Below are positions 1-64,000 of a DNA stretch of 64,000 bases, piece after piece. The DNA lies in the NCBI RefSeq assembly GCF_947492555.1, contig NZ_CANLNE010000001.1:1-64000 (forward strand). Reading direction: 5' to 3'. The notes under the pieces were generated by a model. The model searched no databases. It was not told the DNA's origin and worked only from the letters and a program-made list of their open reading frames with translations. The DNA comes from an uncultured Roseobacter sp. GTDB taxonomy: Bacteria > Pseudomonadota > Alphaproteobacteria > Rhodobacterales > Rhodobacteraceae. The position numbers and the translations under genes were made by a program. Within the stretch, counting starts at the first letter, position 1. Every line of letters begins with the position of its first letter.

Positions 1-223
1 CATGTGTCCCCGTCAGCTGCAGCTCATCCCGCAAAAATGACGACAACAACGTCCGACCCTCAACAGAACCAGAACGCGCAACTCCATTCACTAAAAACGA
101 TACCTCAAACATAAAATAACTCCCTCGGATTTTTCTTTGATCCGAGTTAAGCACGCTGCCGACGCCTTGAGAACCTAAAACTTCGCAAGGGGTAAGGCAC
201 TTCAAGATGTCTAAGCGTCCGGA

Positions 224-1228
224 CTACTTTGACGTCTTGCCCGCACGTGGCTGCGGACGGGACGGGATTTCCTTCAACAGCCCACCAACACCCATTGCGG
301 CGATGTCCGCATCCCGGACCTCGAGCCCGCAGACCACCCGGGCCAAAACCCAATCCGCACCGTTCAGCGCTGGCGAGCGTGCGCACCCCGGCAACCCGAT
401 CACAGGCGCCCCCGCAAGGTTTCCCAGAAACAGCAGATTGCCCGGGTCCACAGGCATACCGAAACGCGCAACGTCTCCCCCCGCCAGGCGCAGTGCCGCC
501 GGAGCCACGTCATCGATATCGGATGTTGCCGATCCGGTCAGGATCAGGGTCAGCCCCTGTGCCTGGTCAATCAGCGCGCGGGACAGTGCCACCTCTTCGT
601 GCGGGACCACCTTCGGCTCGTCCATTTTCAGCCCAAAGGCAGCAACCCGATCCGCAATCGCCTTCTGGCCCTTGGTGCCCGCTCCGCCATCGGTCTCGGT
701 AATGATCAGATGGACGCTGTCGATCACCGGGGGCGCCAACCTGATTGCCGCTTTTGCCATGTGGCACGCCTCTTCCAACGCGTCCTGCGGCACGGCGTAG
801 GAGATGATCTTGATTGTCGCAACCATGCCGCGGTTCGCCATCTGCTGGAACGGCGGTACGGTGGCCAGCGTGATCATCGGGTGGATCTGGTTCAAAGCCT
901 CAAGCGCCGCGACATCCAGCACCGCAACACCGGGACCCTCGGCCAGAAGGTTCACCCGACCGGTGAAAGCCTCCGTCAGGTGCAAATGCTGACCTGCGGG
1001 GTCCGGCACCAGCGCGTCAGCCAGCGCCTGGGCCGCATCATTCTCGAAGACATCACCCTCCTCAAGCCGGGCAACCGTGACCTCCTCGACCGCCGCGCCG
1101 GCAAGGGCTGCGATATCGTCTGCATCCAGCACCCGCCCCTTGCGCAGCCTGCGCCTTGCGCCAAGGGAAACGGAATGGGCCAGCACGGCGCCTTCGGCAA
1201 GACCAATCTCGACCGCACCAAACTTCAT
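224..1228 (-). CDS. Molybdopterin-binding domain protein (MoeA/MogA-like fold)
   Basis: This 334-residue protein has a C-terminal half typical of the MoaB/Mog/CinA molybdopterin-binding fold. It contains ITETDGGAGTKG near residue 185, TGSATSDIDD near 232 and GLPGCARSP near 295. Its start codon overlaps the stop of the upstream XdhC gene by 4 nt (ATGA), so the two are translationally coupled. Such proteins usually accompany XdhC in loci that mature or insert the molybdenum cofactor of xanthine-dehydrogenase/CO-dehydrogenase-type enzymes. No oxidase subunit lies in the window, so the client enzyme is unknown. The family call is fairly sure, the exact role is inference. The 223 bases between this gene and the window edge hold nothing I recognise. 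Confidence 0.8.
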   Translation of the reverse strand: MKFGAVEIGLAEGAVLAHSVSLGARRRLRKGRVLDADDIAALAGAAVEEVTVARLEEGDVFENDAAQALADALVPDPAGQHLHLTEAFTGRVNLLAEGPGVAVLDVAALEALNQIHPMITLATVPPFQQMANRGMVATIKIISYAVPQDALEEACHMAKAAIRLAPPVIDSVHLIITETDGGAGTKGQKAIADRVAAFGLKMDEPKVVPHEEVALSRALIDQAQGLTLILTGSATSDIDDVAPAALRLAGGDVARFGMPVDPGNLLFLGNLAGAPVIGLPGCARSPALNGADWVLARVVCGLEVRDADIAAMGVGGLLKEIPSRPQPRAGKTSK

Positions 1229-2193
1229 GCGCCGCGCCTCAGCACCCGCGTCATCTCTGCTATGATGGCAACCGCAATTTCCGGCGGCCCGGCAGCGCCG
1301 ATATCAAGGCCGATCGGCCCGTGGATACGCCCCAGGTGATGCGGTTCAATCCCGGCTTTTGCCAAACGTTCTAGCCGGGCCGCATGAGTGCGCTTGGAGC
1401 CAAGCGCGCCGATGTAGAAGGCCTTTGAGCGCAGGGCGATCAGCAGAGCCGGATCATCAAGCTTTGGATCATGGGTCAGCAGGACCACCGCTGTCCGGCT
1501 GTCCACCCCCACGGCCTCAAGCGCTTCATCCGGCCAGTCCGACAGAATCCGCTCGCCGGGGAATCGCGCCTCCGAGCCGAAGGCCGCACGCGGATCGACA
1601 ACATAGGGATCATATCCTGCAATCCGCGCCATCGGCACCAGCGCCTGCGCGATATGCACCGCCCCGACGATGACAAGACGCAACGGCGGATTGTGAATGG
1701 CAACAAAGATGTCGCCCTCCTGCTCGAACCCGGAACGGTCCATCGCAAACCGTTCTTCGTAGCCGTCGCGCAACAGCCTGCGCGCGCCCGTCTTGACGTT
1801 TGCCTCATAGGCGACCGGCTGGCGCGCGGCCCGCGCCTCCATCAATTCCCGCAGCAACGCCTCCGGCAGGACGGTGCCGATCGGTTCCACCAGAATGCGG
1901 ATCGTCCCGCCGCAGGCGAGCCCGACGGCAAAGGCATCGCCGTCGCTGACCCCGTACTCCAGCAGCCGCTGCTCACCCTTCTCCAGCGCCTCCGTGGCTT
2001 CCAGCACCACGGCACCTTCAACGCAGCCGCCCGAAACGGAGCCCTGCATCTCGCCATCCCCGGCAATGACCAATTGCGCACCAACGCGCCGGGGCGCAGA
2101 GCCCCAGGTCTCGACCACGGTGGCAAGCACGGCACCGCGCCCGGCCTCATGCCAGGCCAGAGCCTGTTCGGGCGCATTTTCAAAAACATCCAT
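1225..2193 (-). CDS. XdhC/CoxI family protein
   Basis: The protein has 322 residues. Its N-terminal XdhC_CoxI domain contains ATVVETWGSAPRRVGAQL followed by GSVSGGCVEGAVV, and its C-terminal Rossmann-type domain contains LVIVGAVHIAQ near residue 182 and LLTHDPKLDDPALL near 240. This two-domain layout is that of XdhC, which binds molybdenum cofactor and helps insert its sulfurated form into xanthine dehydrogenase-type enzymes. A GGGAGAG ribosome binding site precedes the ATG. It is the first gene of a two-gene unit with the downstream molybdopterin-binding gene, and it is divergent from bolA. Whether it serves xanthine dehydrogenase or another molybdenum hydroxylase cannot be told from the window. 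Confidence 0.88.
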   Translation of the reverse strand: MDVFENAPEQALAWHEAGRGAVLATVVETWGSAPRRVGAQLVIAGDGEMQGSVSGGCVEGAVVLEATEALEKGEQRLLEYGVSDGDAFAVGLACGGTIRILVEPIGTVLPEALLRELMEARAARQPVAYEANVKTGARRLLRDGYEERFAMDRSGFEQEGDIFVAIHNPPLRLVIVGAVHIAQALVPMARIAGYDPYVVDPRAAFGSEARFPGERILSDWPDEALEAVGVDSRTAVVLLTHDPKLDDPALLIALRSKAFYIGALGSKRTHAARLERLAKAGIEPHHLGRIHGPIGLDIGAAGPPEIAVAIIAEMTRVLRRGA

Positions 2194-2351
2194 TATGGCT
2201 CTCCCTGTCCGGCACTATTCATCATGCCGCAGATATTGTCTGCCCAAAATGCGACCTTACGCTCGATTGCCAAGGGTCGCGGTCAATTGACATCTTGTCC
2301 CCGTCCCCGCCGCGCCTTACATCTAGCGCAAGACCAAGATGGAGCCGCCAG

Positions 2352-2588
2352 ATGCCGATGCAAGCCCGCGAAATCGAAGACCTCTTGCGCGCCAGTTTTC
2401 CCGACGCGCAAATCACCGTGGAGGGCAGCGATGGCGTGCATATGGCAGCGATGGTCATCGACGAAAGCTTTCGTGGCAAGAACCGGGTGCAGCAACAGCG
2501 CGCGGTTTACGCCGCCCTCAAGGGCAAGATGGATGGTTCAAACGGCGAACTTCACGCCCTGGCCCTGACCACCAAGGCGCCCGACTGA
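2352..2588 (+). CDS. bolA: BolA family protein
   Basis: This is a 78-residue BolA/IbaG-like protein with the class II KH-like fold, recognisable from [20 protein letters not shown] and [17 protein letters not shown]. The start at MPMQ is chosen because GGAG lies just upstream and longer extensions give no homologous sequence. The conserved His in the HMAA stretch is the residue that in BolA proteins can help bind a [2Fe-2S] cluster together with a CGFS glutaredoxin. The next gene, 61 bp downstream on the same strand, is exactly such a glutaredoxin. The pair probably works in iron-sulfur trafficking or iron sensing. Confidence 0.9.
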
Positions 2589-2649
2589 CAGAATGAACGC
2601 AGGTGCCGTCCGGAGGATGGCGCGCACCCAGACCCGAAGGAACAGACCT

Positions 2650-3012
2650 ATGGCCGACGCAGCAACACAAATCCAGGACACCATCACCGCCAACACCGTT
2701 GTCCTCTTCATGAAGGGCACCAAGGAGATGCCGCAATGTGGTTTTTCGAGCCGCGTCGCCGGTGTCCTGAACTATATGGGCGTGGATTTTTCGGACGTGA
2801 ACGTGCTGGCCGATGAAGGCCTCCGTCAGGGGATCAAGGATTTTTCCGACTGGCCGACAATCCCGCAGCTCTACGTGAAAGGCGAATTTGTCGGAGGCTG
2901 TGACATCATCACCGAGATGACATTGTCCGGCGAGCTGGACACGCTGCTGGAAGAAAACGGCGTGACCTTCGACAAGGATGCCGCCGACAAGATCCGCGAA
3001 GCAAACGGCTGA
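2650..3012 (+). CDS. grxD: Monothiol glutaredoxin, CGFS type (Grx4-like)
   Basis: The 120-residue protein carries the monothiol active site CGFS (residues 35-38) inside [14 protein letters not shown]. It also has the WPTIPQLYV cis-proline segment and the GGCDI glutathione-binding segment of class II glutaredoxins. These proteins bind a glutathione-ligated [2Fe-2S] cluster and pass it to apoproteins, often in complex with BolA. I place the start at MADAATQ because AAGGA lies immediately upstream; the open frame extends further 5' but without homology. It forms a unit with bolA and is followed by a clear intrinsic terminator. Confidence 0.93.
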
Positions 3013-3046
3013 CGTTCGATCCAGCTTCGGAGCCCGGCGCTCCAGA

Positions 3047-3079
3047 AAAAAGGGGGCGATACCGCCCCCTTTCTTTTTT
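3047..3079 (+). terminator. Rho-independent terminator after the bolA-grxD unit
   Basis: A GC-rich stem (AAAGGGGGCG paired with CGCCCCCTTT, loop ATAC) is followed by CTTTTTT. It starts 35 bp after the grxD stop. The A-run on its left side also makes it a plausible terminator for the convergent lipoprotein gene. Confidence 0.9.
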
Positions 3080-3092
3080 ACGGTATCGTACT

Positions 3093-3497
3093 TTAGATAC
3101 CAGGCGCGGTACCGGTACCGGTTGACGGATCACCACCGCCCGATCCCGACCCTGATCCAGATGTCGATGTCGTACTGCTTGAGGCATCGCCGCCGCTGGG
3201 CTCAACACAAGGCACCGTAACCGAAATGTACGAACATCCGTCGGAAGGGTCACACGGGATGACACCGCCATCAACTGATGTAGTCGTCCCAACGCATCCG
3301 TCATCACCTGGTTCGCAGGGTCGCGCACCGGCGGCTGTTGCGCTTGTTGCCGCGGATCCGTCCGCCGCGCAGAGAGCATTGCCCAACTTGTCATAAACCG
3401 GATCCGACTGGATCGGCTCAAATACCTGTTCGGTTGCACATGCGGCCAAGGCAAGGCCGCAGAGTAACACAAACACCAACTTTACTTTGTTTAACAT
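3093..3497 (-). CDS. Small cysteine-containing lipoprotein, function unknown
   Basis: Translation from ATG at 3497 (AAAGGATC just upstream) gives 134 residues. A lipoprotein signal peptide with lipobox LALAAC predicts acylation at the Cys and export. The mature part contains several Cys residues in short spaced pieces (ALCAADGS, RPCEPGDDGC, IPCDPSDGCS, VPCVEPSGG) and ends in a low-complexity Ser/Thr/Gly tail. The Cys spacing might form disulfides in the periplasm. I do not recognise a family. The gene is convergent with grxD, and both may share the terminator between them. The longer reading of the frame (to 3584) is less likely because it buries the signal peptide. Confidence 0.75.
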   Translation of the reverse strand: MLNKVKLVFVLLCGLALAACATEQVFEPIQSDPVYDKLGNALCAADGSAATSATAAGARPCEPGDDGCVGTTTSVDGGVIPCDPSDGCSYISVTVPCVEPSGGDASSSTTSTSGSGSGSGGGDPSTGTGTAPGI

Positions 3498-4101
3498 TAT
3501 CGATCCTTTACACGCTATCGTCTCATATCCGTGCGGTCGACCGTTCGAACCCAATCTCAAGTCAAAGGTGCGCATTCTCTGCAAACCGATGAACGATGGG
3601 GGCCGGTCAACCTGCTCATATCGTCGTGCGACAGTGCGGAAAATTACTTAAAAGCTAAGTAAATCCAATTATTTACAGAATTTCAGAGCACACCCCCGAC
3701 ACGCCCCACGACCTCGTCCGGTCTAGATATCAAACCGGCGGTGGACCGGAAGCCGGATCCGTGCAGGAGGCTTGTGCAGATATGCAAGACGAAGAAGATC
3801 ATCTGCGCAGACAGCAGATCGATCCCGACCGGGTTGGGCGGGACAAAAGCGAAGACAGACGACATGGATCCTGCCCGGTTTAACTGCGTATTCTAGGAAA
3901 AACGGAGGTTTTCTTGCCCGACCGGTTACATACAGACCGGACACCGCTTGAACACCATCCGGTGCAGCTCAAGCTCAAGGCAGATGCCTCATCCCTGAGA
4001 AAAACCAGCAAGACACAAGACGGGATATCTATCGCGCCATGGACGCAGGATATGCGCCATATTTCCCTTTCAGCAAACCCTGGCGCAGACCGCAGACGTG
4101 A
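3498..4101. other. 604-bp region without a convincing gene
   Basis: No open reading frame here has a ribosome binding site plus recognisable protein. The region contains a 7-bp inverted repeat at 3644-3662 (TTACTTA, 5-nt spacer, TAAGTAA), a long imperfect inverted repeat at 3722-3897, and smaller hairpins around 3922-3970. It lies downstream of zapA on the same strand, where many bacteria encode 6S RNA. The left part must also hold the promoter of the small lipoprotein gene. Confidence 0.6.
3722..3897 (-). ncRNA. Candidate structured RNA downstream of zapA (6S RNA possible)
   Basis: The two ends of this 176-nt segment pair with each other in three blocks: CTAGA (3723-3727) with TCTAG (3892-3896), AAACCGG (3732-3738) with CCGGTTT (3875-3881), and GGATCC (3755-3760) with GGATCC (3866-3871). 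A 13-nt one-sided bulge separates the second and third blocks. The interior holds further hairpins, for example ATCTGC/GCAGAT near 3800-3820. A long bulged closing stem with about 170 nt total length, next to zapA, is what 6S RNA looks like. I cannot match a 6S consensus sequence, so the identity is only a guess. The strand is assumed from zapA; the inverted repeat itself does not fix it. Confidence 0.35.
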
Positions 4102-4494
4102 TCAGCTGGCTGCTTTTTCTTCCACGGATGCCGCGAGCGCTTCTGCCCGGGCCGCCAGTTCCGCCAGAGTGTCGCTGACCGCCTGGGGAACGACGGGAAC
4201 CTCAATGCGCTCCGGTTCCGCCTTGGAATCGCGCAGGGTGGCCAGCTCGGCTTCGCAGGCCGTCAGCTTGGCCTGTACCTCTGCCACACGATCTTCGACG
4301 CTTGCCGTCTTATCCGCCAGCATCAGCCCCGCCATCAGCAGCATCCGCGCTTCGGGCATGCGGCCTGCCTGATCCGCCAAAACCTGCGCTTCGTCATCAA
4401 GCATCTTGGCCGCGGTGTGCAGATAATGCTCTTCGCCCGCCTGGCAGGCGACATCAAACTGGCGTCCACCGATGGTGATTGTAACCTCAGGCAT
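4102..4494 (-). CDS. zapA: Cell division protein ZapA
   Basis: The protein has 130 residues. The N-terminal ZapA head is visible as PEVTITIGGRQFDVACQAGEE followed by LHTAAKMLDDEAQ. A helical segment then contains RMLLMAGLMLADK and a coiled-coil stretch (EDRVAEVQAKLTACEAEL). ZapA binds FtsZ and bundles its protofilaments at the division ring in the cytoplasm. The C-terminal 35 residues, rich in Ala and Glu, extend beyond the compact E. coli protein, as is common in alphaproteobacteria. Its ATG overlaps the stop of the upstream coiled-coil gene by one base. Confidence 0.9.
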   Translation of the reverse strand: MPEVTITIGGRQFDVACQAGEEHYLHTAAKMLDDEAQVLADQAGRMPEARMLLMAGLMLADKTASVEDRVAEVQAKLTACEAELATLRDSKAEPERIEVPVVPQAVSDTLAELAARAEALAASVEEKAAS

Positions 4495-4979
4495 CAGCTG
4501 GCCTCCTCTGGTTGCGCCACATCCGCCTCAAGCAACGGCGTCAGTGCAGCAATGATTTCATCCGCCTCGGCGATCTCTGCCGCGCGGGCAGCCCGCAGCG
4601 CTTCCAGCTCCGCCATCATCGCCTTGTTGATCAGATGGGGCTCCCCGATCCCTTCGGCATTGGCGGTGCGCAACGCTTCGCAGGCTTCCGACAACTGGCC
4701 GTTGGCGCGGCGCAGCCGCTGCAGATCCAGATCGAGCTTTTGCATCCGTTCCGCGGTCTCGGCAGCCTTCGCCTCCAACCCGGCCAGCGCCTGTTCCTGA
4801 CGCTCGCCCAATACACGGACCCGTTCGGTCAACTGCGCGTTTACCGTTTTTTCTTCATCAAGGGCCTGCTTAAGGGCTTCGGCATCATCCCCGCCCGATT
4901 TGCCAAGATCATCCAGTCCGCGTGCCACACGGTCCATGGCCGCCATAATCCGACTGTGCAGTTCCTCGATATCGCTCAT
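4494..4979 (-). CDS. Coiled-coil protein encoded upstream of zapA, function unknown
   Basis: Starting at MSDIEELHSR (GAGG 5 nt upstream; an in-frame GTG two codons earlier is the alternative) gives 161 residues. Almost the entire chain is predicted helix with heptad-like Leu/Ala spacing, for example LNDLKK-type repeats between residues 35 and 110. There is no signal peptide or membrane segment, so it should be cytoplasmic. The one-base overlap with zapA suggests coupled translation and a role connected with cell division, but that is inference from position only. Confidence 0.75.
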   Translation of the reverse strand: MSDIEELHSRIMAAMDRVARGLDDLGKSGGDDAEALKQALDEEKTVNAQLTERVRVLGERQEQALAGLEAKAAETAERMQKLDLDLQRLRRANGQLSEACEALRTANAEGIGEPHLINKAMMAELEALRAARAAEIAEADEIIAALTPLLEADVAQPEEAS

Positions 4980-5259
4980 GCCCACCTCATTATCTCAGTT
5001 TGCGCGCCGGCGCGTCGCATCTGCGGTGCCGAATCGCTCCGGGTTTCATCAAGGTTAACTCTAATCATCCGGCGCAACAAATACGGCTTTCTTTGGGATC
5101 AAGCGCTTGGCGGGCGCTGTTGAAGTCCCAGGCAGGGCAAAGCCACCGTGCCGCCCTTGATCTTTGTGAGGCGGCTGATATGCAGCGCTGAAGCCTTGGC
5201 CAATTGGCCGAAAAGCGCCCATTCCGGGCCGACCTGAACCGACAAAGGATACCTGCTCC

Positions 5260-7278
5260 GTGGATCTCAAAGCCCTTGCCGCCGCCAACCCCGATCACTG
5301 GGCCAAAGCCACCGCCATCCGTGCCCTGACGCTGGATGCCGTGGCGGCGGCGAACTCCGGCCACTCGGGCATGCCCATGGGGATGGCGGATGTGGCGACC
5401 GTGCTCTTTGAAAAGCATCTGAAGTTCGATCCCAGCCAGCCCAACTGGCCCGACCGCGACCGATTCATCCTGTCTGCGGGACATGGCTCCATGCTGCTCT
5501 ATTCGCTGCTGCATCTGACCGGCTATGCCGACATGACGCTGGAGGAGATCAAGAACTTTCGCCAGTGGGGATCACGCACTGCCGGGCACCCGGAATACGG
5601 CCATGCGTCAGGGATCGAGACCACCACCGGTCCCCTGGGTCAGGGCATCGCCAATTCCGTCGGTTTCGCCATGGCCGAGGAAATCCAGCGCGCCACCTAC
5701 GGCAAGAAGGTCGTGGATCACTATACCTATGTCATCGCAGGCGACGGCTGCCTGATGGAGGGCGTGAGCCAGGAGGCCATCACCCTGGCCGGACGCCATC
5801 AGCTCAGCAAGCTGATCGTGCTCTGGGACAACAACAACATCACCATCGACGGGCCGGTGACCCTGTCCGACCGCACCGATCAGGTGGGCCGCTTCAAATC
5901 CGCCGGCTGGGCCGTGCTGGAGATCGACGGCCATGATCCGGCGGCGATCGACGCGGCCCTGACGCAGGCCAAGAAGGGCAACAAGCCCACCATGGTGGCC
6001 TGCAAGACTCACATCGCCCTCGGCCACGCGGCACAGGATACATCGAAAGGCCACGGCGCACTGACCGATGCGGATCAGTTGATCGCCGCCAAGGAAGCCT
6101 ATGGCTGGAAGACCGGCCCTTTCGAGGTGCCAGCGGATGTCAAAGCCGCCTGGGAAGCCATTGGTGCACGTGGCGCCGAGACCCGCCGCGCCTGGGAAGA
6201 GCGCTTTGACACCCTGCCCCGCAGCAAGCGCGAGACCTTTAACCGCGCCTATGCGCTGGAGGCGCCGAAAAAGCTCAGCGCCGTGATCAAGGCGTTCAAG
6301 AAACAGATGTCCGAGGGCGCACCGAAACTGGCCACCCGCGCCAGCTCCGAGAAAGTGCTGGAGGTCATCAACCCGGTGATGCCGGAAACCGTGGGCGGCT
6401 CGGCGGACCTCACGGGCTCCAACAACACCAAGACCGCCGATCTGGGTGTCTTCGACGTCGACAACCGGGACGGGCGCTATGTCTACTGGGGCATTCGCGA
6501 ACATGGGATGGCCGCGGCGATGAACGGCATGGCGCTGCACGGTGGACTGCGTCCCTACGGCGGCACTTTCATGTGTTTCACCGATTACGCGCGCCCGGCG
6601 ATGCGGCTGGCCGCCTTGATGAAAATCCCCACGGTCTTCGTGATGACCCACGACAGCATCGGCCTCGGCGAAGACGGCCCCACGCACCAGCCAGTGGAAC
6701 ACCTGGCGATCAGCCGGGCGACACCCAACACCTACGTCTTCCGCCCCGCCGACACCATCGAGACGGCAGAGGCCTGGGAACTTGCGCTGACGTCGAAGGA
6801 AACGCCTTCGGTTCTGTCTCTGACGCGGCAGGGTCTCAGCACTGTGCGGACCGAGCACAAGACCAAGAACATGACCGCTCAGGGCGCCTATGTACTGGCG
6901 GATGCTGAAGGCAAACGTCAGGCGATCCTGATGGCCACCGGGTCCGAAGTTGAGATTGCCATGGCCGCGCGGGATATCCTTCAGGCCGAGGGTATTGGGG
7001 CCCGCGTGGTGTCCATGCCCTGCTGGGAGCTTTTCGAAGAGCAGGACGAAAGCTACCGCAAACGCGTTCTGCCCGGCGGTCCGGTGCGGGTCGCAGTCGA
7101 GGCCGGTATCCGCTTCGGCTGGGATCGCTGGCTTTTTGGCGAACGGGGACGACGCGAAAAGGCTGGCTTTGTGGGCATGCATGACTTCGGTGCCTCAGCA
7201 CCGGCAGGCACACTCTACAAGGAATTCGGCATCACCGCCGAAGCCGTTGCCGCAAAAGCCAAGTCGTTGATCAAGTAA
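5260..7278 (+). CDS. tkt: Transketolase
   Basis: The 672-residue length is close to the usual 660-670. The thiamine diphosphate motif is intact ([13 protein letters not shown], then [11 protein letters not shown]), as are the N-terminal [10 protein letters not shown] and the [17 protein letters not shown] pyrimidine-domain segment. The enzyme moves two-carbon ketol units between sugar phosphates in the non-oxidative pentose phosphate pathway. The start is a GTG with AAAGGA 10 nt upstream; no better ATG exists. The 280 bp upstream, shared with the divergent zapA unit, should carry both promoters. GAPDH genes follow after one opposite-strand gene. Confidence 0.97.
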
Positions 7279-7293
7279 TCAACCCTTGCAGAC

Positions 7294-7323
7294 AGCAGGT
7301 AGGGTGGGCTTTCAGGCCACCCT
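7294..7323. repeat. Palindromic intergenic element, copy 1 (also hairpin after tkt)
   Basis: The element reads AGCAGGTAGGGTGGG and then folds back through CCACCCT (7-bp stem 7301-7307 with 7317-7323). It lies 15 bp after the tkt stop. A second copy with 14 of 15 matching bases in the conserved part lies at 59623-59652 after mltG. It lacks a T-run, so it is more likely a REP-like element or a Rho-type/weak terminator than a classical intrinsic terminator. Confidence 0.5.
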
Positions 7324-7339
7324 CCTCACGGCCGCGGGC

Positions 7340-8311
7340 TTAATGCGACGCCTCCTCTTTGCCGCCAAGCGCAGCAAAGAGCGGTGCAATCACCCGGGTC
7401 ACCACCGGGATCAGCAGCATCCCCAGCGCCAGGCCAAAGATACCGTCGAACAGCGCCGTCACCAGCCACTCAACAAAACCGGACCCCTGCGCCACCGCAT
7501 CGGCAACAATCACTGCGATGTGGTGGATCTCATCGTAAAGCCACGGCATGCCCAGCACCTCAAGCCCGTGGATGATGATCGACCCGCCGACCCAGAGCAT
7601 CGCGGCGGTGCCGACAACGGTCAGCAGGGTCAGCAGCTTGGGCATCCCCTTCACCAATCCACGCCCCAGCGCGCGCCCGGACCCGGTCAGGCCGTTTGCC
7701 GCCAACCAGACACCTACGTCGTCCATCTTCACAATCAACGCCACAGCACCATAGACAAAGACCGTCACCGCAACCCCGGCAAAGGCCAGCGTCGCCGCCT
7801 CGAACCAGAAACTATCTGCCTCAATGTTCGACAGGATGATTGTCATGATCTCCGCCGACAGGATAAAATCGGTCTTGATGGCGCCTTTGACCCGCGTTTC
7901 TTCCAGATGCAGCGGATCCCCGACGGACATGTCTTTTTCCACATGCGCATCGCCATGCGGGTAGAGCCAGTGAAAAACCTTCTCCGCCCCCTCGAAACAT
8001 AAATACGCCCCCCCCAGCATCAGCAGCGGGGTGATGACCCAGGGCGCGAATGCATTCAGCAGCAACAGGGCGGGCAACAAGACGATCAGCTTGTTGAAAA
8101 GCGATCCCTTGGTGATCTTCCAGATGATCGGCAGTTCGCGCTTGGGCTCGAAACCGGTCACATATTTCGGCGTCACCGCGGCATCGTCGATCACCACCCC
8201 CGCGACCTTGGAGCCTGCCTTGGCCGCCTGCCCCACCACATCATCGACAGAGGCCGCCGCCACCTTGGCGATTGCCGCCACATCATCCAGCAACGCTAGT
8301 AGCCCGCTCAT
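7340..8311 (-). CDS. DUF808 family (YedI-like) inner membrane protein
   Basis: This 323-residue integral membrane protein begins MSGLLALLDDVAAIAKVAAAS, the typical N-terminus of the DUF808/YedI family. It has hydrophobic segments near residues 76-100, 165-190, 220-245 and 290-310. The soluble segment EGAEKVFHWLYPHGDAHVEKD lies between. No biochemical function is established for the family that I can state. AAGGGA precedes the ATG. It is convergent with tkt and divergent from the first gap gene. Confidence 0.85.
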   Translation of the reverse strand: MSGLLALLDDVAAIAKVAAASVDDVVGQAAKAGSKVAGVVIDDAAVTPKYVTGFEPKRELPIIWKITKGSLFNKLIVLLPALLLLNAFAPWVITPLLMLGGAYLCFEGAEKVFHWLYPHGDAHVEKDMSVGDPLHLEETRVKGAIKTDFILSAEIMTIILSNIEADSFWFEAATLAFAGVAVTVFVYGAVALIVKMDDVGVWLAANGLTGSGRALGRGLVKGMPKLLTLLTVVGTAAMLWVGGSIIIHGLEVLGMPWLYDEIHHIAVIVADAVAQGSGFVEWLVTALFDGIFGLALGMLLIPVVTRVIAPLFAALGGKEEASH

Positions 8312-8525
8312 CCCGAAGTCCCTTGTCCTGATTGCCGGTGCAACGCAGAGGTAGAGCGATGGTTCCCGTTTGGCAATGCACCGCTGGTCGCGCTAACATG
8401 ATTGCCCTGCAACAGACTGTTACCAAGGTTTAACGCTAACACGCGGAAAACACGTCGTTTTAAGCATTCCGCGATGCAGTGTTTCCGGCTATAGAGCCCT
8501 CAAATGTTCCGTGTGGAGAGGTATC

Positions 8526-9527
8526 ATGACCATCAAAGTCGGTATTAACGGTTTCGGACGCATTGGCCGCTGTACGCTGGCCCATATCGCCACATCAGGC
8601 CGCAATGACATTGATGTCGTGGCCATCAACGCGACGGGGCCGCTGGAAACCTCTGCTCATCTGATCAAATACGATTCGGTCCATGGCCGCTTTCCCGGCA
8701 ACGTCGTCGTGGGTGCCAACTCGCTGGATCTCGGGCGCGGCCCGATCCGTATGATGTCGACCTACGACATGAACGAACTCGACTGGACCGGTGTCGATGT
8801 GGTGCTGGAATGCACCGGCAAGTTCAACGATGGAGACAAGGCCAAGACCCACATTCAGCAGGGCGCGAAGCGGGTGCTGATCTCTGCCCCGGCAAAGCGT
8901 GTGGACCGCACCATCGTTTATGGTGTGAACCATCGCGAGCTGTTGCCCTCGGATACCGTGATCTCCAACGGCTCCTGCACCACCAATTGCCTGGCGCCCA
9001 TGGCCAAAGTGCTGGATGAAGCCATCGGCATCGAACGCGGGATCATGACCACGATCCATTCCTACACCGGCGATCAGCCCACTCTGGACCGCCGCCATGA
9101 TGACCTCTACCGCGCCCGTGCCGCCGCGATGGCGATCATCCCGACCTCCACCGGGGCCGCAAAGGCGCTGGGGGAAGTGCTGCCCAATCTGGCAGGCAAA
9201 CTCGACGGGACTGCAATGCGGGTACCCACCCCCAATGTTTCCGCCGTGGATTTGACGTTCGAGGCGCCGCGTGATGTCACCGTCGAGGAAGTCAACGACG
9301 CCCTGCAGAACGCTGCAAACGGATCAATGTCGCGTGTGATGGGGTATGACGCGGAGGCCAAGGTCTCCATCGACTTCAACCACACCGAACAAAGCTGCAT
9401 CATCGCCCCGGAACAGACCAAGGTGGTCGGCGGGCGCACCGTGCGCGTTCTGGCCTGGTACGACAATGAATGGGCCTTCTCGGCACGCATGGCCGATGTG
9501 GCCGTCGACATGGGCCACCTGGGCTGA
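8526..9527 (+). CDS. gap: Glyceraldehyde-3-phosphate dehydrogenase, copy 1
   Basis: The protein has 333 residues. The NAD(P)-binding GINGFGRIGR starts at residue 6. The catalytic Cys is residue 151 in SNGSCTTNCLAP, and the His of TTIHSYT follows. The C-terminal WYDNEWAFSARM is also standard. At position 36, where NAD-specific enzymes carry Asp (IND), this copy has Ala (INA). That opens the possibility of NADP use, as in GapB-like enzymes; this is inference. GGAGAGG precedes the ATG at 8526, and I reject the five-codon extension. A second gap gene follows 317 bp downstream on the same strand. Confidence 0.95.
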   Translation: MTIKVGINGFGRIGRCTLAHIATSGRNDIDVVAINATGPLETSAHLIKYDSVHGRFPGNVVVGANSLDLGRGPIRMMSTYDMNELDWTGVDVVLECTGKFNDGDKAKTHIQQGAKRVLISAPAKRVDRTIVYGVNHRELLPSDTVISNGSCTTNCLAPMAKVLDEAIGIERGIMTTIHSYTGDQPTLDRRHDDLYRARAAAMAIIPTSTGAAKALGEVLPNLAGKLDGTAMRVPTPNVSAVDLTFEAPRDVTVEEVNDALQNAANGSMSRVMGYDAEAKVSIDFNHTEQSCIIAPEQTKVVGGRTVRVLAWYDNEWAFSARMADVAVDMGHLG

Positions 9528-9604
9528 TCTGTCCCGGCTTGCGGGGCTGAAAGGAGACTGTCATACCCGGATCGTTGAAAGGGTACCGCAGTGGCGGGCC
9601 CCTG

Positions 9605-9625
9605 GGATGCCCCGCTTGGGCATCC
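9605..9625 (+). other. Intercistronic hairpin between gap copy 1 and the small membrane ORF
   Basis: GGATGCCC (9605-9612) pairs perfectly with GGGCATCC (9618-9625) around a 5-nt loop. No T-run follows, so it may stabilise or partially terminate the gap transcript rather than end it. It ends 20 bp before the small ORF start. Confidence 0.55.
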
Positions 9626-9644
9626 TGTCCGGGAAAGGCACGTT

Positions 9645-9788
9645 ATGACCAATCGCATCGCTCTCGCCCTGGGGGCAATCATCCTGCTTCTGGTGTTGGT
9701 CGATGTCCTGCTTTTCGGCACGGACCATCTTGTGTTTCTTGGCAAAAAGCTCTTTGAGTTGATCGAATGGCTCTCCTTCTGGAGATAA
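9645..9788 (+). CDS. 47-residue single-span membrane protein between the two gap genes
   Basis: The protein starts MTNRIALALGAIILLLVLVD and ends EWLSFWR. A single hydrophobic helix spans residues 5-25, followed by an amphipathic segment (GKKLFELIEW). AAAGG lies 9 nt before the ATG. It sits between the two GAPDH genes, 117 bp after the first and 55 bp before the second, all on one strand and with a hairpin on each side. Nothing in the sequence shows its function. The clear start signal, compact hydrophobic helix and placement make a real small protein likely. Confidence 0.7.
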   Translation: MTNRIALALGAIILLLVLVDVLLFGTDHLVFLGKKLFELIEWLSFWR

Positions 9789-9797
9789 GACAGACGG

Positions 9798-9820
9798 GCG
9801 TCCGCCGGGCCGACGGACGC
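9798..9820 (+). other. Intercistronic hairpin between the small membrane ORF and gap copy 2
   Basis: GCGTCCG (9798-9804) pairs with CGGACGC (9814-9820) around a 9-nt loop, 9 bp after the stop of the 47-residue ORF and 23 bp before the second gap start. There is no T-run. Confidence 0.5.
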
Positions 9821-9843
9821 TATGCAAAGTGGAACTTCAGGCT

Positions 9844-10845
9844 ATGACACTCAGATTGGGCATCAATGGGTTTGGCCGTATTGGACGGACAGTCCTGCGC
9901 GCGCTGCACGAAAACGGACGCAGCGACATGCAGGTGGTGGCGATCAACGATCCGGCACCGGCGGCAACACTCGCCCATCTTTTCGAGTTTGATTCCACCC
10001 ACGGCCCCTACCCCGGCCCCCTGACTTATTCGGATGCCGGGCTGGACCTCGGCGCGGGCACGATCCGCATGACGTCCGTGCAGGAGCCAACTGCGATCAC
10101 CTGGCCCGACGTCGATATCGTGCTGGAGTGTAGTGGACGGTTCACCACCCCCTTGCGTGCACGTGAACATCTGTCCCGGGGCGCACGCCGCGTGTTACTG
10201 TCAGCACCGGCCAAGGGTGCGGCCAAGACGGTCATCGAAGGCATCAACGCCGAGACCATCACGGCAGAGGACCTGCTGATCTCCAACGGGTCCTGTACCA
10301 CCAACTGCCTGGCTCCCATGGCCAAGGTCCTGCAGGACAGCTTTACCATCCGGCGCGGGATGATGACGACCGTGCATTGCTACACCAGCAACCAAAGCCT
10401 GCACGACGCGCCGCACGATGATCTCTACCGCGCCCGTGGGGCAGCGGTGTCGATGATCCCGACGACCACTGGGGCAGCACAGACCCTGGGCGAGGTGCTG
10501 CCCGATCTGGCCGGGCGTATCACTGGTCAGGCGATCCGCGTGCCTGTCCCAAATGTGTCCTGTATCGATCTCTCGGTCGAGGTCGCCACGGCGACGGATG
10601 TCGATGCGGTGAACGCGGCCTTCCGCGCGGCGGCAGACGGGCCGATGCGCGGGGTGCTGTCCACAACCACACGCAAACTGGTATCGTCCGATTTCAAGAG
10701 AAACCCGCACAGCACGATTGTCGCCGAAGACCAGACCCGCGTGCAGGATGGCACATGGGTGCGGGTGCTGGCCTGGTACGACAATGAATGGGGCTTTTCC
10801 AACCGCATGCTGGACGTGGCCGCACGGATGGGCGCGCTGCTCTAG
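9844..10845 (+). CDS. gap: Glyceraldehyde-3-phosphate dehydrogenase, copy 2
   Basis: The protein has 333 residues. It has GINGFGRIGR at residue 6, the catalytic Cys in SNGSCTTNCLAP, TTVHCYT, and the C-terminal WYDNEWGFSNRM. Unlike copy 1 it has Asp at position 36 (IND), the residue that normally selects NAD over NADP. The sequence is clearly diverged from copy 1, so this is an old paralogue rather than a recent duplication. The ATG at 9844 is chosen by homology. The alternative GTG at 9829 is in frame but has no better ribosome binding site. Its last four bases overlap the end of convergent coaD. Confidence 0.94.
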   Translation: MTLRLGINGFGRIGRTVLRALHENGRSDMQVVAINDPAPAATLAHLFEFDSTHGPYPGPLTYSDAGLDLGAGTIRMTSVQEPTAITWPDVDIVLECSGRFTTPLRAREHLSRGARRVLLSAPAKGAAKTVIEGINAETITAEDLLISNGSCTTNCLAPMAKVLQDSFTIRRGMMTTVHCYTSNQSLHDAPHDDLYRARGAAVSMIPTTTGAAQTLGEVLPDLAGRITGQAIRVPVPNVSCIDLSVEVATATDVDAVNAAFRAAADGPMRGVLSTTTRKLVSSDFKRNPHSTIVAEDQTRVQDGTWVRVLAWYDNEWGFSNRMLDVAARMGALL

Positions 10846-11339
10846 GTCTTGCCCAGCTGCGCCATCAGCGCCGTTTTGACCCGCGGGGTCACGAATTTGC
10901 TGATGTCCCCGTCCAGACGGGCGATTTCCTTGACCAGCTTGCTGGCAATCGCCTGATGCTGTGCTTCCGCCATCAGAAAGACGGTCTCGATGGTGTCATC
11001 CAGCTGCCGGTTCATGCCAACCATCTGATATTCATACTCGAAATCCGCCACGGCGCGCAGGCCGCGCACGATGACCTGGGCCCCCACATCGCGGGCGCAG
11101 TCGATCAGCAGGTTTTCGAACGGATGCACGCGGATTTCGATGCCGGTTTGTTTCGCAAGCTCGGCGCATTCGGCCTCGATCATGGCAACACGCTCTTCGA
11201 GGTCAAAGAGCGGCCCCTTGTCACGATTGATCGCAACCCCCACCACAAGCCTGTCGAGCAGAACCGCCGCACGTCGGATGATGTCGATATGACCCAGCGT
11301 GATCGGATCGAAGGTGCCGGGATAGAGGCCAACGCGCAT
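10842..11339 (-). CDS. coaD: Pantetheine-phosphate adenylyltransferase
   Basis: The protein has 165 residues. The nucleotidyltransferase signature GTFDPITLGHIDII is at the N-terminus, and VRGLRAVADFEYEYQM lies near residue 90, both diagnostic for CoaD. It catalyses the penultimate step of coenzyme A synthesis, adenylating 4'-phosphopantetheine with ATP. AGGAG lies 8 nt before the ATG. The 3' end overlaps the end of gap copy 2 by four bases, so the two transcripts converge tail to tail with no room for a terminator between them. Confidence 0.96.
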   Translation of the reverse strand: MRVGLYPGTFDPITLGHIDIIRRAAVLLDRLVVGVAINRDKGPLFDLEERVAMIEAECAELAKQTGIEIRVHPFENLLIDCARDVGAQVIVRGLRAVADFEYEYQMVGMNRQLDDTIETVFLMAEAQHQAIASKLVKEIARLDGDISKFVTPRVKTALMAQLGKT

Positions 11340-11437
11340 GTGGGCTCTCCTGTCGTGAGAATTCGTGCCACACGACCATTTAAGCCATGGGATTGCAAGT
11401 CCTTAACGCGGAAACCGCCAGAGAGATCGGACCGGGG

Positions 11438-11872
11438 TCAATGCCCCATGATCATGCCTTCCAGCGCATTTTTCTCCATCGCCAGTTCCATCAGCTTGGC
11501 CTTGACCACGTCGCCCAGCGAAATCAACCCGACCAGCGTGCCCTTGTCCAGCACAGGCATATGGCGGAATCGCCCATCGGTCATTTTTTGCAGAACCGCA
11601 TCCGCCGCGTCATCGCTGCCGCAGGTCACCAGCTTGGTTGTCATGATGGACTCCACCGGGTGCGTCAGGCACCCCGCCCCGCGCGCCCCGATCTCCCGCA
11701 CGATGTCGCGTTCAGACAGGATGCCATCCGCGCTCTTGCCGTCGCGAGAGACCACAACCGTACCGATGCGTTTGTCGGACAGGATTTTCGCGGCCTCAGA
11801 GACCAATGTGGTCGGAGACACCGTAATAATGTCATGTAAAGCTTTGGTTTTCAGGATCTGTGACACCAACAT
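11438..11872 (-). CDS. CBS-domain pair protein
   Basis: Starting at MLVSQILKTKAL (AAGGAG upstream) gives 144 residues consisting of two CBS motifs and little else. The first motif contains VSEAAKILSDKRIGTVVVSRDGKSADGI, the second ADAVLQKMTDGRFRHMPVLDKGTLVGLISLGDVVK. Stand-alone CBS pairs bind adenine nucleotides and act as energy or redox sensors of partner proteins. No partner is encoded beside it. The open frame reaches 11914 but the longer N-terminus has no homology or ribosome binding site. Confidence 0.88.
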   Translation of the reverse strand: MLVSQILKTKALHDIITVSPTTLVSEAAKILSDKRIGTVVVSRDGKSADGILSERDIVREIGARGAGCLTHPVESIMTTKLVTCGSDDAADAVLQKMTDGRFRHMPVLDKGTLVGLISLGDVVKAKLMELAMEKNALEGMIMGH

Positions 11873-11931
11873 GCGAAAGCTCCTTGAGACGTGTTTCACC
11901 CCCTCCAGCGTCACCTCAAAGTGGCATCAAG

Positions 11932-12828
11932 TCAAGCCAGCGCTTCGAGTCGTGCAACTTCCGCGCGCAAACCTGCAGTGAGCGCCTGCGCAAAGCGGCT
12001 CAACCGCAGGTTACGCTGATCATCGGCGTGGCGGATCAGGTAAAACGCCCGCGTCAGGCTGATCTGATCGGTGAGGATGCGGCGCACGCCGGGCATGGCC
12101 GGCACGGAGAAATCATGGGCAACGCCAATGCCCCCGCCCTGCCGGATCCAGTTGATCTGGACCGAGACCGAATTCGAGGCCAGCGGCACGCGGGTAATCC
12201 CCAGATCGCTGAGGTAGTCCAGCTCGCGGTCAAAGATCATGTCGGGGATGTAGCCGACAAGACGGTGGTGGCGCAGATCTTCGCGGCCTTTAATCGGCGG
12301 GCTGTCTGCCAGATAGTGCTCCGAGGCCGCCAGATGCAGGTGATAATCCGTGATCTTCTGCACCACCAGACGGCCCGCCGTGGGTGCGCTGACGCCAATG
12401 GCCATATCCGCCTCCCGCCGCGACAGGTTGAAGACACGCGGCAGGGCCACGATCTGGATGTCGAGGTCCGGGTTCTCATCGGCGATTGCGGCACAGACCT
12501 GCGGCAGCAGGTAGTTCGCGGCGCCATCCGGCGCACCGATGCGGATCTGGCCGCTGAGCCTGTCGGACACATCCGGCAATTCCGCCACAGCATTGCGCAT
12601 CGCCCGCTCTGCCGTTTCCGCCCGCGTCAGAAGGGACATCCCCGCCTCGGTCAGCGTGTAGCCCTGTGGCGACTTCACAAAAAGCCGGGCTTGCAGGGCG
12701 TCCTCCAACCGCTGCATCCGCCGCCCCACAGTCGCGGGATCAAGCCGCAGGACCTTGCCCGCGCCAGAGAGCGATTCCTCGCGCGCGACGGCCAGAAATA
12801 GCCGTAGATCATCCCAGTTTGTCTGCAC
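11932..12828 (-). CDS. LysR-type transcriptional regulator next to mmsA
   Basis: The protein has 298 residues. A winged HTH occupies residues 1-62 (DDLRLFLAVAREESLSGAGK, then RLDPATVGRRMQRLEDALQARLF), and the rest is a periplasmic-binding-protein-like effector domain. It is divergent from mmsA with 168 bp between the start codons, a layout typical of LysR genes controlling their neighbour. A palindrome with 9-bp arms at 12862-12887 lies in that gap. It may respond to a valine or propionate-pathway metabolite, but this is inference from position. Confidence 0.88.
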   Translation of the reverse strand: MQTNWDDLRLFLAVAREESLSGAGKVLRLDPATVGRRMQRLEDALQARLFVKSPQGYTLTEAGMSLLTRAETAERAMRNAVAELPDVSDRLSGQIRIGAPDGAANYLLPQVCAAIADENPDLDIQIVALPRVFNLSRREADMAIGVSAPTAGRLVVQKITDYHLHLAASEHYLADSPPIKGREDLRHHRLVGYIPDMIFDRELDYLSDLGITRVPLASNSVSVQINWIRQGGGIGVAHDFSVPAMPGVRRILTDQISLTRAFYLIRHADDQRNLRLSRFAQALTAGLRAEVARLEALA

Positions 12829-12861
12829 CCGCCCGCCTTTTCAACGCCCACATTTCTTGAT

Positions 12862-12887
12862 GTTGTTTTGCAAAATTACAAAACAAC
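12862..12887. promoter_or_regulatory. Palindromic candidate operator in the lysR-mmsA intergenic region
   Basis: GTTGTTTTG (12862-12870) is repeated in inverted form as CAAAACAAC (12879-12887) around 8 nt. A second palindrome TTTTGCAAAA overlaps at 12867-12876. It sits 34 bp upstream of the LysR start and 110 bp upstream of mmsA. It may bind the LysR protein, or, because of the TTTGCAAA core, a ScfR/RamB-type short-chain acyl-CoA regulator. The regulator identity is not shown by the sequence. Confidence 0.5.
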
Positions 12888-12996
12888 TTTGCCATCTTGC
12901 CTCTTTCACCCTTGTTTTTGCAAGACTATGGTTCTGGCAATCTCACAGCCGCTGGCACATGCTGCCGGACGTCGGACCAACCCTGCGGAGGATACC

Positions 12997-14496
12997 ATGC
13001 AAGAACTCACCCACTATCTGAACGGCGCATATGTAAAAGGCACCTCCGGGCGCTTTGCCGATGTGATGAACCCGGCCACGGGCGAGGTTCAGGCCAAATG
13101 CCCGCTGGCCTCCAAGGCGGAAGTGGAAAAGGCCGTGGCGTTTGCAGCCGCTGCGCAACCCGCCTGGGCGGCGGTGAACCCGCAGCGTCGCGCCCGCGTG
13201 CTGATGAAATTCGTCGACCTGCTGAATCGCGACATGGACAAGCTGGCCGAAGCGCTGAGCCGTGAGCACGGCAAAACCCTGCCCGATGCGGCGGGCGACG
13301 TGCAGCGGGGTCTGGAAGTCGTGGAGTACTGCATCGGTGCGCCGCAATTGCTGAAAGGCGAATACACCGACAGCGCCGGTCCGGGCATCGACATGTATTC
13401 CATGCGTCAGGCGCTGGGTGTCACGGCGGGTATTACGCCCTTCAACTTCCCCGCGATGATCCCGATGTGGATGTTCGCGCCTGCCATCGCCTGTGGCAAC
13501 GCCTTCATCCTGAAACCCTCCGAACGCGATCCCTCCGTGCCCCTGATGCTGGCCGAACTGATGGAAGAAGCGGGCCTGCCCAAGGGCATCCTGCAGGTGG
13601 TGAACGGCGACAAGGAGGCGGTGGACGCCATTCTCTATGACCAGACGATCCAATCCATCGGTTTTGTCGGCTCCACCCCGATTGCCGAATACATCTACGG
13701 CACCGGCTGCGCACAGGGCAAACGCGTGCAGTGCTTCGGCGGCGCCAAGAACCACATGATTGTCATGCCCGATGCGGATATGGATCAGGCGGCGGATGCA
13801 CTGGTCGGTGCGGGCTATGGTGCGGCGGGCGAACGCTGTATGGCCATCTCGGTTGCTGTCCCGGTGGGCGATGAAACCGCCGACCGTCTGATCGAAAAGC
13901 TCGTCCCGCGCATCGAAAAGCTGAAAGTCGGCCCCTACACCGGCGGCACGGATGTGGATTACGGCCCTGTCGTGACCGCTGCCGCCAAGGCCAATATCGA
14001 ACGTCTGGTGCAGACCGGCATCGATCAGGGTGCCAAGCTGGTGGTCGACGGGCGCGATTTCAGCCTGCAAGGCTACGAGGAAGGTTTTTTCGTCGGCCCG
14101 CATCTTTTCGACAATGTCACCAAGGACATGGACATCTACAAGACCGAGATTTTCGGGCCGGTGCTCTCCACCGTGCGGGCGCAAAGCTACGAAGAGGCGC
14201 TGGGGCTGGCGATGGACCACGAATACGGCAACGGCACCGCGATCTTCACCCGGGATGGCGACGCCGCGCGCGATTTTGCCAACCGGGTGAATGTGGGCAT
14301 GATCGGGGTGAACGTGCCGATCCCAGTGCCGCTGGCCTACCACACCTTTGGCGGCTGGAAGAAGTCCGTGTTCGGTGATCTGAACCAGCACGGGCCGGAT
14401 GCCTTCAAGTTCTACACACGCACGAAAACGATCACTTCGCGCTGGCCGTCGGGCATCAAGGAAGGCGGCGAGTTCAACTTCAAGCCGATGGAATGA
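12997..14496 (+). CDS. mmsA: Methylmalonate-semialdehyde dehydrogenase (CoA-acylating)
   Basis: The protein has 499 residues of the aldehyde dehydrogenase superfamily. The catalytic Cys is in GAAGERCMAISVAVPVG. Pieces typical of the MmsA branch are QALGVTAGITPFNFPAMIPMW, FVGSTPIAEYIY and GGAKNHMIVMPDADM. It converts methylmalonate semialdehyde to propionyl-CoA, the last specific step of valine (and thymine) breakdown. GCGGAGG lies just before the ATG at 12997; a long upstream frame extension to 12868 covers the operator region and is rejected. The next genes on the strand provide two earlier valine-pathway steps, so this is a catabolic unit. Confidence 0.95.
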   Translation: MQELTHYLNGAYVKGTSGRFADVMNPATGEVQAKCPLASKAEVEKAVAFAAAAQPAWAAVNPQRRARVLMKFVDLLNRDMDKLAEALSREHGKTLPDAAGDVQRGLEVVEYCIGAPQLLKGEYTDSAGPGIDMYSMRQALGVTAGITPFNFPAMIPMWMFAPAIACGNAFILKPSERDPSVPLMLAELMEEAGLPKGILQVVNGDKEAVDAILYDQTIQSIGFVGSTPIAEYIYGTGCAQGKRVQCFGGAKNHMIVMPDADMDQAADALVGAGYGAAGERCMAISVAVPVGDETADRLIEKLVPRIEKLKVGPYTGGTDVDYGPVVTAAAKANIERLVQTGIDQGAKLVVDGRDFSLQGYEEGFFVGPHLFDNVTKDMDIYKTEIFGPVLSTVRAQSYEEALGLAMDHEYGNGTAIFTRDGDAARDFANRVNVGMIGVNVPIPVPLAYHTFGGWKKSVFGDLNQHGPDAFKFYTRTKTITSRWPSGIKEGGEFNFKPME

Positions 14497-14503
14497 GCAC
14501 CGC

Positions 14504-14526
14504 AGGGCGGCGCGACCCGCCGCCCT
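14504..14526 (+). terminator. Hairpin after mmsA, possible terminator
   Basis: AGGGCGGCG (14504-14512) pairs perfectly with CGCCGCCCT (14518-14526) around CGACC, 8 bp after the mmsA stop. No U-run follows, so it may only reduce read-through into the downstream fusion gene. Confidence 0.45.
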
Positions 14527-14640
14527 CGCCCCATCCGGCACGGCCGATAAACACTCTCAGGCACCCCAGCCTCGCGGCGCCTTGAAAAGCAGCATGGGCC
14601 AAGCGATACATCCCATCAAACGACGCGTGGGTGGAGATAA

Positions 14641-16566
14641 ATGACCGACATTCGCATTCGAACAACGGGCACCACCGGGCGCATCACATTGGCCCGGCCC
14701 AAGGCGCTGAATGCCATGACCTATCAGATGTGTCTGGCGATCGAAGAGGCGTTGGACAGCTGGCGCGACAAGGCCGAGGTGACGCAGGTCGTCATCGACG
14801 CCGAGGGGGACAGGGCCTTTTGCGCCGGGGGCGATATTGCCGAACTGTATGACACCGGCACACGTGGAGATTTCGCCTATGGCCAGACCTTTTGGGCAGA
14901 TGAGTACCGCCTGAACGCCAAGATTTTTGAATACCCCAAACCCGTTATCTCCTTTCTGCAGGGATTTACCATGGGTGGCGGCGTTGGCATCGGTTGCCAC
15001 GGATCGCACCGCATCGTCGGGCAGTCGAGCCAGATTGCCATGCCGGAATGCGGGATCGGTCTGGTCCCCGACGTGGGTGGCACCCTGATGCTGGCGCTGG
15101 CGCCGGGGCGGCTGGGGGAGTACCTCGGCACCACCGCGACGCGGATGTCGGCGGCGGATGCGATCCTCGCTGGCTTTGCCGATCTCTATGTCCCGGAAGA
15201 ACGCTGGCCGGACCTGATCGACCGGCTGGAACAGGGCGCAGGCCCGGATATCCTTGCCAACGCCGCGCAGGAAGCCCCGGCCGGTACCCTCGCAGACCTT
15301 CAGGAGGAGATCGACCGTCACTTCGGCGGCGAAACCCTTGCCGATATCCTTGCCAATCTGCGCCACGACGATAGTGATTTCACCCGCGACACCCTGAAAA
15401 AGATGCAACGCAACAGCCCGCTCTCCATGGCGAGCACGGTGGAGATCCTTCACCGTCTGCGCGGCCCGTCGATCACCATCGCAAAGGCGCTGGAGCTGGA
15501 GTACCGTTTTACCTTCCGCGCGATGGAACACGGCGACTTCCTCGAAGGCATTCGCGCTGCGATCATCGACAAGGACCGCACACCGAAATGGCAATTCGCG
15601 GATCAGAAGGTGCCTGCGGCAGCGGTGAGCAAGATGCTGATGCCACTGGGGAAAAACACGTTGAAATTGGAGGGGAAACAGATGGACGCGCTAAAGATAG
15701 GCTTTATCGGCTTGGGCAATATGGGGGCGCCGATGGCGGCCAATCTGGCCAGGGCGGGATGCACAGTGACCGGTTTCGACACGGCGGTCAGCGCGGCGGA
15801 GGGCGTGACCATGGCCGCCTCTGCCGCCGAGGCCGTGCGCGATGCGGACGTGGTGATCACGATGCTGCCAAATGGCGACATCCTGCGCCGGGTCGCCGCC
15901 GACGTCCTGCCCGCCATGCAACAGGGCGCCTTGCTACTCGATTGCTCCACCGTGGATGTGGAAAGCGCGCGCGCCGTGGCAGAGCAGGCAGGGGGTAGTG
16001 GTCAGTTGTTTGTGGACGCGCCCGTCTCCGGCGGGATCGGCGGCGCGGCGGGCGGCACGCTGACCTTCATGGCGGGCGGTACGGAACAGGCTTTTGCCAA
16101 GGCCCAGCCGCTCTTTGACATCATGGGGCAGAAGGCGGTGCATTGCGGGGACGCCGGGGCCGGACAGGCCGCGAAGATCTGCAACAACATGATCCTCGGT
16201 GCCACGATGATCGCCACCTGCGAAGCCTTTGCCCTGGCCGACAAACTCGGGCTTGACCGGCAGAAAATGTTCGATGTGGTCAGCACATCCTCCGGCTACA
16301 GCTGGAGCATGAATGCCTACTGCCCTGCGCCCGGCGTTGGGCCCGCCAGCCCGGCCGACAATGATTATACGCCCGGCTTTGCCGCCGAACTGATGGTGAA
16401 GGATCTGGGACTGTCACAACAGGCCGCAGAAGCCGTGGACGCGGACACCCCGATGGGGGCGCTGGCCCACAGGCTCTATCGGCAGTTCGTGCAGGATGAA
16501 GATGGGTTGGGCAAGGATTTCTCGGCGATGTTGCCGCGCTTTTCCGAACGCGGCAGGTCCGGCTAG
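14641..16566 (+). CDS. Fused 3-hydroxyisobutyryl-CoA hydrolase / 3-hydroxyisobutyrate dehydrogenase
   Basis: One uninterrupted frame of 641 residues joins two valine-pathway enzymes. Residues 1-347 form a HIBCH-type enoyl-CoA hydratase family hydrolase (AFCAGGDIAEL, GFTMGGGVGIGCHG, AMPECGIGLVPDVGG) that releases 3-hydroxyisobutyrate. Residues 348-641 form a complete 294-residue 3-hydroxyisobutyrate dehydrogenase (mmsB type: GFIGLGNMGAPMAANL, DAPVSGG, AKICNNM with the catalytic Lys). The hydrolase part ends in the usual MPLGKNTLKLEG and runs through GKQ into the dehydrogenase Met. A strong internal GGAGGGG sits 6 nt before that Met, so the dehydrogenase may also be made separately. These are normally separate genes; the fusion either arose by loss of a stop codon or reflects a sequence error. 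MmsA uses the product. Confidence 0.88.
   Translation: MTDIRIRTTGTTGRITLARPKALNAMTYQMCLAIEEALDSWRDKAEVTQVVIDAEGDRAFCAGGDIAELYDTGTRGDFAYGQTFWADEYRLNAKIFEYPKPVISFLQGFTMGGGVGIGCHGSHRIVGQSSQIAMPECGIGLVPDVGGTLMLALAPGRLGEYLGTTATRMSAADAILAGFADLYVPEERWPDLIDRLEQGAGPDILANAAQEAPAGTLADLQEEIDRHFGGETLADILANLRHDDSDFTRDTLKKMQRNSPLSMASTVEILHRLRGPSITIAKALELEYRFTFRAMEHGDFLEGIRAAIIDKDRTPKWQFADQKVPAAAVSKMLMPLGKNTLKLEGKQMDALKIGFIGLGNMGAPMAANLARAGCTVTGFDTAVSAAEGVTMAASAAEAVRDADVVITMLPNGDILRRVAADVLPAMQQGALLLDCSTVDVESARAVAEQAGGSGQLFVDAPVSGGIGGAAGGTLTFMAGGTEQAFAKAQPLFDIMGQKAVHCGDAGAGQAAKICNNMILGATMIATCEAFALADKLGLDRQKMFDVVSTSSGYSWSMNAYCPAPGVGPASPADNDYTPGFAAELMVKDLGLSQQAAEAVDADTPMGALAHRLYRQFVQDEDGLGKDFSAMLPRFSERGRSG
15669..15675 (+). 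promoter_or_regulatory. Internal ribosome binding site for the mmsB-like dehydrogenase half
   Basis: GGAGGGG is followed by 6 nt (AAACAG) and an in-frame ATG at 15682, which opens the complete dehydrogenase domain. This is among the best Shine-Dalgarno matches in the window. It supports independent translation of the second half or a recent origin of the fusion from two coupled genes. Confidence 0.7.
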
Positions 16567-16632
16567 GTCGCAAACAGACCATCGCGGCGGTGATCCCGGG
16601 TTAGGGTGATGCAAAGCCGCAAAGGACAGCCG

Positions 16633-17967
16633 ATGCCCCCCGCCTTTCACGACTTCGCCGCGACCCTCAGCTATGAGGACCTGCCTCAGGACGTGCTGCG
16701 GGTGCTGCGCCGATCCTTTCTGGACACGATGGGGGTGGCTGCAGTCGCCTCGACCACTGAAATGGCGGGTATTGCCCGGCGCGCCGCCGTTGCGCTTTTC
16801 GGGTCAGGTCAAGCGGGCAGCGCGCGGATATTGATGCAGGGCGCCATTGTCAGCCCGGCAGGCGCGGCGATGGCCGGTGCCTTCACCATCGACAGCGTGG
16901 ATGCGCATGATGGTAGCTCACCCTGCAAGGGGCACGCAGGTTCCGCCGTCTTTCCGGCATTGATGGCCATGGCGGATGTCAGCGCCAACCTGCACGGCAC
17001 TGATTTTGCGACACTTCTGGCCATAGCTTACGAGGTCAGCTATCGTGCGGGACTGGCGCAGCACGCCACCTGCGCCGACTACCACACATCCGGGGCGTGG
17101 ACCTCCATCGGGGTTGCCGTCGCCTGTGCGCGGGCACTGCATTGCACACCGGACCAGATCAGACAGGCCGCCGGGATCGGCGAATACCACGGACCACGCA
17201 GCCAGATGATGCGCTGCATCGATCATCCGACGATGTTGAGGGATGGCGTTGGCTGGGGCGCGCCCTCGGGCGTGACGGCAGCCTATCTTGCGCAGATGGG
17301 CTTCACCGGCGCTCCGGCCCTGACCTGCGAACAGGCGCCCGAATTCTGGTCGGACCTTGGGGAGCGCTGGCGACTGGTCGAGGATACGCACTACAAAGCC
17401 TATCCCTGCTGCCGCTGGGCGCATCCCGCCATAGACGCCGCGCAGGATCTGATGCGGAACCACGGGCTGCACCACAGCCAGATTGCGGGCGTCAAGATAC
17501 ACACCTTCCACAATGCGACACGCCTTGCAGGCCATACTCCTGCAACACCCGATGAATTTGCCTATGCCATTGCTTTTCCCGTCGCAACAATGATCGTAAG
17601 AGGGCAAGTCGGCGCGCCTGAACTGGCCACCGAGACCTTGCAGGACGCAGATATCCTGCGGATCAGCAACGCCACGCAACTCATTGACGATCCGCACTTT
17701 ACCAAGATCAGCGTCGGCAAACGCTGGGCCAGCGTCAGCCTAACAACGTCCGACGGTCGCACTGTGACCTCCGAGCCCCGCACTCCCCGTGGCGATGTGG
17801 ATATGCCGCTGTCCGATACGGAAATCTCGGACAAGTTTCATCTCTTCGCCGATCCTATTCTGGGAGAGGCCCGCGCGGGTCGCATAGAGACGTTTGCTGG
17901 CAGTTTCGACAGTCTGGACGCGCGTGACTTTGCGCATCTGCTCGACCTCTGTCTGTCGCCATCCTGA
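16633..17967 (+). CDS. MmgE/PrpD family protein
   Basis: The 444-residue protein shows the MmgE/PrpD signature. It contains RSFLDTMGVAAVAS near the N-terminus, DSVDAHDGSSPCKGHAGSAVFPAL near residue 90, and the C-terminal-domain segment HYKAYPCCRWAHPAIDA. The family contains 2-methylcitrate dehydratase, cis-aconitate decarboxylase and many uncharacterised members. Its position after the valine genes, which produce propionyl-CoA, would suit a methylcitrate dehydratase. However, the sequence looks like the broader MmgE group and no other prp genes are present. AAAGGA precedes the ATG at 16633; an earlier GTG/ATG at 16606 is less likely. Confidence 0.85.
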   Translation: MPPAFHDFAATLSYEDLPQDVLRVLRRSFLDTMGVAAVASTTEMAGIARRAAVALFGSGQAGSARILMQGAIVSPAGAAMAGAFTIDSVDAHDGSSPCKGHAGSAVFPALMAMADVSANLHGTDFATLLAIAYEVSYRAGLAQHATCADYHTSGAWTSIGVAVACARALHCTPDQIRQAAGIGEYHGPRSQMMRCIDHPTMLRDGVGWGAPSGVTAAYLAQMGFTGAPALTCEQAPEFWSDLGERWRLVEDTHYKAYPCCRWAHPAIDAAQDLMRNHGLHHSQIAGVKIHTFHNATRLAGHTPATPDEFAYAIAFPVATMIVRGQVGAPELATETLQDADILRISNATQLIDDPHFTKISVGKRWASVSLTTSDGRTVTSEPRTPRGDVDMPLSDTEISDKFHLFADPILGEARAGRIETFAGSFDSLDARDFAHLLDLCLSPS

Positions 17968-18051
17968 GTACAGAATTCTGCCGTCAGCAAAAGTTTCTGA
18001 ACGATTCCCTGCGCGATTGAGTTATGCCCCCAGAAAATCAGGAGATGTCAC

Positions 18052-18384
18052 ATGCGGTTATTCATTCCATTCGTGCTGGCCTCGGCGGCGCTGTCATTCG
18101 CTACCCCTGTTGCTGCGGCACCCAAGGGATGCCCACCCGGTCTTGCCAAGAAAGCAACCCCATGTGTCCCGCCCGGACAGGCCAAGAAAGGCGGCTATGA
18201 AGGGAAAAGATACAACCGGGGCGACATCGTTCAGGGGGATTACATCATCATCCGCAATCCCGATCGCTACGGCCTGGGTCGCGACGGAACCTACTATCGC
18301 GTTGGCGACAATGTGTTTCGGGTAGACAGGGAAACGCATGAGGTTCTCGAGTTCCTGGGGGCTGCGGCGGCCCTTTTGGACTGA
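18052..18384 (+). CDS. Small exported RcnB-like protein
   Basis: The protein has 110 residues with a Sec signal peptide (MRLFIPFVLASAALSFATPVAAA). A short repeated motif follows: CPPGLAKK and then CVPPGQAKK, each with one Cys. The C-terminal part, DGTYYRVGDNVFRVDRETHEVL, resembles the C-terminal half of RcnB-type periplasmic proteins. RcnB itself modulates nickel/cobalt homeostasis in E. coli. The similarity here is limited to the fold-like YYRVGD segment, so the function is open. CAGGAG lies 7 nt before the ATG. It is convergent with uvrA. Confidence 0.75.
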   Translation: MRLFIPFVLASAALSFATPVAAAPKGCPPGLAKKATPCVPPGQAKKGGYEGKRYNRGDIVQGDYIIIRNPDRYGLGRDGTYYRVGDNVFRVDRETHEVLEFLGAAAALLD

Positions 18385-18415
18385 CCAGTCCGGGGCACAA
18401 CCAGTCCGGTGCACA
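18384..18415. repeat. Two tandem copies of a 16-bp unit
   Basis: ACCAGTCCGGGGCACA (18384-18399) is followed directly by ACCAGTCCGGTGCACA (18400-18415), differing at one base. It lies immediately after the stop codon of the small exported protein. It looks like a local slippage duplication; I see no function. Confidence 0.7.
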
Positions 18416-18499
18416 AAAAGGATGCCGTCCGCCCGTGCGTAGCGGCTCTCTGCTCAAACGGGGGATGTTGAGCCACCGAATTTCCGAGGTAACGCCCTG

Positions 18500-21382
18500 C
18501 TACTCGGCGGCCACTCGCCCGCGACTGAGGAGCATCGGTTTGAGGTATTTCCCGGTGTAGCTTTCCGCCACGTCGGCCACTTCTTCGGGCGTGCCCGTGG
18601 CGACGATCTGACCACCCCCGTCGCCACCTTCAGGACCGATGTCGATGATGTGGTCTGCCGTTTTCACCACGTCGAGGTTGTGTTCAATCACGATCACGGA
18701 GTTGCCCTGATCCACCAGCTCGTGCAGCACTTCCAGAAGCTTGCGCACGTCTTCGAAATGCAGGCCGGTCGTCGGTTCATCGAGGATGTAGAGCGTGCGG
18801 CCGGTGGAGCGTTTGCTGAGTTCCTTCGACAGCTTTACCCGCTGCGCCTCGCCGCCCGAGAGCGTTGTCGCCTGCTGGCCAACCTTGATGTAGCCCAACC
18901 CCACGCGCATCAGCGCGTCCATCTTTTCCCGGATCGACGGCACGGCGGAGAAGAATTGCTGCGCGTCCTCGACCGTCATGTCGAGCACATCCGCGATGGA
19001 CTTGCCCTTGAACTTGATCTCCAGCGTCTCGCGGTTGTAGCGCGCGCCCTTGCAGGTCTCGCATTCCACATAGACGTCGGGCAGGAAGTGCATCTCGATC
19101 TTGATCACACCGTCGCCCTGACACGCCTCACAGCGCCCGCCCTTGACGTTGAAGCTGAAGCGCCCGGGCTTATAGCCGCGCGCCTTGGCCTCGGGCAGCC
19201 CGGCGAACCAATCGCGGATCGGCGTGAAGGCACCGGTGTAGGTCGCCGGGTTCGAGCGCGGGGTGCGCCCGATCGGCCGCTGGTCGATGTCGATGACCTT
19301 GTCGAGGTGTTCCAACCCCTTGATCGTCTCGCAGGGCGCGGGTGTCTGGCGGGCACCGTTGAGCCGCATCGAGGCGGTCTTGAACAGTGTCTCGATGGTC
19401 AGCGTGGACTTGCCGCCGCCTGACACCCCCGTGACGCAGACGAATTTACCAAGCGGGTAATCGACGGTCACATTACGCAGGTTGTTGCCGGTCGCCCCGA
19501 CCACCTGCAGCTTTTTCTTGTTGCCGCCGCGCCGCTCTGCCGGAATCGCAATTTCGCGCACGCCGGTCAGGTACTGGCCGGTGATCGACTTCTTGGAGGC
19601 CGCAATCTTGCGCGGCGTGCCGTGGGCCACCACCTCGCCCCCATGAACACCCGCGCCCGGCCCGATGTCGAAAACGTAATCCGCCTCGCGGATGGCCTCC
19701 TCATCGTGTTCGACCACGATCACCGTATTGCCCTGATCGCGCAGGTTCTTGAGCGTCAGCAGCAGCCGGTCGTTGTCGCGTTGGTGCAGCCCGATGGAGG
19801 GCTCATCGAGCACGTAGAGCACGCCGGTCAGACCCGAGCCAATCTGCGATGCGAGCCGGATACGCTGGCTTTCGCCGCCGGACAGCGTGCCCGCGTTGCG
19901 GCTGAGCGTGAGATATTCGAGGCCCACATTGTTCAGGAACCCGAGCCGTTCGCGGATTTCCTTCAGGATCGCACGGGCGATTTCGTTTTTCTGCGCAGTC
20001 AGATGCTCCGGCACCGTCTCGCACCAGTCGAAGGCCTCGCGGATCGACATTTCGACCACCTGCCCCACGTGCAGCAGCTTCTCCGCATTATCGGACGGAC
20101 CCAGTTTCACCGCCAGTGCCTCGTCCCGCAACCGGTAGCCACCACAGCTGCCACAGGAGCGATTGTTCTGATAGCGCTCGAATTCCTCGCGAATCCAATT
20201 GCTGTCGGTTTCGCGGTAACGCCGCTCCATATTGGGGATCACACCTTCGAAGGTGCGGGTCACTTGATAGACACGCCCGCCCTCGTCATAGCGGAAGGCA
20301 ATTTCTTCCTCACCGGAGCCGTAAAGGAAGACCTGTTGCACCTTCTCGGGCAGGTCCTTCCATTTGGTCGACTGCTTGAACTTGTAGTGTTTCGCAATGG
20401 CTTCAATGGTTTGCAGGAAGTACGGCGACTTCCCCTTGCGCCAGGGGGCCAGCGCGCCATCTGCGATTTTCAGGTTCTGATCCGGCACTACGAGGCGCTC
20501 GTCAAAGAACAACTCGACGCCCAGACCATCGCACTCCGGACAGGCCCCGAAAGGCGCGTTGAAGGAGAACAGGCGCGGCTCAATCTCAGGGATTGTGAAG
20601 CCGCTAACCGGACAGGCGAATTTCTCGGAGAAAGTGGTGCGCTCGGGATCGCCTTCGCTGGGCGCGGTCTCCAGGATCGCGATACCATCGGCGAGGTCGA
20701 GGGCGGTGCGTAAGGAATCGGCCAGCCGCGTCTCCAGCCCTTCGCGCACGACGATCCGGTCGACCACCACGTCGATGTCATGACGAAACTTCTTGTCGAG
20801 GGTCGGCGGCTCATCGAGTTCGTAAAACTCACCGTCCACCTTGACCCGCTGGAACCCCTGCTTGCGCAGCTCCAGAAACTCCTTGCGGTACTCGCCTTTA
20901 CGGTCGCGGACGATGGGCGCGAGCAGATAGGCACGGGTCCCCTCCTCCATCGCCATCACGCGGTCGACCATATCCTGCACCTGCTGCGCCTCAATGGGCT
21001 TGCCGGTGGCGGGCGAATAGGGCGTGCCGACGCGGGCGAACAAAAGCCGCATGTAGTCATAGATTTCGGTGACCGTGCCGACGGTAGAGCGCGGGTTCTT
21101 CGAGGTGGTTTTCTGCTCAATGGAAATCGCAGGCGAGAGACCCGCGATGTGATCCACATCCGGCTTCTGCATCATGTCGAGGAACTGCCGCGCATAGGCG
21201 CTGAGCGATTCGACATAGCGGCGTTGGCCCTCGGCATAGATCGTATCGAAGGCGAGCGAGGACTTGCCGGAGCCGGAAAGCCCTGTAATCACAACGAGTT
21301 TGTCGCGCGGGATATCCACGTCGATGCTCTTGAGATTGTGCTCGCGCGCGCCGCGCACCTCGATATTCTTCAACTCGGCCAT
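18500..21382 (-). CDS. uvrA: Excinuclease ABC subunit A
   Basis: This is a full-length UvrA of 960 residues. It has two ABC modules: Walker [15 protein letters not shown] near residue 32 and [13 protein letters not shown] near residue 650. The ABC signatures are [13 protein letters not shown] and [15 protein letters not shown]. Zinc-binding pairs are seen in [29 protein letters not shown] and [12 protein letters not shown]. UvrA dimerises, loads UvrB on damaged DNA and starts nucleotide excision repair. It appears to be transcribed alone, as in most Rhodobacteraceae; no LexA box was recognised in the short 80-bp upstream gap. Confidence 0.98.
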
Positions 21383-21462
21383 CAGGCACCCCCGGTTAAC
21401 GGTCTAGACATAGGCGGCTCGCAGGGATTCTCCAACAAAAAAGAGAGAACGTAAAGAGAACA

Positions 21463-22620
21463 TCAAGCCCGACGCCGACGCCGTGCCAAAACCACATGCG
21501 CGCACCCCCCGAGCACAAAGGCGCAGCCCGCCAGAACCGGCAATCCGGCATAACCCAAAGAACCTGCCGTGATAGCCATGACAGGCGTTCCGAGCGTGTT
21601 GCCGACATTGCCCATCTGTGCCACCGCCCCATTGGCCTGGGCCTGCGTCTCCGGGCTGTGGTTCAGTTGGGGCACCGCCGCAAAGCTGGCCCCCTGGATC
21701 AACCCCATGGTACCCGCAAGGGCAAGACACGCCATCGGCGCGCCGGGGTCAAGCCAAAGCCACCCCATCGACAGACAGCTACCGACAAAACCTGTCAGGA
21801 TGACGGTGATCGCGGGGACATGCCGCAACAGGGCCACCCCCAGCGTCATCGAGGAGGCGATACTGACGAGCGGCATGGCCCCCATCACGAAAGCGCGGCT
21901 CTCTTCGGCAATATAGGCGGGCAGCACCGTCAGAATGGACACGAAACAGAAAGTGTAGAACAGCCAGCCGATGGCCGGAGCGGAGATCCAGGGAGAGCGG
22001 TAAATTTCAACATGGTCCCGCAGAATCTTGGACAGGGACAGCGGGGGGGCGGGTTGATCGACGGTCAGCGCCTTAAGCCGTGCCCCCAACAGCAGGGCAA
22101 AGGCCGCCATGTAGATTGCATGCGCCGTCAACAGGGCCGGTATGCCTTTCCAGGCGACAAGGGGCAGCCCACCCCAGGCCAGTATCGTGAAGGCCACGCC
22201 AAAGAAGGTACCCCAGAGGGTCAACGCCAACCCACGATCCTTCGGGGCGCAGATCTGTGCGATCAGCGTCGGGGCTGCAACGACAACGGCGAGATGCGAC
22301 AGCCCCTCCAGCGCGCGGCTGGCCAGCATCCATGGCAGCGGTGGCAGAAACGCCTGAAACAGGGAGATCGCGGCCCCGATCCAAAGCGCCCAGAGCAGCG
22401 CCCGCCGGTAGCGGATGCGGGCCACCATCAGACCTGCCGCAACACCGAAGAAAATACCCAGCAGGCCGACGATGGAAACGATGAATCCCAGTGCCGCGCC
22501 TGCGTCCGGGTAGACGCCGGGCAGTTGATCAAAAATCGCGCTGAACTTGCCATATTGGGCCGCCGCGCCCAGCCCGGCCCCCCAGAGCGCAAGCACCAGT
22601 CCCCAAGATGTTGTCTGCAT
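21463..22620 (-). CDS. MFS transporter
   Basis: Starting at MQTTSWGLVLALWGAGLGAAAQ gives 385 residues with about twelve hydrophobic segments and a central loop (LKALTVDQPAPPLSLSKIL). The loop between helices 2 and 3 contains the basic ARIRYRRAL typical of the major facilitator superfamily. The substrate cannot be inferred. The open frame begins further upstream (22692), but that extension is hydrophilic and lacks a start signal, while GAGGGG lies before the chosen ATG. It ends in a run of Arg residues. Confidence 0.85.
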   Translation of the reverse strand: MQTTSWGLVLALWGAGLGAAAQYGKFSAIFDQLPGVYPDAGAALGFIVSIVGLLGIFFGVAAGLMVARIRYRRALLWALWIGAAISLFQAFLPPLPWMLASRALEGLSHLAVVVAAPTLIAQICAPKDRGLALTLWGTFFGVAFTILAWGGLPLVAWKGIPALLTAHAIYMAAFALLLGARLKALTVDQPAPPLSLSKILRDHVEIYRSPWISAPAIGWLFYTFCFVSILTVLPAYIAEESRAFVMGAMPLVSIASSMTLGVALLRHVPAITVILTGFVGSCLSMGWLWLDPGAPMACLALAGTMGLIQGASFAAVPQLNHSPETQAQANGAVAQMGNVGNTLGTPVMAITAGSLGYAGLPVLAGCAFVLGGCAHVVLARRRRRA

Positions 22621-22722
22621 GGCACCAGCCCCCTCGGGCGCGGTATGACAGAGCCGTGTGAGGGTGGCAATCTGGTGCCGCGATGAACGCAACCGAATTG
22701 TCGCTCAGCGTCCTGGGCGGTC

Positions 22723-23325
22723 TTATGCGCCCCTTCGTCTGTGCAGAAAACCAAGCGCTGCAAACCCGAACAGGGTCAGTGGGAGCGCGCCTGGCAGAGG
22801 CACCGGTGCCGGAACGGCGCTGAGCACGGACCCCGGCCTGCCGCTGCGGGATGGCGAGCAACTGCCGCAATCCGTGACACCGGTTTTCGTGACGGGGAAC
22901 TTGTTCAGCGTGTCGCCGATCAGCAGGAGCGCCTCTACGGGCGTGTCGAGAACGTCAAAGCCGTCATAGCCGAAGCCGAGCCGAAAGTGCCGCGGCCTAT
23001 CGGGCCCGTACCAGTAGGTGACATCGTCGGTTTCGAAGTTGATAAAACTGAAACCACCCTGGATGTAGGTATTGGCGACGTGCCCCGCGCTCGCGCTGCT
23101 GAAGGTTTGGCCCGGCAGAACCCCGATGAGAACGGAGGTCAGCCCTTCCGAGACCGTGATGTCCCAGGACGTCACGGTGTTAAGCTCGCTGTCCCAGACA
23201 AAGCTGCCAATGGCCGAGCCGCTGTTCTCGAGATTGATGTCCATCGTCCAGGTGACAGAGGCTGTCTGCCCGGACGTGGCCCATAGGCTGAAGAGAATGG
23301 CTGTCAAAAAACGTGAGATACTCAT
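22723..23325 (-). CDS. Exported VPLPA-CTERM sorting-domain protein
   Basis: The protein has 200 residues, with a signal peptide (MSISRFLTAILFSLWATSGQTAS), a beta-rich Gly/Ser/Thr-rich body and a classical C-terminal sorting tail. The tail is PVPLPGALPLTLFGFAAL followed by a short basic tail ending in RRRGA. The VPLPA motif, hydrophobic helix and Arg cluster match the VPLPA-CTERM class of PEP-CTERM-like signals, which are processed by an exosortase and linked to surface or exopolysaccharide proteins. No exosortase gene lies in the window. GGAAGGA precedes the ATG at 23325, and the in-frame ATG six codons upstream lacks a site. Function of the body is unknown. Confidence 0.82.
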   Translation of the reverse strand: MSISRFLTAILFSLWATSGQTASVTWTMDINLENSGSAIGSFVWDSELNTVTSWDITVSEGLTSVLIGVLPGQTFSSASAGHVANTYIQGGFSFINFETDDVTYWYGPDRPRHFRLGFGYDGFDVLDTPVEALLLIGDTLNKFPVTKTGVTDCGSCSPSRSGRPGSVLSAVPAPVPLPGALPLTLFGFAALGFLHRRRGA

Positions 23326-23518
23326 AACAAAGGTCCTTCCCATTGGGAATGTGACGGGTCACCTGACCCAACACCACAAAATGAGATCAGATGACCAACA
23401 CCACAACCCGCATCGCCGCAGGACGCCCTTGCAAAAACGCAGGACGCGGCGGGGTGCCTTGATCAGGTGGCCGGAGTTACACCTCGCGCAGACGGCAACG
23501 TCTCGGACCTGCCCCGTC

Positions 23519-24104
23519 TCAGGCGCCAGCGGACCTTGTGGCCGCCCCCGACGCATGACCACGGCGGTCAGACCTGGCGTTTTCGATCAGACGGCGGGTG
23601 ATCGTGCGCATCGCCGACATGCCGAAAGCCGGGTGTTCCAGCTGCAGCCGCATGAACAGTTTCTCATCAATCTCGTGGACTTGCGCATCTTCGGTACAGC
23701 GCGGTCGCCGTGCGCGCCGCCTGGTCGGTGAAAAGAGCCATCTCGCGAAAGATGCTACCCGCCGCGAGATCGATGTCATGCTCCTAGCTGTGCACCCGAC
23801 CGGCCGACAGAAAGTACAGGCGGTCCACCGGATCGCCCTGCTGGAACACGACAGGTCCGGCCTTGATCCGCCGCAACCGACCTTAGGGTCGGATGACTGA
23901 AAAAATCGCCTGCTTTTTATCCGTCGCTCTGCTGAGCTTGCCGCGCAGGGACATGGGCTGCAGAATGGCGGCTTAGACGATGAAACAGAGCGAGGATGCG
24001 ATGGCCAGAATGCGCAACGGCATCATCGTGTTCATCGCGTCGGTGGCGTCGGTCAGGATCGAGGCCAGCCAGCCGACGGCCTCGATCCAGGTTAACGTTG
24101 TCAT
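23519..24104 (-). pseudogene. Decayed gene for a membrane protein with a cyclic-nucleotide-binding domain
   Basis: Reading the minus strand from ATG at 24104 gives MTTLTWIEAVGWLASILTDA and MPLRILAIASSLCFIV, then a stop at about 23975. The sequence resumes with MSLRGKLSRATDKKQAIFSVI, another stop, then RRIKAGPVVFQQGDPVDRLY and FLSAGRV. These are classical cyclic-nucleotide-binding (CAP_ED) pieces. A TAG stop, FREMALFTDQAARTATAL and a frame change into DAQVHEIDEKLFMRLQLEHP follow, then RTITRRLIENARSD. At least three in-frame stops, one frameshift and an apparent deletion of the middle membrane part are visible. The gene is dead, having once encoded a small membrane protein fused to a Crp-like sensor domain. 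Confidence 0.75.
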
Positions 24105-24372
24105 CTGATGCATGCGGCTCCCCCTGAAGGCCAGCCTGCATGGCCGCCCACCCCCTTGTGCCGGTCCTGCACCCGGCGCCGCGATGATGTCGCGGAATTG
24201 GGACGGTGGGAGATCAATTCATACGCCGCGGTATGGCGCGTTCCGATTGTGACAGCGGCATCTGTGCCCACATCATCCCGGGCGGCACTCCGGCGTCAAA
24301 GAGGAGTCGGTGCGGGGTCCGTCCGGCCTCACACACCCGATGTATTGCTGGAAAACCGTGTTGCTGAGCGGC

Positions 24373-25770
24373 TTACATGTGGATGACGCGGCCGTAGGCG
24401 TCGAGCACGGACTCGTGCATCATCTCGCTGAGGGTCGGGTGCGGGAAGACGGTGTTCATCAGGTCTTCCTCGGTGGTCTCAAGCTGGCGACCCACAACAT
24501 AGCCCTGAATGAGTTCGGTCACTTCCGCACCAACCATGTGCGCGCCCAGCAGCTCGCCCGTCTTGGCATCAAAGATCGTCTTGATCATGCCTTCCTGCTC
24601 GCCCAGAGCAATCGCCTTGCCGTTGCCGATGAAGGGGAAGCGGCCCACCTTGATCTCGTAGCCAAGTTCCTTGGCCTTGGCCTCGGAATAGCCGACGGAG
24701 GCGACCTGCGGGTGGCAATAGGTGCAGCCTGCGATGCTCTCGGGCTTCACCGGGTGCACGTCATTCTGCCCGGCCATCAACTCGGCGACCATAACGCCCT
24801 CGTGGCTCGCCTTATGCGCCAGCCACGGGGCACCGGCGATGTCACCAATGGCATAGAGCCCGTCGACACCCGTACGGCAGAATTCATCCGTGACCACATG
24901 GGTGCGGTCGATCTTGACGCCAAGCGCTTCGAGGCCAAGCCCTTCCACATTGCCGACAATCCCCACCGCAGAGATCACCGTGTCGAACTCGTGTTTCTCG
25001 ACCTTGCCGCCCACCTCAATATGGGCGGTGACCTTGCCCTTGCCGCGATCAAGCTGCTTGACCATGGCCTTCTGCATGATCTTCATGCCCTGCTTTTCGA
25101 AGGATTTTTTCGCAAAGGCAGAGATTTCGGCGTCTTCCACGGGCAACACGCGGTCCATCACCTCGACCACGGTCGTATCGGCCCCCAGTGTGTTGTAAAA
25201 GCTGGCAAATTCAATGCCGATGGCTCCAGACCCGATCACCAGCAGTTTCTTGGGCATGTGCTTGGGCTGCAGCGCGTGTTTGTACGTCCAGACCAGATCG
25301 CCGTCCGCCTCCAGACCCGGCAATTCGCGCGCACGGGCGCCGGTGGCCAGCACGATATTCTTGGCGGTCAATTCTTCGGTGGCCTTGTCGGTTTTCACGC
25401 TGACCTTGCCCTTGGCAGGGATCGTGGCCTCGCCCATGAAGACGGTGACCTTGTTCTTCTTCATCAGGTGGCCGATGCCGCCCGACAGCTGCCCCGCCAC
25501 CTGACGCGAACGTTTCACCACCGCATCGAGATCGTAACCCACGTTATCGGCTTTCAGGCCGAATTCCTTGGCCCGGTGCATCAGGTGGAAGACTTCGGAG
25601 GAGCGCAGCATCGCCTTGGTTGGGATGCAGCCCCAGTTGAGGCAAATGCCGCCCAGATGTTCGCGTTCGACGATGGCAACGGACATCCCCAGCTGCGCGC
25701 CCCGGATCGCGGCCACATAGCCGCCGGGGCCTGCCCCAATCACAATCAGATCAAAGGATTTCGCAGCCAT
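24373..25770 (-). CDS. lpdA: Dihydrolipoyl dehydrogenase (E3)
   Basis: The protein has 465 residues. The N-terminal FAD-binding GAGPGGYVAAIRGAQLG and the redox-active disulfide in GGICLNWGCIPTKAML are intact. So are the NAD-binding GSGAIGIEFASFY and the C-terminal interface segment HPHPTLSEMMHESVLDA near the end. It reoxidises the lipoyl groups of 2-oxoacid dehydrogenase complexes. A 20-bp palindrome 30 bp upstream of its ATG is almost the same as the one before pdhA at 40459, which strongly suggests that it supplies E3 to the pyruvate dehydrogenase complex and is co-regulated with it. GAGGACATGTC precedes the ATG. Confidence 0.97.
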   Translation of the reverse strand: MAAKSFDLIVIGAGPGGYVAAIRGAQLGMSVAIVEREHLGGICLNWGCIPTKAMLRSSEVFHLMHRAKEFGLKADNVGYDLDAVVKRSRQVAGQLSGGIGHLMKKNKVTVFMGEATIPAKGKVSVKTDKATEELTAKNIVLATGARARELPGLEADGDLVWTYKHALQPKHMPKKLLVIGSGAIGIEFASFYNTLGADTTVVEVMDRVLPVEDAEISAFAKKSFEKQGMKIMQKAMVKQLDRGKGKVTAHIEVGGKVEKHEFDTVISAVGIVGNVEGLGLEALGVKIDRTHVVTDEFCRTGVDGLYAIGDIAGAPWLAHKASHEGVMVAELMAGQNDVHPVKPESIAGCTYCHPQVASVGYSEAKAKELGYEIKVGRFPFIGNGKAIALGEQEGMIKTIFDAKTGELLGAHMVGAEVTELIQGYVVGRQLETTEEDLMNTVFPHPTLSEMMHESVLDAYGRVIHM

Positions 25771-25795
25771 GACATGTCCTCGCAGATGGGGTCCA

Positions 25796-25823
25796 AAATA
25801 TAGTTTACCGTTAAACTATATTT
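25796..25823. promoter_or_regulatory. Palindromic operator upstream of lpdA, shared with pdhA
   Basis: A perfect inverted repeat with 12-bp arms surrounds a 4-nt spacer (AAATATAGTTTA and TAAACTATATTT). Its core on the lpdA coding strand is ATAGTTTAACGGTAAACTAT, which differs by one base from the core before pdhA at 40459-40478. The core ends 30 bp from the lpdA start codon, so a bound regulator would block or contact RNA polymerase. The regulator is unknown. Confidence 0.8.
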
Positions 25824-25902
25824 CGATCAGCGGCAACATGAACTGCGGCGCGACAAATGCGCACCGCGCAAAGGCGCCCTGCAGGACGCGCATGGATGGC
25901 GC

Positions 25903-26487
25903 TCAGGCGGCTTTGTCGGCCTGAAGGCTGCGGACCATTTCGCCGTATCCGCCCCGCGCGATGAATTCCACTTCTGCCTGCGTCGGGGCGCGGTCAAGCG
26001 CCGCATTGCGGTGTGGAAAGCGCCCGAACTGGCGGATGACGGCGCGATGGGCCTGCGCATGCAGCAGGTTTTCAGGTCCGTGCTCTGGCATACGTTCACA
26101 CATCAGACGCACGCAACGGTCCTGATCACAAAGATTTTCCGAATGCATCAACGGCAAGTAGAAAAACTGGCGCGCGGGCTCGTCGATCCGCATGTCCCAG
26201 CCCTTGTCGATGGCTGATTTCGCAGCGGCCAGAGCGGCCCGGTCGCTGGCAAAGGCCTGACCGGTATCGCGGAACATGTTGCGGGAAAACTGATCCATCA
26301 AGATGATGTAGGCCAGCGCGCCCGAGGGGTATGTCAGCCAGAGGGAAAATCGCCCTTCACAGGCCGCTTTCCAGGTTTCTTCGAACCGTGTCCTCATCGC
26401 CGTATCCAGCGCATCAGACTGTTTGTACCAGCCCTTGGGGCCGATGTCGTCGAGCCAAAAACTCAAGATCTCTTGCGGACCTACCAT
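25903..26487 (-). CDS. DUF924 family protein
   Basis: The 194-residue, largely helical protein has the DUF924 signatures ILSFWLDDIGPKGWYKQ at the N-terminus, YIILMDQFSRNMFRDTGQAFASD in the middle, and FYLPLMHSE with RFPHRNAAL later. The fold is TPR-like; no enzymatic activity is established for the family. GGAG lies 9 nt before the ATG at 26487, and a GTG one codon earlier is possible. It is not obviously in an operon with lpdA, because the palindromic operator lies between them. Confidence 0.85.
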   Translation of the reverse strand: MVGPQEILSFWLDDIGPKGWYKQSDALDTAMRTRFEETWKAACEGRFSLWLTYPSGALAYIILMDQFSRNMFRDTGQAFASDRAALAAAKSAIDKGWDMRIDEPARQFFYLPLMHSENLCDQDRCVRLMCERMPEHGPENLLHAQAHRAVIRQFGRFPHRNAALDRAPTQAEVEFIARGGYGEMVRSLQADKAA

Positions 26488-26578
26488 CACTCACGTCTCC
26501 TCATAAACACACCACTACGGTATGTTACGTCTCGTTTAAGTTAAATGCATAGTCACTTTTTGCATCAGTGCGACACAT

Positions 26579-27844
26579 TCAATCAGGAATAGTTGCATTT
26601 TCATCGCTCAAATCGGACTCGATGGCGTATTCTTGAGCATATTCAAGCGCAACGGATGTATAGGACGGCGCCACGGCGACATACGCCCCCGTTTCGTCCA
26701 CCGGGATGGATTTCCGGACGGTTGAACGGTAGGCCGCATAGAGTACCAGCGCGGCAAAGAGAATGCCGGTGAAGAGGTAGAACCCGCTCGGTCCTACAGT
26801 GTCCATCATATAGCCGGTAGTGATCGGTCCGAGGATCGCGCCCAACCCGTTGATAAAGATCAGTCCGCCCGAGGCCGCCGCCATATCTTCATGCTCCAGG
26901 AAGTCATTGGAGTGGGCGATGAGCAGCGAGTAGAGCGGGTTCGACATGCCGCCGACAACGAAGGCGGAGACCAGAAGCAGGGTGAAATTGCCGCCCAGCA
27001 CCATCCCAATCGCGGAGCCTACGACCCCAACGGCAGAAACAATCAGGATCAGGAACCGCCGGTCCATGCGGTCGGAAATCCACCCGATGGGGTATTGCAA
27101 CAGAACGGCGCCCACAAAGAACATGGCCACGAAGGTGGAAATTTGTGCCACCGTCAGCCCGGCCTTTGCCCCATAGACTGAGGCCATGCCGAATTGTGCG
27201 GAGAAGACCCCGCCCAGCAGGAACATGCCGACACAGCCCATCGGGGAGAAGCCTGCCAGCTCTCTCAGGCTCATCGGTTTGGTCGTGTCAAAGGCCGGTG
27301 TCGGGCTGATGGACAACAGGATCGGGGTGACAGCGATCGACACCAGCACCGAGGGGATCACGAAGAGGACGTAGCCAGAGGGATCGGCGGTCAGCAGCAG
27401 CGCCTGGCTGAGCACGATGCCCGCCGTTTGCACGATCATGTAGAGCGACAACGCCTGCCCGCGGTTTTCGTTGGTGGCAGCGTTGTTCAGCCAGCTTTCA
27501 GCCGTCACGTAGACGGCGGAGAAGCAGAAGCCGATGAGCACGCGGCCCAGCGTCCAGAGCCAGACCTCCGTGACCGTGGGATAGAGGATCATCACCGCCG
27601 AGATCAGCGAGGCCAGCGCTGCAAAGACCCGCACGTGGCCGACGCGCCGGATCAGGCCCGGCGCCATGCGCGATCCACCCAGAAACCCGACGAAATAGGC
27701 CGACATGACGATGGACATCTCGAAGGTCGAGAAGCCCTCGATCTCGCCACGAATGCCCAGCAAGGTGCCCTGCATACCGTTGCCCACCATCAACAACGAC
27801 ATCCCGAGCAAGAGCGCCCAAGCGCTGGACAGGACCTGTAGCAT
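26579..27844 (-). CDS. MFS transporter (YcaD-like)
   Basis: The protein has 421 residues with twelve predicted membrane helices. Typical pieces are MSLLMVGNGMQGTLLGIRG, SAYFVGFLGGSRMAPGLIRRVGH in the helix 2-3 loop, and GWISDRMDRRFLILIVS before helix 8. These resemble the YcaD/MFS_1 group that often accompanies Rhodobacteraceae housekeeping genes; the substrate is unknown. It ends with a 40-residue cytoplasmic acidic tail. GGAG 7 nt upstream supports the ATG at 27844 over the one four codons earlier. It lies downstream of queA on the same strand. Confidence 0.85.
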   Translation of the reverse strand: MLQVLSSAWALLLGMSLLMVGNGMQGTLLGIRGEIEGFSTFEMSIVMSAYFVGFLGGSRMAPGLIRRVGHVRVFAALASLISAVMILYPTVTEVWLWTLGRVLIGFCFSAVYVTAESWLNNAATNENRGQALSLYMIVQTAGIVLSQALLLTADPSGYVLFVIPSVLVSIAVTPILLSISPTPAFDTTKPMSLRELAGFSPMGCVGMFLLGGVFSAQFGMASVYGAKAGLTVAQISTFVAMFFVGAVLLQYPIGWISDRMDRRFLILIVSAVGVVGSAIGMVLGGNFTLLLVSAFVVGGMSNPLYSLLIAHSNDFLEHEDMAAASGGLIFINGLGAILGPITTGYMMDTVGPSGFYLFTGILFAALVLYAAYRSTVRKSIPVDETGAYVAVAPSYTSVALEYAQEYAIESDLSDENATIPD

Positions 27845-27951
27845 GACAATCTCCATTCGGTCGCGGGAGGGACGACACCCCCTCCTTGCAGGACGGCGTG
27901 CGACCCGTCAGGCCCATGTGCGACTTTGTAGGTCGCTTTGCGGCCACGCGG

Positions 27952-29001
27952 TTATTTCGGGAAGAGCAGCGAGGCGTCTCCATAGGAAAAGAAACGATAC
28001 TCGCGGGCGATGGCATGCGCGTAAATACGCCGTACGCTGTCCTGCCCCATGAGCGCGGAGACCAGCATCATCAGCGTGGATTTCGGCAGGTGGAAGTTGG
28101 TCATCAGCGCGTCGGTGACCTGGAACTCAAAGCCGGGATAGATGAAGATATCGGTGTCTCCTTCCCAGGCGGCGATCTGCCCCCCCCGCGCCGCCGTCTC
28201 GATGAGACGCAAGGCGGTGGTGCCGACCGGGATCACCCGGCCGCCCGCCTTTCTGGTCGCGGCAATCTCAGCCGCTGCCTGCGCGCTGACCTGCCCCCAT
28301 TCGGCATGCATCTTGTGGGTGGTGACATCATCGACCTTGACCGGCAGGAAGGTACCCGCCCCCACATGCAGCGTCACATGGGTAAAGCTGACGCCGTGAT
28401 CCGCTATGGTCTGCAAGAGCGCCGCGTCAAAGTGCAAAGACGCGGTGGGCGCGGCTACGGCGCCTTTGTTGGTGGCGAAAACGGTTTGATAGTCGTCCAG
28501 ATCCCGCGCATCCGCCGGGCGTTTGGCGGCGATATAGGGCGGCAGCGGCATGGCCCCCGCGGCATTCAGCGCAGCATCGAAATCATCGCCCTCAAGGTTG
28601 AACGCCAGATGCCCCTGCCCGTCCGACGTTCCCTGGAGCGTCGCGCTCAGGTCCGCGCTGAAAATCACCTCTTCGCCTATTTTCAGCTTCTTCAGTGGTT
28701 TGATCAGCGCCGCCCAGGTGCCGTCACTGCGCGGCTCCAGCAGGGTCACCTCGATACGTGCCTGTGTCTGTCCTTGCGCCGATGTCCTGTGGCGCAGTCC
28801 GCTGAGGCGCGCCGGGATCACACGGGTATCGTTCAGCACCAGCCGGTCACCGGGGCGCAGGTATTTTGTGATGTCCGAAACAACGGCATCGGTCATGTCG
28901 GCCCCTTGCGCAACCAGCAGGCGGGCCGAGGTCCGCGGCACCGCGGGGCGGGTCGCGATCAGCCCGTCCGGCAGATCGAAATCAAAATCACTCAGTTTCA
29001 T
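27952..29001 (-). CDS. queA: S-adenosylmethionine:tRNA ribosyltransferase-isomerase
   Basis: The protein has 349 residues, the expected size. Recognisable segments are the N-terminal [19 protein letters not shown], the [18 protein letters not shown] stretch, [19 protein letters not shown] and the C-terminal [18 protein letters not shown]. QueA transfers the ribosyl part of SAM onto preQ1-modified tRNA to make epoxyqueuosine at wobble position 34. It starts only 11 bp after the stop of the giant AsmA-like gene, so the two are probably co-transcribed. Confidence 0.96.
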
Positions 29002-29012
29002 GAGGGGGCCTT

Positions 29013-32000
29013 TTAGCGATCTTCGCCGCGGGTGAAAGTGGGACGTTCCCGTTCAGGTGCGGGAGGTGGCGGGGTTTCGCCCTCGGCAAGGGGCACATCC
29101 GGTTTCGGCGCGCGGAAAAGATCGCGGATGCCGCCCGGGGTGAGCGCCGTCAGCGGGTTCACAAAGACATCCGGGTCCCGCACGGTCCCGCCAATGGAAT
29201 AGTTGAAGGCAAAGAGCCCCTCGCCCTTTCGCGTAAAGACACTGCCGATCCCGTTGAGCAGATAGACCGGCGTGATCACCCCCTGCATCTGCAGTGCACC
29301 GCTGTCCGTGGCATAGATACCATCCATCGATATGCCCATGGAGGACCCCACGGCACTGCCTTCGCGCAGGGTGATCCGACGCGGCGACAGGCGGAAATCG
29401 GCATTCACCTCAGAGAAAAAGAGACTGTCACTGCCCTCGATGTTGAAGAGACCTACAATGCTGACCGCGTTGAGCAGCGCGGCCATGGCGGGTGCATCGA
29501 CGACGCTCGTGTTGAGCACCCGTAAGGTGCCGTCAAAGGCCCCGCCGGTGCCCACGGGCAGCAACACCAGTTCGAAATTCCCGCCGCGCACCTGTTGCAC
29601 GACATTGGCCGAGGCAAAGACGGCACCAGCATCATTGGCCGTCAGTCGGATCGCGCTGCGCGCGCCTTGTGGGATCATCCGGCCGTTTACCTGCGCGCCG
29701 CCGTTGATCCGCCCGGTAAAGACGCCATCGAGCCCCGCACCGGTGGTGAATTCTCCGCGCAAACCGTTGATCGCAATGGCATCGGTGACCTGCAACCGGT
29801 CGAGCGCCACGGTCAGCGGCGCCGCCTCTCCGGCTGCGGCAGACGCCGGGATGTCCGCGCGCCGCAGATCAAGCGTGCCACCCCGCACAACCACCCCCAC
29901 CGGTGCGCCCCTGCCCCGTCCCACCAGATCAATCGGGGCGTCCAGCCAGTTTCCGACCCGCACCCGCGAGAAGCGCACCCTGTCGAGGTCTCCCCCCTCG
30001 GCGAGATCCACCGCCCCGACCGCGTCAAGGCCAGGCGCGTCAAGAAAGAGACGCTCCACCACCGGCACCTCCGCCAGCGCGGCCACCACTTCGAAATCGG
30101 CGGCGGTGTTCGGGCCCTTGGACCAGCCAATCGGCGGGATCGACAGTGTAATGCCACGCAGGTCGGAGGCAAGCTGCAGCACAGGCGGCTGATCCTTGGC
30201 CAGCGTGATATCAATGTCGGCTTTGCCTTCGCCACGCATGTATCCGGGTGGCAGATCGATCCTGAAGGCGTCCAGCGCATCGGGTGTTACACTGATCTCT
30301 CCGGTAACACGTCCCGGCGCGCCGGGGCTGTTCAACGGTTGCGTCCAGGTCACGTCGAAGGGCACACCATCCAGATCCCCCTGCCCGGTGAGATTGACGC
30401 TCTCGTCGGAAGCCACCAGCGCCAGACGGTCAGCCTGCAACACCCGATCCATGATCAACGCCTCGCTGCGCAGATCCGCGATCTCGCCAGAGACATCAAA
30501 TTCAACCGCCTCCACCTTGACCCCTTTGATGAGCGGCAGCGCCACGGTACCCGACATCTCTGCCCGGCCATCAGCAAGGGCCACGGGCAGGTTTGCCTTT
30601 CGCATCACTTCGAGAGGCCGCTGGTTCAGCATGGACAAGGCCGCCGTCACGGAGGATTTCGTGAGCAGCCGGATCACGCCAGGTGTGCCGTCTTTGGCCT
30701 GCACATCGGGGATGATAAAGGACGACCCCGCCAGATCGATATGCCCGCCTTCCTCCGCCTCTACGCCACCACTGTCCACCACAAGAACGAAGCGGTCCTT
30801 AAGCAGGGAGGCGTGCCCCTTGGCCTCGCGGATATGCGGCATTTCTTTCAAAAATCGAACATGGGCCTCATCGAAGTCGAACCCAAGATAGGTTTCGGGC
30901 TCTTGCCCTGCAGACCAGCGCAGCGCGGCCCCGATATCCCGCATCTGGCCGCCATAGAGGTTTTCGCTCAGCCATTTGCGCGTCTTGGGCACCACGTGTT
31001 CCGGCCAGAGCTCCATCAGCCGGTCGGGTTCATAGCCGTCCATCTGGGCGTCCACCGCGATGTCCCACCCGCGCGCGTCCGCAGAAAGCTTGCCATTTGC
31101 GGTCAGAATGTGACCCTGGTCGATCACCTGCAGCCGTCCCAGATGCAGGGCAAAGGGCCGTGGCGTGAGACGGAAATCGAGCTCCGCCTCTGCAACCTGC
31201 ACCGGTTCCTCGTAGAAATCCGCCGGGTTGATCCTGAGATTGGTGAGCCGCAACTGCCCCACGAGGTCCTCGATACGGCCATTGCCATCATCGGCCAGCG
31301 TGGCTGTCCCATCGAGTCGACCGCTGACCCATTTGCTTTCGACCGCAAGCTCATCGAACCGCAACGTCCGCGCCGCCGGTTCATAGGTGAAATAGCTGCG
31401 CGCGCTGTCGATGGGGATAGCGCGGGATTCCGGTGTGGGCTGGATCACGCCCGCCCCGATCTGGAAAGTCGCGTTCAGCGGATCGAACGTGCCATCTTCC
31501 CGCACACCTCCGCGCAGAGAGCCGGAGATCGGGGCGCGCAGCGCCTGCAGCCAGCCAAAGGCCGGGCCCTGCACCGCGACGTCGATGGCATCCACATTGG
31601 CGAAAGTGACGCCGAACTGCGAGGCCGTCCGGCCGATTTGGCCGGCGTAATTCGCCGCCACGGTCGCCACCTGCGCGCCCCCGCTCAGCACCGCAAGGTC
31701 AACGCCGACCTGCAGCGCCGCACCGTTCCGCTCCATCGACAGGCTGCCCCCGTCGATGGTCCAGGCGCGGTTGGCCCGCTCGTCTTCATAGCGCAGCGTG
31801 AGACCGCGCAGATCGGCTCTGCGCAGCCGGGCAAGAACCGGGCGCAGCAGCAGATCGTCCAGGTCCGCGACAAGCCGTGCGAGGTTCGGCGCTTCGCGTG
31901 AGACGGTCTGGGTCGCGCCGCCCCCCGATAGCGTCACGCCGCCCGGCCCGCGCCGCAGGTTCAGGAAAATCCCGTTGAGATCAACCGTCTTCAGCTCCAG

Positions 32001-32351
32001 CTTGCCCTTGAGCAGCCCGGTCATCGACAGGCTCGCCCGCAACTCTGAAAACGAAACGATATCAACACCTTCGGGTGTGGCGATCCGGACGTCGCGGATA
32101 CGGGCGCGGGGGCGCCAGTTCTCATCGACGATCAGCATCATTTCACCAAAAGCGATCCGCGCATCCGGCACGGCCTCGATCAGCCGCGTCTCGATCTGGT
32201 CCCGCACCCACGGCGGGATGATGATGTCCCGGTCCTTGACCCACCAGACCGCCCCGCCAACAGCGGCCATCACCAGCACAAGCAAAAGGGCCGGGATCAC
32301 ATAGCGCTTCTTGCGGCGTCTTCTGGGGCGATCTGACGGGTTTTGTTCCAA
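29013..32351 (-). CDS. Large AsmA/YhdP-like inner-membrane-anchored protein
   Basis: The protein has 1112 residues. A highly basic N-terminus ([10 protein letters not shown]) is followed by a single membrane helix (residues 16-38, [20 protein letters not shown]). A long periplasmic beta-rich chain follows, with many DLxG/LxGxA repeats. The C-terminal region ([21 protein letters not shown], then [13 protein letters not shown]) matches the AsmA_2/DUF3971 layout of YhdP-like proteins. In other bacteria such proteins bridge the envelope and move phospholipid to the outer membrane; the assignment here is by architecture. It ends in a Pro-rich segment and is followed 11 bp later by queA. Confidence 0.87.
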
Positions 32352-32474
32352 ATCGGGCTGCGGGGTTCGTGGCTGGGACAGGCGACGGGTTAATCGGCGT
32401 GGCAGGCCTTCCCTCTGGCCCGCACAGTCCTAATATGTCACTGCAGTGCAAACCTTTAAACCCACGAGAGTGTC

Positions 32475-32936
32475 ATGCCAGAGATTTCCCAACCTGCCCC
32501 CGATTTCACCCTGCCGAGCACCGATGGCGGCGATGTCACCCTGTCTGCGCTGCAGGGCCAGCCGGTCGTTCTGTTTTTCTATCCGCGCGACAACACGCCC
32601 GGCTGCACCAAGGAGAGCATCGGCTTTTCCGAAAGCAAGGCGGCGTTCGAGGCGGCGGGCGCCAAGGTCTTCGGCATCTCCAAGGACAGCATGGCGAGTC
32701 ATGACAAATTCGTGGCCAAGAAAGAGCTGACCGTGCCGCTGTTGTCGGACGAACATGGCAGCGCCTGCGAAGACTACGGTGTCTGGAAGGAAAAGAGCAT
32801 GTACGGCAAGAAATTCCTCGGCATCGAACGCTCAACCTTCCTGATTGCCGCCGATGGCACAATTGCGCGCATCTGGCCCAAGGTAAAAGTGCCCGGCCAT
32901 GTGGATGAGGTGCTGCAGGCGGTTCAGGCGCTGTGA
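32475..32936 (+). CDS. bcp: Thioredoxin-dependent peroxiredoxin, Bcp/PrxQ type
   Basis: The protein has 153 residues. The peroxidatic Cys is in NTPGCTKESIGF (about residue 46), with PDFTLPSTDGGDVTLSAL before it and ERSTFLIAADGTI later. It reduces hydroperoxides using thioredoxin. The second Cys that E. coli Bcp has five residues after the first is absent; the only other Cys is in SACEDYG near residue 98, so the resolving Cys may be that one or external. Its stop overlaps the GTG start of the next gene by four bases, indicating coupling. Confidence 0.92.
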   Translation: MPEISQPAPDFTLPSTDGGDVTLSALQGQPVVLFFYPRDNTPGCTKESIGFSESKAAFEAAGAKVFGISKDSMASHDKFVAKKELTVPLLSDEHGSACEDYGVWKEKSMYGKKFLGIERSTFLIAADGTIARIWPKVKVPGHVDEVLQAVQAL

Positions 32937-33742
32937 TCCCATTGGCGGAAATGGCCGAGGCGGTGTTGCGCACCGCCGACGGTCACGAAAAGACGGCCCT
33001 GTCGCGCCGGTTTGCCGCTGACTGGCAGGCCGCGCGCGCGGCGGGTGAGACGCCGCAGATCGGTCGCGCCGACCCTCCGGTACATCCCGCCCGGCCCGCG
33101 GCGCCCGAACTGCTCAGCCCGCGCGACGTGCCGCGCCGTCGCCCCGGCACGCCGGAGGGACGCATCGCGCTGCTGCATGCTGTCGCCCACATCGAATTGA
33201 ACGCGGTGGACCTGCATTGGGACATCATCGCACGCTTTGCCCATGTTCCAATGCCGATGGGGTTTTACGATGACTGGGTTAAAGCCGCAGACGAAGAATC
33301 CAAACATTTCAAACTGATGTGCGACTGTCTTGAAGAACTTGGCAGCCACTACGGCGCGCTTCCGGCCCATGCGGGCATGTGGCGTGCAGCCGAAGACACC
33401 GTAGATGACTTCATGGGACGTCTGGCCGTGGTGCCCATGGTGCTGGAGGCACGCGGGCTCGACGTGACACCCGGTATGATCGAGATTTTCCGCAAAGCGA
33501 AGTCGACCTCGGCGGTCGCCGCACTCGAGACCATCTACGCCGAAGAGGTAAGTCATGTGGCCTATGGGTCGAAGTGGTTCCATTTCCTCTGTGGTCGGCA
33601 CGAAGAAGACCCCAAGGAAATGTTCCACAACCTGGTGCGGAAATATTTCCACGGCGCGCTGAAGCCGCCCTTCAACGAGGAAAAGCGGGCTGAGGCAGGT
33701 ATTCCCCCGGATTTCTACTGGCCCCTGGCCGAAGGCGCCTAA
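32933..33742 (+). CDS. DUF455 ferritin-like domain protein
   Basis: The protein has 269 residues, starting at a GTG that overlaps the bcp stop (GTGA). It carries metal-binding-type motifs of a ferritin-like helical bundle: LLHAVAHIELNAVDLHWD, then AADEESKHFKLM and IYAEEVSHVAYG. The paired E-x(n)-ExxH pattern suggests a di-iron or di-metal site. Together with bcp this points to oxidant or iron handling, but no reaction is known for the family. An RRRPGTPEGR loop precedes the first helix. Confidence 0.85.
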   Translation: MIPLAEMAEAVLRTADGHEKTALSRRFAADWQAARAAGETPQIGRADPPVHPARPAAPELLSPRDVPRRRPGTPEGRIALLHAVAHIELNAVDLHWDIIARFAHVPMPMGFYDDWVKAADEESKHFKLMCDCLEELGSHYGALPAHAGMWRAAEDTVDDFMGRLAVVPMVLEARGLDVTPGMIEIFRKAKSTSAVAALETIYAEEVSHVAYGSKWFHFLCGRHEEDPKEMFHNLVRKYFHGALKPPFNEEKRAEAGIPPDFYWPLAEGA

Positions 33743-33923
33743 GAGCGGAAACCCGCAGAAACAAGCAGATTTTTGCCGATTTACAACAATTCAACGCCAA
33801 GTTGAGGCAAGGGGTCGAAAGCGGCTTGCCCCGCATGCAACCGCTCTTTAAGCACTCTGCGTGTGGTGTTAACCCTCTTGAGAAAGGGTGCGCACCGGGG
33901 GAGACGAGCAGAGGGACGGCTTC

Positions 33924-35255
33924 GTGCGGACACGTTTGGCAATCAAGGTTCATGGGCTGCTTGAGCAGTGTTTCCCTGAACGCCGCGTGTTTCTCAAATC
34001 CGATACCGATACAAGATTTATCCGCCTGAAACCGGAAACCCAGTTGATCGCCTTTGCCGGCGGTGCCCTTCTGGTCTCCTGGACGATCATCGCCACGGCC
34101 ATTCTGCTGATGGACAGCATTGGGTCTGGCAACTTCCGCGAACAGGCAAAGCGCGATCAGGTAACCTATCAGGCCCGCCTGAATGATCTGTCCGCGCAGC
34201 GCGATGGCCGGGCCGCCGAGGCGCTGGCCGCGCAGGAACGGTTCAACGCCGCCCTTGACCAGATTTCCGTGATGCAATCGGAACTGCTGGCGTCCGAAAC
34301 GCGGCGGCATGAGCTGGAGACCGGGATCGAGGTAATCCAGACCACCCTGCGCAGCAAGATGAAAGACCGCGAGACTGCGCGCGAGGCGCTGGCGGCGCTG
34401 CAAAGTGATGCGCCACAGGGCACAGCGCAGACCCTTGCTGCGTCCAAGGATGCGGGCGTCCCGGTTGATTTTCTTGCCGATGCGCTGGCGCGCACCGCCG
34501 CCGAACGGGATCAGGTTGTTGCAGACGCACAGCAGGCCTTGATCCATGCCGACGAGCTCGCGCTGGAAATCGAGCTGATGAAGGAGAATAACGATCAGAT
34601 CTTCCGCCAGTTGGAAGAAGCAATGACCGTGTCGGTCGAGCCCCTGGACAAGATGTTCAAGGCCGCCGGGATGCCACCACAGCGCATTCTGGACCAGGTG
34701 CGGCGTGGCTATTCCGGCCAGGGCGGCCCGCTGACACCGCTGTCCTTTTCCAGCCGGGGAGAGGAAGTGTCCCCTGATTTCCTGCGGGCCAACCGCATTC
34801 TGGAGCAGATGGACACGCTGAACCTTTACCGCATTGCGGCTGAAAAAGCGCCTTTTGCGATGCCGGTGAAACGCGCCTTTCGGTTCACCAGTGACTACGG
34901 CTTCCGCCGTGATCCCAAGACCGGTGGCCGCCGCATGCACAAGGGCGTGGACTTCGCCGCCCCTGCCGGCACGGATCTGCATGCCACGGCTGACGGCGTG
35001 GTGATCCACGCGGGCTGGCAGTCCGGCTATGGTCGCCTGATCAAAATCCAGCACGACTTCGGCATCGAAACCCGTTACGCGCATCTTTCAAAAATTCGCG
35101 TCAAAGTTGGGCAAAGGGTCTCGCGCGGGGATCATATCGGTGATATGGGTGCGAGTGGACGGGTGACCGGCGTGCACCTTCACTACGAAGTGCGTGTCGG
35201 TGGGAAAGCTGTAAACCCAATGATCTATATCAAGGCTGCAAAAGATGTTTTCTAA
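33924..35255 (+). CDS. M23 family metallopeptidase with coiled coil
   Basis: The protein has 443 residues. A membrane anchor lies near residues 40-62 (IAFAGGALLVSWTIIATAIL), a long coiled coil covers about residues 75-240, and a C-terminal LytM/M23 domain has HKGVDFAAPAGTDLHA and HLHYEVRVGG. Those two segments supply the zinc-binding His and Asp residues (HxxxD and HxH), so the peptidase looks active on peptidoglycan cross-links. The start is taken as the GTG at 33924 because AGAGGGA lies 8 nt upstream. An in-frame GTG at 33888 is also possible. Its last 11 bases overlap the bactofilin gene, suggesting a joint role in cell shape. Confidence 0.88.
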   Translation: MRTRLAIKVHGLLEQCFPERRVFLKSDTDTRFIRLKPETQLIAFAGGALLVSWTIIATAILLMDSIGSGNFREQAKRDQVTYQARLNDLSAQRDGRAAEALAAQERFNAALDQISVMQSELLASETRRHELETGIEVIQTTLRSKMKDRETAREALAALQSDAPQGTAQTLAASKDAGVPVDFLADALARTAAERDQVVADAQQALIHADELALEIELMKENNDQIFRQLEEAMTVSVEPLDKMFKAAGMPPQRILDQVRRGYSGQGGPLTPLSFSSRGEEVSPDFLRANRILEQMDTLNLYRIAAEKAPFAMPVKRAFRFTSDYGFRRDPKTGGRRMHKGVDFAAPAGTDLHATADGVVIHAGWQSGYGRLIKIQHDFGIETRYAHLSKIRVKVGQRVSRGDHIGDMGASGRVTGVHLHYEVRVGGKAVNPMIYIKAAKDVF

Positions 35256-35745
35256 GAGCAAAATCAACGAACCGGGCGCCAAACAGGCCGAAGCTGACAC
35301 AAGCACACCTGCGGCGTCTTCCTCTGCTCCGGCCACACCAAAGCCGGCCGAGTACAAAGCAAGCCCTCCAAAGGCAAAGCCGCCAGCCTCCGTGCTGTCG
35401 TCGGATTTGCACGTCACGGGCAACATGAAGACAACTGGCGACATCCAGGTCGAAGGCACGGTCGAAGGCGATATTCGTGCCCATCTGCTGACCATTGGCG
35501 AGACGGCCACGATCAAGGGCGAAGTGATTGCTGATGATGTCGTGGTCAACGGACGCATCGTGGGCCGCGTTCGCGGCCTGAAGGTCCGCCTGACATCAAC
35601 TGCGCGGGTCGAGGGTGACATCATTCACAAGACCATTGCCATCGAAAGCGGCGCACATTTCGAAGGATCGGTACAGCGTCAGGACGATCCTCTGAACCCG
35701 GGCGCGAAATCGACGCCTGCGGCCAAGCCGAATCCCGCATCCTAA
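35245..35745 (+). CDS. Bactofilin
   Basis: The protein has 166 residues. The central bactofilin domain is a beta-helix made of short repeats: SDLHVTGNMKTTGDIQVEGT, VEGDIRAHLLTIGETATIKG, EVIADDVVVNGRIVGRVRG and STARVEGDIIHKT. The N- and C-terminal tails are rich in Pro, Ala and Ser and are disordered-looking, as in most bactofilins. These proteins polymerise without nucleotide into membrane-associated filaments that place cell-wall enzymes. The 11-bp overlap with the upstream M23 peptidase gene matches the known bactofilin-peptidase partnership. An intrinsic terminator follows. Confidence 0.93.
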   Translation: MFSKSKINEPGAKQAEADTSTPAASSSAPATPKPAEYKASPPKAKPPASVLSSDLHVTGNMKTTGDIQVEGTVEGDIRAHLLTIGETATIKGEVIADDVVVNGRIVGRVRGLKVRLTSTARVEGDIIHKTIAIESGAHFEGSVQRQDDPLNPGAKSTPAAKPNPAS

Positions 35746-35766
35746 AAGGATCGCGCTGAAAAGACG

Positions 35767-35794
35767 AAAGGCGTCGCGCTGCGGCGCCTTTTTT
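35767..35794 (+). terminator. Rho-independent terminator after the bactofilin gene
   Basis: AAAGGCG (35767-35773) pairs with CGCCTTT (35785-35791), with an inner CGC/GCG extension, followed by further T residues. It lies 21 bp after the bactofilin stop. Confidence 0.85.
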
Positions 35795-35946
35795 GAGTCA
35801 ACCGAACTGAAACCATATCTCGTGGTTCTTGTCAGACAGCTCCCAGCCCCACGCCCCTCCCCGCTGGGCATGGCTGGTCGGGGCAAGGGATTTCTTGCCA
35901 AGCTTACCCGCAATGCATAGCCTCCCCGATGAATTAGGAGGCCAAG

Positions 35947-36339
35947 ATGCCATTTACACAACGTCAACTGGACGCCCTTGCAAAGCGATATACAGACGCT
36001 TGGAATTCGAAGATTCCGACGCAGGTTGCCGACATGCATGTGCCCGGCAGCAGTATCACAATCAACCGTGGCGAGCCCTCCGTGGGACATACCGGGCTCA
36101 CCGAGATGGCGGCAGGCTTTCATTCGGATGTGCCGGACTTGCATCTTACGTGTGATGGTATCCGGGGGGCCGGTACGCACGTCGTTTATATGTGGACCTT
36201 CACGGGCCACCATGCAGAGACCGGCAATCCACTGAATGTGACTGGTTGGGAGGAATGGGAACTCAACGACGATATGAAAGTCACATCCTCCCTGGGGTGG
36301 TTTGACGCTGAGGACTACGACCGCCAAGTCGCTGGATAA
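35947..36339 (+). CDS. NTF2-like (SnoaL/ester-cyclase-type) protein
   Basis: The 130-residue protein has the NTF2-like pattern. An N-terminal helix contains RQLDALAKRYTDAWNSKI, followed by GEPSVGHTGLTEMAAGFH. Strands ending in HVVYMWTFTGHHAETGNPL and GWEEWELNDD come next. The last two pieces are typical of the SnoaL-like polyketide cyclase / DUF ester-cyclase group. Neither substrate nor pathway can be read from the context. TAGGAGG lies 5 nt before the ATG, one of the strongest ribosome sites here. About 200 bp of unassigned sequence separates it from the convergent sulfotransferase-like gene. Confidence 0.8.
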   Translation: MPFTQRQLDALAKRYTDAWNSKIPTQVADMHVPGSSITINRGEPSVGHTGLTEMAAGFHSDVPDLHLTCDGIRGAGTHVVYMWTFTGHHAETGNPLNVTGWEEWELNDDMKVTSSLGWFDAEDYDRQVAG

Positions 36340-36538
36340 TCTCCGGGTGATCTTCAGGAAGAAAGCAGCCGTACGGTGCGGGGAATCGCGCAATCATCAC
36401 CACATGCAGCTTTTCCGGGCACGCAACCGTGGGCTTTGCCACTGCAATTTGCCTTTGCGCTCCCTCTTCCAGCGTCCGAAAGGGGATATTGAATGGACCG
36501 GCGCGTCTATGCCCGAAGAACGGCGACAGTCGTGCAAT

Positions 36539-37369
36539 TCAGCCTGACTTGGTGCTGCCATTCTGCAGTATTCGGGCTTTTCGAAGCCGTAGCCAAATGA
36601 AGGGTGCAGCCAATGGGCGAAACCAATTGCTTTTTAGTCTTTCCACACCAAGGGCCGTCGCAACATAGTTTGCTTCGACTTGGTCGTAGTTAAGTCGCTC
36701 ATTTTCAGCCCGCTTGCCGATTTCGGCTGCGGCCTGAAACTGCGTGAATGCATCTTCCGACAGAAGTCGCCGTAGCAAAACGACGCCCGGATGATCCACC
36801 ATGAAACTGTCGAAGTCGTATTCAATAACTTGACCCGATACATGGTGTCGGAAACGCTTGGCGAAGCGCGTGAAATCGAAAATGAAGATGTAGTTGAAGT
36901 TGATCGTCGACAAGTACAGGCAACCACGCTCTTTCGCTGCATTTTGCACGACTTCGCGGCTTAGGACCACACCATGCTTACTCTTCTCTGCATAGAGTGA
37001 AGAGATGTAATCCTCGATTGGCCGGGTCACGACGACCCATGAAATCGCGTCAAACCCGGCCTCATGCGCCAATACCTCGATTTCAGAAGCAAGTGCGACA
37101 TCCGCGATACAGTTTTCAAAATCCTCGCCACTCAGAAGCACCGTGTGGCAGGTGGGTTCGGCCTCCCTAAAGCACTCCTGAAGATAAGCTCCAAGCGTTT
37201 CCGAGCCTCTTCGTTGTACCTCCCAAAGGACATGGCTGTGCTGAAATTGGTCGCCATACTCCGGGTAGTGAACTCCAAAATCACGAAGCAAGAGCCGGTT
37301 CGCAAAGCAAAACTTCTGGAAACTTGTGGTGCCCGTTTTGTGCAGGCCGCAATGAATTACGAGCTTCAA
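36539..37369 (-). CDS. Sulfotransferase-like P-loop protein
   Basis: The protein starts at a TTG with GGAG 6 nt upstream and has 276 residues. Its N-terminus is LKLVIHCGLHKTGTTSFQKF (first residue read as Met), the 5'-phosphosulfate-binding P-loop of the sulfotransferase fold. The second motif VVVTRPIEDYISSLYAEK near residue 110 fits the 3'-phosphate-binding segment. An alternative GTG start at 37471 adds 34 residues before the P-loop without homology. The acceptor is unknown; relatives modify cell-surface polysaccharides. The gene is visibly more AT-rich than its neighbours, uses rarer codons and stands alone between convergent or same-strand housekeeping genes, so it may be acquired. Confidence 0.72.
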   Translation of the reverse strand: MKLVIHCGLHKTGTTSFQKFCFANRLLLRDFGVHYPEYGDQFQHSHVLWEVQRRGSETLGAYLQECFREAEPTCHTVLLSGEDFENCIADVALASEIEVLAHEAGFDAISWVVVTRPIEDYISSLYAEKSKHGVVLSREVVQNAAKERGCLYLSTINFNYIFIFDFTRFAKRFRHHVSGQVIEYDFDSFMVDHPGVVLLRRLLSEDAFTQFQAAAEIGKRAENERLNYDQVEANYVATALGVERLKSNWFRPLAAPFIWLRLRKARILQNGSTKSG

Positions 37370-37575
37370 ATACGTCTCCTGTAGAAGCAGCCTTTGGCGT
37401 TGCCCCACTTGCCGTCTTGGTTCGTCGAATATCGCAGCCTGTGCGGAGTTGGGCCGAGGATACGCAATCACACCCCACCTTACAACACGGGGAACGGGAT
37501 TGAGCGCATCAGGTCAAAGCTGCGATTGACCGGCCCGCCCGGTATCTCGTGACGGGCTGGTCAGGATCACACACG

Positions 37576-38121
37576 CTAGTCCGTCACGGTGACCTTTTGC
37601 ATCACGTCTGGTTCGCCGATAACGGCGCCATTGGGGCCGGCGCCAAGCTTGATCGCGTCCAGCACGTCGAGCCCTTCTGTCACGCGGCCGACAACGGTGT
37701 ATTGGCCATTCAGGAAGTACCCTTCCTGGAACATGATGAAAAACTGGCTGTTGGCGCTGTCCGGGTTCTGCGCCCGCGCCATACCCACGACGCCGCGGTC
37801 AAACGGCACGTCCGAGAATTCCGCTGCCAGATCAGGCTGCTCCGACCCACCGGTGCCCGCGCGGCGCATGTCACCGCCCCGTTTGCCGTGTTCGACATCA
37901 CCGGTCTGCGCCATGAATCCTTCGATCACACGGTGAAAGACCACACCGTCATAGGCGCCGCTTTCTGCCAGCGCCGTGATCCGCGCCACGTGGCCGGGCG
38001 CCACATCTTCGAGCAGGTCGATCTTGATCGTACCGCTGGCCTCGCCCGCAACTTCGATCTCAAGACCCGAGGCCAGCGCCGGGCTGGCCAGCATCAGCGA
38101 TGCGATGAGCGCCTTATGCAT
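37576..38121 (-). CDS. Exported cyclophilin-type peptidyl-prolyl isomerase
   Basis: The protein has 181 residues beginning with a short signal peptide (MHKALIASLMLASPALASG), so it should act in the periplasm. The cyclophilin core has VVFHRVIEGFMAQTGD, GMARAQNPDSANSQFFIMF and GYFLNGQYTVVGRVTEG, covering the active-site Arg, Gln and Phe. It catalyses cis/trans isomerisation of X-Pro bonds during protein folding. Its start lies inside the end of the upstream cytoplasmic cyclophilin gene (8-bp overlap), so the pair is a coupled duplication with different compartments. Confidence 0.93.
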   Translation of the reverse strand: MHKALIASLMLASPALASGLEIEVAGEASGTIKIDLLEDVAPGHVARITALAESGAYDGVVFHRVIEGFMAQTGDVEHGKRGGDMRRAGTGGSEQPDLAAEFSDVPFDRGVVGMARAQNPDSANSQFFIMFQEGYFLNGQYTVVGRVTEGLDVLDAIKLGAGPNGAVIGEPDVMQKVTVTD

Positions 38122-38620
38122 CTGCGGCCACCTTGACGGAAATCATCCGGTCGGGTTCCGCAGGCGGCTCGCCCCGAGTGATCGCATCGACGTGCTCCAT
38201 GCCGGAGGTTACCTGACCGTAAACGGTGTACTGACCGTTCAGGAAGTCATTGTCCTTGAAATTGATGAAGAACTGGCTGTTGGCGCTGTCGGGGTTCTGC
38301 GACCGGGCGGCACCAATTGATCCGCGCGCGTGCGGAATCTTGGAGAATTCAGCCGGGACATTGTCCATGTCCGAGCCGCCGGTGCCCGCCATGCGCAGGT
38401 TGAAGCCCTCTTCCATGTTGCCGTGCTGCACGTCGCCGGTCTGCGCCATGAAGCCGTCGATCACCCGGTGAAACGCCACGTTGTCATATTGGCCGGACCG
38501 CGCGAGTTCCTTCATGCGCTCGACATGCTTCGGGGCCACATCGGGCAGCAGCTCGATGGTCACGGTGCCGCCCTTCAGCTCCATCAGAATTGTGTTCTCG
38601 GGGTCTTTGATCTCGGCCAT
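38114..38620 (-). CDS. Cytoplasmic cyclophilin-type peptidyl-prolyl isomerase
   Basis: The protein has 168 residues and lacks a signal peptide, so it is cytoplasmic. Active-site segments are intact: NVAFHRVIDGFMAQTGDVQHG, GAARSQNPDSANSQFFINF and DFLNGQYTVYGQVTSGM. It is clearly related to the next gene, the exported paralogue, with which it overlaps by 8 bp. AGGAG precedes the ATG. It is divergent from pgk with 127 bp between the start codons. Confidence 0.94.
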   Translation of the reverse strand: MAEIKDPENTILMELKGGTVTIELLPDVAPKHVERMKELARSGQYDNVAFHRVIDGFMAQTGDVQHGNMEEGFNLRMAGTGGSDMDNVPAEFSKIPHARGSIGAARSQNPDSANSQFFINFKDNDFLNGQYTVYGQVTSGMEHVDAITRGEPPAEPDRMISVKVAADA

Positions 38621-38747
38621 ATCGGCGCTCCTGTCTGTTTGCTTGGCCGATTACCTAAATCCTGTGGCGCTGAATGCCAAGCAGGTCATTGACGCAAGCG
38701 GTCATACGCGCAAAACACGGGGGCAATTTTGACGAAAGGATCGGGTG

Positions 38748-39935
38748 ATGGGCTGGAAGACGCTGGACGATATGGAGCTTGCAGGCAAACGGGTGCTGGT
38801 GCGGGTGGATATCAACGTACCGGTCGAGGATGGCCGGGTCACCGACACCACCCGCATTGATCGGATCGTGCCAACCATTCGCGATATTCTGGCGGCGGGC
38901 GGTTTGCCGATCCTGCTGGCCCACTTCGGACGCCCCAAAGGCAAGGTCGTGCCCGAAATGTCGCTGCGGGTGACCCTGCCCGCGCTGGAGGCGGCCCTCG
39001 GTCAGGACGTCACTTTCGTCGAACGCCCCGATGCTGACGCCCTGAAAGCCCTGCCCGCCGGCACCGTCGTATTGGTGGAGAACACCCGCTTTGCCGCGGG
39101 GGAAGAGGCCAATGATCCCAGCATGGCGCAGTTCCTCGCCAGCTTGGGTGACGTGTTCTGTAACGATGCTTTCTCTGCCGCGCACCGTGCCCATGCCTCG
39201 ACAACCGGCGTCGCGCATCTGCTGCCCTCCTGCGCGGGTCGCTTGATGCAGGCCGAGTTGTCCGCTCTCGAAAGCGCATTGGCCCATCCCGAACGCCCCG
39301 TCGGCGCCGTTGTGGGCGGCGCAAAGGTCTCGACAAAAATCGCGCTGCTTGAAAATCTGGTGGGTAAACTGGACCTGCTGGTGATCGGCGGCGGCATGGC
39401 GAACACCTTCCTCGCCGCTCAAGGCGCGCAACTGGGCGCATCCCTGCAGGAACCCGATTTCATCGACACGGCCAGGGCGATCATGGCGGAGGCAGAGAAA
39501 ACCGGCTGCCGCATGCTCCTGCCCGTGGACGGTTTGGTCGCGCGGGAGTTCAAAGCCGGTGCCGATCATGACGCCCTGCCCCTCGGCGCCGATACGGTCC
39601 TGGCCGCAGATCAGATGGTGCTGGACGCAGGCCCCGAAAGCGCAAAATCTGTCTGTGCGGCTTTTGCCGATCTCAAGACACTGATCTGGAATGGTCCCCT
39701 TGGGGCCTTCGAGATTGCGCCTTTCGATCAGGCGACAAACGCCGCCGCTGCAGAGGCCGCGCGCCTGACCAAGGCAGGCCAGTTGATCTCGGTTGCGGGC
39801 GGTGGGGATACGGTCGCCGCACTCAATCAGGCCGGTGCGGCAGCGGACTTTACCTATATCTCCACCGCTGGCGGCGCCTTCCTGGAATGGATGGAAGGCA
39901 AGGAGCTACCGGGGGTTGCAGCGCTGTCCGACTGA
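38748..39935 (+). CDS. pgk: Phosphoglycerate kinase
   Basis: The 395-residue length is that of bacterial PGK. Signature segments are [19 protein letters not shown] at the N-terminus, [47 protein letters not shown] and [13 protein letters not shown] near the C-terminus. It makes ATP from 1,3-bisphosphoglycerate in glycolysis, or the reverse in gluconeogenesis. AGGA lies 8 nt before the ATG at 38748. It is the first of a same-strand run with ftsB and pdhABC. Confidence 0.97.
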
Positions 39936-39991
39936 CGCGGACTCCGCCAGCAACCCGCGCGAAACCGCCTGTTTTTCAAAGGAAATGTGAC

Positions 39992-40007
39992 AAAGGGGAT
40001 TCCCTTT
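39992..40007 (+). terminator. Small hairpin after pgk, possible terminator
   Basis: AAAGGG pairs with CCCTTT around GATT and is followed by TTC. It lies 57 bp after the pgk stop and 62 bp before ftsB. The stem is short, so the call is weak; the same segment might belong to the ftsB promoter region. Confidence 0.35.
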
Positions 40008-40068
40008 TCACGGTGCCTGTGCGATAGTACTACCACGCCCGGTAAGAGGCGACCAAGAGGCACGGCAG

Positions 40069-40368
40069 ATGACCCGCACACCCCGACCTGCATTCGGTAC
40101 ATTCGTGTTCTTCACGCTTGCGTTGGGGTTGGCTACCTATTTCACATTCGCTGCCGTACAGGGCGATTTCGGATTGTTCCGCCGCGCCGAGATCGTGGCC
40201 GAAGCCGATGCGTTGCAAAAACAACTGACCCACGTGCAGCAAGAAGTCGTCCGAATGGAGAACCTGACCCAACGACTGTCAGATAACTTTCTCGATCTGG
40301 ACCTTCTGGACGAACAGGCACGATCTGTTCTTGGCATGATCCGCGCGGATGAAATCGTTATCCGCTAA
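40069..40368 (+). CDS. ftsB: Septum formation initiator FtsB/DivIC family protein
   Basis: The protein has 99 residues. It has one membrane span near residues 10-30 (GTFVFFTLALGLATYFTFAA), then a coiled coil (AEADALQKQLTHVQQEVVRME), and the typical ending LDLDLLDEQARSVLGMIRADE. FtsB-type proteins join FtsL and FtsQ in the divisome to license septal peptidoglycan synthesis. The position just upstream of pdhA is conserved in many alphaproteobacteria. About 150 bp with the pdhA operator follow. Confidence 0.9.
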   Translation: MTRTPRPAFGTFVFFTLALGLATYFTFAAVQGDFGLFRRAEIVAEADALQKQLTHVQQEVVRMENLTQRLSDNFLDLDLLDEQARSVLGMIRADEIVIR

Positions 40369-40458
40369 GCGCTTAGCGCCCTAATACCTGACAATTAAAC
40401 GGGCTGCTGACCACGCGTCAGATTGCCCCTCGCCTTACGCGCGCGAATCCGATAAAGA

Positions 40459-40478
40459 ATAGTTTAACGCTAAACTAT
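40459..40478. promoter_or_regulatory. Palindromic operator upstream of pdhA, shared with lpdA
   Basis: ATAGTTTA (40459-40466) and TAAACTAT (40471-40478) flank ACGC, giving ATAGTTTAACGCTAAACTAT, 38 bp before the pdhA start. The lpdA copy at 25800-25819 differs in one spacer base only. Because the two sites precede genes for one enzyme complex, they are probably bound by the same regulator. Confidence 0.8.
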
Positions 40479-40516
40479 CTGCCCGTAGCCGGGTGAGACG
40501 AGGGAGAACCGCTCAG

Positions 40517-41527
40517 ATGGCACCGCGAAAATCCACCAAAAAACCGAATGTTTCTGCGGAAGAGCTCAAGGCCTATTACCGCGATATGCTGCTGATCCGG
40601 CGGTTCGAGGAAAAGGCGGGCCAGCTTTACGGCATGGGGCTGATTGGTGGGTTCTGTCACCTCTACATCGGGCAGGAAGCGGTCGTCGTTGGCCTCGAGG
40701 CGGCAGCAGAAGAAGGCGACAAGCGCATCACCTCCTACCGCGATCACGGCCATATGCTGGCCTGCGGCATGGACCCCAACGGCGTGATGGCCGAACTGAC
40801 GGGTCGCGAAGGCGGCTATTCCAAGGGCAAGGGCGGCTCCATGCACATGTTCTCCAAGGAGAAGCATTTCTATGGTGGCCACGGCATCGTTGCGGCGCAG
40901 GTGCCGCTGGGCGCGGGCCTCGCTTTTGCGGATAAGTACAAGGAAAACGGTCGGGTCACCTTCACCTACTTCGGGGATGGTGCTGCAAACCAGGGCCAAG
41001 TCTACGAGGCCTTTAACATGGCCGCCCTGTGGAAACTGCCCTGTGTGTTTGTCATCGAAAACAACCAATATGCGATGGGCACGTCGCAGCAACGCTCCAC
41101 CTCCTCCGCTGAAATTTACGAACGCGGCAAGTCCTTTGGCATTCCCGGCGAGGCCGTGGATGGCATGGATGTGCTGGCAGTCAAAGAAGCGGGCGAAAAG
41201 GCCGTGGCGCACTGCCGCTCCGGCGACGGCCCCTATATTCTCGAGATCAAGACCTATCGCTACCGGGGGCACTCGATGTCCGACCCGGCCAAGTACCGGA
41301 CCCGCGAAGAAGTGCAGAAAATGCGCGACGAGCGGGATCCGATCGAACAGGTTCGTTCGCTTCTGCTCACCGGCAAACATGCCAGCGATGAGGATCTCAA
41401 GGCGATCGACAAAGAGATCAAGGAAATCGTGAACGACAGCGCTGAGTTCGCCAAAACCTCACCGGAGCCGGCTGTCGAAGAGCTCTGGACCGATATTTAC
41501 GCCACAGAAGTTCCGCAGGAGGCTTGA
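40517..41527 (+). CDS. pdhA: Pyruvate dehydrogenase E1 component, alpha subunit
   Basis: The protein has 336 residues. The thiamine diphosphate motif reads GDGAANQGQVYEAFNMAALW with IENNQYAMGT closing it. SYRDHGHMLACGMDP and the phosphorylation-loop-like YRGHSMSDPAKYRTREE are also present. With PdhB it decarboxylates pyruvate and loads the acetyl group on E2 lipoyl arms. The start at MAPRKSTKK follows GAGGGAGA by about 10 nt; the eight-codon extension to 40493 has no signal. It is the first gene of pdhA-pdhB-pdhC, with spacers of 3 and 12 bp. The palindromic operator at 40459 is upstream. Confidence 0.97.
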   Translation: MAPRKSTKKPNVSAEELKAYYRDMLLIRRFEEKAGQLYGMGLIGGFCHLYIGQEAVVVGLEAAAEEGDKRITSYRDHGHMLACGMDPNGVMAELTGREGGYSKGKGGSMHMFSKEKHFYGGHGIVAAQVPLGAGLAFADKYKENGRVTFTYFGDGAANQGQVYEAFNMAALWKLPCVFVIENNQYAMGTSQQRSTSSAEIYERGKSFGIPGEAVDGMDVLAVKEAGEKAVAHCRSGDGPYILEIKTYRYRGHSMSDPAKYRTREEVQKMRDERDPIEQVRSLLLTGKHASDEDLKAIDKEIKEIVNDSAEFAKTSPEPAVEELWTDIYATEVPQEA

Positions 41528-41530
41528 TCC

Positions 41531-42913
41531 ATGGCAACAGAAATTCTCATGCCCGCTCTGAGCCCAACAATGGAAGAAGGCACGCTGGCCAAATGGCTGG
41601 TTAAGGAGGGCGATACCGTCTCCTCCGGCGACATCATGGCCGAGATCGAAACCGACAAGGCCACGATGGAATTCGAGGCCGTCGATGAAGGCACCATCGG
41701 CAAGATCCTCGTGGCCGAAGGGACCGAAGGGGTGAAGGTGAACACCGCCATCGCGGTCTTGCTGGAAGACGGCGAAAGTGCCGATGATATCGACACATCG
41801 ACGCCCGCACCGGAGGCGGCACAGGCCGCCGACGCGGGCAACGAGGCGGCCCCTGCGGCCTCCGAGGCGCCCGCCCCTGCCCCTGCAGCGCCCCAAACAG
41901 ACAGCACGCCCGACTGGCCGGAAGGCACCACGCTGAAACAGCAAACCGTCCGCGAGGCGCTGCGCGATGGCATGGCCGAAGAGATGCGCCGCGACGACAG
42001 CGTCTTCCTGATGGGAGAAGAGGTTGCCGAATACCAAGGCGCCTATAAGATCAGCCAAGGCATGCTCGATGAGTTCGGGGCCAAACGCGTGATCGACACG
42101 CCGATCACCGAACATGGCTTTGCCGGGATCGCCACAGGGGCAGCCTTCGGCGGTCTGCGCCCAATTGTCGAATTCATGACCTTCAACTTCGCCATGCAGG
42201 CCATCGACCAGATCATCAACTCAGCCGCAAAAACCCTCTACATGTCCGGTGGTCAGATGGGTGCGCCCATGGTCTTCCGTGGTCCCAACGGTGCCGCCGC
42301 CCGCGTGGGTGCGCAGCACAGTCAGGATTACGCGGCCTGGTACATGCAGGTACCGGGGTTGAAGGTCGCGATGCCCTACTCCGCCTCCGACTACAAAGGC
42401 CTGATGAAGACCGCGATCCGCGATCCCAACCCGGTGATTTTCCTGGAAAACGAAATCCTCTACGGGCGCAGCTTCGACGTACCGGATCTCGATGACTATA
42501 CGGTACCGTTCGGCAAGGCACGCATCTGGCGCGAAGGCTCGGACGTGACCATCGTCAGCTTCGGTATTGGCATGAGCTATGCCCTCGCCGCCGCCGATCA
42601 GCTGGCAGAGGAAGGCATCTCCGCCGAGGTCATCGATCTGCGTACCCTACGCCCGATGGACACAGACAGCATTCTCAAATCGGTGATGAAGACCAACCGC
42701 TGCGTTACGGTTGAAGAAGGCTGGCCACAGGGCTCCGTCGGCAACTATATCTCAAGCGTCATCATGCAGCAGGCCTTCGACTATCTGGATGCCCCGGTGA
42801 TCAACTGCACAGGCAAGGATGTGCCCATGCCTTATGCGGCAAACCTTGAAAAACTCGCGCTGGTGACCACTGACGAGGTCGTCGCTGCCGTGAAGCAAGT
42901 CACCTACAAGTAA
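41531..42913 (+). CDS. pdhB: Pyruvate dehydrogenase E1 component, beta subunit with N-terminal lipoyl domain
   Basis: The protein has 460 residues. Residues 1-80 are a lipoyl domain ([16 protein letters not shown], lipoylation Lys in [16 protein letters not shown]), followed by an Ala/Pro linker. From about residue 135 it is E1-beta ([51 protein letters not shown]). The extra lipoyl domain on E1-beta is a known feature of many alphaproteobacteria. Its DNA is almost identical to the start of pdhC. The subunit binds E2 and closes the E1 active site. Confidence 0.97.
41534..41889 (+). repeat. Direct repeat encoding the lipoyl domain, copy in pdhB
   Basis: This 356-bp segment matches 42929-43284 without any insertion or deletion at a constant offset of 1395 bp. 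Only scattered, mostly third-position, differences are visible. It spans the lipoyl domain and most of the Ala/Pro linker. Such closeness inside one operon suggests gene conversion keeping the two domains alike. Confidence 0.85.
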
Positions 42914-42925
42914 GGAGCGCATCAG

Positions 42926-44239
42926 ATGCCGACAGAAATCCTCATGCCCGCTCTGAGCCCTACCATGGAAGAGGGCACGCTGGCCAAATGGCACGTTAAA
43001 GAAGGTGACACCGTCTCCTCCGGCGACATCATGGCCGAAATCGAAACCGACAAGGCCACGATGGAATTCGAGGCCGTCGATGAAGGCACCATCGGCAAGA
43101 TCCTCGTGGCCGAGGGCACCGAAGGTGTGAAAGTGAACACCGCCATCGCGGTCTTGCTGGAAGAAGGCGAAAGTGCCGATGATATCGACACGTCGACGCC
43201 CACGCCGAAGGCGACACAAGCCGCCGACGCGGGCAACGAGGAGGCCCCTGCGGCCTCCGAGGCGCCCGCCCCTGCTCCGGCAGCAGGCAGTACCCCTGCC
43301 CCACAGGCCGCAGATGGCACCCGGATCTTCGCCTCTCCGCTGGCACGTCGGATTGCGGCTGACAAGGGTCTGAACCTCGCGGATATCAAAGGTTCCGGCC
43401 CGCATGGTCGGATCATAAAAGCGGACGTCGAGGGCGCCAGTGCGGCCCCCAAACCAGCCGCCGCCAATGCGCCTGCAGCGGCTCCTGCAGCTGCGGCACC
43501 GGCCGCTGGCCCGGCGGCGGACGCGGTCATGGCGATGTACGATGGGCGCGACTACGAGGAAATCAGCCTCAACGGCATGCGCAAAACCATTGCGGCGCGC
43601 CTGACAGAAGCCAAACAGTCGATCCCGCATTTCTATCTGCGTCGGGACATCGAACTGGATGCACTGCTGAAGTTCCGGGGCGAGCTGAACAAGCAGCTTG
43701 AAAGCCGCAGCGTGAAGCTCTCCGTCAACGATTTCATCATCAAGGCCTGCGCCCTGGCGCTGCAATCCGTGCCGGACGCAAATGCCGTTTGGGCGGGCGA
43801 CAGGATGCTAAAACTGAAACCCTCCGACGTTGCCGTGGCCGTTGCCATTGAAGGCGGGCTGTTCACACCCGTCCTGAAAGACGCCGAGATGAAATCGCTC
43901 TCCGCGCTGTCAGCAGAAATGAAAGATCTCGCCGGGCGTGCCCGGGATCGGAAGCTCGCGCCGCGCGAGTATCAGGGCGGCAGCTTTGCCATCTCGAACC
44001 TCGGGATGTTCGGCATCGACAACTTCGATGCGGTTATCAACCCTCCACATGGCGCTATTCTGGCCGTCGGCGCGGGCGTGAAAAAACCGATTGTTGGAAA
44101 AGACGGAGAACTCGCGGTGGCGACGGTCATGTCCGTCACGCTTTCTGTCGATCACCGCGTCATCGACGGCGCATTGGGTGCGAAATTGTTGCAGGCAATC
44201 AAGGAAAACCTCGAGACCCCGATGACAATGCTCGCGTAA
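42926..44239 (+). CDS. pdhC: Pyruvate dehydrogenase E2 component, dihydrolipoyl acetyltransferase
   Basis: The protein has 437 residues. One N-terminal lipoyl domain (Lys in [16 protein letters not shown]) is followed by an Ala/Pro linker. A peripheral-subunit-binding domain near residues 132-168 comes next ([34 protein letters not shown]), then a second Ala-rich linker. The catalytic acetyltransferase domain has the conserved His-Asp motif in [17 protein letters not shown]2 forms the core of the complex and makes acetyl-CoA. AAGGAG lies 8 nt before the ATG. A perfect 13-bp-stem terminator follows. Confidence 0.97.
42929..43284 (+). repeat. Direct repeat encoding the lipoyl domain, copy in pdhC
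   Basis: This is the second copy of the 356-bp direct repeat described for pdhB (41534-41889). Beyond it the two genes have no resemblance, because the reading continues into the E1-beta catalytic part in one and the subunit-binding domain in the other. Confidence 0.85.
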
Positions 44240-44256
44240 CCGCAGCGCAAACGCAA

Positions 44257-44287
44257 AAAAGGCCGGGTGCAAAACACCCGGCCTTTT
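44257..44287. terminator. Bidirectional terminator between pdhC and cysE
   Basis: AAAAGGCCGGGTG (44257-44269) is perfectly complementary to CACCCGGCCTTTT (44275-44287) around a 5-nt loop. A-runs and T-runs on both sides let it serve the convergent pdhC and cysE transcripts. Confidence 0.92.
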
Positions 44288-44303
44288 GCATTTTGTCGTT
44301 CAG

Positions 44304-45116
44304 CTACTGATTGTCCGGGCCAAACATGTGGTTCATCGAAATCGAGGGCTGATCACATCCGGCCTCGCCAACGATCCTTGCAGGAATACCCGCGACGGTC
44401 TTGCAGGCCGGAACTTCTTCGAGAACGACCGAACCTGCAGCGATGCGGCTGCAATGCCCGACCTTGATGTTCCCAAGCACCTTTGCACCGGCACCGATCA
44501 ACACGCCATTGCCGATCTTGGGATGACGGTCCTCTTCTTCTTTGCCGGTCCCGCCAAGCGTCACCGAATGCAACATCGAGACATTGTCGCCCACCACCGC
44601 TGTCTCACCAATGACGATAGAATGGGCGTGATCGATCATGATGCCCTTGCCGATGCGGGCCGCCGGGTGAATGTCCACGCCAAAGATTTCAGAGACACGC
44701 ATCTGGACAAAGTACGCCAGATCGCGATGGCCTTTTGACCAGAGGTGATGGCCGACCCGATAAGCCTGCATCGCCTGATACCCTTTGAAATAGAGGATGG
44801 GCTGCAAGAGGCGATGGCAGGCCGGGTCACGCTCGTAAATCGCGGCGAGGTCTGCACGGGCAGCTTGAACAAGAGTCGGATCGCTCGCGTAAGCGTCTTC
44901 GACCATCTCGCGCACCACAACCATGGACATCTCATTCGACGCCAACTTCGCTGCAATACGGTAAGACAGCGCTTTTTCGATGCTTTTATGATGCAGGATA
45001 CAGGCGTGCAGAAATCCCCCCATCAGGGGTTCGTCCAATGCAGCCTGCCGCGCTTCAGCACATATCTGATCCCACGCCGGATCGACCTGGGTGATCTTTG
45101 GTTTCAGTTCAGCCAT
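44304..45116 (-). CDS. cysE: Serine O-acetyltransferase
   Basis: The protein has 270 residues, the usual CysE size. The N-terminal helical SATase domain is seen in DPAWDQICAEARQAALDEPL. The left-handed beta-helix contains GKGIMIDHAHSIVIGETAVVG and GAGAKVLGNIKVGHCSRIAAGS. It makes O-acetylserine from serine and acetyl-CoA, the first step of cysteine synthesis. Start: AAAGGA lies 8 nt before the ATG at 45116; in-frame ATG codons at 45122 and 45125 overlap that site and are less likely. A palindrome at 45145-45162 may regulate it. It separates the pdh operon from the transfer agent cluster. Confidence 0.94.
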   Translation of the reverse strand: MAELKPKITQVDPAWDQICAEARQAALDEPLMGGFLHACILHHKSIEKALSYRIAAKLASNEMSMVVVREMVEDAYASDPTLVQAARADLAAIYERDPACHRLLQPILYFKGYQAMQAYRVGHHLWSKGHRDLAYFVQMRVSEIFGVDIHPAARIGKGIMIDHAHSIVIGETAVVGDNVSMLHSVTLGGTGKEEEDRHPKIGNGVLIGAGAKVLGNIKVGHCSRIAAGSVVLEEVPACKTVAGIPARIVGEAGCDQPSISMNHMFGPDNQ

Positions 45117-45144
45117 TGCCATCATCCTTTTGCACCAGTTCTTA

Positions 45145-45162
45145 CTTACTTTATCTAGTAAG
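45145..45162. promoter_or_regulatory. Small palindrome upstream of cysE
   Basis: CTTACT (45145-45150) and AGTAAG (45157-45162) flank 6 nt, 29 bp upstream of the cysE start. Its position suggests an operator, perhaps for a sulfur or iron-sulfur-responsive regulator, but no regulator can be named. Confidence 0.4.
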
Positions 45163-45301
45163 CAAAAACCAAACGCAAACCTGTGATGTATTCTATTCCA
45201 GTTTTGAATGGATCAATCAGCGCCTGTGACAAACACAGCTAACGTGGCAATTGAATACCATGTAACGTCATTCTCTACGTGCCTCACTGCGCAACAAGTC
45301 C

Positions 45302-48300
45302 TCAAAGTGTGACCTCTGTTTGCCGCGACAATCCGGTTCCAAAAACGGCGGAAACCTGCGCAACCTCCACGACAACTGTCCCAACGGCGCCATCCGCCAA
45401 CTGATCGGCGTGCGCATACGTCCATTCCGGAGAGTGAACGATTGCATCCCGCAATATAGCTTCGCCTTGCCGCACACGGACCGAGTAGGTTTCTCCTTCT
45501 TCGGCCAAAGGTACTTCCGGTACATCCCATCCATCGCCATCCAATCGCGTGCGACGCACCCAGGTCGCGGCGACACTCCCATCCGAGGTACGGTGTGTTC
45601 GCAGATGTACCGGCGCGTAAGGCCGTTCGCCGTTTCCGTTGAAGGCATGCGCCTCCTGAACATAGGAAATATCATCCACAGAACGACGCGCTGGACCTAT
45701 ACGATAGGTCTGTTCCACGCGCCGTAAATTCCGGCTGATCTCCAGTTGCTCCGGAAAGCCGTTCAGCAAGACGAACCAAGAACCTGTTGGCCAGACATCC
45801 GGCATCAGACCGTCACTGCCGACCTGTCCTCGCAATCTGCGGGAGAGGCGGTAGGTATCCTTGTCCACCAGTTCCGCATCCGCAAACTGAAAAACTTCCC
45901 AATTGTCCGGCGTACCATCTCCAATGGCGGCCAGATTGGCACCACTCAGCATCGCCTGAACATCAACTGAACTCAGAGTTCCACTGATGAGCTTGACTTC
46001 AAGAGGTGCGCCCCGATCCAAAAGGCTGGCAGGTGCTGCAAACATGTCTGACTGTGTGGTGCCTATGATTGAGCGCGCAGAGATCTGGCTCGCGAGCCTG
46101 AAATCGCTATCGCTCGGAGACTGATAGATCGCGACGGACCCTTGCCAGGGTTGTGCAGTCACCGCGACATGGGGGGCGTGCGGTGTTTCGTCTCCAGTGA
46201 TCAAAGGCAGGTCCATAAACAGTGGTGAAACCGGTACCGGCGGTACAAAAGCCTTGGGGCTGGGCATATCATCGATCATTTCAGCCGAGGTATAGACATC
46301 CGGCTCAATCCGAATGGCTTCAACAATCTGGAGCATCCCCTGTTCAACTCGGTCTATGCGGTACAAGGCTCGCCCTTCCGATTGATCGGCCTGCAATTCA
46401 ATGACATCGCCCGCCCCCATGGTCAGGCAGGAGGGCGGCAGGGCAAAGCGTATCGCATCGCGGGCGATGCGCGCTTCGGTCAACCACCTTTCGGCAGTTT
46501 GCCGCCCCTCTCCGCGGGTCAGCGCAATCGGGACTTCAGAGGTGGAGACAGAATGCGTGCGCTCGTCCGCCAAAACAGCCTCTTCGGCAAGCACATCGAA
46601 ATCGGCATCGGCCTGAACGAAACGCAACCTTACACGTCCTGCCATCTCGGCCTGTGCCGAGCGCGATTGTTCAACGGTCCCGTCCAGCTCATCACTCAGC
46701 GCCAGAATACTCCGATCCAGCGGCACAGGGTTCTGACCGTTCCGCATGCGGAAAACCAACTGGCCATCACGCTCCACAGCATCAAAGGAATAGCGCAGCA
46801 TCAGAGGCTGCAGTGATGCACGTGCATCGTTCACGTCGTTGACCAGGTACCCACGGACATTTCCGTAAAGCTGGCTCGTGTCGAAATCTAAGACACCGGC
46901 CTTATGACAAATCTCGCTTACGACAGACGCCAGAGACCGCGCTGACGTTCTTCCATTAATCCAATGACCGCGCGCGTAGTTTTCCGAATCGCTCCAAAGC
47001 GCTGAATTATTGGGGAAATAGGGATACGGGCGCGCGTCCCATGCCCAGACAAAGGCGCGATCCATGTCTACCATTGGCCCACCGTAGGTGGCGGAAACCG
47101 GGTTATTGGTCTCATCGCCCCAGAATGTCACCATCGCACGCAGGTACTGTGCCTGAACAAAATCGTCCCGCGCTCCGTTCGAAAACTTCGGCAGGCTGCT
47201 TTCGGAGGATTTCATGTCCAGGAACTTATTGGGCTGATTTGTGCCTTTATCAACCGATGCACAGCCCATTTCAGTGAACCAGATCGGCTTGGAGTTCGGC
47301 ACCCAAGGGGTCGCTGTGGCAGCCCTAATCCCTCCAATGCGCTCGTAATGTTCGTTTGACCACCAGTTCTTGATATCCTTGTACCGATAAATCCATGGCT
47401 CGTTGTGCGCACCGTCCTCAATGGGCGTTCGGATCTGGGCTGCCGCATCCTCATCCGAGGCATAATACCAATCATACCCTTCACCCCCGGCGATATTGCC
47501 GCGCAGGTAATCGAGATCATAAATGGACCCGACATCGGCATCGAGGTGGTCATCCCCCTCGCGCCAGTCCGACATCGGCATGTAGTTGTCGATACCGATA
47601 AAATCGATGTTGGGATCCGCCCACAGCGGGTCGAGATGAAAATACCGATCATTCGACCCATCCTGCGGCTGATAGCCAAAGTACTCGCTCCAATCCGCAG
47701 CATAACTGATTTTGACGTCAGGGCCGAGAATACTACGCACGTCGGCGGCGAGTGCTTGCAAGTGCTCAACGGCAACAAAGCGATTTCCCAATCCTCTGAT
47801 TTGCGTCAGGCCGCGCATCTCGGTGCCGATACAAAACGCTTCGACCCCTCCCGCAGCTTTGCAGAGCGCCGCATAATGCAGGATAAACCGGGAAAACGAC
47901 CACTCTTGAGGTCCGCTGTACACAACAGATGTTCCGGAAGTTGTAAAATCGGCAGCCTTCGCTGTTCCGAAGAACGCCTCGACTTCCGCATCTGCGCCTG
48001 CAGTCCCATCAGGCGATCCCGCGACGCCAGGTGCCACAGAGAGCGTAATCCGTCCACGCCATGGTAGCCGTGGTTGCGTTTCTTCCGGGGCGTAAGGGTT
48101 CGGCAGGACATTGTCGCTCAATTGATCCATCAGAATGAAGGGGTAAAACAACACTTCCTTGCCCGCCGTATGCATCGCCTGAATGGCCTGTACTACGGAT
48201 TGATCGGTCGGCGTCCCTCCATAAATTGGGCGCTCGTTTTCCAGCGGCATTGCCTCGGCTGAACTCCGGTTCAACCCCGCGACCGACCAAGGCATGTTTT

Positions 48301-49243
48301 CGCCTTCGTACTGCTTTTTCTCAACCTTTGGACGCACTTCGCAGGTTCCGCAGCGCAAATCATTACCAAACCAGGAAACGACAAGCGATGCCGCCTGACA
48401 ATTTGGCAGTTCGTCGCTCAACGTCTCCAGTGACGCTGCAAAATCAGTCTTCTCTGCCGGGGTGTTCACATTGGCGCTCCAGCGGCTACCGGGACCGCTG
48501 GTGTAATGCACCGGCGTCGTGGCCAGCGAATACTCTCCCGTGCCGGGTATCACCGCCACGCTTTTGATTGCATAGGTCAGCGCCTGATCCGCATCGGGTT
48601 CGGTAACCTGTTCCGGGCGTGATACCTCGAAGGAAAACTGAGGCACCCGATTTCCGAACCGTTCCAGCGAGAGGTTTTCAAAAACCACGTAGGCTGTGCC
48701 ACGGTAGGCCGGAACCATACCGGTCCCCTCGATTGCCTCAATCACCGGGTCCGGCAACTGATCAGCCGCGCCACGGTAGACTCGCATGTTCAAGTCGTCC
48801 GGTGCAATTTCTTCGCCATTGGCCCAGATCCGCCCGATACGCGTGATTTCACCCTCGCAAATGGCGATGGCCAGATTGACCGAGTAAGAATAGCTGCGGG
48901 TTTGCGACTTTGGCTGGCTTGGGGCACCCTTGCCGCCGCCACCGCCACCTGCCACTGTGACGGTCTCGGCAAAGTCCGATGCCCAGATCACCTGTCCACC
49001 CAGACGCATGCGCCCATAGACCTGGGCCAACGCTTCCCCCTCACCAACACTCGAAATCCGGAACCGGTCGACCTTGCCCGTCTCGACAACATCGGAGCCT
49101 TGACCCAGGAGTTTCTGATCGATCACGCGACCGATGGTTGCCCCAACAGCCCGCCCGATGACGGCCGTCGATAGACCTGCCACCGTACCCCCGATGGAGC
49201 CGCCAACCGCAGCGCCTACAGTAGAAAGAACTAGCGTCGCCAT
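45302..49243 (-). CDS. Gene transfer agent host-specificity / tail tip protein (GTA g15)
   Basis: The protein has 1313 residues, close to the 1304 of the R. capsulatus GTA gp15. The N-terminus is Gly/Ala-rich (VGAAVGGSIGGTVAGLSTAV). The middle holds the GTA TIM-barrel-like domain (WSFSRFILHYAALCKAAGGVEAF, NIDFIGIDNYMPMSDWREGD, IWFTEMGCASVDKG). The C-terminal part is a phage tail-3-type domain with fibronectin-like strands near the end. In the particle it forms the baseplate megatron that touches the recipient cell. It is the last gene of the cluster, starting one base inside the g14 stop. Confidence 0.95.
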   Translation of the reverse strand: MATLVLSTVGAAVGGSIGGTVAGLSTAVIGRAVGATIGRVIDQKLLGQGSDVVETGKVDRFRISSVGEGEALAQVYGRMRLGGQVIWASDFAETVTVAGGGGGGKGAPSQPKSQTRSYSYSVNLAIAICEGEITRIGRIWANGEEIAPDDLNMRVYRGAADQLPDPVIEAIEGTGMVPAYRGTAYVVFENLSLERFGNRVPQFSFEVSRPEQVTEPDADQALTYAIKSVAVIPGTGEYSLATTPVHYTSGPGSRWSANVNTPAEKTDFAASLETLSDELPNCQAASLVVSWFGNDLRCGTCEVRPKVEKKQYEGENMPWSVAGLNRSSAEAMPLENERPIYGGTPTDQSVVQAIQAMHTAGKEVLFYPFILMDQLSDNVLPNPYAPEETQPRLPWRGRITLSVAPGVAGSPDGTAGADAEVEAFFGTAKAADFTTSGTSVVYSGPQEWSFSRFILHYAALCKAAGGVEAFCIGTEMRGLTQIRGLGNRFVAVEHLQALAADVRSILGPDVKISYAADWSEYFGYQPQDGSNDRYFHLDPLWADPNIDFIGIDNYMPMSDWREGDDHLDADVGSIYDLDYLRGNIAGGEGYDWYYASDEDAAAQIRTPIEDGAHNEPWIYRYKDIKNWWSNEHYERIGGIRAATATPWVPNSKPIWFTEMGCASVDKGTNQPNKFLDMKSSESSLPKFSNGARDDFVQAQYLRAMVTFWGDETNNPVSATYGGPMVDMDRAFVWAWDARPYPYFPNNSALWSDSENYARGHWINGRTSARSLASVVSEICHKAGVLDFDTSQLYGNVRGYLVNDVNDARASLQPLMLRYSFDAVERDGQLVFRMRNGQNPVPLDRSILALSDELDGTVEQSRSAQAEMAGRVRLRFVQADADFDVLAEEAVLADERTHSVSTSEVPIALTRGEGRQTAERWLTEARIARDAIRFALPPSCLTMGAGDVIELQADQSEGRALYRIDRVEQGMLQIVEAIRIEPDVYTSAEMIDDMPSPKAFVPPVPVSPLFMDLPLITGDETPHAPHVAVTAQPWQGSVAIYQSPSDSDFRLASQISARSIIGTTQSDMFAAPASLLDRGAPLEVKLISGTLSSVDVQAMLSGANLAAIGDGTPDNWEVFQFADAELVDKDTYRLSRRLRGQVGSDGLMPDVWPTGSWFVLLNGFPEQLEISRNLRRVEQTYRIGPARRSVDDISYVQEAHAFNGNGERPYAPVHLRTHRTSDGSVAATWVRRTRLDGDGWDVPEVPLAEEGETYSVRVRQGEAILRDAIVHSPEWTYAHADQLADGAVGTVVVEVAQVSAVFGTGLSRQTEVTL

Positions 49244-49689
49244 CAGCTGGCCTCCTCAGGAAATGTAAACCGAGCAACCACCCGGCGGCGCCACGGCAGG
49301 CTGAGAGAGCTCTCCACCACACCAAAGCGCGAATATGCGTGAACGAAGCTCGGGTTTGAGCCAACGCGCCCGACGACGCCCAGATGCTTGGCCACCGCAC
49401 TGCTGCGCATGCGGAAAAGCAGAACGTCGCCCGGGGCCTCATCCTTCACGTCTTTCGGGTGCAGGTGGCGCAATGCAGCATTCCACAAACGTTCTTCACC
49501 CTGTGGTTCGGACCAATCCATGGAATAGGCTGGCACGCTTTCGGGCTCATCGCCGTAAAGCACCCGCCAAATCCCCCGCAACAGCCCAAGACAATCAGTG
49601 CCCGCGCCCTTGACTGCTGACTGGTGGACATAGGGCGTGCCAATCCAGTCCCGTGCCTCAGTCACGATATTTTGTTGAAGCGGTGTCAT
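49243..49689 (-). CDS. GTA cell-wall peptidase, NlpC/P60 family (GTA g14)
   Basis: The start is placed at MTPLQQNIVTEARDWIGTPY because the open frame further upstream is the coding region of g13 in another frame. The 148-residue protein has the NlpC/P60 catalytic pieces: Cys in GAGTDCLGLLRGIW and His in AVAKHLGVVGRV. It matches the phage NlpC-family proteins of tail modules. It probably cuts the recipient peptidoglycan as the particle injects DNA. It overlaps g13 by four bases (ATGA). Confidence 0.93.
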   Translation of the reverse strand: MTPLQQNIVTEARDWIGTPYVHQSAVKGAGTDCLGLLRGIWRVLYGDEPESVPAYSMDWSEPQGEERLWNAALRHLHPKDVKDEAPGDVLLFRMRSSAVAKHLGVVGRVGSNPSFVHAYSRFGVVESSLSLPWRRRVVARFTFPEEAS

Positions 49690-50573
49690 CTCAGGCTCCC
49701 ACCGGTGTTCGCGCCCGTGGATTTCGGAACCGCCATCATCCAGTCTTCGCCCGGGACATCCGGAAAGCCCTGGAAGTTGGCGAGATTTGCAAACTTCACA
49801 CGGCAGGTTTCGCTGCGTTTGTCGCATCCGGCGATCAGACGCACGACAGTGCCAGCCTCCAGCGGGCTGCGCATCGGCTCCCAAAGTTCGATCACGCGGT
49901 CAGCGCCTTCGAACCGGTCCTGCTTGACCATTCCCCAAAGGCCTTTTGCCGACCCGGTCAGAACTTCCAACCGCCCCCGCGCAAACCAGCTTGCATCGAA
50001 TCCGCCGAAGCCTGCCCACCGAAACACGCGGGCCTGGGTCACCGTCTCAATCGGCAAGTCGATGGAATACCCCGGCGCCGTGAGATCAAACCGACATGCC
50101 CCATCGCCCAGGACGGCCGTACACGGCTTCTGGTAAACGCGCCCCAGCGGGCGGTTCAGTAACTCAGTCAGCCCCCGCAACTCTGCCTGGAAACCACCAT
50201 CCGCGCGCCGCAGTTCACCAATCGTGCCACGGAACTGCAGCCAACGCTGCGATACGTCATTCCAATTCACCAGCCAAGCGCGCACCTCAGCCTCGTCAAA
50301 ACGGCCTTGCTCGATCTCATCCTCGCGGATCGACAAATCGCTCAACGCCCCAAGGGCTTCGGTGTTGTCCACCGACAAGCCCGTGCTCTGTGACAGCGCC
50401 AGGGCGCTCAGGCCTGTATCCGCGCGAAAGGTGATTCCGTCGAAGGTCAGCTCCCGGTCATGATCGGTGAAGCCAAGTATAACACCATCCTTGCGCTCAA
50501 TAGCCCATGCGTGCGCCACGGTGGTCAGCCCGCCCTCAAGATGGGCCTGCAATCCTGCATCCATTTGCGACAT
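49686..50573 (-). CDS. GTA baseplate hub protein, DUF2163 family (GTA g13)
   Basis: The protein has 295 residues. N-terminal GGLTTVAHAWAIERKDGVILGFTDHD and the later GRVYQKPCTAVLGDGACRFDL are typical of the DUF2163/BR0599 phage family. The C-terminal part has paired Cys residues (IAGCDKRSETCRVKFAN) that in gp13 of the R. capsulatus GTA bind an iron-sulfur cluster; this is known of the family and not shown here. It forms the hub of the tail tip. It overlaps g12 by one base and g14 by four. Confidence 0.93.
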   Translation of the reverse strand: MSQMDAGLQAHLEGGLTTVAHAWAIERKDGVILGFTDHDRELTFDGITFRADTGLSALALSQSTGLSVDNTEALGALSDLSIREDEIEQGRFDEAEVRAWLVNWNDVSQRWLQFRGTIGELRRADGGFQAELRGLTELLNRPLGRVYQKPCTAVLGDGACRFDLTAPGYSIDLPIETVTQARVFRWAGFGGFDASWFARGRLEVLTGSAKGLWGMVKQDRFEGADRVIELWEPMRSPLEAGTVVRLIAGCDKRSETCRVKFANLANFQGFPDVPGEDWMMAVPKSTGANTGGSLR

Positions 50574-51205
50574 CAGATGCGTACCTCCACAATAGGGACA
50601 TTGGGCACTTCGCCAGCCTGAAAACTGGCGATACTGGTCTGAATGCGGTCGGTGTCAAAACGCACCGGAACATCAAACTCAAACCCTGCGGTGACATCGG
50701 CGCCAGCGACTGGGGGCTGTGAAAAGGTGATTGCGCCGCTCGTAAGATCGAGCGCGTAATCAATGGTTTCCTGCAGCTCGACACCAGCCACACCAACCCG
50801 CACGGTTTCCGCAACCGGCTTGCTGATTGGGCGGCTGTATCCATGGGCGCCCGACTGGTAGGTCTTTTGCAGCGCAAACTCGGTTTGCACGCCATCCCCG
50901 GTTCCCAAGGCCTGATCGAAGGCGGTGATGTCCAGCGACGGCTTGGACGAACGATAATCCGACCAGTCTTTCCAGCGAAACCCGAAAAGCTGGCCGAAAC
51001 GCGCCTCGAAGAAGGCGATTAAAGTCTCGATGTCATCCAGTGACCGCATGCCCATCCCTGCGTCATACCGCCTGCGCGAATGCGCCCATGGAGAGTTGCG
51101 CTCTTCATATCCGTTGCTGATCGTCACAACATCCGTACGGCGTTCCGGACCGCCAACAGAGCCAAAGCTCAGCGTGGCTGGAAATCTGACTTCATGAAAC
51201 TGCAT
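50573..51205 (-). CDS. GTA distal tail protein, DUF2460 family (GTA g12)
   Basis: The protein has 210 residues, beginning FHEVRFPATLSFGSVGGPER. It contains ALIAFFEARFGQLFGFRWKDWSDY-type text (LIAFFEARFGQLFGFRWKDW), the hallmark of DUF2460/TIGR02217 proteins, and ends PIVEVRI. In the R. capsulatus particle gp12 is the distal tail ring that connects the tail tube with the hub. GAGGGGAG lies before the ATG. An 18-bp gap separates it from the preceding tape-measure gene. Confidence 0.93.
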   Translation of the reverse strand: MQFHEVRFPATLSFGSVGGPERRTDVVTISNGYEERNSPWAHSRRRYDAGMGMRSLDDIETLIAFFEARFGQLFGFRWKDWSDYRSSKPSLDITAFDQALGTGDGVQTEFALQKTYQSGAHGYSRPISKPVAETVRVGVAGVELQETIDYALDLTSGAITFSQPPVAGADVTAGFEFDVPVRFDTDRIQTSIASFQAGEVPNVPIVEVRI

Positions 51206-51223
51206 AATCCTGCTCCCCTCCCG

Positions 51224-51883
51224 TTACCGGTTGCGTTGCCCGCGCCCCAGGGCACGGGTCATCTGGGCAGCGATCTGCCCCTGACTGCGTTGGAACCCCT
51301 GAACGTCGGGGGTCGAGATGTTCATAACGATGCTTTGTCCACCGCCGCCTGCGCCGCGCACGCCGAGTTTGCCGTCCGGACCACGGGCCAGCGGCATGAT
51401 GGCCTCCGGACCCGCCTCGCCCATCACGCCCATACCGCCACGCATGCCAAAAGGTGTGGCACCGCTGACGATCCCACCGGTTGCAAAGGGCATCACACGA
51501 CCCTGACTAAAAGGGGCGCCATCTGCAAAGGGCAGAATACTACCCAACAGCCCGTCGACACCCTGCGCCAACAGCCCACCGGCATGCTTTGTCACCGGGT
51601 TGATGGCGGCGCTGTAGGCCGTGTCCACCATGCTGTTGGCAAGGGTGTTCAACGCATCCGATAGACTCGCCCCATCGAAAACGACGCCGTCGAACGCACG
51701 CCGCAATCCGCGGGTCAGGCCGCGTTCCAGGGCCGCAATATCGCGCCCTGTCGCCTCCAGCGACGTCTTCATCCGCCGCAGTTCGCTATCGAACCCCGAG
51801 ACGAGAACACTGGTCTGGCCCAACGTGTCGTTTAGCCCCTCCGCGCGCCCTTCCAGATCTTCAAAACCGCTCTCATCCGTCAT
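51224..51883 (-). CDS. GTA tape measure protein (GTA g11)
   Basis: The 219-residue protein is short for a tape measure protein but equal to its R. capsulatus counterpart, as the GTA tail is short. The N-terminal half is helical (ELRRMKTSLEATGRDIAALE). The Gly-rich C-terminal half contains FATGGIVSGATPFGMRGGMG and GEAGPEAIMPLARGPDGKLG, the typical tape-measure ending. It fills the tail lumen and sets its length. Its start lies inside the end of g10.1 (11-bp overlap). Confidence 0.92.
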   Translation of the reverse strand: MTDESGFEDLEGRAEGLNDTLGQTSVLVSGFDSELRRMKTSLEATGRDIAALERGLTRGLRRAFDGVVFDGASLSDALNTLANSMVDTAYSAAINPVTKHAGGLLAQGVDGLLGSILPFADGAPFSQGRVMPFATGGIVSGATPFGMRGGMGVMGEAGPEAIMPLARGPDGKLGVRGAGGGGQSIVMNISTPDVQGFQRSQGQIAAQMTRALGRGQRNR

Positions 51884-52082
51884 CGCAATCGTCCTTATTG
51901 TCCTTGTCCGGATAGGCCGTCATCAGGGCCTCCAAACCGGTGCTCAACAGCGGTCCGGATTTTGTCGGATCGCCCAGCATCAACTGAAATTCGGCAGGCG
52001 TCAGCGCCCAGAACACATCCGGATGCAAGCCCAGTCCGCGCAGCCCCACCCGCATCAGGGCGGGCCAGTCCAGCTGACTCAT
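51873..52082 (-). CDS. GTA tail assembly chaperone-like small protein (GTA g10.1)
   Basis: The 69-residue protein starts MSQLDWPALMRVGLRGLGLH and has WALTPAEFQLMLG, the conserved core of the rcc01693/TIGR02216 family. These small phage proteins sit between the tail tube gene and the tape measure gene, where tail assembly chaperones are encoded. It overlaps g10 by four bases (ATGA) and g11 by eleven. Confidence 0.9.
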   Translation of the reverse strand: MSQLDWPALMRVGLRGLGLHPDVFWALTPAEFQLMLGDPTKSGPLLSTGLEALMTAYPDKDNKDDCDDG

Positions 52083-52396
52083 GCCGCAGGCACCGTGAAG
52101 GCCCGCGCCAAAAGCTCTGCCGCTGCCTTTGCCGCTGCGATCGGACCGCCTTCAATCTGCGCATGGTAAAGGGCATCATCGGACACCCCGCATTTCCCGC
52201 CCGTCAGCCCCGCGCGTAACAGCGCAAGGACATCCTGACTGGTGAAACTCCCGCCCTCAAAACGCTCGACCATCGCCATCAGCGAATCCGCTTCCAGCGC
52301 GGCCTCCAACTCTGCCAGCGCCCCCAATGTCAGACGCATCACATGAGACTGACCATCTATGACCAAGGCGACATCGCCCCTCCAGGGATTTGCCAT
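52079..52396 (-). CDS. GTA tail assembly protein gp10
   Basis: The protein has 105 residues. The segment VIDGQSHVMRLTLGALAELE and the later DVLALLRAGLTGGKCG are characteristic of the GTA_gp10 family. It is probably the first of the two tail assembly chaperones, preventing tube protein and tape measure from aggregating. It starts two bases after the g9 stop, which favours translational coupling. Confidence 0.92.
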   Translation of the reverse strand: MANPWRGDVALVIDGQSHVMRLTLGALAELEAALEADSLMAMVERFEGGSFTSQDVLALLRAGLTGGKCGVSDDALYHAQIEGGPIAAAKAAAELLARAFTVPAA

Positions 52397-52398
52397 GA

Positions 52399-52812
52399 TC
52401 AGATCGCCGTGAAGCTCAGAGAACCAGCACTTGCCAGCGACAACTCATAAGTTGCCTCGCCATTGTGGCTGCCCCCGTATTCGATGGAAGTCACCTGGAA
52501 CGGCCCCTCGACAACGCCGAAATCAGGGATCACGACCTGAAAGCTCGGCGCCTGGCCGTCAAAAAACAGCTGACGCGCGCGCTCGTCGGTGTCCGCGTCG
52601 CGGAACACGCCCGACCCGCTGATCGATACCGACCGAACCCCGGCCCCGGACAGCAGCTCGCGCCATCCGCCCTGGCTTTCCAGGCTGGTGATATCAATCG
52701 TTTCAGCGTTGAAGCTGACCCGCGTGGCACGCAGACCTGCCAGTGTGGTGAACGAACCGCTGTCCGTCATGTCGACCTTCACCAAAAGGTCTTTTCCGTT
52801 CTGAGCACCCAT
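52399..52812 (-). CDS. GTA major tail tube protein, TP901-1 family (GTA g9)
   Basis: The protein has 137 residues and belongs to the TP901-1 phage major tail protein family, with MGAQNGKDLLVKVDMTDSG at the N-terminus and ETIDITSLESQGGWRELLSG in the middle. This polymer forms the tail tube. GGAG lies before the ATG. It lies 28 bp downstream of g8, the longest gap in the tail part, in keeping with the need for higher expression. Confidence 0.93.
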   Translation of the reverse strand: MGAQNGKDLLVKVDMTDSGSFTTLAGLRATRVSFNAETIDITSLESQGGWRELLSGAGVRSVSISGSGVFRDADTDERARQLFFDGQAPSFQVVIPDFGVVEGPFQVTSIEYGGSHNGEATYELSLASAGSLSFTAI

Positions 52813-52840
52813 GGGTTATCTCCTGTTTGAAGTCTAAAGG

Positions 52841-53251
52841 TTATTCATCTTCGACGCGGGCTCGAAACCGCATCCGGATCTCGCGCCCGGCATTGGAGTC
52901 GATCCGCCGGGCCTCGGCCCGCTGAAATCTGAGAAAGACAAGACGCCCGCGGCTCAACGCCAGATCGGCATCCTGCAACGCATCCGAAATCGCCATCGCG
53001 ACCGCCTTGGCACCGGCAAATCCTGGCTGCGTGGTGAAGACTGAAATCTCGACCGTATGCAGCGCGCCGTTACCGGTCTGATCGGACGCATCACGCGCCT
53101 GCTCCCGCCCGAGACTCACGTAGGTTTCGGGCAAATCACCAGTGGGTACCGCATCATAGACATCCCGGCCGATCAATCCGCCAAGGGTCGCATCATTAAT
53201 GAGGGCCTCGTATATGGCGGCCTGAAGCGCGCCCGACATGGCGTAACTCAT
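52841..53251 (-). CDS. GTA tail terminator protein, DUF3168 family (GTA g8)
   Basis: The protein has 136 residues. SYAMSGALQAAIYEALIND and GRDVYDAVPTGDLPETYVSLG are the standard start of DUF3168 phage proteins. It caps the tail tube at the head side. It overlaps g7 by four bases (ATGA). Confidence 0.92.
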   Translation of the reverse strand: MSYAMSGALQAAIYEALINDATLGGLIGRDVYDAVPTGDLPETYVSLGREQARDASDQTGNGALHTVEISVFTTQPGFAGAKAVAMAISDALQDADLALSRGRLVFLRFQRAEARRIDSNAGREIRMRFRARVEDE

Positions 53252-53586
53252 ACCGTACTCTCCTCTGTTGCAAAGCAGGTGATGTACCGGCCATTTGCGT
53301 CATTCTCAGCCACGGCCTTGATGACGAACACCCGCTCACCTTCGCGAAATCGCTGCTCCGGCCTTGGCCGCTTGGCATCTCCGAAGGGCGCGCCCCGGAT
53401 GACGATCTTGTAGCTCATGGCCGAAACCGATGCGCCGGATTGCGCGAGCTCCCGACCGGAACGCGCGGTGACCTGCGCCCAGAGTGTCCCGAGCGACTGC
53501 CAGGTTTCGACATATCCGCCCGCGCCATCCTCAATCCGCTGAGGGGCCTCGAGCACAAGCTGGCGGTTCAGACGAGGCGTTTTCAC
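53248..53586 (-). CDS. GTA head-tail stopper/adaptor protein (GTA g7)
   Basis: Starting at a GTG at 53586 (GGGAG upstream) gives 112 residues: VKTPRLNRQLVLEAPQR followed by YVETWQSLGTLWAQV and REGERVFVIKAV. This is the phage head-tail joining family. The open frame extends far upstream but only as an out-of-frame copy of g6. The GTG overlaps the g6 stop (GTGA). In the particle it closes the connector below the portal. Confidence 0.9.
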   Translation of the reverse strand: MKTPRLNRQLVLEAPQRIEDGAGGYVETWQSLGTLWAQVTARSGRELAQSGASVSAMSYKIVIRGAPFGDAKRPRPEQRFREGERVFVIKAVAENDANGRYITCFATEESTV

Positions 53587-54182
53587 AGGATCGCTCCCGG
53601 CCCGAGGCGCATCACCTTGTAACGTTCGATCAGGCTGCTGACGCCAAAGGGCATGCAGCCATCGCTCAAGGACGTCTCGTCGCGATACTCGTAGTAATGC
53701 GCGGCCAGCAACAACGTGGCCTGACGCAAGTCGGCGGGCAGATCCTGCCACGTCGGACCGTAGCCCGCCTCGAACTCGATGGAGGCCGACCCGTTTTGCG
53801 GGATCACTGGCAGGCACGCACCAACGGACCGCAGACGGGGCCGCTGACTGTCGCGCTGCAGCCAGTACTGCGTGGCATCAATCTCGGTTTCGCTGCCATC
53901 GCGTGCAATGGTCGACAATCGCGTCAGCGCCGAAATAGGTGCAACCGGCAGGATCTGCGAATCCCGATCGCGCCAGAAGGTCAGCGACCAGCTAAAAGGC
54001 CGGGTCATCAAGACCTTGCCGGTGCGCGATTCAATCGCCGCCATGGCCGCCCGCAAAAACCCGCTCAATACCTCGTCTTGCGCAGAATCCTGACCAAAGC
54101 TGGTGCCCAGCCGCAGATGCGCTTTGAATTCCTCGACTGGTAGAGCCGCATCCGGCACCGTCGTTTCTTCGATCAACATCAT
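53583..54182 (-). CDS. GTA head-tail connector protein, phiE125 gp8-like (GTA g6)
   Basis: Starting at the first of two ATGs at 54182 (GGAG 7 nt upstream) gives 199 residues. EFKAHLRLGTSF in the N-terminal helix region and DLPADLRQATLLLAAHYYEYR near residue 155 are typical of the gp6/phiE125 gp8 connector families. It forms the adaptor ring under the portal. A 159-bp non-coding gap with a GGGGG-ATG-CCCCC hairpin separates it from the capsid gene, possibly reducing downstream transcription relative to capsid. Confidence 0.9.
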   Translation of the reverse strand: MMLIEETTVPDAALPVEEFKAHLRLGTSFGQDSAQDEVLSGFLRAAMAAIESRTGKVLMTRPFSWSLTFWRDRDSQILPVAPISALTRLSTIARDGSETEIDATQYWLQRDSQRPRLRSVGACLPVIPQNGSASIEFEAGYGPTWQDLPADLRQATLLLAAHYYEYRDETSLSDGCMPFGVSSLIERYKVMRLGPGAIL

Positions 54183-54341
54183 CGAATGTCTCCAATTACT
54201 TGTGCTCCACCACTCAGGAACCGGGCGCGCACCCATCTGCATTGCTCGGTCGGAGGGGAGCAGCTAGACAACACAAACGTTCCGGCACGCACCCGGCCCG
54301 GCACCAGGGGGCATCCCCCGGCACCGGTATCGTCACATCCT

Positions 54342-55520
54342 TCAGGAGGTGCCGAATTTCAGCAGCTTGATGGCGGCATAGTCGCTGACATCACCGCCCA
54401 CGCGCTTGGTCGCATAGAAAAGGACATGCGGCTTGGCGCTGAACGGGTCGCGCAGGACGCGCAGATCGGGGCGTTCAGCGATGGTGTAGCCGTTTGCAAA
54501 GTCGCCAAAGGCAATCGCATTGGCGTCCGTCGCCGCATCAGGCATGTCCTCGGCAATCAGCACCGGATAACCCATCAGGCGGGCAGGTTCTGCCGTTGCC
54601 AGACCATCCGACCACAGGAAGCGGCCGTCATTGTCCTTGAGCTTGCGCACCAGACCCGCTGTCTTGGAGTTCATCACGAAGGTTGCATTGGCGCGGTATT
54701 CCGCCCCCAGCGCATAGACCAGGTCGATGATCGCATCCGCATTCACGTCGCCATTCTGACCTGTTGGAACATAACCAAGGTTGCCCCAGGTCCAGACGTC
54801 GTTGTCGACGGAGGCGTGGCTCAGAAAGCCCATGGGCTTATCGGTACCGTCACCGTTAACGAAGGCTGCGGCTTCGGCCCGCGCGAATTTGTCCGCGATG
54901 CGGCTTGCCAACCATGTCTCGATGTCGAACGCGCTGTCATCCAGCAGACGCTGGGATGCTTTCGGCAGTGCGCTCAGCTCATGCAGCGGAATGGTGATGC
55001 GGTCGAGCTGCGGGGTGTCCGTTTCCGTTGTGGAACCGGCCTCTGTCGCCCAACCCGCGCCTACATCGGTGTGATCGACGAGAACGTCATAGGACGTCGC
55101 CTCGACATTCACCACGGCGGCAATGGAGCGGATGGACGCGGTTGCGTTCAGAACCGACTTCACGGTATCCGACGTCTGCGGATCAACGAGGTAGCCGCCG
55201 TCCGAGTTCACCGCTGTGGACAGCGACTTCACGTCCATCTCAAGGCCACGCAGGCCGTCATCATCGCCGGAACGCAGATATGCATTAAAGGCCTTCTGAT
55301 GGGGTGCGCCAGCATCGACAGCGCCTGCAAGAGGGCTGCGTTGGGGAGTGTGTGTCTTTCGGTCCAGCATGGTCAGTCGCTCTTCTGTTTGTTGAAGTTT
55401 TGATTCAATGTCGGTTTGGAAGCTTTTGAAATCAGTGACAAAGCCGGTCACGGCCTGCCTGACATCCTCAGCGGGGGACAAACCTTCCCCACCCGCCGCC
55501 TTCGGTGCGGTCTTGCTCAT
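54342..55520 (-). CDS. GTA major capsid protein, HK97 fold (GTA g5)
   Basis: The protein starts at MSKTAPKAAGGE (AGAGGA upstream) and has 392 residues. The first 100 residues are a helical, charged scaffold-like delta domain (FVTDFKSFQTDIESKLQQTEE) that the prohead protease removes. From LSTAVNSDGGYLVDPQ on, the HK97 coat fold is visible, ending in ERPDLRVLRDPFSAKPHVLF. The protein forms the particle shell that packages random chromosomal DNA. Confidence 0.96.
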   Translation of the reverse strand: MSKTAPKAAGGEGLSPAEDVRQAVTGFVTDFKSFQTDIESKLQQTEERLTMLDRKTHTPQRSPLAGAVDAGAPHQKAFNAYLRSGDDDGLRGLEMDVKSLSTAVNSDGGYLVDPQTSDTVKSVLNATASIRSIAAVVNVEATSYDVLVDHTDVGAGWATEAGSTTETDTPQLDRITIPLHELSALPKASQRLLDDSAFDIETWLASRIADKFARAEAAAFVNGDGTDKPMGFLSHASVDNDVWTWGNLGYVPTGQNGDVNADAIIDLVYALGAEYRANATFVMNSKTAGLVRKLKDNDGRFLWSDGLATAEPARLMGYPVLIAEDMPDAATDANAIAFGDFANGYTIAERPDLRVLRDPFSAKPHVLFYATKRVGGDVSDYAAIKLLKFGTS

Positions 55521-55590
55521 GGGCAAATCCTCTATGGTGTTGTGTGAGAGCCGCACGAACCCCTCGTGCGACCCGGACGACAGGTGCGCG

Positions 55591-56148
55591 TTAGCGGCGC
55601 GCCAGATCAGCGCGCGCGCCCGCAAAGACGGCGGCCATATCACGCAGGGAACGGTCAAGGTCGGTCTCCTCCGACTTGCCCGCAACCCGCGCACTGGGCA
55701 GCATCGGGAAGGTCACCAGTGACACCTCCCAAAGCTCCAGTTCGGTCAAGAGCCGTTGGCCCTTGGAATTCTTGGTGGCCTTCCGGGTACGGTACCCGAT
55801 GGACAGCCCATCGATCGCGCCCGCGTCAATCAGCGCTGCGGCCTCGCGCCCCTTGGCGACACTGTCGAGCAGACGCCCCTTGACCCAGAGACCCTTGCCA
55901 TCTTCGCGCACCTCATCCCAGATCCCGATGGGCTGGGTCGGATCGTGCTGCCACAGCATCTTCACCTTGGTGCCCTTGGCTGTCAGCGTCGACAGCGAGG
56001 CAGCATAAGCCCCCGCCGCAACCACGTCATTGCCCTGATCCACCGCACCAAAAAGGCTGGCGTATCCGCTGATCACGCAACCGTCCTCGACGGCCAGCGC
56101 ATCGCCAAATCGGGCGAACTTGCGCTCCAGCCCTGTCTCAATATCCAT
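55591..56148 (-). CDS. GTA prohead protease (GTA g4)
   Basis: Starting at MDIETGLERKFARF (AGGAG 7 nt upstream) gives 185 residues; ATG codons at 56166/56163 are alternative starts. GYASLFGAVDQGNDVVAAGA, MLWQHDPTQPIGIWDEV and GLSIGYRTRKA are the HK97-type prohead protease signatures, including the catalytic His in WQHD and Ser in GLSIGY. It trims the N-terminal part of the capsid protein during head assembly. Confidence 0.94.
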   Translation of the reverse strand: MDIETGLERKFARFGDALAVEDGCVISGYASLFGAVDQGNDVVAAGAYAASLSTLTAKGTKVKMLWQHDPTQPIGIWDEVREDGKGLWVKGRLLDSVAKGREAAALIDAGAIDGLSIGYRTRKATKNSKGQRLLTELELWEVSLVTFPMLPSARVAGKSEETDLDRSLRDMAAVFAGARADLARR

Positions 56149-56183
56149 GGGTCCACTCCTCATCATTGTCTCTCTTCCCCCGC

Positions 56184-56405
56184 TCATGGCACCGCCACCA
56201 GCACCGACTGCAGCGCTTGCCCCAGGATCATCGCAACGATCCCGTAAACGGTCAGCCACAGCCTTTTCTCCAACCGCTCCATCATCTCTTCGACCCGGTC
56301 GAGCCGGCGGATGAGGTTGTCATGCTGGATTTGGGCGACCCGCTCGTGGGCCTGCAACCGCAGCCCCGGCGCACATTCGAACCGCTCAAAACCAGGATCA
56401 CTCAT
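56184..56405 (-). CDS. GTA small membrane-spanning protein (GTA g3.5)
   Basis: The 73-residue protein has an amphipathic N-terminal helix (DNLIRRLDRVEEMMERLEKR) followed by one hydrophobic segment (YGIVAMILGQALQSVLVAV). It lies between portal and protease genes, the place of ORF g3.5 in the R. capsulatus cluster. It overlaps the end of the portal gene by eight bases. Its role in particle production is not clear from sequence. Confidence 0.82.
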   Translation of the reverse strand: MSDPGFERFECAPGLRLQAHERVAQIQHDNLIRRLDRVEEMMERLEKRLWLTVYGIVAMILGQALQSVLVAVP

Positions 56406-57576
56406 CGGCGCTCACCGCTGGCAGCCCCAGAAGCGCGCGCTTTTCGGCCTGGCTCAGAAAATCCGCCTCGGCCACGCGGCTCCATTGCGCGTCCCGTTCC
56501 GCCGCCAGTGCAGGCACCTGATCCAGATCCGGTTTCAACGTCAGCTGCGCGCCCGTATACCCCGCCAGCCACTGCGCCAGCGCCGCGGTCACACGGGTCG
56601 CAAGGGGCAATACCGTCAGGCGATAAAAAGCACGGTGTGCTTCCTGATAGTTGGCGTATGTCGCGTCGCCCTGAATGCCCAGCAGCATGGGCGGCACCCC
56701 AAAGGCCAGTGCGATCTCCCGTGCGGCGGCTTCCTTGGTCTTCTGGAATTCCATGTCCGACGGCGAAAAGCCCATCGGCTTCCAGTCAAGCCCCCCTTCG
56801 AGCAGCATCGGACGGCCCGCATTGCGTGCCCCCTGATGATGGCTCTCCATCTCGTTCACAAGGCGCTCGTACTGGTCGTGCGCCATGGTGCCCTGCCCCT
56901 CGGCACCCCGGTAGACAATCGCCCCCGACGGACGCGCCGCATTGTCCAGCAGCGCCTTGGACCAGCGGCTGGCAGAATTGTGCACATCCAGCGCCATGGC
57001 CGCCGCCTGCATCGGGCTGAACCCATAATGGTCATCCTGCGGGTGAAAACTCTTGATATGGCAGACAGGCACCTGCGCGCCGCTGGCATCAAAACGATGT
57101 TTGCGCCCGCCCACGGCATATTCATAGGCAATCGGCCAGCCATCGGCGCCCGGCACCACGCTCATGCGGTCCGACCGCAGAACATGCAGCTCCACCGGGG
57201 CTGCTTCCTCATTTACCACCGCTTCGACATAGCCATTCCCGGTCAGCAGCAACTGGGCATAGAGTGCCTCCAGCAATTCCGCCCGGCCCTGCATCGGGTT
57301 GGGCCGCGCCACCAGATCAATCAGCGGATGCACATCATAGCGCTGCTCGCTGTCCTGCAGCACCAGCGGCAGCGCCGCCGCCGCCTCGGCAATCAGCTTG
57401 ACCGACCGAAACCCCACCGGGTTGCCGGAAAACCCCGTCCGGGTCAGCGACACGGCATCGCGCGGGCTCCAGGCCACGCGGCCCGAGGTCTGGTAGGCCA
57501 CGACAGGCCCGGTGGCGCTCGCTTTCTGCTCGGGAGCGTCCAGCGGTGCACCGCGCTTTAGAAAGTCAAAAACCAT
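56398..57576 (-). CDS. GTA portal protein (GTA g3)
   Basis: The protein has 392 residues of the HK97-type phage portal family. It contains SPRDAVSLTRTGFSGNPVGFR, NPMQGRAELLEALYAQLLLTGNGY, DHYGFSPMQAAAMALDVHN and GVPPMLLGIQGDATYANYQEA. Twelve copies form the DNA channel at one capsid vertex. A 179-bp gap without a recognisable gene separates it from the terminase. Confidence 0.95.
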   Translation of the reverse strand: MVFDFLKRGAPLDAPEQKASATGPVVAYQTSGRVAWSPRDAVSLTRTGFSGNPVGFRSVKLIAEAAAALPLVLQDSEQRYDVHPLIDLVARPNPMQGRAELLEALYAQLLLTGNGYVEAVVNEEAAPVELHVLRSDRMSVVPGADGWPIAYEYAVGGRKHRFDASGAQVPVCHIKSFHPQDDHYGFSPMQAAAMALDVHNSASRWSKALLDNAARPSGAIVYRGAEGQGTMAHDQYERLVNEMESHHQGARNAGRPMLLEGGLDWKPMGFSPSDMEFQKTKEAAAREIALAFGVPPMLLGIQGDATYANYQEAHRAFYRLTVLPLATRVTAALAQWLAGYTGAQLTLKPDLDQVPALAAERDAQWSRVAEADFLSQAEKRALLGLPAVSADE

Positions 57577-57755
57577 GTCGTTTGCTCCTCATGTGATCGC
57601 CCGCATGCCAAATGCGCCCGCGCCGATGATCTGCGTAGCGGGGCTGATCTTGCTTGCTCGATAATTGTCGAATTCAGATTTCAAAGATGCAAAGGCAGCG
57701 TGCGCTGCTATTAACCCTTGCAGACAAGGCCCAACCGCAGAGGGTGGCCAAAACG

Positions 57756-59126
57756 TTAAAGGGACCGTACGCGCGGGGCGCGCCATTTCGCGACCGGCTC
57801 GATCATCAGCTCATGCAGAGCCCAGACCAGCGCGTCGACCCGGTCGGGCGAGCCCTTGCCCTCATAGCCCTGGACCGTCATCCGGCACATCTGATCCTCA
57901 AGCCCATCGAGATCCGGCAGGTGCTTCACCCGCCCCTGTTCATAGAGCGCGGCCACCGGCTCCGCACGCGCCACCTTGCCCCGGCTTGCATGCACGCCCT
58001 TGTAGGGCACCAGCGGGTCAACCTGCCGCAAAACTTCCTGCACCATCTGACCACCTTGGTTGACCTCGGCCACCAGCCGGTCCGCGCCATAGTGTTCCAT
58101 CGCGGAAATCGCCGCCTGCGCCCAGCCTGCGGGCGTGGCCCCCGCCACCGTACAATCGGCCAGAACATAGGCCCGCCAATCCTGCGGTGGGCCGGTCATC
58201 TTCACCCCGGCCACGACGATCCCGCATTCATCCGATGCGGACCCACCCGTTGTTGCCGGGTCCAGCGCCACAACAATCCGGTCCAGTTCCGGCAGTTTGC
58301 GCACCCGGCAAGTTTCGATCCCCGCGGAAGTCCAAAGTGCGCCTTCCGCGTCTTCCAGCAAAACACCATCCAACTCCTGCCGGCCAAGCCGCGTGCCCTT
58401 GTAGCGCGCCCGTACCTCTTCCAGAAAGGAAGCAGCCAGATTGGCGGCATTGGCTTCCGTCGGCGCTTGCGTCAGCACCGTCGAGGGCGATTTCAGCAAA
58501 GTCTTCAAAACCCCCACATTCCGCGGCGTGGTCGTGACGCAAACCTGCGGTTTCTCGCCAAGCCGCAGCGCGAACTGCAACATGTCCCACGTCGCCTCGG
58601 CCTTCTTCCACTTGGCCAATTCATCCACCCAGGCCGCATCAAACTGCGGCCCGCGTAACCCCTCAGGGTCAAAGGCCGAATGCACGGTCGCAACCGCGCC
58701 ATTGGGCCAGACCAGCCTCTTCCGTCCGGCTTCCCACGTCGGGCGCCGGTCGGGCGGCGAACAGGCGAGAATCCCGCTGTCGCCAAAAATCATCACTTCG
58801 CGGACCTGGTCAAAGGTCTCGCCGACAAGGGCCACGCGTCGCGCCCGCCCCTCATCCATCGGCCGCGCGCCCTCTACCTGCGCGCGCACCCATTCGGCGC
58901 CTGCGCGGGTCTTCCCCGCCCCGCGTCCGCCCATGATCACCCAGGACCGCCAGTCTCCCTCCGGCGGCAACTGATGCTCCATTGCCCAGAACTCGAACAA
59001 ATAAGGGAGAGCCAGAAGCTCTCCCTCAGATAGGTCATTCAGAAATTGGTCCTGTAGGTCGCGGGCAGCGGAGCCGAGCCAGCTTGCACCCAATCGAAGC
59101 CCGTGCTCTTTCGAGATCGAGGGCAT
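57756..59126 (-). CDS. GTA large terminase (GTA g2)
   Basis: The protein has about 456 residues. The ATPase part has Walker A VIMGGRGAGKTRAGAEWV and a Walker B-like FDAAWVDELAKWKKA, with YLFEFWAMEHQLPPEGDWR before them. The nuclease part has the acidic residues in ALDPATTGGSASDECGIVVAG and MVAEVNQGG-type text (LVAEVNQGGQMV). It cuts and pumps DNA into the procapsid. The start is uncertain: ATG at 59126 is used here, TTG at 59171 has a better upstream GGAG, and TTG at 59093 would suit homologues. All lie inside g1, so the genes overlap. Confidence 0.93.
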   Translation of the reverse strand: MPSISKEHGLRLGASWLGSAARDLQDQFLNDLSEGELLALPYLFEFWAMEHQLPPEGDWRSWVIMGGRGAGKTRAGAEWVRAQVEGARPMDEGRARRVALVGETFDQVREVMIFGDSGILACSPPDRRPTWEAGRKRLVWPNGAVATVHSAFDPEGLRGPQFDAAWVDELAKWKKAEATWDMLQFALRLGEKPQVCVTTTPRNVGVLKTLLKSPSTVLTQAPTEANAANLAASFLEEVRARYKGTRLGRQELDGVLLEDAEGALWTSAGIETCRVRKLPELDRIVVALDPATTGGSASDECGIVVAGVKMTGPPQDWRAYVLADCTVAGATPAGWAQAAISAMEHYGADRLVAEVNQGGQMVQEVLRQVDPLVPYKGVHASRGKVARAEPVAALYEQGRVKHLPDLDGLEDQMCRMTVQGYEGKGSPDRVDALVWALHELMIEPVAKWRAPRVRSL

Positions 59127-59379
59127 AGCCCCCGTGGGCGATACCTGCGTGTTTTGTGCGGCATTCGACAAGGCGGTTCTCCACTTTCTGGCATGTCTCC
59201 AGGAGCGACACCGTTTGCGTCACTGCCCTGGAGTCCTGCGCTGTCACTGCACCATCCGTTTCGCGGACCCGTTCTTTGAGGTCTTCGAGTTCTTTACGCA
59301 AATCTCTGATGGTTCCGATGACCGAATTCAAAAGGTCTTCGGTTTGCGACTCTACGTGCTCTGGGGTGATTAAAGTCAT
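59035..59379 (-). CDS. GTA small terminase-like protein (GTA g1)
   Basis: The protein has 114 residues. A coiled-coil N-terminal half (NSVIGTIRDLRKELEDLKE) is followed by the characteristic RTKHAGIAHGGYALDLERAR and IGCKLARLR. The latter pair is the recognisable core of GTA gp1, which acts as a small terminase lacking specific pac recognition, in keeping with random DNA packaging. GAGAGG lies before the ATG. Its 3' third overlaps the large terminase start in another frame. It is the first gene of the cluster. Confidence 0.85.
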   Translation of the reverse strand: MTLITPEHVESQTEDLLNSVIGTIRDLRKELEDLKERVRETDGAVTAQDSRAVTQTVSLLETCQKVENRLVECRTKHAGIAHGGYALDLERARASIGCKLARLRCPRPTGPISE

Positions 59380-59425
59380 TCAGGTTTATACCTCTCATGC
59401 GCGTAGTCTCCGCACGAGAGAAACG

Positions 59426-59462
59426 AAAAAACGACCCGTCGGGATCACTCCCGGGGTCGTTT
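59426..59462 (-). terminator. Intrinsic terminator/attenuator directly upstream of the GTA cluster
   Basis: On the minus strand AACGACCC pairs with GGGTCGTT, with an inner CGGG/CCCG-type extension, and is followed by TTTTTT. It lies about 50 bp upstream of g1 and only about 20-55 bp downstream of a strong sigma-70-like promoter. It may end the mltG transcript, form an attenuator for the GTA operon, or end a short RNA. Confidence 0.8.
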
Positions 59463-59480
59463 GCCCACTTCTTCTAGCAT
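59445..59480 (-). CDS. Possible 11-residue leaderless leader peptide before the GTA cluster
   Basis: ATG at 59480 opens MLEEVGKRPRE and stops at 59445, inside the terminator stem. The ATG lies 7 nt downstream of the -10 box, about where transcription should begin, so translation would be leaderless. A ribosome on this ORF would cover the left side of the terminator stem, which is the layout of an attenuator. It may also be chance, and the transcript may be a small RNA. Confidence 0.3.
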   Translation of the reverse strand: MLEEVGKRPRE

Positions 59481-59487
59481 GTCACAA

Positions 59488-59516
59488 GTTATACGTGTGA
59501 CCGTGCGCAAAGTCAA
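59488..59516 (-). promoter_or_regulatory. Sigma-70-like promoter upstream of the GTA cluster
   Basis: On the minus strand TTGACT (59516-59511) and TATAAC (59493-59488) are separated by exactly 17 bp. Each hexamer is one base from consensus, making this the best housekeeping-type promoter I noticed in the window. It points toward the GTA genes and the terminator at 59426-59462. Confidence 0.75.
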
Positions 59517-59622
59517 GGAAAATCGTTTTCTTATCAAATGACTACCGTACGGTGCCGTTAACGATTTTCGCGCGCCACCGGCTCGGATCATCCCGTGACT
59601 GTCCGGCAAACCGCCCGAAACC

Positions 59623-59652
59623 AGCAGGTAAGGTGGGGCTTGCGCCACCTTA
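59623..59652. repeat. Palindromic intergenic element, copy 2 (after mltG)
   Basis: AGCAGGTAAGGTGGG is the counterpart of 7294-7308. A perfect 8-bp stem forms between TAAGGTGG (59629-59636) and CCACCTTA (59645-59652). It lies 11 bp after the mltG stop on the minus strand. Confidence 0.5.
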
Positions 59653-59662
59653 GGCGCAGGCC

Positions 59663-60829
59663 TCAATTCCCGGAAGGCTGGTTGGCGCGTTCCGCCTCGA
59701 TCTCACGCCATTTGGCCACGTTCCGGTTATGCTCATCCAGCGTCTCGGCAAACGCATGCCCGCCTGTGCCATCCGCCACGAAAAACACATAATCCGTCTC
59801 CAGCGGACGCGCCGCCGCTTCAAGGCTCGCGGTGCCCGGATTGGCAATCGGCGTGGGCGGCAGACCTTCGTTCACATAGGTGTTCCACGGCGTCGCCCTG
59901 CGCAGCTCGCTCTGCCGCAGCCCACGCCCCAGCACCCCTTTACCTTCGGTCACCCCATAGATCACCGTCGGGTCCGTCTGCAGTCGCATGCCCCGATTCA
60001 ACCGGTTCACAAAAACGCTGGCCACCTGCCCGCGCTCATCCGCAACCCCGGTCTCTTTCTCGATGATCGAGGCCAGCACCAGCAACTCCTCAGGCGTCTC
60101 AACCGGCAGGTTGTCATCCCGGTTCAGCCAGGCCTGCGCCACCCGCAATTCCTGCGCGCTTTGCATCCGTGCAATGATCTCTGCCCGATCATCCCCGGGG
60201 CGTACTTCATAGCTGTCCGGTGCCAAGGATCCTTCCGGCGGCAGCTCCTCCACCGACCCTTCAAGCACATCCATCGCCTTGAGGCTTTCCACCACCTGCC
60301 AGCTGGTCACACCCTCGGCCAGCGCCACGCGGAACCGCGTATCGCGCTCCGCTTTCTTCTCCGTATAGATCTCCGGCGTCTCTTCGTCGGCGGGCGTAAA
60401 GCTCGCCCGTTCCTCAAACCGGTTGCTCTGCGGGTCCAACTCGCGCACCTGCACGCCCAGACGGTTCACCCCGATGCGGTACACCACTTCCGTGCCACAG
60501 GTGCTTGCCCCGCCGCGCGTCACGATGTCCACGATCTCTTCCATCGAGGCCCCGGGGTCGACCAGAAAGCTCCCGGCTTTCAACTGGCTGGTCTTTTCCG
60601 CGTAATCCGCGCCCATGCGAAAGATCGCGGCAGAACTCACCGCCCCCTGATCCTCCAGCGACTGGCTCACCCGCCGCATGTTGCTGCCCCGCTCGACCTG
60701 TAGACAGATCGCCTGATCCAGCGGACCCGCAGCCTCGTACTGGCCCTTGCCCCACAGGATCACACCACCGCCCAGAAACAGCAGCACAATCAGCATCGTG
60801 ACCGCGTTAGAGGCGATGTGCCGCCACAT
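59663..60829 (-). CDS. mltG: Endolytic transglycosylase MltG
   Basis: The protein has 388 residues with one N-terminal membrane helix (residues 8-27, NAVTMLIVLLFLGGGVILWG) and a YceG periplasmic domain. The catalytic Glu is in LLVLASIIEKETGVADERGQ, followed by MRLQTDPTVIYGVTEGKG and YVNEGLPPTPIANPG. MltG cuts nascent glycan strands and limits their length. It begins at the last base of the fabF stop, so both are co-transcribed. Confidence 0.96.
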   Translation of the reverse strand: MWRHIASNAVTMLIVLLFLGGGVILWGKGQYEAAGPLDQAICLQVERGSNMRRVSQSLEDQGAVSSAAIFRMGADYAEKTSQLKAGSFLVDPGASMEEIVDIVTRGGASTCGTEVVYRIGVNRLGVQVRELDPQSNRFEERASFTPADEETPEIYTEKKAERDTRFRVALAEGVTSWQVVESLKAMDVLEGSVEELPPEGSLAPDSYEVRPGDDRAEIIARMQSAQELRVAQAWLNRDDNLPVETPEELLVLASIIEKETGVADERGQVASVFVNRLNRGMRLQTDPTVIYGVTEGKGVLGRGLRQSELRRATPWNTYVNEGLPPTPIANPGTASLEAAARPLETDYVFFVADGTGGHAFAETLDEHNRNVAKWREIEAERANQPSGN

Positions 60830-62088
60830 CAGCGCGCCTTCCCAAAGATGACACTGGCGTTGGTGCCGCCAAAACCAAAGGAATTGGACAGGGCCACATC
60901 CACCTTTCGATCCCGCTTGGCATTGGGCGCCAGATCAATCGGCGTTTCCACCGCAGGGTTGTCGAGGTTGATGGTGGGCGGCGCGACCTGATCGCGGATC
61001 GCCAGGATCGAGAAGATGGCCTCGATCGCGCCCGCCGCGCCCAGCAGGTGCCCGGTCGCTGATTTGGTCGAGGACATCGTCACATTCCCCGCGTGATCGC
61101 CCAGCAGGCGTTCCACCGCGCCCAACTCAATGGTATCCGCCATGGTCGAGGTACCATGCGCGTTGATGTAGTCGATATCCTTCGGCTCCAACCCGGCGTT
61201 CTTCAGCGCCGCACGCATCGACCGCTCACCGCCTTCGCCATCCTCGGAAGGTGCCGTGATGTGATAGGCGTCACCCGACAACCCATACCCCAGCACTTCC
61301 GCATAGATTTTCGCCCCACGCGCGCGCGCGTGCTCGTACTCTTCCAGCACGACGATGCCCGCGCCCTCACCCATCACGAAACCATCGCGGTCCTCGTCAT
61401 AGGGGCGGCTGGCCTTTTGCGGGTCACCCCCGCGTTTGGTGCTGAGCGCCTTGCACGCGTTGAAACCTGCTATCCCGATCTCGCAGATCGCGGCCTCGGC
61501 GCCGCCAGCGATCATCACATCCGCATCGCCATGCTGAATGAGACGGCTCGCATCGCCAATCGCATGCGCGCCCGTGGAACAAGCCGTCACCACCGAATGG
61601 TTCGGCCCTTTGAAGCCATATTTGATCGACACCTGACCTGAGATCAGGTTGATCAACGCGCCGGGCACAAAGAAGGGCGAGACGCGGCGCGGGCCTTTCT
61701 CGTTCATCATGATCGCCGTATTGGCGATGGAATTCAGCCCGCCGATGCCCGACCCGATGAGGACGCCAGTGCGCTCCAGGCTCTCCCGGTCTTCCGGCTG
61801 CCAGCCGGAATCCTCGACCGCCTGCTGCGCCGCGGCCAGACCAAACAGGATGAAGGTATCCACCTTGCGCTGATCCTTTGGCGCCATGTAGGCATCCGCG
61901 TTGAACGTGCCATCAGACCCATCGCCCAGGGGCACTTCGCAGGCGTATTGTGTCACCAGCTTGCTCGGATCGAACCCGGTGATCGGCCCGGCACCGGACT
62001 GCCCGTCCAGAATCCGCGACCAGCTCGCCTCGACCCCATCTGCCAGCGGTGTAACCAGGCCCAGACCTGTGACAACTACTCTGCGCAT
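60829..62088 (-). CDS. fabF: 3-oxoacyl-[acyl-carrier-protein] synthase II
   Basis: The start is placed at MRRVVVTGLGLVTPLADGVE (GGAAGG upstream), giving 419 residues. The catalytic triad is visible: Cys in VVTACSTGAHAI, His in INAHGTSTMADT and His in KSATGHLLGAAG. It elongates fatty acids by condensing malonyl-ACP with acyl-ACP. The order acpP, fabF, mltG on the minus strand is a conserved fatty acid group, interrupted here by a GNAT gene. Eleven extra upstream codons in the open frame are not used. Confidence 0.97.
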   Translation of the reverse strand: MRRVVVTGLGLVTPLADGVEASWSRILDGQSGAGPITGFDPSKLVTQYACEVPLGDGSDGTFNADAYMAPKDQRKVDTFILFGLAAAQQAVEDSGWQPEDRESLERTGVLIGSGIGGLNSIANTAIMMNEKGPRRVSPFFVPGALINLISGQVSIKYGFKGPNHSVVTACSTGAHAIGDASRLIQHGDADVMIAGGAEAAICEIGIAGFNACKALSTKRGGDPQKASRPYDEDRDGFVMGEGAGIVVLEEYEHARARGAKIYAEVLGYGLSGDAYHITAPSEDGEGGERSMRAALKNAGLEPKDIDYINAHGTSTMADTIELGAVERLLGDHAGNVTMSSTKSATGHLLGAAGAIEAIFSILAIRDQVAPPTINLDNPAVETPIDLAPNAKRDRKVDVALSNSFGFGGTNASVIFGKAR

Positions 62089-62127
62089 CGCAATGCCCCT
62101 TCCAATTTGGTGCCCCCCCATACAGTG

Positions 62128-62161
62128 CTGCGCGGTTTTGATGCAAGAGCACTCCGCGCAG
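62128..62161 (-). other. Hairpin between the GNAT gene and fabF
   Basis: CTGCGCGG (62128-62135) pairs perfectly with CCGCGCAG (62154-62161), and AGTGCT (62124-62129) can instead pair with AGCACT (62148-62153). The two pairings share bases at 62128-62129. No T-run follows, so it may tune rather than terminate expression of fabF. Confidence 0.4.
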
Positions 62162-62169
62162 AGCCCACG

Positions 62170-62703
62170 TTACTGCGGGGGACCTTTCCGCGCCATGAGC
62201 CGTGCGGGCGATCCGGCAAACTCCGCATCGCGCATCACCTCATATCCCATCGCCTCGGCAATCCTGAGCGAGGCTTTATGCTCCGGCGCGATCATGCAGA
62301 CCAGCCGGCCCGTCACCACCCTGTCGAACCAGTCATGCGCCGCGCGGGCGGCTTCCAGCCCAAGCGCCTGCCCATGCGCATCCGGCGCCAGCACCCAACC
62401 GGCCTCCGGGAAGCTATCGAAATCTTCACCCAGGTCACGCTTAGCGTAGAAAAAACCGACCTGTCCGGACATCTCGGGCGCCCGATGGCGATGGATCGCC
62501 CATTGACCGAAGCCCGTAATCTGCCAGTGGCCTGCATTGCGCAGAAACGCATCCCAGGCCTTGCTGCGCGGCCAGGGCTCGCCGTTGATGTGCTCCACCA
62601 CCTCCGGCATCGACCATATCTCGGCAAAGCGGCTGAAATCCTCGGGCCGCATACCGCGCAGGGTCAAACGCGAGGTGTTGATCGTGGGTATCGTGCGCGA
62701 CAT
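62170..62703 (-). CDS. GNAT family acetyltransferase (RimJ/RimL-like)
   Basis: The protein has 177 residues. INTSRLTLRGMRPEDFSRFA at the N-terminus and the acetyl-CoA-binding region around GQALGLEAARAAHDWFDRV mark a RimJ/RimL-type N-acetyltransferase. ASLRIAEAMGYEVMRDAEF is the usual later helix. The substrate may be a protein N-terminus or a small amine and cannot be told. GAGG lies 8 nt before the ATG. It is inserted between acpP and fabF. Confidence 0.88.
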   Translation of the reverse strand: MSRTIPTINTSRLTLRGMRPEDFSRFAEIWSMPEVVEHINGEPWPRSKAWDAFLRNAGHWQITGFGQWAIHRHRAPEMSGQVGFFYAKRDLGEDFDSFPEAGWVLAPDAHGQALGLEAARAAHDWFDRVVTGRLVCMIAPEHKASLRIAEAMGYEVMRDAEFAGSPARLMARKGPPQ

Positions 62704-62802
62704 TTCGCAGCCTCTGCTCTCAGGTCGGGGCTTTGCGCCCTCTGGTGCGAGATTTGCGCAACTCGCCCCTGCAATTCAACCCCTGAGCGAAGGTAAGATG
62801 GC

Positions 62803-62837
62803 AAAAGGCGCCCCTCCTCGCGGAAAGACGCCATTTT
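62803..62837 (-). terminator. Possible terminator after acpP
   Basis: On the minus strand AAAATGGCG (62837-62829) pairs with CGCC-TTTT (62810-62803) with one bulged base and an 18-nt loop, 32 bp after the acpP stop. The T-run is part of the stem. It would allow partial separation of acpP from the GNAT-fabF-mltG part. Confidence 0.45.
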
Positions 62838-62868
62838 CAAAGCAATACCGGGCCGTGCCCGGACGCAA

Positions 62869-63102
62869 TCAGGAAGCTTCGGTAATGAACTTCACCGCAT
62901 CGCCAAAGGTCTGGATGGTTTCGGCCGCATCATCCGGAATCTCGATGCCGAATTCTTCTTCGAAGGCCATCACCAGCTCAACAGTGTCGAGGCTGTCCGC
63001 GCCGAGGTCGTCGATGAACGAAGCGTTTTCAGTCACCTTGTCCTCTTCAACACCCAGGTGCTCCACAACGATTTTCTTAACGCGATCTGCGATGTCGCTC
63101 AT
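62869..63102 (-). CDS. acpP: Acyl carrier protein
   Basis: The protein has 77 residues. The phosphopantetheine attachment Ser is residue 37 in [20 protein letters not shown], and the acidic recognition helix follows. [16 protein letters not shown] at the N-terminus is standard. It carries growing acyl chains for FabF and FabG encoded on either side. GAGGGAC lies just upstream of the ATG. Its 250-bp upstream gap to fabG probably carries a separate strong promoter, although I could not assign hexamers. Confidence 0.97.
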
Positions 63103-63353
63103 AATAGTCCCTCATTCGTTCGGGCCGGAATGGCCCCTTTCGGTTGTCCGCTGCCCCGGTTCATGAAGGGCGAAGCAAACGTTTGCCCCAAAGGGCGGCT
63201 CTGTCCGGGTCAGCACGCCTGTCGCTGTGCCGGTTCGGATGGGTCCACGTCCAGATAGCTGCACGCGGGGTCAAATTCTGCGCCCCCTTTAGCACAAGCG
63301 ACACAGATGGCAAACGCATTGTGCACGCAGGGGTTGGGAGGCGCAAATCTGAC

Positions 63354-64000
63354 CTACAACATGGCCATGCCGCCATTCACATGCAAGGTGGTTCCTGTCA
63401 CATAGCCCGCCTCGGGGCTGGCCAGATAGAGCACGGCAGCGCCGATTTCAGCCGGTGTTCCCATGCGCCCGGCAGGAATTTGTCCCATGATTCCAGACTT
63501 TTGATCATCGGTCAGCTTGTCGGTCATCGCGGTCTCGATAAATCCCGGCGCCACGGCATTTACGGTGATCCCACGGCTGGCGACCTCATAAGCGAGGCTT
63601 TTCGACATGCCCACCATGCCCGCCTTGGAGGCCGCGTAATTGGCTTGGCCCGGGTTGCCCGTGGCCCCCACAATTGAGGATATATTCACGATCCGGCCCC
63701 AGCGTGCCTTCATCATGCCGCGCATCACGCCCTTGCAGAGCTTGAAGGTCGCGGTCAGGTTCACGTCCAGCACCGATTGCCATTCCTCATCCGACATCCG
63801 CATGAACAGGTTGTCGCGCGTGATGCCCGCGTTGTTCACCAGGATATCGACCGACCCCATGGCCTCGGCGGCCTGTTTCGGCAGGGCCTCCACAGCCGCC
63901 ATATCGCTGAGGTTGCAAGGCAGCACATGGGCGCGGTCGCCCAGTTCTGCGGCCAGCGCCTCCAGCGGCTCCACGCGGGTGCCCGACAGCCCGACCGTCG
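63354..64000 (-). CDS. fabG: 3-oxoacyl-[acyl-carrier-protein] reductase, 5' part beyond the window
   Basis: Partial: the frame is open through the right edge and 215 residues are present. It is a classical short-chain dehydrogenase: ILVNNAGITRDNLFMRM, then NISSIVGATGNPGQANYAAS with the catalytic Ser and Tyr, AGMVGMSKSLAYEVA, and VNAVAPGFIETAMTDKL. The C-terminus ends YVTGTTLHVNGGMAML. It reduces 3-oxoacyl-ACP with NADPH. The missing N-terminus would carry the TGxxxGIG nucleotide motif. Confidence 0.96.
   Translation of the reverse strand, partial: TVGLSGTRVEPLEALAAELGDRAHVLPCNLSDMAAVEALPKQAAEAMGSVDILVNNAGITRDNLFMRMSDEEWQSVLDVNLTATFKLCKGVMRGMMKARWGRIVNISSIVGATGNPGQANYAASKAGMVGMSKSLAYEVASRGITVNAVAPGFIETAMTDKLTDDQKSGIMGQIPAGRMGTPAEIGAAVLYLASPEAGYVTGTTLHVNGGMAML

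Follow-up and report, generated by a model that had tools for sequence, protein, structure and literature searches.

The window, a stretch of 64,000 nucleotides at the start of a contig of an uncultured Roseobacter sp., carries genes of the pyruvate dehydrogenase complex at two places. On the (-) strand lies lpdA (24373..25770), found in the open reading frame list, which encodes a dihydrolipoamide dehydrogenase (E3) of 465 aa with the Pfam domains Pyr_redox_2 and Pyr_redox_dim. On the (+) strand stand pdhA (40517..41527; pyruvate dehydrogenase E1 alpha, 336 aa; E1_dh), pdhB (41531..42913; E1 beta with an N-terminal lipoyl domain; Transket_pyr, Transketolase_C and Biotin_lipoyl) and pdhC (42926..44239; E2 dihydrolipoamide acetyltransferase; 2-oxoacid_dh, E3_binding and Biotin_lipoyl). 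A palindrome precedes the genes at each place. Positions 25800-25819 read ATAGTTTACCGTTAAACTAT, or ATAGTTTAACGGTAAACTAT on the lpdA strand, 29 bp ahead of the lpdA ATG at 25770, with outer symmetry that reaches about 25797-25822; ATAGTTTAACGCTAAACTAT at 40459-40478 ends 38 bp ahead of the pdhA ATG at 40517. Both follow the pattern TAGTTTA-N4-TAAACTA. We treat them as the operator of lpdA (25800..25819, (-) strand; core TAGTTTAACGGTAAACTA on the gene strand) and that of pdhA-pdhB-pdhC (40459..40478, (+) strand; core TAGTTTAACGCTAAACTA), on the strength of the sequence, a genome scan and sites of the same kind before Lpd and PdhA elsewhere. The earlier note had reported that the two palindromes differ at one spacer base, which the sequence confirms, and that they lie 30-38 bp before the start codons, close to the distances measured. 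It had also held a chance origin to be very unlikely. At up to 3 mismatches the 20-base pattern matches these two places only within the window, and 100 shuffles of the window yielded 0 matches, so the pair is far beyond chance.

Scanned over the whole 4.44-Mb genome (G000), the 18-base core has three matches with no more than 2 mismatches, before lpdA, pdhA and maeB. The third site, with 1 mismatch, is at C1:800357-800374, 24 bp before maeB, whose Pfam domains (malic, Malic_M and PTA_PTB) make it a malic enzyme plus PTA domains. The reversed pattern, run as a control on the same genome, gave 8 places at up to 2 mismatches and 0 at up to 1. Pyruvate is the product of malic enzyme, and the three sites therefore frame one metabolic node. 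Weaker sites (TAGTTYAN4TRAACTA, up to 3 mismatches) number 72 in G000 against 244 for the reversed control, hence there is no excess of them in this genome.

The same association recurs among relatives. A survey of 19 genomes of the genus gave 53 matches with no more than 1 mismatch, and every one of them precedes pdhA, lpd or maeB, as do three chosen places with 2 mismatches. Orthologues of lpdA at 84-98% stand beside the operator in 12 other loci. In the family survey (149 genomes, one per genus), 111 genomes have at least one site at up to 1 mismatch. We then took a census of 132 fetched places, made up of the 53 genus places, the three hand-picked 2-mismatch places and the family places among the matches listed, leaving out G157:C99:299 and two places in G076. 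The gene downstream is PdhA in 48, Lpd in 40, MaeB in 38 and AceE in 1, that is 127 of 132, at median distances to the start codon of 28 bp (PdhA), 30 bp (Lpd) and 24 bp (MaeB). The motif's being frequent genome-wide, or missing before pdhA and lpdA orthologues, would have spoken against the proposal of the earlier note; the 4.44 Mb instead contain it 3 times, each time at the pyruvate/acetyl-CoA node, and it is conserved before these genes across genus and family. The idea of an undescribed PDH regulon is thereby supported, and the regulon is wider than was claimed, taking in malic enzyme also and, in one genome, an aceE-type E1.

That last site (L081:1501-1518, G184) is a perfect operator 41 bp before a pyruvate dehydrogenase E1 gene, in a genome that has the regulator described below (71% identity). 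The gene is putatively of the homodimeric, aceE type, Pfam giving only Transketolase_N for the part examined; if it is truly aceE-type, the operator follows function and not DNA. The remaining 5 of the 132 census sites (L034, L042, L332, L344 and L345) have no target gene downstream and are not counted as regulon members. Perfect operator copies are seen at L034:1501-1518 (G108), before a threonine dehydratase-like gene, and at L042:1501-1518 (G046), by phhB-like and peroxiredoxin-like genes, all named from translations; these could be lineage-specific targets or chance. Three of five non-regulon places with 1-2 mismatches (L259, L262 and L260) were inspected, and none of the three had a clear promoter context; L259 lies inside an ABC-transporter ATPase frame and L262 between converging genes.

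Where the operator lies with respect to the promoter was judged from conservation, the -10 and -35 elements being assigned by eye, an assignment that is weak for maeB. Among 23 aligned promoters of pdhA, of which a single genus supplied 12, an A/T-rich -10-like element, CGATAAA (40450-40456), is conserved just upstream of the pdhA operator. Only a few bases separate this element from the operator, so that the start of transcription would fall within the operator, probably at 40461..40472 on the (+) strand, and the stretch from operator to start codon (40479..40516, (+) strand) has what looks like a ribosome binding site, GAGGGAGAA, at about 40500. Most of 13 lpd promoters have a TTG about 19 bp upstream, which suggests that there the operator covers the -10. 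Further upstream of the pdhA operator, between 40420 and 40458, a CTCGC box, present in several genera, and a CGAATCCGATAAA stretch are conserved; they are perhaps the core promoter or the site of a second regulator.

In other families of the class, a scan found sequences very similar to the operator that come in tandem pairs, followed by a nitroreductase-like gene and then by a gene of the MarR family. In outgroup genomes with a homologue of this MarR, the nitroreductase-like gene adjoins it in 19 of 21 loci; a tandem pair is present in 15, with the two sites 20-24 bp apart (21 in 8 of the 15), while 6 lack a tandem pair of this operator. At L237, L240 and L246 the first of the two sites takes up the spacer that separates TTGACA from a TATA-like -10. 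Tandem operators in nitroreductase-MarR loci tie the motif to this MarR subfamily.

G000 has two good homologues of the outgroup operator-linked MarR, one an orphan and one a nitroreductase-linked copy. A third homologue (C1:382763; helix SGTMTHR) is only distantly related and was rejected. The most likely regulator of the PDH operator, as judged from sequence, is the orphan, a MarR protein of 147 aa (G000:C2:462795-463235) whose gene sits between a carbon-nitrogen hydrolase gene and ubiG. Its recognition helix, TRGAMTNTL, is the helix of the MarRs found beside this operator, and a back-translated pattern for GAMTNT codons matches the whole genome once, at this gene. Pfam assigns MarR_2 (3.1e-10, 40.5 bits; cut-off 27) and MarR (2.5e-06, 27.7 bits; cut-off 24.6), and the predicted structure (pLDDT 92.3) is a confident MarR winged-helix fold, whose best listed matches in the PDB are regulators of the MarR type, several of these together with operator DNA. 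None of the 8 listed named NCBIfam MarR subfamilies (HpaR, FabT, BagL/FevM and others) reaches its cut-off, the best score being 32.8 bits against 230; nor does the protein belong to the GntR family, as would a regulator of the PdhR regulon. The earlier note had listed MarR among its candidate families, and the findings now point to a single protein of that family. Its gene was expected to carry the same site but does not, as the 9.5 kb around the orphan (L094) hold no stretch with fewer than 6 mismatches. The G000 protein has no cysteine, which makes control by cysteine oxidation unlikely, although some orthologues have one. Homologues were listed at 587 places or more, and the named carriers among the 80 best include Roseobacter, Ruegeria, Sulfitobacter, Roseovarius and Phaeobacter species, Roseobacter sp. 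WL0113 and R. cerasinus being nearest (98%).

Helix and operator vary together. We tabulated 36 nitroreductase operons; L236, L255, L289 and L290 were omitted because no nitroreductase neighbour was seen there. Where the helix is of the GAxTN kind (n = 15), the operator is nearer the PDH type in 14, with 1 tie; where H replaces N (TxMTH and kin; n = 21, all Rhodobacteraceae), it is nearer the CGATATCG-centred type in 20, with 1 tie. The CGATATCG-type pattern was written after the operators had been seen, and the contrast is essentially that of one Rhodobacteraceae clade with other families. The nitroreductase-linked paralogue of G000 (C1:707471-707905) has the helix KTSMTHT and an operon operator of the TGGTGCGATATCG type; its neighbour's name is weak, the nitroreductase-like gene scoring 19.8 bits against the Pfam cut-off of 23.5.

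Four loci with other helices (L244, L248, L253 and L254) were placed in neither class, and their operators are intermediate or different. The helices KPSMTAT, KASMGEV and RATMTNT in outgroup operons adjoin other palindromes (TTAGCTAA, an AAGG..CCTT-like one and a hybrid, CGATATC), which suggests that the natural code linking helix to operator in this subfamily is wider still. L289 (G119) and L290 (G143) are MarRs with GAMTN/GAMSN helices; the sequence read around them showed no neighbouring nitroreductase, and their genomes have neither a PDH-type regulator nor a site at up to 1 mismatch.

A quick, unrooted tree places the MarRs of the PDH type in one clade and the nitroreductase-linked MarRs of the Rhodobacteraceae in a second. 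We think it probable that a MarR repressor, which elsewhere in the Alphaproteobacteria governs its own nitroreductase operon, was duplicated in the Rhodobacteraceae, that the orphan kept the ancestral operator and took over the PDH and malic enzyme genes, and that the nitroreductase-linked copy changed both its helix (GAMTN to TTMTH) and its operator (from an AACGTT to a CGATATCG centre), insulating the two circuits. Given such a tree, the direction and date of the duplication are tentative readings.

The regulator and the operator also occur together. Among the 132 genomes that are at least 90% complete, 99 combine the regulator with a site at up to 1 mismatch, 15 have the regulator without such a site, 1 has a site without the regulator and 17 have neither (Fisher p 8e-12, a value that ignores relatedness); for all 149 genomes the counts are 106, 19, 5 and 19. 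One genome without a regulator match was taken to be G145, by elimination. The five with sites and no detected regulator are G051, G086, G096 and G114 (74-83% complete) and G077. The pdhA promoter of G077 has no operator; those of G051 and G114 have it, so that in these two the regulator gene is either missing from the assembly or too divergent.

The discordant genomes were read more closely at pdhA. The set comprised 38 of the 43 genomes lacking regulator or site (19 of 19 with a regulator and no site, 19 of 24 without a regulator), G051, G086, G096, G114 and G140, all less than 90% complete, being omitted. No match to PdhA was obtained in 11 of the 38, and in G103 the region is truncated by a contig end, which left 26 promoters to read. 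A diverged pdhA operator is found in 17 of 17 readable promoters of regulator-bearing genomes without a site at up to 1 mismatch (16 at up to 1 core mismatch and one, G033, at 2), and an operator in 0 of 9 without the regulator. Ten other regulator-bearing promoters, picked for having a pdhA site, lie outside the 17, and the promoters of L035 and L052, of indeterminate regulator status, were excluded from this comparison. At maeB, a site is present in 6 of 12 regulator-bearing and 0 of 18 regulator-less genomes of the divergent set (12 of the 19 and 18 of the 24 discordant genomes, respectively), which makes maeB a less constant member of the regulon. On the best PdhA tree the presence of the regulator changes about 6 times, only 2 of them on well supported (starred) branches, and a sign test on those 2 is not significant because they are so few. 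The regulator, too, is missing from nine of the 11 genomes in which PdhA had no match (G035, G065, G072, G084, G089, G112, G120, G143 and G145), as though it had been lost when another E1 type took over.

From the site and its context, their conservation, the co-occurrence and the covariation of helix and operator, we infer binding, repression and an effector, and consider it very likely that a repressor of the MarR family, most likely C2:462795-463235, has the palindrome as its operator and coordinates pdhABC, the unlinked lpdA and maeB by occluding their promoters until an effector releases it. A MarR dimer would set its TRGAMTNTL recognition helices into the two TAGTTTA halves. With the operator predicted to lie over the -10 or start region at pdhA and lpd, the most likely mechanism is occlusion, the bound dimer covering this region and blocking RNA polymerase. 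The effector that would release the repressor is probably a metabolite of the pyruvate node, and the regulon would couple pyruvate supply (maeB) with conversion to acetyl-CoA (pdhABC and lpdA).

Another protein might bind the operator. The nitroreductase-linked paralogue was considered first because of its higher identity, being 55% identical to the query MarR that adjoins this operator in another family (the orphan is 47% identical), but it was set aside as PDH regulator on its helix and the operator of its operon, both of which differ, and because the Rhodobacteraceae nitroreductase operons lean so consistently to the CGATATCG type. With the regulator as query, moreover, a second match at E <= 1e-18 occurs in 27 of 149 genomes, a count that may miss weaker copies, against 111 with the motif. 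As for regulators of another family, a LacI-type regulator is predicted to control malic enzyme and PdhAB in R. sphaeroides (PMC4344238), and MaeB falls in a cceR mutant of P. denitrificans (PMC11323563). The site of CceR is not known to resemble the palindrome motif. Binding by the paralogue or by a regulator of another family seems improbable.

A somewhat less improbable departure, though still unlikely, is that the MarR protein activates the PDH genes, or acts on them in both directions, instead of simply repressing them: the enzyme is central and presumably needed under most conditions, and the operators are close to start codons, with start sites that are themselves predicted from sequence. 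Against this, at pdhA and lpd the operators share bases with -10-like elements or come after them, and in the three nitroreductase operons with a site in the -35/-10 spacer a bound dimer would exclude polymerase. The 8-bp stem and 4-base loop near the ribosome binding site could also be read as an RNA hairpin in the 5' leader, acting on translation or mRNA stability. We give this very little credence, since 19 of 29 pdhA operators (27 from regulator-bearing genomes, 2 of indeterminate regulator status) have at least one unpaired arm position even with G-U allowed, related sites occupy the -35/-10 spacer, where no transcript would include them, and presence of the palindrome tracks a DNA-binding protein. 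Closely related genomes do share long promoter stretches, yet chance similarity or common ancestry of promoter DNA without function is next to inconceivable when the operator stands before three unrelated genes, and in one case before an aceE-type gene, in many genera amid differing flanking DNA, and is absent where the regulator is absent.

Roseobacters and related bacteria are heterotrophs abundant in the sea, and what becomes of much of the carbon that they take up is decided at the pyruvate/acetyl-CoA node. A search of open-licence PMC full text, judged by titles and the starts of abstracts, found no MarR-type pyruvate dehydrogenase regulator in these bacteria, nor a dedicated MarR-type regulator of this node with such a short site. 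The nitroreductase and PDH branches of one MarR subfamily offer clean helix/operator pairs for the change of DNA specificity after duplication and, if the duplication and insulation proposed above are true, a natural test, at the level of residues, of how paralogous repressors separate.

Of the closest known systems, PdhR has a motif that is not known to resemble this palindrome. PdhR, a GntR-family regulator of the Enterobacteriales, is described as controlling pyruvate dehydrogenase genes in response to pyruvate (PMC5343134); the proposed regulator would also control such genes, but is a MarR, and its targets would be pdhABC, a separate lpdA and maeB in place of aceEF-lpdA. CceR of Rhodobacter and Paracoccus overlaps in malic enzyme and, by prediction, PdhAB (PMC4344238, PMC11323563), yet it belongs to the LacI family and has a broad glycolysis/gluconeogenesis regulon. 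Also close are the MarR-family metabolic repressors such as HcaR, CouR and PcaV, which PMC5487221 presents as dimeric winged-helix proteins with a palindromic operator near the promoter and release by a ligand; the protein fold, the promoter-near palindrome and the presumed ligand release are alike. The repressors described there serve catabolic pathways and are often divergent from or adjacent to their targets (PMC5487221), whereas the MarR proposed here would be unlinked to its targets and act on central carbon metabolism. The nitroreductase-MarR operons of other Alphaproteobacteria (among L235-L255) are of the same MarR subfamily, with the same operator sequence in 15 of 21 loci, and differ in having tandem sites, an adjacent target and, presumably, autoregulation.
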